A stretch of 34,890 nucleotides of DNA from Bacteroidota bacterium (GTDB lineage Bacteria; Bacteroidota; Ignavibacteria; T3Sed10-11): positions 1 to 34,890 of the forward strand of contig SLQE01000248.1 of the NCBI GenBank assembly GCA_007131635.1, in the 5' to 3' direction. Made by a program: the position numbers and the translations under genes. The notes under the pieces were generated by a model. The model was not told the DNA's origin. It did no database searches and saw only the letters and a program-made list of their open reading frames with translations. Of the stretch, positions 1-34,890 are shown in pieces. How positions within the stretch are numbered: position 1 is the first letter of the stretch; each line of letters starts with the position of its first letter.

Positions 1-20
1 ATATCCCGGGGTTGTCCGGA

Positions 21-650
21 CTACTTTACCACGTACTTTTTATACCGTTCATTCACTCTTCCCCAGTGAAGGTTGTTGATAAAATTATCAATATATCCCG
101 CACGCCCGGGGCCATCCTTATGGTAGTAGGCATGTTCAAACACGTCACAGGATACGAGAGGAATAGCACCCCATATCGCACCGTACTGGTGTTCATCCAC
201 AAGGACATTAAGAAGTCGACCGGAATAGAGCTGATCGAACACAAGTAATCCCCAACCGCTTAACTTTGCCGACATTGCGGTTGCTTTAAAATCTTCCTTC
301 CACGCATCCACCGATCCGAATTCATTTTCAAGAGCGGTTTTAACATCGAGTCCTTTTGTCACGTCACCATCGCCTCCGAGAACTTCCCAGTAGACATCGT
401 GAAGTAATGTTCCCGCATGATTCCAGGTAAATCGTCTTTTCAATTCACCGACTTCGCTATAGTTACCGTTGGCGGCGGATCGGTCGGTATTTTCAAGACC
501 CTTTTCGATCGCATTCAAAGCAACGACATAACCTTTATGATGTTTGTTATAATGCCAGTCGGTTGTTTCGGGGCTAACAACGTCTGCCAGAAGCTTTTTT
601 GCCTCTTCATCCGAATATGGTCGTGGATTAAATTTCCATTCGTATGCCAT
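21..650 (-). CDS. sod: Superoxide dismutase (Fe/Mn family)
   Basis: 209-aa ORF; contains WNHAGTLLHDVYW and the DVFEHAYY metal-ligand signature near the C-terminus; good RBS (aaggagg) upstream of the ATG. Confidence 0.93.
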   Translation of the reverse strand: MAYEWKFNPRPYSDEEAKKLLADVVSPETTDWHYNKHHKGYVVALNAIEKGLENTDRSAANGNYSEVGELKRRFTWNHAGTLLHDVYWEVLGGDGDVTKGLDVKTALENEFGSVDAWKEDFKATAMSAKLSGWGLLVFDQLYSGRLLNVLVDEHQYGAIWGAIPLVSCDVFEHAYYHKDGPGRAGYIDNFINNLHWGRVNERYKKYVVK

Positions 651-689
651 TGTCTATATCCTCCTTATTTTTGAGTGTATGATAGTTTG

Positions 690-974
690 TTATGTTGAAG
701 GTTGTTTGGTAAATTTCGGGTAGTTGAGTGCCCAGGTTTGGTGGTCAAGTTTTTTAAATATTTCCTTTGATTCGAAATATTCTGCAACGGCATGAGCCAT
801 TTTTTCCGCTTCGGAGTATTTAACTTTTTCTTTCTTGTCTTTTTCCATGAACTCCATTATACCATATTGAAGATCACGGAAGAATATATTCGATTTGTGG
901 TAAAGCGGGAATTGCGATTTTAAAAATTTAAGGAATTCGTAGTGATTGCTCGTTAAGAGATCTATCTTTTTCAT
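690..974 (-). CDS. Hypothetical protein, 94 aa
   Basis: ORF with an RBS-like GAGGAAC upstream of the ATG; no recognisable family; same strand as the flanking genes. Confidence 0.6.
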   Translation of the reverse strand: MKKIDLLTSNHYEFLKFLKSQFPLYHKSNIFFRDLQYGIMEFMEKDKKEKVKYSEAEKMAHAVAEYFESKEIFKKLDHQTWALNYPKFTKQPST

Positions 975-1090
975 ATAATGTTCCTCTGGTGTAATTGTTT
1001 TTCATACGTTACTTGTAACAACCGGGCTTTGTGTTCCGAATAATTTTGTGAATGTTTGCGTGTTCCACTATTCTTAGCATTATAGATTAT

Positions 1091-1495
1091 CTATATAATT
1101 TCCGCAATGGTCATCGTGTGAAAAAAATTGTTTATATTTCTTTGAATTTTCCCGAGCGGGCGGCGGATTGTACATTCATCAAAAATATAGCAGCTCTCAG
1201 GCCCTTGCGCAAAGCATTCGGCAAGCATAGGTTTCTCAAGCTCAATGGCATTAATAACATCGGATATTTTAATGTTTTTGGGGTTGTGTAAGAGGACATA
1301 TCCCCCCCGTACCCCCTGATATGATTGGATAATTCTAGCTTGTGCCAGTTTCTGCAATACTTTCGCCAGGAGTTCATGGGGCACGTTATACCTCTGTGAT
1401 ATTTCCTTTGCAGTACAGACAGAATGATCCTCTATTGAAGCAAAATGCCGTAACGCAATAAGCCCGTACTCAACACGTTTGGATAACCTTAACAT
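1091..1495 (-). CDS. Rrf2 family transcriptional regulator
   Basis: MLRLSKRVEYGLIALRHFA N-terminus, winged helix 'KEISQRYNVPHELLAKVLQKLAQARIIQSYQGVRGGYVL' typical of Rrf2/IscR; three cysteines in CFAQGPESCYIFDEC. Confidence 0.92.
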   Translation of the reverse strand: MLRLSKRVEYGLIALRHFASIEDHSVCTAKEISQRYNVPHELLAKVLQKLAQARIIQSYQGVRGGYVLLHNPKNIKISDVINAIELEKPMLAECFAQGPESCYIFDECTIRRPLGKIQRNINNFFHTMTIAEII

Positions 1496-1530
1496 TCTAT
1501 TCTCTTGTAAAATACGACCATTTTTATCCG

Positions 1531-1556
1531 ATTTTATACATTTAAATATATAAAAT
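1531..1556. promoter_or_regulatory. Candidate operator palindrome upstream of the Rrf2-family gene
   Basis: ATTTTATACATTTAAATATATAAAAT: 12 of 13 dyad positions are complementary; lies 36-61 nt upstream of the regulator start, in the divergent intergenic region. Confidence 0.4.
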
Positions 1557-1712
1557 TCAGTCCTAATGTCAAAACGAATCGGATACCGACCGGAATCTGT
1601 TAATTAATAAATAATGTAAATATATACAAATCCTTGATTTACAACCACAGTTTTCGTAATTTAGTTCAACCTACAGTTTTGTAATAATTTCAATTTCCGA
1701 AGAAAACTATAC

Positions 1713-2651
1713 ATGAACAATAATAATCCGCAAAAAATCGAAGATCTGATCGGTGAAAATATTTCCGGACAATCTACCAGGGAGAAAATCAGCTATGTAG
1801 CAATTATCGGTCTTGGTGTGATGGGACGTGGTATCGGCCAGGCTATCGCAGCAGCAGGAATCGACGTGCTTGGTGTTGAACGAAATCAAAAAATTGCAGA
1901 AGAAAGTATGGATGCGATCAAAACTAATCTTGATCGGGAAATACAAAGATGGGCAATTACAAAAAGTGAGCGGCAGTCTATCCTGTCCCGTGTAAAAATT
2001 ACGGATGAGATCGACCAAATTACCAACTGCGACATTGTCATCGAAGCAATCGACGAAGATTTTGGGGCAAAGGAAGCGCTTTTTCAAAAAATCGATACAC
2101 TATGTGATCCCGAAACCATCATCATATCGAACACTTCTACTCTCAATTTGACAAAACTGGCCGAAAAAACCCGGCGTGCAGAAAAAATTATCGGAATGCA
2201 TTTCCTGCAACCGGTTCCCAAGGTACCTTTGGTGGAACTTATTCGCGCATTAAAAACTTCCGACGATACATTTACCACGGTTAAACATTTTGCCGAACAA
2301 CTCAATAAAACAGTCGTTGAAGTCTATGAGTACCCCGGATTTGTCACCACACGAGTCATCGTCCCGATGCTGAACGAGGCAATGCATGTTCTCATGGAAG
2401 GTATTGCAACGGCCGAAGGCATAGATACGGCAATGCGGCTCGGATATAACCAAACAATGGGACCGCTTGAACTGTCCGATACAATAGGACTCGATGAAGT
2501 TCATACCTGGATGGAAACTTTGTTTCGTGAACTCGGTGATCTGAAATACCGACCCTGCCCGATACTTAAAAAATTAGTCCGGGAAGGAAAACTTGGTAAG
2601 AAAACCGGTGAAGGATTTTTCAAATACAACCAACTCGGTCAGAAAATATGA
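1713..2651 (+). CDS. 3-hydroxyacyl-CoA (3-hydroxybutyryl-CoA) dehydrogenase
   Basis: Rossmann motif IIGLGVMGRGIGQ, SNTSTLNLTKLA, GMHFLQPVPKVPLVELI, PGFVTTRV and C-terminal GKKTGEGFFKY, all typical of HBD/FadB dehydrogenase domains. Confidence 0.92.
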   Translation: MNNNNPQKIEDLIGENISGQSTREKISYVAIIGLGVMGRGIGQAIAAAGIDVLGVERNQKIAEESMDAIKTNLDREIQRWAITKSERQSILSRVKITDEIDQITNCDIVIEAIDEDFGAKEALFQKIDTLCDPETIIISNTSTLNLTKLAEKTRRAEKIIGMHFLQPVPKVPLVELIRALKTSDDTFTTVKHFAEQLNKTVVEVYEYPGFVTTRVIVPMLNEAMHVLMEGIATAEGIDTAMRLGYNQTMGPLELSDTIGLDEVHTWMETLFRELGDLKYRPCPILKKLVREGKLGKKTGEGFFKYNQLGQKI

Positions 2652-3868
2652 ATATACTCGTTCTCAATTGCGGAAGCTCGTCTGTAAAATATCAATTTAT
2701 CAACCCTGAAAAATCACGAGTTCTTACCAGTGGAGTCGTTGAAAGAATCGGCATGAGCGATGCCGTACTCCGAAATAAAAGGTTTGACGATCATGAGATC
2801 GTGATAAGCGGGGAGATACTCGATCATGGCATCGCCATCGATTATATACTTGCGGTTTTGCTGAGTAAAAACCACGGCGTCATAAAAGACAAGAAAGAGA
2901 TCGATGCGATCGGTCATCGTGTGGTGCACGGCGGAGAAACATTTACCGAATCGGTTCTGATAACCGGTGATGTTGTAAAAGGAATCAGAGATAATATCGA
3001 CCTTGCTCCCCTGCATAATCCGCATAACCTTCGTGGTATAACTGCCTGTATCGATCATTTACCCGAAACTCCGCAGGTAGCCGTATTTGATACAGCCTTT
3101 CACCAGCAAATGCCAAACCACGCGTATTTGTATGGACTACCATATTCTCTATACAAAAGATATAAGATTCGCCGGTATGGATTCCATGGAACATCACACC
3201 GGTATGTGTCCGCACGAGCGGCTAAATTAATGGATAAACCTCTCGAATCGCTGAAACTCATTACGTGCCATCTCGGTAATGGGTGCAGCATGGCAGCTAT
3301 TTCCGGCGGCGTGTCAATAGATACGTCCATGGGTTTTACGCCTCTCGAAGGACTCCTGATGGGAACACGCTCCGGTGATATGGACCCGTCCGTTATTTTA
3401 TATATTATGGCAAAAGAGGAGTTGAGTTCTTCCGAAGCAAACGCTCTTTTAAACAAACACAGCGGGCTTATGGGAATCTCAGGCATCAGCAGCGATATGC
3501 GAGATGTACTCGAGGGAGCACGAGACGGAGAAAAACAGGCGATAGTTGCATTTGATATTTTCTGTTACAGAATTAAAAAGTATATCGGTGCTTACGTGGC
3601 AGCTCTCGGTGGCATCGATGCAATCATTTATACGGGCGGGATCGGTGAGAACAGTTCTGAAGTCCGCTCAAGAAGCTTATCCGGATTATCACATATCGGT
3701 ATCACTATCGATGATGAAATGAATATGTTATCCAGGAAGGAAAAGAAAATTACTAAAGACGGTAGTCCTGTCGCCGTGTTTGTCATTCCCACAAATGAAG
3801 AGCTCATGATTGCATACGATACTATGGAAATCGTAAAATCCAGTTCTACCGAAAAAATCACCGACTGA
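2648..3868 (+). CDS. ackA: Acetate kinase
   Basis: Starts MNILVLNCGSSSVKYQF; GHRVVHGG, VFDTAFHQ, YGFHGTSHRYV, TCHLGNGCS, GLMGTRSGDMDP, FTGGIGEN-like (YTGGIGENS). ATG overlaps the preceding stop (ATGA). Confidence 0.97.
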   Translation: MNILVLNCGSSSVKYQFINPEKSRVLTSGVVERIGMSDAVLRNKRFDDHEIVISGEILDHGIAIDYILAVLLSKNHGVIKDKKEIDAIGHRVVHGGETFTESVLITGDVVKGIRDNIDLAPLHNPHNLRGITACIDHLPETPQVAVFDTAFHQQMPNHAYLYGLPYSLYKRYKIRRYGFHGTSHRYVSARAAKLMDKPLESLKLITCHLGNGCSMAAISGGVSIDTSMGFTPLEGLLMGTRSGDMDPSVILYIMAKEELSSSEANALLNKHSGLMGISGISSDMRDVLEGARDGEKQAIVAFDIFCYRIKKYIGAYVAALGGIDAIIYTGGIGENSSEVRSRSLSGLSHIGITIDDEMNMLSRKEKKITKDGSPVAVFVIPTNEELMIAYDTMEIVKSSSTEKITD

Positions 3869-3939
3869 AGTACAAGACAAAATAGTTGTTACAAGGTTTC
3901 TTACCTGTAATTTTCAATTTCCAGAAAGGTGTTCTATTT

Positions 3940-7355
<3,416 letters not shown>

Positions 7356-7462
7356 TTATCGTTCCTCTTTTAAAATAATGATTACCGTTTGAATATACCA
7401 ATTGATTTGTACTTGTTCAAGAAATTTGCCTTTTTTTATAAATCTTTATAATATATGCAATT

Positions 7463-9034
7463 ATGCAACCTGAATCGGTAAAAGCAAGTATGAAACTAAT
7501 ACGTATAACGTTCATTATCGGAATTCTATTCCCCGTTCTGCTATTTATTTCCTGTTCATCCGTACCTGAACTAAATAAACATACAGAAAGAGAATATCCT
7601 GACCGAACTGAGCGATCGAAACATTCTCTTCTTGAGATACAATTGCAGAATATTTTAAAAAAGGAGGAATTCATTCACACTATTCCTTCGATCATTGTGA
7701 TGTCTGCAGATTACGGTGATACCATCTTCTCTCATCAGAGCGATCTGCTGGTACGACCCGCATCGACCCAAAAGCTCATCACGGCAGCCGCGGCACTAAA
7801 AATCCTGAATCCGGAGTTTAATTTTCGAACTGTGTTGTACCGCTCCGGTGATATCCGAGATGGCGTTTTAGAAGGTGATATTTTAGTAAAGGGGTATGGA
7901 GATCCCCTGCTGAGTATGAGCGATATGAAATCAATGATCGAGTCGTTGACTCTATTCGGTATACGGAAGATTAACGGTAATATCATTATCGATGACTCAT
8001 ATTTTGACGATGTACAGTGGCCGACCGGATGGATGTGGGATGACGAGCCTTTTGCTTTTGCACCCTACATCAGTGCGCTATCGGTAAATAGCAATGTCGT
8101 GACGTTTTCAATCGAAAGAACGATTGAATCGGATACCAGCGTATCGATTCAGGTTTTGCCTCCATCAACTCACATTCAATATCATTTTTCCGCAAAACAG
8201 GGGACCGATCATCGGAATAATGAAATAACAATTCTACCTGATCACACAACCAGCCGGAACCGTTATCTGATAACCGGAAATCCTAAAAATGCACGTCTGC
8301 CGAGAAGATTTACGGTTACGGTACGTGACCCGTCAATGTTTGCAGGATTTCTTTTCCTTGAAATACTCACTGAAAACGGTATCGATGTTTCCGGCTCCGT
8401 GCTCCGGGGAAAAAAAGATGACACATCTCTCCCTCTTGTACAAATAAATACTCCGATCGGTATGGTTCTTCATGCTATGAATAAAGACAGCAATAACCTT
8501 GCAGCAGAGTCGGTCTGGAAAACAATTTCTGCTGAATTGTTCGGACCACCGGGAACGGGGGACGGAGGAAGTCGAGCAATTCAAAAGGTTATGGAACAGT
8601 TTGGGGTATTTACGACGAACGCCCGCTTTGCTGATGGTTCCGGTGTATCGTTCTACAATCTGATCACGCCGCGAATGCTGGCAGAATTACTATATCGCGT
8701 ACATGAGGAGCCGGAAATTTTTAAATATTTCTATGAAAGTCTGGCAATCCTCGGTGTAGATGGAACACTGATAAGACGGGGTATACACTCAGGTGCACAG
8801 GGGCGAGTCCGGGCGAAGACAGGAACACTCACCGGGACTAGTACACTATCCGGATATATCGAAACCATATTCGGCGAAAAATTAATTTTTGTAATGATGT
8901 TCCAAAATTTTACACTACCTACAGGTCGATACCGGCAAATACAGGATGAAATTTGCGAAATTTTGATCCGTTTTAACAGGGAAGCATCGGTGCTTACAAC
9001 TCCGCTGCGTAATGCTTCTCACTATTATCGTTGA
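7463..9034 (+). CDS. dacB: D-alanyl-D-alanine carboxypeptidase/endopeptidase (PBP4, peptidase S13), probable lipoprotein
   Basis: SxxK in RPASTQKLITAAAAL, SNN in KDSNNLAAE, KTG in RAKTGTLTGTSTLSGY; lipobox-like LLFISC at the N-terminus. Start could be 7463 or the Met ten codons in (7490). Confidence 0.92.
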   Translation: MQPESVKASMKLIRITFIIGILFPVLLFISCSSVPELNKHTEREYPDRTERSKHSLLEIQLQNILKKEEFIHTIPSIIVMSADYGDTIFSHQSDLLVRPASTQKLITAAAALKILNPEFNFRTVLYRSGDIRDGVLEGDILVKGYGDPLLSMSDMKSMIESLTLFGIRKINGNIIIDDSYFDDVQWPTGWMWDDEPFAFAPYISALSVNSNVVTFSIERTIESDTSVSIQVLPPSTHIQYHFSAKQGTDHRNNEITILPDHTTSRNRYLITGNPKNARLPRRFTVTVRDPSMFAGFLFLEILTENGIDVSGSVLRGKKDDTSLPLVQINTPIGMVLHAMNKDSNNLAAESVWKTISAELFGPPGTGDGGSRAIQKVMEQFGVFTTNARFADGSGVSFYNLITPRMLAELLYRVHEEPEIFKYFYESLAILGVDGTLIRRGIHSGAQGRVRAKTGTLTGTSTLSGYIETIFGEKLIFVMMFQNFTLPTGRYRQIQDEICEILIRFNREASVLTTPLRNASHYYR

Positions 9035-9038
9035 CCAT

Positions 9039-9488
9039 CTACCGCCCCGAGCGGACTCTCACACTTCCATCGAGATCATCGACATCGACTCTTCCCTCAT
9101 CAAAATGTACACGGACATGGTACATATAAGGGACATTCACGGTGAACTCTATACGTTCATGACGAGATCCGTATCCCCGCCCGGGTATCCGCCTTCTTCC
9201 TGTTCGTTTTGTCCTGACGATAACATCATTGGCATCCTGTTCCAGACGTATTTCGAGCTGATCCAGAATCCTGGCTGTCCCGTAAACATCGGCCTGAACT
9301 CTTACCTCATCGTATTCCCACCCCCGGATAATAACATCACCGTGTGCGATATCCATGTGCAATGTGCCTCCCGGTTCGACCAGAAAACTTTTATCAATGG
9401 TATGAACCTGGGCAACAGTAATTGACATAAATAATACCGCGATTGAAATAATAAGCAGAATACGGTTTAGATAAATTTGTTTATTCAT
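9039..9488 (-). CDS. DUF4097-like protein, short (149 aa), secreted
   Basis: Signal peptide (ILLIISIAVLFMSITVAQ); 'HTIDKSFLVEPGGTLHMDIAHGDVIIRGWEYDEVRVQADV' parallels the N-terminal half of the neighbouring 324-aa protein. Confidence 0.75.
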   Translation of the reverse strand: MNKQIYLNRILLIISIAVLFMSITVAQVHTIDKSFLVEPGGTLHMDIAHGDVIIRGWEYDEVRVQADVYGTARILDQLEIRLEQDANDVIVRTKRTGRRRIPGRGYGSRHERIEFTVNVPYMYHVRVHFDEGRVDVDDLDGSVRVRSGR

Positions 9489-9505
9489 TTAAATATAATA
9501 GTTTA

Positions 9506-10480
9506 TTAATGTTTGTTTATCCTAATACTACCACCTGAGGTCCTGAGTACGATGTCGGGTCCGCCGTTATTGATGGTACCTTCTATCGACGAACGGGATA
9601 GGGAGCCCTGCACGGTTATCGGAAAATCTGTACTAACACTGCCACCTGATGTACGTGCCGATATATTTGCATCGATCTCTTCGGGCAAATGAACGGTGAC
9701 ACTACCTCCCGAGGTTCGTAGATTAATCCCTTCATTTTCACCCAGGTATCTCAAAGTAATTCCGCCTCCCGACGTGCGTGCATCTACTTTTCCTTCGATA
9801 TCCGACAAACGAATCGGTCCTCCGGACGTTTGAGCCGTCAGGTCTCCTAAAGCACCGTTCACGGCAATTGAACCACCCGATGTTTTCAGAACAATTGTAC
9901 CTTTGAGGAGATCAGCCTGTATTCCTCCACCGGATGTTGTCAGATTAACGGCACCGTTCAGTTCTTCGGCACGGATTCCACCGCCCGATGTACGTCCGTC
10001 AATATCCCCGTCGATCTTTTTCAAGGAGATACCGCCTCCGGATGTCCGGAGTTTTACGTCATATTCAAAGGGTACCATCAGGGTATAGGCTATATTGATT
10101 CCCCGTCCCCAACGACCAAAGAGTGAACGTACCCGGGGTATTTCAGCTCGTATCTCTACTCCATCTAACGATGACTCTATATAAAACTCGATGTCATCAA
10201 TATATTCGCTGCGTCCTTCTATTTCAATTCTGACCTGTACTTCATCACGGTCCCACCCTCTCACATCTATTTTACCCAATCGGGATTCAACCGATAGTAA
10301 GCCCCCGGGGCGTACATCAAATGATTTCTCAATCACCCGATCGGTCGTTGCGGCAAGTACGGAATTGGCGGGATCAACCACTCCGGAGAAACCTATAAGT
10401 AACGACAGGTATAAAACGGAAATAAATATAAAACTTCCGGCTCTGAAAATTACCGTTTTTGTATTAGTCATATTCACCAC
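9506..10480 (-). CDS. DUF4097-family beta-strand repeat protein, secreted
   Basis: Signal peptide plus nine TSGG[GSP][IV] motifs; the first five repeats have an exact 18-residue period. Confidence 0.85.
   Translation of the reverse strand: MVNMTNTKTVIFRAGSFIFISVLYLSLLIGFSGVVDPANSVLAATTDRVIEKSFDVRPGGLLSVESRLGKIDVRGWDRDEVQVRIEIEGRSEYIDDIEFYIESSLDGVEIRAEIPRVRSLFGRWGRGINIAYTLMVPFEYDVKLRTSGGGISLKKIDGDIDGRTSGGGIRAEELNGAVNLTTSGGGIQADLLKGTIVLKTSGGSIAVNGALGDLTAQTSGGPIRLSDIEGKVDARTSGGGITLRYLGENEGINLRTSGGSVTVHLPEEIDANISARTSGGSVSTDFPITVQGSLSRSSIEGTINNGGPDIVLRTSGGSIRINKH
9524..10052 (-). repeat. Coding tandem repeat encoding TSGGxI beta-ladder units
   Basis: Translated repeats: TSGGGISLKKIDGDIDGR / TSGGGIRAEELNGAVNLT / TSGGGIQADLLKGTIVLK / TSGGSIAVNGALGDLTAQ / TSGGPIRLSDIEGKVDAR, then 20-, 21-residue and longer units. 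Confidence 0.85.
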
Positions 10481-10634
10481 CTCAAAATTAATATAGAAAT
10501 TTCAAATAATTATAACAAACGGGGTACTACTCAATGCATACGGAATATTTATTTGAAGGTTTCATTATTGTAATTAGCTCATGTTTTGATTATTTTTAAA
10601 AAATTAAGGTATCTGTATAATATCGGAAAACAAT

Positions 10635-11612
10635 ATGAAATTTTCCTTTTTTTCTATCGTAATCATATTTATGCTCATCGGTTGCGGAAATGACCGATCA
10701 AACGAAAACGAAATCCCCATGCATCTTCAGGAAGATGATATATACATACCCACCTTTGACCGGGAGCAGGCATTTGAATATTTAGTCGAACAGACAAGAT
10801 TCGGCCCGAGAAACCCGGGTTCTACCGGACATCAGCAATGCCTTCAGTATTTAACATTTGAATTACACAAACACGCAGATGCCGTCAGTCAACAGAGTTT
10901 CCGTCATACCGGGTACGAAGGGCGTTCATATCAGATGACAAATATTATTGCTTCTTTCAATCTTGAAGCAACAAACCGGATTTTACTGGGAGCACATTGG
11001 GATACGCGACCGCGTGCGGAACGCGATCCTGATCCGAACAAAAGAAATGAGCCCATTATAGGAGCAAATGATGGAGCAAGCGGTGTTGCGGTGTTACTCG
11101 AACTCGCGAGGATATTCAAAAATCATCCCCCGCCTGTCGGTGTCGACATAATTTTATTTGATGGCGAGGATTATGGAAAAGAGGGAGATCTCGATCAGTA
11201 TGCGCTCGGAGCGAAATATTTTGCCCGCAATTTACCCACGGGTTTCAGACCTCGCTTTGGAATCATTGTTGATATGGTGGGTGACAAAGAGGCTCGCTTC
11301 CCCAGAGAATTGTCCTCAATACAATATGCCCCGTGGCTGGTTGATCTGATATGGAATACGGCAAGAAATTTAAATATCCATCTATTTGAAGACCGCCGTG
11401 GAACTTCGGTATATGATGATCATATCCCCTTAAACGATGCCGGTATACCGACTGCCCTTATAATCGATTCAGAGCTGATCGGATACGATGGTCCGGATGT
11501 TCGAAGAAGATATTGGCATACAACCATGGATACTCCGGACCAATGCAGTCCGGAGAGTCTTGGAGCCGTCGGGACAGTATTGATTGAAGTTATCTACCGG
11601 CAAACTTTTTAA
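10635..11612 (+). CDS. Lipoprotein, M28 peptidase / glutaminyl-peptide cyclotransferase-like
   Basis: Lipobox LIGC; ILLGAHWDTRPRAERDP, IIGANDGASGVAVLLELAR, DIILFDGEDYG, DDHIPLNDAGIPTALIID, WHTTMDTPDQCS: zinc-ligand pattern of the M28/QC family. Confidence 0.88.
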   Translation: MKFSFFSIVIIFMLIGCGNDRSNENEIPMHLQEDDIYIPTFDREQAFEYLVEQTRFGPRNPGSTGHQQCLQYLTFELHKHADAVSQQSFRHTGYEGRSYQMTNIIASFNLEATNRILLGAHWDTRPRAERDPDPNKRNEPIIGANDGASGVAVLLELARIFKNHPPPVGVDIILFDGEDYGKEGDLDQYALGAKYFARNLPTGFRPRFGIIVDMVGDKEARFPRELSSIQYAPWLVDLIWNTARNLNIHLFEDRRGTSVYDDHIPLNDAGIPTALIIDSELIGYDGPDVRRRYWHTTMDTPDQCSPESLGAVGTVLIEVIYRQTF

Positions 11613-11625
11613 AATTTTTTCGTTC

Positions 11626-12498
11626 ATGATTTACAAAGAATTGGTTGTCTACATAGACATGGGGTCTTATGATGAAGTCATCGCAGATTTATTGACACTC
11701 GACTTTGAGAGTTTCATCGAAGGCGATGATGCATTATATGCCTATATTCCATCCGACAAGTTTTCCGGGACAATGATCCCTCACATTCAGAAAAGGTTGC
11801 GAGATCTTGAGAAGAGAGCGGAAACAAATTCTCCTGTGATACACCTTCGCGACATACTACCGAAGAACTGGCATGAAGAATGGCAGCGTTCTATCACTAC
11901 GGTTCAAATAGGTAAGAATATTATTATACATCCGTCCTGGAGTAAACCTGAAATACCGGACGGCACCACCTCGATAGTGATTGATCCGAAAATGTCATTT
12001 GGAACGGGACACCACGAAACCACCCAAATGATGGTCGAATTACTCCTGGAATTCCATCGTCCGGGAATGAAAATACTCGACGTTGGCACAGGGTCAGGAA
12101 TATTGGCAATAATTTCCGCAAAGATTGGATCCCACGCTGTTGTCGGAATCGATAACGATCCGGATGCAGTGGCCGACGCACAGGAAAATATAACCCTGAA
12201 TGGTGTCGAAACAAAAGTGCGGCTCTTTCCGGGTAATCTCGATGCATTACACGATGTGAAATCGCAAAGGTTCGATATGCTACTGGCAAATATTGAACGG
12301 AATGTAATTATTCAATATTTTGAACTATTTACGGGCTGTTTGCAAAAGGAAGGTTTATTGCTATTGTCCGGACTTCTTGCGGATGATCTTCCCGCCATCA
12401 AGAACATATCCCGGGATAATAATTTATCTATTGTGAAGCAAATCAAAAGAAGCTCCAGTACATCCGACAAATGGTTAGCAATAGCCCTAAAGAAATAA
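11626..12498 (+). CDS. prmA: Ribosomal protein L11 methyltransferase
   Basis: DPKMSFGTGHHETTQMMVELL, KILDVGTGSGILAIISAKIGSHAVVGIDNDPDAVADAQENI, LLANIERNVI. Start at 11626 (MIYKELVVYIDMG) preferred over the TTG at 11584. Confidence 0.93.
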   Translation: MIYKELVVYIDMGSYDEVIADLLTLDFESFIEGDDALYAYIPSDKFSGTMIPHIQKRLRDLEKRAETNSPVIHLRDILPKNWHEEWQRSITTVQIGKNIIIHPSWSKPEIPDGTTSIVIDPKMSFGTGHHETTQMMVELLLEFHRPGMKILDVGTGSGILAIISAKIGSHAVVGIDNDPDAVADAQENITLNGVETKVRLFPGNLDALHDVKSQRFDMLLANIERNVIIQYFELFTGCLQKEGLLLLSGLLADDLPAIKNISRDNNLSIVKQIKRSSSTSDKWLAIALKK

Positions 12499-13409
12499 GA
12501 CGATATGCATCAATCGATGTCGGGACCAATACGGTTTTGATGGTGATCGCCGATGTTACCGATGGTGGAATTATTGTTCCGATAAGAGAAGAGCAACAAC
12601 TTCCGCGCTTAGGGAAGGAAGTAGATGCAAATCGAATAATATCGAGAGATTCTGTGAACCGGGTTCTAAAAACACTCCTTGAATATAAAAGAATAGCAGA
12701 ATCTTTACATGTATCCGAGATATTTGCCTGTGGCACAAGTGCACTCCGTGATGCCTTAAACCGAAAAGATGTAGTCAAAACGATTAAAAATGAAACAGGA
12801 ATTGCCGTTGAAGTTATCAGCGGTGATACCGAGGCAAAATTCACATACAGTGGTGCGCTATCCGCCTTCCCCTTTGTACCACAAAACACGGGAGTCCTTG
12901 ATATCGGCGGAGGGAGTACCGAACTCGTTATTGGCAGCAATGAGTCGATGACCGTCCGTCACAGCATTGATATCGGAGCTGTACGCGTTACGGAACGATA
13001 TTTCAACTCTCTGCCTCCATCCCGTCATACACTCGTTGAAGCCGAAAAATATATAAGAGATACAATTGCAAATAAAATTGATACAAATGAATTCGAAAGA
13101 TTAATAGGTGTTGCCGGCACCATTACTACGCTTGCTGCTATTGACCTGAATATCCCACATTTTTCGGCAGAATTAATCGAAGGTCATATTATTTCCCGCG
13201 AGAAGATCGAGTCAATATACGGAGAGTATTCACATTATTCACTCGATGATATGAGACGTATACCGCAGATAGTTTCCGGCAGGGAAGATATACTTTTTGC
13301 CGGAATTGCAATCCTGAAAACATTTCTAACGATGATGAATCGAGAGACCATAATGGTAAGCACCCGGGGTCTAAGATATGGACAAATAATTTCAAAAATA
13401 ACCATTTAG
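12471..13409 (+). CDS. Ppx/GppA family phosphatase (exopolyphosphatase / pppGpp phosphohydrolase)
   Basis: YASIDVGTNTVLMVIADV, FACGTSALRDALNR, GVLDIGGGSTELVIG, GVAGTITTLAAIDL. Confidence 0.93.
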   Translation: MVSNSPKEIRRYASIDVGTNTVLMVIADVTDGGIIVPIREEQQLPRLGKEVDANRIISRDSVNRVLKTLLEYKRIAESLHVSEIFACGTSALRDALNRKDVVKTIKNETGIAVEVISGDTEAKFTYSGALSAFPFVPQNTGVLDIGGGSTELVIGSNESMTVRHSIDIGAVRVTERYFNSLPPSRHTLVEAEKYIRDTIANKIDTNEFERLIGVAGTITTLAAIDLNIPHFSAELIEGHIISREKIESIYGEYSHYSLDDMRRIPQIVSGREDILFAGIAILKTFLTMMNRETIMVSTRGLRYGQIISKITI

Positions 13410-13493
13410 TATGCCTGTCTTAATGGATTATTTGCAATTTTTGCAATAAATCATTAAATTGTATTATTTTACACCGGAATCATACGGATAAAG

Positions 13494-14981
13494 ATGTCAA
13501 AACCGATCAGTATTCTTTACATATCCAGCGAGGTAGAACCCTTCGCCAAAACCGGCGGTTTAGCGGATGTAGCCGGCGCTTTTCCGCAGCTTATAAGAGA
13601 ACTCGGGCATGATATAAGAATTTTTCTCCCAAAATATGGTTTTGTGGGTGACAGGAAATTCAATATCTATGATGTCATTCGATTACGTGATATCCCTATT
13701 TCTATCGGAGATAAAACGGAAACAGCGAGTATTAAAAGTTCGTTTATAACAAATCAACGAGTAAAAGTCCAGGTTTATTTTTTCGACCTGCCAAAGTACT
13801 TTAACCGCGACGGAGTCTACTTCGACCCACAATCGAAAAAAGATTATCCCGATAATGACGAACGTTTCATCTCCCTCTGTCGCGGGGCACTTGAAACTTT
13901 GAAGCGTCTCGGTTGGAAACCCGACATTATTCATTGCAATGATTGGCAAACAGGGCTTATACCTGCATACCTGAAAACTATATACAAGGATGATCCGTTT
14001 TTCAACAAAATCCGCACAGTATATACGATTCACAACCTCGCCTATCAGGGTGTATTTCCAAAATCGTCGTTCGCAAAAACAGGATTACCGGAAGAATTAT
14101 TTAACGAACAAACAGGGCTCGCTACCGGTGACGTCATGAATCTCATGAAGTGCGGGATTCAATTTGCCGATACCATTACAACCGTAAGTAAACGATACGC
14201 AGAAGAGATCACAACAAGCGATGAGTTTGGATGTGGTTTGAAAGATCTGCTTAAAAAACGTCGAAAAGATTTATTCGGTATTTTAAACGGAGTAGATTAT
14301 TCCGTGTGGGATCCGTCCGTTGACCCACTCATACCGCAACAGTATACGCATAAAACAATCCAGGAAAAAGTAGAAAACAAACGGGAACTCCTTAAGGCCT
14401 TTAAACTCCCGGTCGATGATGCTGTCCCCGTCATCAGTATCATTTCGCGACTCGTTGAACAGAAGGGTTTCGACTTACTCCAGGAAATTGCCGGTACATT
14501 ATTGAAAGAGGATATAAAAATTATTGTCCTCGGGACGGGAGAAAAACGGTATCAAACATTTTTATCGGAACTGGCAACCAAGTATCCCGATAAAGTAGGT
14601 GTGAAATTAACATTTGATGATTCACTGGCACACCTCATAGAGGCAGGCAGCGATATGTTTCTTATGCCGTCACGCTATGAACCGTGCGGATTAAATCAAA
14701 TATACAGTATGCGCTACGGAACAATCCCGATTGTACGGGCAACCGGAGGACTCGAAGATACCGTTACCGATATCGATTCGAAAAACGGCAACGGTACGGG
14801 TATTAAATTCGGTCCGTATGACAGCAAGGCTTTATTACAGGCCATCGAACGCGCTCTTAAAATATATCGTGATGAAAAGACCTGGAACAAAGCTGTTAAA
14901 AATGCGATGCAACAGGATTTTTCCTGGGAAAAATCGGCAAAAGAATATATTACATTGTACAAAAAGATTTTAAAAAAGTAA
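13494..14981 (+). CDS. glgA: Glycogen/starch synthase (GT5)
   Basis: ISSEVEPFAKTGGLADVAGAFP, HCNDWQTGLIPAYLK, TIHNLAYQGVFP, PSRYEPCGLNQIYSMRYGTIPIVRATGGLEDTV. Confidence 0.97.
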   Translation: MSKPISILYISSEVEPFAKTGGLADVAGAFPQLIRELGHDIRIFLPKYGFVGDRKFNIYDVIRLRDIPISIGDKTETASIKSSFITNQRVKVQVYFFDLPKYFNRDGVYFDPQSKKDYPDNDERFISLCRGALETLKRLGWKPDIIHCNDWQTGLIPAYLKTIYKDDPFFNKIRTVYTIHNLAYQGVFPKSSFAKTGLPEELFNEQTGLATGDVMNLMKCGIQFADTITTVSKRYAEEITTSDEFGCGLKDLLKKRRKDLFGILNGVDYSVWDPSVDPLIPQQYTHKTIQEKVENKRELLKAFKLPVDDAVPVISIISRLVEQKGFDLLQEIAGTLLKEDIKIIVLGTGEKRYQTFLSELATKYPDKVGVKLTFDDSLAHLIEAGSDMFLMPSRYEPCGLNQIYSMRYGTIPIVRATGGLEDTVTDIDSKNGNGTGIKFGPYDSKALLQAIERALKIYRDEKTWNKAVKNAMQQDFSWEKSAKEYITLYKKILKK

Positions 14982-15583
14982 TGCGGGGTTTACATTATTG
15001 TCTTTTCCTTGATCGTGACGGAACAATTAACGTCGAAAAGGACTATATTAAAGACCCTGATGATCTGGAATTGATACACGGGGCCGCACGTGCCATACGG
15101 GAAGCACGTGAACTCGGATTAATGGTGATTGTCGTATCGAACCAGTCCGGCATCGCGAGAAAAATTTTAACCGAAGAAGACGTTCGAAAAGTCAATGAGC
15201 GATTGATTGAACTTCTCAGTGAAGAGGGTGCTTCAGTAGATGCAATCTATTACTGTCCTCATAACACCACCGGTGAGACGGAGTGTACCTGTCGAAAACC
15301 AAACACCGGTATGTTCGAGCAAGCCAAAATCGAACATAATATAGATTTCAATTGTTCTATAGTGATAGGCGATAAGTTAAGCGACATAGAAGCAGGAAGG
15401 CGTGTCGGTGCAAAAACTGTTCTGGTTTTAACGGGATATGGTTCAATGGTAAAAGACAGCTGGGATAAAAAGCCTGATGCTATTGACTTTGTCGCCGCAG
15501 ATGTATACGATAGTATGAAATACATACGCAATCTTGTAGATACGTGGAAAACAAACAAGAAAGGAAGCGAGAGAAATACGTGA
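14981..15583 (+). CDS. gmhB: HAD-IIIA phosphatase, D-glycero-D-manno-heptose-1,7-bisphosphate 7-phosphatase-like
   Basis: LFLDRDGTINVEKDYI, VVSNQSGIARKILTEED, YYCPHN...CTCRKPNTGMF zinc loop, VIGDKLSDIEAGRRVGAKTVLVLTGYG. Start codon overlaps the glgA stop (TAATG). Confidence 0.9.
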   Translation: MRGLHYCLFLDRDGTINVEKDYIKDPDDLELIHGAARAIREARELGLMVIVVSNQSGIARKILTEEDVRKVNERLIELLSEEGASVDAIYYCPHNTTGETECTCRKPNTGMFEQAKIEHNIDFNCSIVIGDKLSDIEAGRRVGAKTVLVLTGYGSMVKDSWDKKPDAIDFVAADVYDSMKYIRNLVDTWKTNKKGSERNT

Positions 15584-16749
15584 GAACGAGACTATTACTT
15601 ATGCTGGCGTTGACAGGGATGATGATCTATTCAATCGGCTGCGATGAAGATCCTATCTCAGTCGGCGAAGGGATCCTCCCAGACGAGGATTTTATTACAA
15701 TTGATACACTTGTTTTTATGGCAAAGGAATCGTTCTCATATGAAATTCCCATAGTAACAAGCGGATCGCAGACAATGTTTGCCGGTGAAACCGATAAACA
15801 TCGCGTTGAAAGTATTTTCCGCTTCATTTCACCGGTCACACTTACCCCGGATACAGTCAGAAACTCGGAAATATTCGAAGCGACATTATCCCTGACACCG
15901 GTATATTCCATGGGTGATTCCTCCGAAACTCTTCCGCTCTATCTACACGAAGTCATCAGCGGCTGGTCAACGACCGATTTTAACCGCGATGTTTTTGAAA
16001 CGATTTATTGGAGATCCAAAAGCGTCGCTGATACAGTTGCGATGGTAGGAGATACAAACCAGACCGTCTTTCGTTTACCCCGGGAATTAATAGCACACTG
16101 GGCACAACAAGAAGAAGAATCCATCGTTACACCGGGCCTGGTGCTTCGAAGCGATGAATCGGCAAATAGTATAATCGGATTTCGCGGACCGGGAGGTGAA
16201 AATGGACCCGAACTTCGAATTATTTACGGAGTATCGGGAAGTCCCGACACCGTCACTATTACGCAAAATGCACGAGCTTTTGCCGCGTATATGAAAGATG
16301 AACCCGATTTGCAGAATAACATCATCATACAGGCCGGGGTCTCCACCCGCGCAGTGTTGAAATTTGATATTCACGAAATTCCGAAAGGTGCGCTTATTCA
16401 CAGCGCCGAACTTGAATTATTCAAGAATCCGGAATTCACGATATCTCACCCGGAAATCGGCGACTCCATCTTCGCCCACCAGTTAACAGATAATAATAAA
16501 TTTCTTATGCGGACAGCTAACCGTGCAAGGTTTAATACTTCCGTTATCGACAGCATCAACAACATTATAAGGTATAGTTCTCTCGTAAGCGAAATAGTGC
16601 AGGATTGGGTGACTGTAGGAGAAAACCTTGGTTTTATTATACGTGACAATAGTGAAACACTTGGACTCCATCGAACGTCTTTTTATACAGAGACGGGTAC
16701 CGATGAGGCATTACGGCCACGGTTAAAAATAATTTATTCAAGAATATAA
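15580..16749 (+). CDS. Lipoprotein, DUF4270/DNRLRE-like beta-rich protein
   Basis: Lipobox-like IYSIGCDEDP; 'ISVGEGILPDEDFITIDTLVF' N-terminal pattern; C-terminal 'AVLKFDIHEIPKGALIHSAELELF...VSEIVQDWVTVGENLGFIIRDNSE...RPRLKIIYS' DNRLRE-like. GTG at 15580 overlaps the gmhB stop (GTGA); a longer ORF starts at 15544. Confidence 0.7.
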   Translation: MRTRLLLMLALTGMMIYSIGCDEDPISVGEGILPDEDFITIDTLVFMAKESFSYEIPIVTSGSQTMFAGETDKHRVESIFRFISPVTLTPDTVRNSEIFEATLSLTPVYSMGDSSETLPLYLHEVISGWSTTDFNRDVFETIYWRSKSVADTVAMVGDTNQTVFRLPRELIAHWAQQEEESIVTPGLVLRSDESANSIIGFRGPGGENGPELRIIYGVSGSPDTVTITQNARAFAAYMKDEPDLQNNIIIQAGVSTRAVLKFDIHEIPKGALIHSAELELFKNPEFTISHPEIGDSIFAHQLTDNNKFLMRTANRARFNTSVIDSINNIIRYSSLVSEIVQDWVTVGENLGFIIRDNSETLGLHRTSFYTETGTDEALRPRLKIIYSRI

Positions 16750-16766
16750 CCGGGAAAAGAACACTT

Positions 16767-18017
16767 ATGCGATTAAGAACTTTTATCATAATAGCAATAT
16801 TTGTAACTTCCTCGACCGATTTTCTGGAGGCCAAGGGCGGATCCGCTTATTCCCGTTTTGGAATAGGTGAACGGTTCCATTTGGCCAGTGTCCGTTCTAT
16901 CGGTATGGGAGGAGCGTCAATAGCGCTTCGTGGTGCGAATCATTTCAACGTCGCTAATCCGGCGTCCTGGAGTGATTTCCCTGTCGTTCAATTTTCCGGC
17001 TCAATGTATTATCAAAATATAAGATCGGATGACGGTGTTCAGAGCGGCGGAATCGGATCCGGGAATATCAACGGAGCTATGCTTGGATTACCTATACTTC
17101 CCTCACGCGGTGTAACAATTGCCCTGGGGTTTATGCCGATGTCAAACCTCGGATATAACATCGAAACCCGAACCGATATCCCCGGTGGGCATCAGGCGAC
17201 GAAATACATAGGTAATGGCGGAATCACAAACCTTGCTGCCGGTTCATCATTACAACTGCATCGCACTATCTCAATCGGTGCGATGGCTCTTTACAGAGTT
17301 GGGTTACTAAATTATGAATGGAGTAATCAGTTTTCCATCCCCGGTTACGGCTCAGCCTTTACGATTCGAGAACTCGACCTAAGAGGTGTTGCCGGACAAT
17401 TCGGTGTTATGTATAGCGGTTTGCTATCCCCGCGCCGGGACGGTGAATACGGACCCGTTACTATCGGTGTTACCTTCACGACCCCGACCCGTTTGAATGT
17501 TGAGGAAGAATATAAAATTGTGTACGGTACCGGTGTCGATACTACCACTGTAAGGACCGGAACTATTGAATTACCTTATTCCGTTGGGGTCGGTATCAGT
17601 CTCCGAGCCGATCAGCGAAACATTTTTGCTCTCGATGCACGGTACGAACCCTGGGACAATTACCGGAGGTTTGGAAGTGCCGATGCTCATTTACGGAACG
17701 CAACCCGGATTGGTTTTGGTTGGGAAAGACTCGGCAGATATGATGAAATAGGTGCAGGTTTCATCGAACGCACCACTTTTCGTCTCGGATTTTTATACAA
17801 TGCTTCTTACTTTAATATCCATAATCAGCCGATTAATGAAACATTTTTAACATTCGGTGTGGGGATTCCATTAAGCGGTGTTGCCGTATTAGATATAGGC
17901 TCACAAATCGGTATACGCGGTACAACAGAAAACAATCTCCAGAGGGATACGGTATTCAGGCTGTTTTTTTCTCTGAGTTTGTTTGAAAGATGGTTTATAC
18001 CGCCAATAATAGAATAA
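16767..18017 (+). CDS. Outer-membrane beta-barrel protein (FadL/PorV-like)
   Basis: Signal peptide, then GGSAYSRFGIGERFHLASVRSIGMGGASIAL...ANPASWSDF and repeated amphipathic strands. Confidence 0.75.
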   Translation: MRLRTFIIIAIFVTSSTDFLEAKGGSAYSRFGIGERFHLASVRSIGMGGASIALRGANHFNVANPASWSDFPVVQFSGSMYYQNIRSDDGVQSGGIGSGNINGAMLGLPILPSRGVTIALGFMPMSNLGYNIETRTDIPGGHQATKYIGNGGITNLAAGSSLQLHRTISIGAMALYRVGLLNYEWSNQFSIPGYGSAFTIRELDLRGVAGQFGVMYSGLLSPRRDGEYGPVTIGVTFTTPTRLNVEEEYKIVYGTGVDTTTVRTGTIELPYSVGVGISLRADQRNIFALDARYEPWDNYRRFGSADAHLRNATRIGFGWERLGRYDEIGAGFIERTTFRLGFLYNASYFNIHNQPINETFLTFGVGIPLSGVAVLDIGSQIGIRGTTENNLQRDTVFRLFFSLSLFERWFIPPIIE

Positions 18018-18073
18018 ATGTAGCTAGTTATGTTAATCTTTTATCTCAATAATACTACGATGAGGTGGTTAAG

Positions 18074-19393
18074 GTGAAAACACTTCTATGTTCCTTGTAC
18101 CTACTCCTGGTTTTTTCAATGGGAGTGACGCAAAATACAATTGCATCGGAATCTGCAGACACAACACAGCAGGTAGACATGCAGCAGGTGCTCATGAATT
18201 GGAGTCTTTTTTTCGAGGACTACCGGAACGGTTACTATGAACGCGCAATTCCATATGGATGGAAAGTTATGGAACTCCATCCTACGCGTTTTAGAGCACT
18301 CTACGGTAATTTAGCCGAATGTTATCGTCAACTCTATCTTAAGACCGATGACCCGGAAAAACAAGAAGCTTATGCTGATACAATTGTCTACATATTCCAA
18401 AGAGGAATCGAACATTTACCGGATCGTGCAGATATTTACTATTTGCAAAAGGCACATTTTTATGATAATTACTTCTCCCCTCCGCGGATAGAAGAGGCCA
18501 TTGAGGCATATCAGATAGCAGTCGACCTCGACTTCGAAAATATTGATTTCCAGTATATCGACAGGCTCGGTAATTTATATATGGATAATCGCGGACCGGA
18601 CAATGACTATGAAGAACGTGCAGTCGATCTGTATCAACGATACTTAACCGAACGTGATCCGGACAATGCAACAGCAATGGATAGATTACGACGGCTGATA
18701 CGTGACCCGCAGGAACTCATCCGGCTTGCAGAGGAAAAACTTCGAACTGATCCCGAGAACCCGGCAAATATATGGAGTCTTGTCCAGGCATACAACGCGG
18801 CGCAGGAATATGAAAAATCAATACCCTATGTTGAACAATTGACTGGAATCAGTCCGGAATCGGAAACATACTGGAGCGAACTTGCCCGCCTGTACGAACG
18901 TACCAATCAAATACGCGATGCAATACGAACGTATACCCAGTTAATGCGTTTAAAAGAAAATGATCCCGAGATACCGCTCAAGATCGCTCAGGCCTACCGC
19001 CAGGTCGGTAACCATCGCCAGGCACGCGAATACGCCCGCCGTGCACAACGGATGGACCGGAACTGGGGTGAACCTCTTTTTGAAATAGCTACGATATATG
19101 AGGAAATTATCGAAAGATGTGTCGTAAATACAAAAGGCGGTTGGGCAAATATGCAGCTCGAAGACCGCGTTGTCTATAAGCTTGCTCAGGAATATTACCA
19201 GCGAGCCGCTCAAATAGATCAGAGAATCGCATCGCGTGCCCGGGAACGCGCGCAATTCTTGAATAATTTAGTCCCGCAAGACGAAGACTATTTCTTTAAT
19301 CGCGACTTGATCGTCGACGGAAAGATCAAGGTCTTTGGTGATTGCTACGAATGGATAGGAGAAGAAATTACCGTACCGGCATCATTCCGGTAA
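18074..19393 (+). CDS. Secreted tetratricopeptide-repeat protein
   Basis: Signal peptide; several TPR-like units (PENPANIWSLVQAYNAAQEYEKSIPYVEQL, SETYWSELARLYERTNQIRDAIRTYTQLM, DPEIPLKIAQAYRQVGNHRQAREYARRA). GTG at 18074 has GAGGTGG upstream; the tracked ORF begins at 18065. Confidence 0.82.
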   Translation: MKTLLCSLYLLLVFSMGVTQNTIASESADTTQQVDMQQVLMNWSLFFEDYRNGYYERAIPYGWKVMELHPTRFRALYGNLAECYRQLYLKTDDPEKQEAYADTIVYIFQRGIEHLPDRADIYYLQKAHFYDNYFSPPRIEEAIEAYQIAVDLDFENIDFQYIDRLGNLYMDNRGPDNDYEERAVDLYQRYLTERDPDNATAMDRLRRLIRDPQELIRLAEEKLRTDPENPANIWSLVQAYNAAQEYEKSIPYVEQLTGISPESETYWSELARLYERTNQIRDAIRTYTQLMRLKENDPEIPLKIAQAYRQVGNHRQAREYARRAQRMDRNWGEPLFEIATIYEEIIERCVVNTKGGWANMQLEDRVVYKLAQEYYQRAAQIDQRIASRARERAQFLNNLVPQDEDYFFNRDLIVDGKIKVFGDCYEWIGEEITVPASFR

Positions 19394-19622
19394 AGATATA
19401 ACTTATTAGGAAATATTCTACGTTAGTCGATACAGAATCGTCAGAGAGTCATTGCTTTGTGTATCGATACAAAAAAAATGGAGTGCAATTAAATATAATT
19501 ACGTCTGGCCTGGATTTTATCAACAACTCGCTGAACCTTAAGACAGAAGACGGGAAAAAGATAATATCTGTATATCGGACAATCATAATTGACTCACCGG
19601 CATTAACTGAAACAAAATCTAT

Positions 19623-20939
19623 ATGGGATCATTTGTAGAATACGTTAAGAAACAGGATGTAGAGGTTTATCAAACAATACGAAAAGAGCTCAATCGTCAA
19701 AATACGACACTCGAACTGATCGCGTCCGAAAATTTTGTAAGTCTTGCAGTTCTCGAAGCTTCGGGACAGGTGATGACAAATAAATACGCCGAGGGATATC
19801 CGGGACGACGCTATTACGGCGGTTGCGAGTTTGTCGATGAGGTCGAAAATCTTGCCCGTGACAGAGCAAAAAAATTATTTGATGCTGAATATGTAAATGT
19901 ACAACCTCACTCCGGCTCTCAGGCGAACATGGCAGTTTATTTCGCTTTGCTGAAACCGGGTGATACGGTCATGGGAATGGATTTATCTCACGGGGGACAT
20001 TTAACGCACGGTTCCCCGGTCAATTTTTCCGGTAAGATGTATCGAATAGTTCCATATGGCGTGGACAAAGATACGGGAAGAATTGATTATGATAAGGTGA
20101 GGGATATAGCACTCGCAGAGAGACCGAAATTGATCATTACCGGTGCAAGTGCATATTCCCGCGATATGGATTTTAAAGCATTTCGGGATATTGCGGACAG
20201 CGTCGGCGCTTTTCTGTTGGCTGATATTGCACATCCTGCGGGATTGATCGCTGCTCAGTTACTTACGAGTCCTCTCCCCTATTGCGATGCTGTAACATCC
20301 ACAACTCATAAAACACTGCGTGGCCCGCGGGGAGGATTGTTACTTGTTGGGAAAGATAAAGAAAACTCTCTTGGTATTACTGCACCGAAAAGCGGTCGTC
20401 TGAAAATGATGTCTGAAGTTTTCGACAGTAATGTCATGCCCGGTATCCAGGGCGGACCATTTATGCATATTATTGCCGCAAAAGCGGTTGCTTTCGGTGA
20501 GGCCTTACAACCTGATTTCAGGGCGTACGCTCAACAGGTAATAATAAACGCACGAACGCTTGCAAATGAGCTCATGCAACTCGGATTTATGGTTGTTTCC
20601 GGCGGTACCGATAATCATCTTATGCTTATCGATCTCCGGTTAAAAGATATTACCGGGAAGGATGCGGAAAATATCCTCGAAGATGCTGGGATTACAGTAA
20701 ATAAAAATATGGTCCCTTTCGACGATAAATCACCTTTTATTACCAGCGGTATTCGAATCGGTGTTGCAGCAATGACAACCCGCGGTATGAAAGAGAATGA
20801 AATGAAAACGATAGCCGGTTTCATCGACCGTGTTATTACACATAAAAATAATCAAGCGGAACGAAACAAGGTAAGAAAAGAAATCGCCGAGTTGTGCAGT
20901 ACATTTCCGATATACGTAGACCAATTAGAAACCGATTAA
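19623..20939 (+). CDS. glyA: Serine hydroxymethyltransferase
   Basis: [86 protein letters not shown]. Confidence 0.98.
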
Positions 20940-20954
20940 ATGTAATTTTCACGT

Positions 20955-21770
20955 ATGGAAAGCGAGCAAGACACAAATCAGGAAAATAGTACCATTGGAC
21001 AGGATACATCGGATAACGATCAAAACACCAAAAGAAAGGATATGCATTTCCTCGACCATCTCGAGGAACTTCGTTGGAGAATAGTTAAAGCACTCGCCGG
21101 GATTGTTGTTGCAGCTATCTTTTGTGCTCTGATCGCAAATTGGTTGGTTGAAGATGTCTTTCTTGCACCGGTCCGGGGCGCATCACCGGCATTGGCAATT
21201 ATCAACCTCAAGCCGTACGGGAAAGTATTGGTTTATATGCAGGTTGTTCTTCTCAGCGGTTTTATACTGAGTATTCCGAATATTCTCTATCAATTCTGGA
21301 AATTTATTGAACCCGGTCTCTATCCGCACGAACGACGATATATTTTCTGGATCGTTGCATTCTCATCTCTCTGTTTCTTCCTCGGTGTGGCATTTTCTTA
21401 TTTTATTATGCTGCCCATTACATTACAGTTTTTTGCGGGATTTGGCACGACAGCGATCGAGAATACCATAGCGATTAATGAATATATGAGTTTCGTATTA
21501 CGAATGATGCTTGCAGCCGGTCTTGTTTTTGAAATGCCCATGGTATCGTTCTTTTTAGCGCGACTCGGCGTACTGACACCGTCGTTTATGCGTCATTACA
21601 GACGGCACGCATACACGATACTCTTGATTATCGCAGCACTTATAACACCTGCGGATATTGTGAGTATGATGATACTGGCAATTCCTTTGCTTCTCTTATA
21701 TGAATTCAGTATTTTTATTGCGCGCATTGCAATGAGAAGGCGACAGAAAGCTCAGGAAATGCCCCTCTGA
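20955..21770 (+). CDS. tatC: Sec-independent (Tat) translocase subunit TatC
   Basis: MHFLDHLEELRWRIVKAL, KPYGKVLVYMQVVLLSGFILSIPNILYQFWKFIEPGLYPHERRY, six predicted TM segments. Confidence 0.96.
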   Translation: MESEQDTNQENSTIGQDTSDNDQNTKRKDMHFLDHLEELRWRIVKALAGIVVAAIFCALIANWLVEDVFLAPVRGASPALAIINLKPYGKVLVYMQVVLLSGFILSIPNILYQFWKFIEPGLYPHERRYIFWIVAFSSLCFFLGVAFSYFIMLPITLQFFAGFGTTAIENTIAINEYMSFVLRMMLAAGLVFEMPMVSFFLARLGVLTPSFMRHYRRHAYTILLIIAALITPADIVSMMILAIPLLLLYEFSIFIARIAMRRRQKAQEMPL

Positions 21771-21798
21771 TTGTATGTTTTAAAAAAAGGTCTGCTTT

Positions 21799-22770
21799 GT
21801 GAATCTTGATGATATTAACAATTCAATCCGGGAAGAATTAAAGTCCTTCTCAAAACATTTTAAAAATGAGATGCGGTCCCGTATCGGCATCGTCGATACT
21901 GTCGCGCGGTATATCGCCCGGCAAAAAGGCAAAAAAATCCGGCCTACACTCGTTTTTCTTTCCGCAAAACTAATCGGAACAGTCAATGACCGCACCTATA
22001 ATGCCGCGACACTTGTTGAAATTCTTCATACCGCAACGCTCGTACACGATGATGTGGTTGACCAATCCGATACACGCAGAGGGTTCCCGTCAATTAACCG
22101 TATATGGAAGAACAAAGTAGCCGTGCTCATGGGGGACTATTTCCTTGCCCGTGGTTTATTGATCGCACTTGAGAAAGACGAATATTATTTCTTAAAAATT
22201 ATATCCGATGCCGTTAAGAGAATGAGCGAAGCAGAATTACTGCAAATTCAAAAGAGTAAAACTTACGATATTACAGAGGAAACATACTTTAAAATAATTT
22301 CAGGTAAAACAGCTTCACTCATCGGTACCTGCTGTGAACTCGGAGCTGCAAGCGTCACCGAAGATAAAGAGCATTGGAAAAGATTACGTGACTTCGGTGA
22401 AAATCTCGGAATGGCTTTTCAGATCCGCGATGATATGCTCGATTACATAGGACGGTCGTCAATTATCGGTAAACCTACCGGTATCGATATGAAAGAGAAA
22501 AAATTTACTCTGCCGTTGATATACTCGCTCAGGCAATCAAATCGAAAAAGTAACAGACAGATCATCCGTATCATAAAAAACGGCGCGTCGAGGAAAGAGA
22601 TTGATTACGTGATCGATTTTGTCAGTGAAAAAGGAGGCCTGGATTATGCACGGAAAAAAGCAGATGAATATGCACGCCGGGCACTCGAATGCATAGACGT
22701 TCTCCCCTATTCTCCCGCCAAAGAAGCAATTACAAGTTTAGTCACCTTTGCCGTTGAAAGGAAAAAATAA
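21799..22770 (+). CDS. Polyprenyl diphosphate synthase
   Basis: GTG start; KKIRPTLVFLSAKL, LVHDDVVDQSDTRRG (first DDxxD), FQIRDDMLDYIG (second Asp-rich motif), TGIDMKEKKFTLPLIYSL. Confidence 0.93.
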   Translation: MNLDDINNSIREELKSFSKHFKNEMRSRIGIVDTVARYIARQKGKKIRPTLVFLSAKLIGTVNDRTYNAATLVEILHTATLVHDDVVDQSDTRRGFPSINRIWKNKVAVLMGDYFLARGLLIALEKDEYYFLKIISDAVKRMSEAELLQIQKSKTYDITEETYFKIISGKTASLIGTCCELGAASVTEDKEHWKRLRDFGENLGMAFQIRDDMLDYIGRSSIIGKPTGIDMKEKKFTLPLIYSLRQSNRKSNRQIIRIIKNGASRKEIDYVIDFVSEKGGLDYARKKADEYARRALECIDVLPYSPAKEAITSLVTFAVERKK

Positions 22771-22772
22771 TA

Positions 22773-23294
22773 TTAGTTTTGCTCCGTCTTCTTTCCTTTT
22801 GGTTTATCCGACGTAAGCTTCTTCTCGGTTTCAGCGGTCACCTCAGACATCTCACGCGTACGGACGGTCAGTACAGGACAATGTGCTTTCCTCACAACCC
22901 GTTCTGCAGTGCTGCCGAAAAGAATTTGTTCGATTCCGGAGTGTCCGTGCGTTGCCATTATAATAAGATCTATCTGCTCTTCCTTTGCAGCGGTAATGAT
23001 CTCAATAAATGGCTTGCCGACACGTACCATGATAGTCGAGCGTGCACGACGCTTGGTCTCCTGGTCGGCAAGCTTATTCAGCTCATCCACCGCTTTGCTC
23101 CGAAGTTCATCTTCGATCGACGGTAATCCGACCTGACCGAAATTAAAATCCGCCGGATAAATCGCCGGTTCGACGACGTGTAAGAGTAATATCTCGGCTT
23201 TAAATTTGCGTGCAAAAGGAACGGCATATTGAAGTGCTTCTTTTGAATACGATGAAAAATCGATTGGGACGAGGATGCGGTCGATGGTTACCAT
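22773..23294 (-). CDS. Universal stress protein (UspA family)
   Basis: RILVPIDFSSYSKEALQYAVPFARKFKAEILLLHVV and IIMATHGHSGIEQILFGSTAERVVRKAHCPVLTVR. Confidence 0.95.
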   Translation of the reverse strand: MVTIDRILVPIDFSSYSKEALQYAVPFARKFKAEILLLHVVEPAIYPADFNFGQVGLPSIEDELRSKAVDELNKLADQETKRRARSTIMVRVGKPFIEIITAAKEEQIDLIIMATHGHSGIEQILFGSTAERVVRKAHCPVLTVRTREMSEVTAETEKKLTSDKPKGKKTEQN

Positions 23295-23344
23295 AGTAGT
23301 ATCTCCCAGTATGATTGTGTAAGAATATGTATTACTTTATTCCA

Positions 23345-24256
23345 CTATAACCACGTTAGCCACCCGAACGTATCATTGCCGTTACGGGTAATATCAAAAA
23401 AGCGGGATTGTATCAAACGAGTTACCGGTCCGGGTTTTCCCTCTCCGATCGATATGCGGTCGACGGATCGCACGGGTGTTATTTCCGCGGCAGTTCCTGT
23501 CAGGAACACTTCATCGGCGGTATAGACAAATTCCCGCGGAATAACCTCTTCACGAATTTCTATGGATTCGGTCACTGCAAGTTGCTGTACAACCGATCGG
23601 GTAATACCTGTTAAGATACCCGATGAAAGCGGCGGAGTGTATAAAACACCCCGATGTACAAGAAATATGTTCTCACCGCTTCCTTCTGAAATATTTCCAA
23701 GACTGTCAAGGACAAGACCTTCGGCATATCCATTCTCGAGCGCTTCCATCTTTATCAGCTGAGCGTTCATATAGTTTCCTCCGGCTTTCGCCATCGACGG
23801 CAGCGAACTACCACTAAACCGTCGCCAGCTCGAAGTCATAACATCGATACCCATCTCCAGTGAATCCTGTCCCAGATAGCTCCCCCACTCCCAGACTGCA
23901 ATCACAGTATCTACCGGGCAGCGCAACGGATAAACCCCCAGTTCAGAAAAACCGCGAAAGACCACAGGACGAATATAACAACTTTCCAGATTATTTGCTT
24001 TAACGAGATCGAGAGTTGCCTCCGATAGTTCATCCAGTGAATAGGGGATTTTCGTCCGGTATATTTTAGTTGATTTGAATAAACGTTCGAGATGATCGTG
24101 AAGTTTAAAAACGGCACTGCCCTTTTTGGTTTTATAGCACCGAATGCCCTCAAACCAAGACGATCCGTAATGAACGACGTGGGAGAGAACATGAATCGTG
24201 GCATCTTCCCAGGGAATAAGCTTACCGTTCATCCATATGAATTTTGTGCTTTTCAT
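23345..24256 (-). CDS. ilvE: Branched-chain amino acid aminotransferase
   Basis: FIWMNGKLIPWEDATIHVLSHVVHYGSSWFEGIRCY, GLVLDSLGNISEGSGENIFLV, EVFLTGTAAEITPV; class IV PLP aminotransferase. Confidence 0.95.
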   Translation of the reverse strand: MKSTKFIWMNGKLIPWEDATIHVLSHVVHYGSSWFEGIRCYKTKKGSAVFKLHDHLERLFKSTKIYRTKIPYSLDELSEATLDLVKANNLESCYIRPVVFRGFSELGVYPLRCPVDTVIAVWEWGSYLGQDSLEMGIDVMTSSWRRFSGSSLPSMAKAGGNYMNAQLIKMEALENGYAEGLVLDSLGNISEGSGENIFLVHRGVLYTPPLSSGILTGITRSVVQQLAVTESIEIREEVIPREFVYTADEVFLTGTAAEITPVRSVDRISIGEGKPGPVTRLIQSRFFDITRNGNDTFGWLTWL

Positions 24257-24271
24257 CCTTCTTTTATCCTA

Positions 24272-25402
24272 TCAAAGGGGTGCTTCATATAGCCTGTATG
24301 TTTTGTACCGTTTTGCGTTCAGAAACTCCGCCGCCCGATTCATCATAACGTTATTTTCAAGTACCCAACCCGCTTCCCCATGGTAATAACCGTTTTCTAT
24401 CCCCCGGACAGCCGTCTCATAAAACAATAACGCACCGGCACTGCTTCTTTGATATTGAAGTGTGACCCCGAGTACTATAATACGGACGAAATTAATTTTC
24501 TTCTTATTGAGTAAAAGTCTTATAGCCCCGGGTATGAGTCTCCCCTTTTTATTATGTATTAATATCTGATTAATATCGGGAACTGACAAAGCAAATCCAA
24601 TCGGCTGGTTATCCTTTTCTGCAAAAAGAACAATTCTCGGATCGACGATTTGTTTCAGACTGTCCGCAAGGTGGTCGAATTCTTCATCCGTCATAGGGAC
24701 AAAGCCCCAGTTTTTCGACCAGGCGTTATTATACACGGTTTTTATCCTTTGAAGTTCAGCCTTAAAATCCTTCATATTGAGTTGACGGATATTGAAAGAT
24801 TCTCTTTGTTTAAGTTTTTCCATTACGCGTGGCAACTTACCGCTCATCACCTGATCTTCTTCGACGTAATAGCTGTGTAAATCCTTAACTTTTTGTAGTC
24901 CCGAACCGGTCATTAAAGAATCATAGTATTCCGGATTGTATGGCATCATTATGGCGGGTGTTTTATCAAATCCGTCGATAAGAACACCGATATCATCGTT
25001 CGTCGAAGGATTTACCGGTCCCCGAATTGCATCTACTCCCTTCCCCCTCAACCATTCTTTTGCTTTATCGATCAAAGCCGAAGCAACATCTTGATCGTTC
25101 ATTGATTCAAAAAATCCGAAGAATCCAATGTTTTCTTCATGAAAACTATTATGATTATGGTTAATGATCGCGGCAATCCTTCCGACAATCTCGGAATTCC
25201 TGTATGCTAAAAACAATTCAATCTCGGCGTGTCTGTAAAAAGGATTATTTTTTGTATCCAGGATCATACGCCTGTCGAGAAGCAGTGGGGGAACCCAGTT
25301 CGGATAATCCTTGTACAGAGGCCAAACCATTTTAATAAAACGGTTTTTATCCCGTTTGGTTTTAACCGTCTCAATGCTGATGGTATCGAATTTTGAACCC
25401 AT
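24272..25402 (-). CDS. GNAT-fold acyltransferase-like protein; candidate bacterial ceramide synthase (bCerS-like)
   Basis: YKDYPNWVPPLLLDRRMILDTKNNPFYRHAEIELFLAYRNSEIVGRIAAIINHNHN... and a C-terminal GNAT-like domain. ATG at 25402 preferred over GTG at 25414, whose GGAG is too close. The ceramide role is inferred from context. Confidence 0.7.
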   Translation of the reverse strand: MGSKFDTISIETVKTKRDKNRFIKMVWPLYKDYPNWVPPLLLDRRMILDTKNNPFYRHAEIELFLAYRNSEIVGRIAAIINHNHNSFHEENIGFFGFFESMNDQDVASALIDKAKEWLRGKGVDAIRGPVNPSTNDDIGVLIDGFDKTPAIMMPYNPEYYDSLMTGSGLQKVKDLHSYYVEEDQVMSGKLPRVMEKLKQRESFNIRQLNMKDFKAELQRIKTVYNNAWSKNWGFVPMTDEEFDHLADSLKQIVDPRIVLFAEKDNQPIGFALSVPDINQILIHNKKGRLIPGAIRLLLNKKKINFVRIIVLGVTLQYQRSSAGALLFYETAVRGIENGYYHGEAGWVLENNVMMNRAAEFLNAKRYKTYRLYEAPL

Positions 25403-25428
25403 GGTATGTTTCACGGCTCCTATTATTG

Positions 25429-25460
25429 AAAAGCCACGAGAGCGGTTCGTGGCTTTTTTT
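25429..25460. terminator. Intrinsic hairpin, possibly bidirectional
   Basis: AAGCCACGA-gagcggt-TCGTGGCTT followed by a T-run on the + strand; the minus strand has a shorter TTTT. Confidence 0.65.
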
Positions 25461-25488
25461 GTTGTGAAAAGATAGTTTTACGAATTCC

Positions 25489-26682
25489 TTATGAAATAAC
25501 ACCGAGTTCTTTGCCGATTTTTCCAAATATTTCGAGTATTTTATCGAGATGTTCATCTTCGTGGGTAGCCATATAGCTTGTTCGAAGCATTTGCATACCC
25601 TGGGGTACCCCGGGACTAATAAAAGCGTTCACGAAAACACCGGCATCAAACAGCTTACGCCAGAATATAAAGGTGTTCATGTCATCGCCGATGATAACCG
25701 GTACGACCCCTGTTTGTCCGTCAATAATCTTAAAGCCAAGCTCGCTGAATCCCTTTCGCATTTTATCGCAGTTTTTAATAAGTTTGTCGATCAAATGAGG
25801 ATTTTCGAGCATCAGGTCAAGTGCCGCTATTGCCGCAGCAACTGCTGCGGGAGTAGGACTTGCCGAAAATATCAATGCCGGAGCATGATGTTTAATATAA
25901 TTTATCACGGCGCGTTCACCCACGACAAACCCACCGAGAGAGGCAAATGTCTTACTGAAGGTTCCCATGGTCATATCCACTTCATCTTCAAGATCGAAAT
26001 GGCTTGCCGTACCTCGTCCACCCTTCCCGATCACACCGACAGAATGTGCATCATCTACAAGAATTCGAGCATTGTTATCTTTTGCTATCCGTACAAGTTC
26101 CGGTAAATCGACGATTTCTCCGGTCGTACTGAAAACTCCATCGGTAACAATGAGTTTTCCCTTTTCTTTTGGAATCTGATTGATGACCCGTTCCAGATCT
26201 TTCATGTTATTGTGCTTGTAACGAACGATATCAGCGAAAGCACCTTTCGCCATAAGATTACCGGCAACTATGCACGCATGGTTATCTCTATCTGATACGA
26301 CATACTCACCCTTCTGTACGAGCGTCGGGATAATTCCCTGAGCGGTCTGATACCCTGTGCTGAAGAGCAAACAATCTTCTTTTCCGAAATAATCGGCGAG
26401 ACGGTGTTCCAGTTCGTTATGGAGATCCAATGTGCCGGTGAGGTAACGCGATCCCGAGCATCCGCTCCCGTACTTTTCCACGGCTTTTATTGCTGCTTCC
26501 TTAACCCGCGGATGAGCGGTGAGACCGAGGTAATTGTTCGACCCGGCCATAATGATTTTCCTGCCTTCTATCTGTACTTCAGGCCCCTCATTTTCTTCTA
26601 TGGGCCTGAAATACGGATAATATCCCAGTGCTTTTACCTCGTCTGCTCTTTTAAAATTATAACATTTTGTAAATAAATCCAC
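25489..26682 (-). CDS. spt: Alpha-oxoamine synthase, serine palmitoyltransferase-like
   Basis: [16 protein letters not shown]...[64 protein letters not shown]-lysine motif [14 protein letters not shown] (SPT-type rather than the KBL/AONS-type GTLGK). Confidence 0.82.
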
Positions 26683-26827
26683 GTATTTCCTCCAGTGAAA
26701 TTATTAATTAGATAGAAAACCGGACTAATAATAGATATGATCATTGATATGATAAAACCCGGAATGTCAAGTTTTACTGAATTAGTCTTTAATCTTTTGG
26801 ATTTTTAGCTTTTGGGCATAAATCCTA

Positions 26828-26856
26828 TTGCAATTAGGTAATTTTTTTAATATAAT
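26828..26856 (+). promoter_or_regulatory. Sigma70-like promoter upstream of the epimerase gene
   Basis: TTGCAA - 17 nt - TATAAT. Confidence 0.5.
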
Positions 26857-26902
26857 TTAATCCCTCACAAAAGTCAACTATATAAAAAATGTGGATATAT
26901 TA

Positions 26903-27883
26903 ATGACAGTACTAGTAACAGGAGGCACCGGTTTTATCGGTAGCCATGTGGTCGATGTGTTATTAAAAAAAGAATATCGTGTGCGATGTCTCGTTCGTAA
27001 ATCGAGTAACCTACAATGGCTTGCATCCCAACCGGTTGAACTGGTATATGGAAATTTCAATTCCGTGGATCCACTCAAAGAAGCGGTATCCGATGTAAAG
27101 ATCGTTATTCACATAGCAGGTGTTGTGGCGGCGAAAAACCGTGAGGGATTTTTTCAGGGAAATGTCACCGCAACCGAAAATGTACTCAATGCGGTTCTCA
27201 TTTCGAATCCGGAGCTTGAGCGATTCCTCCATGTAAGCAGTTTAACGGCAATCGGACCCTCTCAGAATGGCAATCCGGTCGATGAAAATACCCCTCCACA
27301 TCCTATTACTACCTATGGAGAAAGTAAGCTCGCCGCCGAAAAAGCAATCCTAAAGTTTACCGATAAAATCCCGGTGACTATCGTTCGTCCACCGGCTGTC
27401 TACGGACCCCGTGACACCGCGACACTTTCATTTTTTCAATCCGTACAGAAGGGACTGATCCCGCTGGTCGGTTTTTCTCCGAAAAAAGTGAGCTTAGTTC
27501 ACGCTTATGACCTCGCGAGGGGTATAGTTGATGCCGCACTATCGGAACAATCCATAGGGAAAATCTATTTTATCGGAAGTGAAGAAGTTTACGACTGGCA
27601 GCAGATCGGCTCCGTTGCGGCTGAGGTTGCCGGAAGAAAAACAGTAAAATTACGTATTCCGGAGTTTATGGTCATGGGTATTGCGGGAGTATCGGGATTC
27701 TTTTCAAAATTCAAGGAAAAACCATCCGTCCTTAATTTTGAAAAAGGGAAAGATATGATCGCCGATAATTGGACATGCAGCGTTGAAGCGGCTAAGAAGG
27801 ATTTTGGTTACCGACAGGAAGTTACGCTCGAAGAGGGAATAAGAAATACGTTGGACTGGTACAGGGAGTATGGATGGTTATAA
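26903..27883 (+). CDS. NAD-dependent epimerase/dehydratase (extended SDR), candidate CerR-like reductase
   Basis: MTVLVTGGTGFIGSHVVDVLL, HIAGVVAAKNREGFFQGNVTATENVLNA, TTYGESKLAAEKAI (YxxxK). ATG at 26903 preferred over GTG 26891. Confidence 0.85.
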   Translation: MTVLVTGGTGFIGSHVVDVLLKKEYRVRCLVRKSSNLQWLASQPVELVYGNFNSVDPLKEAVSDVKIVIHIAGVVAAKNREGFFQGNVTATENVLNAVLISNPELERFLHVSSLTAIGPSQNGNPVDENTPPHPITTYGESKLAAEKAILKFTDKIPVTIVRPPAVYGPRDTATLSFFQSVQKGLIPLVGFSPKKVSLVHAYDLARGIVDAALSEQSIGKIYFIGSEEVYDWQQIGSVAAEVAGRKTVKLRIPEFMVMGIAGVSGFFSKFKEKPSVLNFEKGKDMIADNWTCSVEAAKKDFGYRQEVTLEEGIRNTLDWYREYGWL

Positions 27884-28047
27884 ATCTCCCGAGCCATCGG
27901 CAACACAGGCAACCATCCAGATATTCCCCCCCAAAATTGTTCGTATGTTTGTACTAGGGCCTCCTCCTACCAAAGGAGTCCGTAATGCATTATCTGATTA
28001 TTACACGAAACAAGAAAATGAGTAGTGCGAAAAAAACCGCGCACAAA

Positions 28048-29172
28048 TCACTTAACCAATTTCAACTTCATCGACTCAATATGGGGTCCGGCATACAGAC
28101 GGGCAAAATAAGCACCGCTTGCAACACTTTCTCCCGCATTATTTTTTCCATCCCATGTTACCTCAAACGATCCTGCCTGATAGTGTTCATAATTAACGAT
28201 ATTTCTGACAAGTCGACCGTGAATATCATATACGGCAAGCGTTACTGTTTCAGCCTGCGGCAATGAGAACCGGATTGTCGTGGATGGATTAAAAGGATTC
28301 GGATAATTCTGGTGTAATTTATACGTCGGAGAAAAAGCCTCGACCTTATTCGCTGATGTAAAACCACCGGTGTGATCTCCGTGACACTGAATACATTCCA
28401 TTTTTCCAATTGTGTCGTCAAATATATTGGGTCCATGGCAATTCATACAGTACTTAACCGACGCCTCGGTTTCATAGAGCGGTTGGAATTGGTTCCTTAA
28501 TTCGTCATTCATAATCTGAACAGAATATGCCGCGATATCACCGGTAAGTCGGGCACATCTTTCACTTCGCTCGGTGGTTGACCTTTTAACGCCTGATTTG
28601 GCGCACCAATTTGAAACCGATACATGACAGAGCGGTGATCCGGCAACGGTTTGGAGTATCTCACCGGTAAATCTATTATCGGTGAATTTATGTTCCTGAG
28701 CGTACTGGTTGCTTATGTCAGTTGGAGTATCAACAACAGTGTACCAACCAAGCAGCTCATTTCCCAGTTTACCGGACTTCTCTTTGTCCCAGCATAAATT
28801 TATCGCCGTCAAAGCTCCGATTAGTCCACCGCATAGTGTCCCCCAGCCCCATGCGCCCCCTCTTCCCCATTCAAGAAAATCAGTCGGCATCAGCGTGTAA
28901 GGCTCACCAATCTCTTCGGCAAGCATCGAGACAATTGCGTGAAATGCCCCGTATGAGCAACCTTTCCCGGTCCAGTAGCCGGCATGTCCGCGAATCCGCG
29001 CTTCTTCCGGATCCAACTCAACATACGGCCATGGCCAATCTGCTGTTTTGATTCCCGCACCGGCTCTATTCCGGGTTAACAAACCCAATGCTCCCATACC
29101 TGCGGTTATTCCGGCAGCGTATTTTGCACTGTTTGTCAGGAATTCTTTCCGCGATAGCAATGTTTTTTCCAT
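28048..29172 (-). CDS. Split-Soret cytochrome c / C_GCAxxG_C_C-type diheme protein with T9SS-like C-terminal sorting domain
   Basis: N-terminal LSRKEFLTNSAKYAAGITAGMGALGLL (Tat-like with RK); GKGCSYGAFHAIVSML and WGTLCGGLIGAL; heme motifs CMNCH and CIQCH; C-terminus YKLHQNYPNPFNPSTTIRFSLPQAETVTLAVYDIHGRLVRNIV...SGAYFARLYAG. Confidence 0.8.
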   Translation of the reverse strand: MEKTLLSRKEFLTNSAKYAAGITAGMGALGLLTRNRAGAGIKTADWPWPYVELDPEEARIRGHAGYWTGKGCSYGAFHAIVSMLAEEIGEPYTLMPTDFLEWGRGGAWGWGTLCGGLIGALTAINLCWDKEKSGKLGNELLGWYTVVDTPTDISNQYAQEHKFTDNRFTGEILQTVAGSPLCHVSVSNWCAKSGVKRSTTERSERCARLTGDIAAYSVQIMNDELRNQFQPLYETEASVKYCMNCHGPNIFDDTIGKMECIQCHGDHTGGFTSANKVEAFSPTYKLHQNYPNPFNPSTTIRFSLPQAETVTLAVYDIHGRLVRNIVNYEHYQAGSFEVTWDGKNNAGESVASGAYFARLYAGPHIESMKLKLVK

Positions 29173-29609
29173 AGTCTAACACCATTCGTGTAAGGTGAAA
29201 TATCTTGAATAGCCATTTAATGTGATGGTATTTTGCGTTACAAAATCTGTACCATCAAATATTTAACCAGAGCTATAATATTCTCGCTTTTTACTGCATA
29301 TTTCTGAAAACTAATAAATTTATACTGTCGCAATTATATACGGTAAATTCGTAAATATCGACAGCGCCCTTTATATTCAAAGATTTTGTAAATATTCGGT
29401 CTTCATGTAAGCCGAAAAGATGCTTAATTAATCGGCATTTGTCGTTTATCGTTAAAATAAATAGAATTCTCACTTCTAAGAAATCTTTAATTATTTCTCT
29501 GAAAAAATATTACAAAATCCGGAGTTATTGATATTTGAAACCTCATAGTTAAACGCCGTATGATTGAATAATTTATTAGGATTATTTCTATTAGAGGATG
29601 GGAAAATAT

Positions 29610-29638
29610 TTGACAAAGTATAATATAAACTGTATATT
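29610..29638 (+). promoter_or_regulatory. Strong sigma70-like promoter for a candidate small RNA
   Basis: TTGACA - 17 nt - TATATT, with TG directly before the -10. Confidence 0.6.
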
Positions 29639-29644
29639 CCGGTC

Positions 29645-29814
29645 TAAACATATAACAATCTAAGACAGCCAATAATTACAATGATTGCGGCTCATCCACA
29701 TGACGTCGTTGGAACGACTATCGGAGAGCAGCTTGTCCCATTGATTGGATCCGATAGTAATTATTCAGCTTAGCCCGAATACTACATAGGTACATAGTAT
29801 TCGGGTTTTTTTTT
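29645..29814 (+). ncRNA. Candidate structured small RNA of unknown family
   Basis: Bounded by a promoter and an intrinsic terminator; helices CTAAG/CTTAG (29660-29664/29769-29773), AATAATTAC/GTAATTATT (29671-29679/29757-29765), GTCGT/ACGAC (29705-29709/29714-29718), CTATCGGA/TCCGATAG (29718-29725/29750-29757). 5' end is estimated. Confidence 0.55.
29774..29814 (+). terminator. Rho-independent terminator
   Basis: CCCGAATACTA-catagg taca-TAGTATTCGGG (11-bp perfect stem) followed by nine T. Confidence 0.92.
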
Positions 29815-29828
29815 GTTAAGCCGCTTCA

Positions 29829-29858
29829 TTGCAAGTCAAACACATTGCATTTTACAAT
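29829..29858 (+). promoter_or_regulatory. Sigma70-like promoter for citrate synthase
   Basis: TTGCAA - 18 nt - TACAAT, downstream of the terminator and about 80 nt before the gltA ATG. Confidence 0.45.
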
Positions 29859-29938
29859 GAAAAATACTCAAAATAATCCAGAAGCCAACCTGAAACCTGC
29901 TGCATCAATCCGATAACCAAAACAAAGGAGAAAGAATC

Positions 29939-31228
29939 ATGAGCAAAGAAACCCTTACCATTACCGATAACAGAACCGGTACATCATATGAAATACCGAT
30001 CGAGCACGACACTATTAAAGCTATGGATCTACGGCAGATAAAAGTGAAGGATGACGATTTCGGTATGATGGCGTATGATCCCGGTTTTACGAACACCGCT
30101 TCGTGTAAAAGTAAAATTACTTTCATCGACGGAGAAAAAGGAATACTGCGATATCGCGGCTACCCCATTGAGCAAATTGCCGAAAAAAGCAACTATCTTG
30201 AGACAGCTTATCTAATCCTGTTCGGTGAATTACCCACAAAAGAACAATATGAGGACTGGGTATATCACATTACTCACCACACGTTTGTTCATGAAAATGT
30301 CAAAACATTTATGGACGGCTATCAGTACGATGCCCATCCGATGGGCATACTTGCAAGTACCGTAGCGGCACTCTCGACATTTTATCCGGAAGCAAAAAAA
30401 GTAGATGATCCGGAAGTCCGCTTACATCAGATCCACCGTCTTATCGGAAAGATGCCGACTCTAGCGGCGTATGCTTACCGCCACAAAATGGGATTTCCGT
30501 ATGTCTACCCCGATAACGATCTCAGCTACACCGGTAATTTCTTGAACATGCTCTTCAAAATGAGTGAACCAAAATACGAGGTCAATCCGGTGCTCGAAAA
30601 AGCTCTCGATGTGCTCTTCATTCTTCACGCAGATCACGAGCAGAATTGCAGTGCGAATGCTATGCGAAGCATCGGCAGCTCAAATGCCGACCCGTATGTT
30701 GCTACAGCGGGAGCAGCTGCAGCGTTATACGGTCCGCTCCATGGCGGAGCCAATGAAGCAGTATTGAGAATGCTGGCTGAGATTGGAGATATCAAGAAAG
30801 TTCCAGAATACATCAAGCGGGTCAAGGCAGGTGATTTCCGGCTTATGGGCTTCGGGCACAGGGTCTATAAGAACTATGATCCAAGAGCGAAAATAATCAA
30901 AAAAATGGCCGATGAGGTTTTCGAAGTAACCGGAAGAAATCCATTGCTTGACATTGCCCTCGAACTTGAACGTATTGCTCTTGAAGATGACTTCTTTGTA
31001 AGCCGCAAACTATATCCCAACGTAGACTTCTATTCGGGTCTTATCTATCAGGCAATGAAGTTCCCGACGGACATCTTTGTGGTACTGTTTGCAATACCGC
31101 GTACTTCCGGTTGGCTTGCCCAATGGCTTGAGTTCCTCGATGGTCCGGACAGAAAAATAGCCCGACCGCGTCAGATATATCTTGGCGAGATAACCAGGGA
31201 CTATGTAGAGATTGACAAGCGGAAATAA
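29939..31228 (+). CDS. gltA: Citrate synthase
   Basis: GILRYRGYPIEQIA, HADHEQNCSANAMRSIGSSNADPY, GPLHGGANEAVLRML, MGFGHRVYKNYDPRAKI; RBS aaaggag. Confidence 0.98.
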   Translation: MSKETLTITDNRTGTSYEIPIEHDTIKAMDLRQIKVKDDDFGMMAYDPGFTNTASCKSKITFIDGEKGILRYRGYPIEQIAEKSNYLETAYLILFGELPTKEQYEDWVYHITHHTFVHENVKTFMDGYQYDAHPMGILASTVAALSTFYPEAKKVDDPEVRLHQIHRLIGKMPTLAAYAYRHKMGFPYVYPDNDLSYTGNFLNMLFKMSEPKYEVNPVLEKALDVLFILHADHEQNCSANAMRSIGSSNADPYVATAGAAAALYGPLHGGANEAVLRMLAEIGDIKKVPEYIKRVKAGDFRLMGFGHRVYKNYDPRAKIIKKMADEVFEVTGRNPLLDIALELERIALEDDFFVSRKLYPNVDFYSGLIYQAMKFPTDIFVVLFAIPRTSGWLAQWLEFLDGPDRKIARPRQIYLGEITRDYVEIDKRK

Positions 31229-31278
31229 ACTGAAGAATGAAACCAGATTACCCGTCGTTATTTGCCTACTTTTTTTGA

Positions 31279-32283
<1,005 letters not shown>

Positions 32284-32297
32284 AATAAAACAACGAC

Positions 32298-32330
32298 ACC
32301 GGGGCTAAGAGTATTAAGCCCCGGTATTTT
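32298..32330 (+). terminator. Probable intrinsic terminator after mdh
   Basis: ACCGGGGCT-aagagtatta-AGCCCCGGT 9-bp GC-rich stem, then ATTTT (weak U-tract). Confidence 0.65.
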
Positions 32331-32500
32331 CCCGGTAATCACAATACGTTCATTGTAACCGTTGTATATGAAGAGTTGCGTGTAAGTTTTTAAAAATCTT
32401 CAATGAAAACCAATGCCATAAAAGCATATTCACACAGTAACTCCTGATGATACTAGCTACTCGGTGAACAATATTATTTCCGGATAAGGAGGTATTCCAG

Positions 32501-32845
32501 ATGGCAGATTGTATTTTTTGTGAAATAGTCAACAACAGAATGAAGAGCGATATTGTGTATCAAGATGAGGATCTGGTTGTATTTAACGATATAACTCCGC
32601 AGGCTCCCGTACACACATTGATTGTGCCAAGAAAACATATCGAATCTCTGCACGATATGAAACCGGAGGACGCGGATATTATGAGTCACATGGTCCGGAT
32701 CGTAAAAATAATAACGGAAAAATACAGATTAAAAGAGGACGGATACCGCCTTGTTGTTAATTGCGGCATAAACGGCGGACAAACGGTACCTCATCTTCAC
32801 CTGCATATTCTCGGCGGCCGTCGTATGACCTGGCCTCCCGGTTAA
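32501..32845 (+). CDS. HIT family protein (histidine triad)
   Basis: CIFCEIVNNRMKSDIVYQDEDLVVFNDITPQAPVHTLIVPRKHI and HLHLHILGGRRMTWPPG. Confidence 0.96.
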   Translation: MADCIFCEIVNNRMKSDIVYQDEDLVVFNDITPQAPVHTLIVPRKHIESLHDMKPEDADIMSHMVRIVKIITEKYRLKEDGYRLVVNCGINGGQTVPHLHLHILGGRRMTWPPG

Positions 32846-32867
32846 ATTTCACTTTATTGTTTTTTTC

Positions 32868-33803
32868 CTAACGTATTGGTTTTTCAACATATCTTACCTT
32901 ACGGATAAGTGAAAGCGTATATAATGCAAGAGCCGTCCATATAAATCCAAAACTCACCGTATGGATGGCAGTGAACGGCTCACTGTAACCGATAACACCT
33001 ATGAGAAGCATCAAGGTTGGAGCTATATACTGCAGAAAACCTATACGCGACAACGGAATCCGACGCGCCCCCTGGGCAAACCAATAAAGCGGAATCGCAG
33101 TGATCGCACCGGAAAATACAAGTAACCCGGTAACCGAAAAATCTGCCGTCAGAAACGAACCGGTTCCTTTCACTGCCTGGACTAGAATAAAACCACCCGC
33201 GATCGGCGCAAGCAGTAGTGTCTCAACCCCCAGACTGGACAAGGCATCAAGATTCATAATCTTTTTTATCAATCCGTAAAAACCGAACGTCACACTCAGC
33301 ACCAATGCGATCCACGGGATACGCCCGAAATGATAAGTAACGATAAGCACCCCGACCATGGCAAGAATCAGTGCTATCCATTGAATTCTATCAAGCCTCT
33401 CTTTCAATACAAGCAAACCGAGAAAAATGCTTATTAACGGGTTGATGTAATATCCCATACTTGCTTCGACGATACGGTCGATATGGACTGCATAAATATA
33501 GGTAAACCAATTGATACCTATCAACGCTCCGGTCAGGATTAAAGATATCCGATTACGGAAATCGAGAAGCAGTGTGAGGAAGTTTTTCCTGCCGCTATAC
33601 AATAGTACCAGGACGACAAAGATCGCCGACCAGAAGATTCGATGAGCGAGAATTTCTGCGGCAGGTACCGCGTGCAATAGTTTCCAGTAAACCGGAAGAA
33701 TTCCCCAGAGGATAAACGCACTAATCGCATAGAATGTACCGAGCGATGATTCTGAGTAGTTATTCTTCACGCGTGCTGAATCCTGTGTACGAAAATTGTG
33801 CAA
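32868..33803 (-). CDS. rarD: EamA-family transporter, RarD
   Basis: GTFYAISAFILWGILPVYWKLLHAVPAAEILAHRIFWSAIFV, INWFTYIYAVHIDRIVEASMGYYINPLISIFLG: RarD signature. Confidence 0.93.
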   Translation of the reverse strand: MHNFRTQDSARVKNNYSESSLGTFYAISAFILWGILPVYWKLLHAVPAAEILAHRIFWSAIFVVLVLLYSGRKNFLTLLLDFRNRISLILTGALIGINWFTYIYAVHIDRIVEASMGYYINPLISIFLGLLVLKERLDRIQWIALILAMVGVLIVTYHFGRIPWIALVLSVTFGFYGLIKKIMNLDALSSLGVETLLLAPIAGGFILVQAVKGTGSFLTADFSVTGLLVFSGAITAIPLYWFAQGARRIPLSRIGFLQYIAPTLMLLIGVIGYSEPFTAIHTVSFGFIWTALALYTLSLIRKVRYVEKPIR

Positions 33804-33834
33804 TGTAGGGAAGGACGGTCATTATCTTCGTATA

Positions 33835-34890
33835 TTACTCGATTCTCATAAATACGATATCATCCACAGAAGACTCCAGCGGGATAAGCACCCTGTCTAT
33901 CCGACCTTCTTTGTTCACTAGGAAAGTAAATTCAGTTCCGCCGCTGAATGCACCCCAATAGCCGCGTTCTCGTCTGAACATATTAAATTTGCATCGTTCA
34001 AGATTTGATGTCGCTCCATAACGGGTTACCGTCAGCCGGTTTCTGTTATGTGCTATTGTAAACTCACCATAAGCCGGGTGCGAATAGGTTCCGGCGTATT
34101 CATTGAGTGCATGAGTCAGTTGAGGAGAATCATGACAGGCAGACGGGCGTGTTTCGGAAAGCCGCTCTTTTAGTCTGGTATTCCAATCGACCTGGTCCAA
34201 TTCAAGCAGACGTTCAAGTGCATTATACGCTACGATTCTATTCACCTGAGCACGATTATAGTTAGTAATTGAAATAATGCCGATATTAGAATCGGGGATC
34301 AGCATAAGATGTGTCCTGTATGCTCCGATGGCGCCGCCATGGTAAACTATTCGATGTCCCCGATAATGACTAATACGCCAGCCCAATCCATAATTGGCGA
34401 ATGACAATTCTTCATCTTCCGCATCACGGGAAGCAACGACCCAAGGTGAATGCAACTGACCCATTTGTTGCGACGATAACAGCGTATCCGCCATAACAAT
34501 CCCCCGATTAAGATTGAACTGAAGCCATTGTGCCATATCCGAGATGTTGGAATTTATCGATCCGGCCGGACCGAGTGCATCGACATTGCGGAACGGTGCA
34601 ATGGTCAATCCGTTTCCGGCGATTGTATATGGATGGGCGAAATCATTGGCCATTTGCATGTCGGTAACCGAAAAGTTGGTGGCAGTCATTCCGAGCGGAC
34701 GTAAAATCCGTAGATTCACAAAATTCTCCCACGACGTTCCTGATACGGCTTCAATAACACGTCCTGCGGTAATATAGAGCAGATTATTATACTGATACGT
34801 TTCTCTCAGCCCCCGGCTAAAATCAAGATATTTTATTTTGTCAACTAATTCTTCACGGGTAAAGGGTGTCCCGAGCCATACGCTGTCATG
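33835..34890 (-). CDS. Serine hydrolase, beta-lactamase/class C-like family (partial, N-terminus beyond window)
   Basis: Frame stays open from the tracked GTG at 34719 to the window edge: ...DSVWLGTPFTREELVDKIKYLDFSRGLRETYQYNNLLYITAGRVIEAVSGTSWENFVNLRILRPLGM; YxN motif YNN, later HGGAIGAY. Catalytic SxxK not in the window. Confidence 0.88.
   Translation of the reverse strand, partial: HDSVWLGTPFTREELVDKIKYLDFSRGLRETYQYNNLLYITAGRVIEAVSGTSWENFVNLRILRPLGMTATNFSVTDMQMANDFAHPYTIAGNGLTIAPFRNVDALGPAGSINSNISDMAQWLQFNLNRGIVMADTLLSSQQMGQLHSPWVVASRDAEDEELSFANYGLGWRISHYRGHRIVYHGGAIGAYRTHLMLIPDSNIGIISITNYNRAQVNRIVAYNALERLLELDQVDWNTRLKERLSETRPSACHDSPQLTHALNEYAGTYSHPAYGEFTIAHNRNRLTVTRYGATSNLERCKFNMFRRERGYWGAFSGGTEFTFLVNKEGRIDRVLIPLESSVDDIVFMRIE

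Follow-up and report, generated by a model that had tools for sequence, protein, structure and literature searches.

A multicopy structured RNA element with its own promoter and terminator precedes gltA1 and unrelated genes in one uncultured Bacteroidota-like genus

In Bacteroides, a 14-member family of small RNAs binds the RRM protein RbpB (PMC11697453). The FopS RNAs are approximately 65–70 nt long, are transcribed from sigma-ABfr promoters, and lie in intergenic regions, antisense to genes or in 3′ UTRs (PMC11697453). The element described here, which lies upstream of a citrate synthase gene in the 34,890-nt stretch of DNA that we analyzed (hereafter the window), resembles the FopS/GibS family in being multicopy, dispersed, noncoding and promoter-driven, with at least one copy in a 3′ UTR and an RRM protein in the host phylum. 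It differs in its length of ~165 nt, in its TTGACA/TATATT promoters and in being always co-directional with the next gene; the separation from FopS is drawn on these traits. With the leaders of attenuators and riboswitches, the element shares the order of promoter, structured leader, intrinsic terminator and gene, and the occurrence of one element before several genes. In contrast to such leaders, it has no conserved antiterminator or alternative pairing, precedes unrelated genes and is limited to a single genus. Mobile promoters and MITE-like repeats are likewise promoter-bearing DNA dispersed upstream of non-homologous genes within one genome, but the element has a covarying RNA structure and a terminator, and persists at orthologous sites. 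Any resemblance to RybB and SdsR is limited to the terminator-proximal part of the element.

A first-pass annotation had proposed for this locus a structured RNA that brings its own promoter and terminator. This proposal was borne out, and the multicopy family with covariation reported below makes the case stronger. All motifs quoted in the annotation were found where it had placed them, including the promoter and the 11-bp terminator stem followed by nine T, which are separated by ~165 nt (Table 1). The feature itself is genuine, but the annotation had underestimated its extent and folded part of it wrongly. Transcription of the window copy probably starts at approximately position 29,645. 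The divergent neighbor on the other side (28048–29172, minus strand) encodes a C_GCAxxG_C_C redox protein with a type IX secretion-like tail.

Table 1 Features of the element and its downstream genes in the window (positions of the window).
Feature	Coordinates	Strand	Remarks
Sigma-70-type promoter TTGACA-N17-TATATT	29610..29638	+	11/12 match
P0 position, GCCAATAATTAC	29668..29679	+	Unpaired in the window copy; GCGA-loop-UCGC hairpin in most relatives
P1 hairpin AUGA-UUGCGGC-UCAU, conserved loop UGCGG	29681..29695	+	Primary sequence strongly conserved
Single-stranded conserved stretch CCACAUGAC	29696..29704	+	From the alignment
P2 hairpin GUCGU-UGGA-ACGAC	29705..29718	+	Pairing from the alignment
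P3 hairpin CUAUCGG(A)...(U)CCGAUAG	29718..29757	+	Pairing from the alignment
Intrinsic terminator, 11-bp stem CCCGAATACTA/TAGTATTCGGG, 10-nt loop, nine T	29774..29814	+	
30-codon ATG ORF overlapping the element	29681..29773	+	Judged non-coding
gltA1 (citrate synthase), downstream gene	29939..31228	+	Start codon ~125 nt beyond the terminator
Malate dehydrogenase gene beside gltA1	31360..32283	+	Also in G002 and G005; product named from sequence

Comparison with Rfam 15 at gathering scores yielded no match for the window or for 13 loci with other copies, in agreement with the earlier view that it resembles none of several common RNA classes. The best sub-threshold match was RybB (22.1 bits, cut-off 40), SdsR reached 18.3 bits (cut-off 38), and the matches at relaxed thresholds were mostly terminator-like tails of small RNAs. 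Searches of the literature yielded nothing relevant on a gltA leader or on a dispersed attenuator family. The fold energy of the window leader was unremarkable when the terminator was left out (z = −0.8) and became notable only when it was included (z = −2.8), and the mean z-score over the copies was −1.5. Energy alone proves little, and the case therefore had to rest on relatives.

A blastn search revealed a second copy in a different context of the window's genome, and altogether 17 matches in six genomes of the GTDB family, all belonging to one genus. With a covariance model that spans the element from promoter through terminator (R2), 18 places were recovered at 120–231 bits, and the next scores (≤34 bits) were terminators and remnants. 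These places represent 16 distinct copies, because G1a/G2a and G1b/G2c are identical DNA in two bins and each pair was counted once. The copies occupy at least ten contexts, and none of the six analyzed genomes of the genus lacks the element. About 11 of them occur in G002, a 4.9-Mb bin with 7% contamination whose copies may derive from more than one strain. Searches of 387 further genomes of the class and of 296 genomes of a phylum sample with R2 yielded no true match. The class-level matches that a shorter model gave outside the genus were carried mainly by the terminator in the alignments inspected, and none of these matches survived the longer model. Phages, plasmids and viral contigs contained no match either, the viral test consisting of one exact 17-mer. 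Overall, the element appears to be a genuine, previously undescribed RNA family, confined to one uncultured genus. G5b (L103:11225–11423) is a divergent copy (about 50% identical). A degenerate remnant, alike in two genomes, was located at G000:C158:7–180 (L127, L165) and L110:2465–2638. In G002 an intact copy follows ~0.35 kb downstream of the remnant; in G000 the remnant is situated at a contig end, so that the assembly may lack a third copy.

Conservation of the helices and compensatory changes in relatives, which the first-pass annotation had named as a check, were found for P2, P3 and the terminator. Without guidance, RNAalifold selected P0, P2, P3 and the terminator. In an alignment of 14 copies from which the divergent G5b was excluded (A2), four pairs had changed on both sides compared to 1.5 in shuffled alignments, and 18 of 500 shuffles reached four, which is moderate support. 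In a second, sequence-only MAFFT alignment with G5b in place of the promoterless copy, ten pairs showed changes at both positions; shuffled alignments gave 2.6, and none of 500 reached ten. Much of this signal is contributed by the G5b row. The terminator was paired in 98% of cells, showed compensatory changes and was kept in all complete copies. P3 was paired in 93% of cells, and in three of its pairs both partners had changed; G5b retains all seven pairs as UUACCGG/CCGGUAA, compared to CUAUCGG/CCGAUAG in the window. For P2, 89% of cells were paired and two of the four counted pairs had changed on both sides. P0 was paired in 79% of cells, with two cells changed on both sides. P1 was paired in 94% of cells but hardly varies and is hence neutral with regard to pairing; in G5b it reads UGAG-GUCGG-CUCA, with 12 of 17 sequence positions kept. 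The closing helices of the earlier fold (CTAAG/CTTAG and AATAATTAC/GTAATTATT) are present in the window but specific to it, as only 60% and 68% of cells, respectively, pair in relatives. Because these helices are not conserved, the suggestion that they stack tightly or switch is unsupported. Two further candidates were rejected, namely a long helix GCUC/GAGC as an alternative fold, which was paired in 84% of cells and is broken in several copies without compensation, and a 5′ helix from single-sequence prediction (helix H; 71% of cells paired).

In most copies, exactly 17 nt separate a −35 hexamer resembling TTGACA from the −10 hexamer, and in G5b the spacing is 16 nt. Promoters of Bacteroidetes are usually of the sigma-ABfr type; the window and most copies have classical TTGACA/TATATT promoters in a lineage labeled Bacteroidetes. 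In copy G2b (L104:4053–4208, minus strand), which follows an OmpA-like gene 11 nt after its stop codon, in a 3′-UTR-like position, the promoter is lost.

At all ten independent sites with a known downstream gene (gltA1, G0b, XDH-like 2Fe-2S gene, G2b, G2d, G2f, G2g, G2h, G2i, and G5b), the element is co-directional with that gene (p about 0.001 for random orientation and about 0.006 at a probability of 0.6 per site). A terminator between promoter and co-directional gene is the rule at these sites, with G2b lacking the promoter. The downstream genes are gltA1, a small lipoprotein-like gene, the XDH-like 2Fe-2S gene, and genes for a sensor kinase, a BNR-repeat protein, a TonB receptor, two paralogous Fib_succ_major proteins (both preceded by the element) and a large secreted-type protein, as well as one gene truncated at a contig end. 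They share no common pathway. The distance from terminator to start codon in seven copies was 20 (G2d), 40 (G2g), 56 (G2f), 63 (G5a), 81, 86, and 95 nt, and no promoter candidate was detected in this interval in G2d and G5a. The element was located upstream of gltA1 in five genomes, with differing neighbors further upstream. Two citrate synthase genes, with 88–96% identity to the window's protein, were found in five genomes. The second, nearly identical gene, gltA2 (e.g., G000:C276:4593–5879, L183), sits behind a fumarase-like gene, and the element is absent from gltA2 in the three genomes with a readable upstream region.

We consider the chances to be even that the element is a leader module specific to the genus, which combines a promoter with an attenuator and releases a short RNA as well. 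RNA polymerase would start from the strong sigma-70-type promoter, and the leader transcript would fold into P1, P2 and P3. Most transcription would end at the intrinsic terminator and release an RNA of ~165 nt, which may also act in trans. Only read-through would reach gltA1 and then the malate dehydrogenase gene, so that the module would set their output. Copies of the module have dispersed to sites before unrelated genes. The promoter, P2, P3, the terminator, the multicopy spread and the co-orientation are established by comparison of the copies at the sequence level. Attenuation in cis is favored because other readings do not easily account for the orientation and spacing; the joint conservation of promoter and terminator with the structure, and the linkage of the element to gltA1 but not to its paralogue gltA2, also support a leader. 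That the RNA is produced, that read-through feeds the gene and that termination is regulated we can only infer. For the regulation, no antiterminator proved to be conserved: removing the 3′ arm of the terminator from the alignment did not alter the fold, and a candidate antiterminator between the 5′ arms of P3 and the terminator was rejected, with two copies mismatched at one position and at most three pairs holding in G5b. Counting against a leader are the aldo-keto-reductase-like site, where the element is retained and the downstream gene varies, the copy G1a, which has no good gene within about 400 nt downstream, the promoterless G2b, and the missing pathway theme. Downstream of G1a, a TIR-domain protein with TPR repeats is encoded at L099:2838–4610 (plus strand).

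We regard it as possible, albeit not probable, that the element instead is a multicopy family of trans-acting, FopS-like small RNAs, whose terminated ~165-nt transcripts would pair with or sequester other RNAs, perhaps together with an RRM protein. Its own promoter, the constitutive-looking terminator and the lack of a conserved switch would fit such a role, as would the stand-alone copy G1a and the 3′-UTR-like copy G2b. As in Bacteroides, an RRM protein is present and Hfq was not detected: each of the six genomes encodes a single RRM_1 protein (L186–L189). The exposed stretch GCGGCUCAUCCACAUGA is highly conserved. However, all copies are co-directional with the next gene and often leave no space for a second promoter. 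Furthermore, near-perfect complements of GGCUCAUCC (≤1 mismatch in 12) did not lie at evident start codons in 30 inspected loci, but were found inside open frames or in the element itself. This seed test, crude and restricted to near-perfect pairing, makes the trans-acting reading somewhat less likely. The first-pass annotation had preferred a small RNA gene over a gltA leader. Its argument from a separate gltA promoter (TTGCAA-N18-TACAAT) fails, as this candidate matches at 9 of 12 positions, a level that such a region produces by chance (eight found, 5.1 expected), and is not retained in orthologues. The stand-alone copies and the lack of a conserved antiterminator speak for its preference, whereas the co-orientation everywhere, the linkage to gltA1 and not gltA2, and gaps of 20–40 nt at two sites speak against it. 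On balance, we favor the leader over the FopS-like small RNA.

A self-dispersing cassette of promoter, leader and terminator that places unrelated genes under one RNA-level control, with a metabolite, the RRM protein or a trans RNA as the sensor, appears rather unlikely. Still less probable is a mobile or selfish repeat (MITE-like or a “mobile promoter”) that carries the promoter, hairpins and terminator by coincidence and does nothing for the host. As many as about 11 copies in a single bin, the occurrence of remnants and a star-like tree of the copies, in which G1a sits on a zero-length branch and no fork is strongly supported, would be consistent with such a repeat. At orthologous sites, however, the element is nearly as conserved as the coding flanks (77% identity vs 80%, and 74% vs 78–83%), whereas the other intergenic DNA around it cannot be aligned; moreover, compensatory changes keep the pairing, and visual inspection revealed no terminal inverted repeat. 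Very improbable is a leader-peptide attenuator in which translation of the overlapping ATG ORF (27–34 codons, open from a conserved ATG in most copies, and often terminating at or within the 5′ arm of the terminator) would let the ribosome decide on terminator formation, as no coding selection was detected, indels break the frame in G2e, G3a, G2g and G2j, and no Shine-Dalgarno sequence is present. Variability is lowest at the third codon position, and the counts of synonymous and non-synonymous changes are much alike in all three frames; a small protein encoded by this ORF was rejected on the codon-position statistics and the frame breaks.

Our results point to an undescribed RNA family with covariation support in one uncultured Bacteroidota-like genus. 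The genus has RRM proteins and no detected Hfq, and riboregulation in it is little known. The pair of gltA1 with the element and gltA2 without it provides a natural control for the function of the element, and the multicopy spread could reveal how promoter-attenuator modules propagate.
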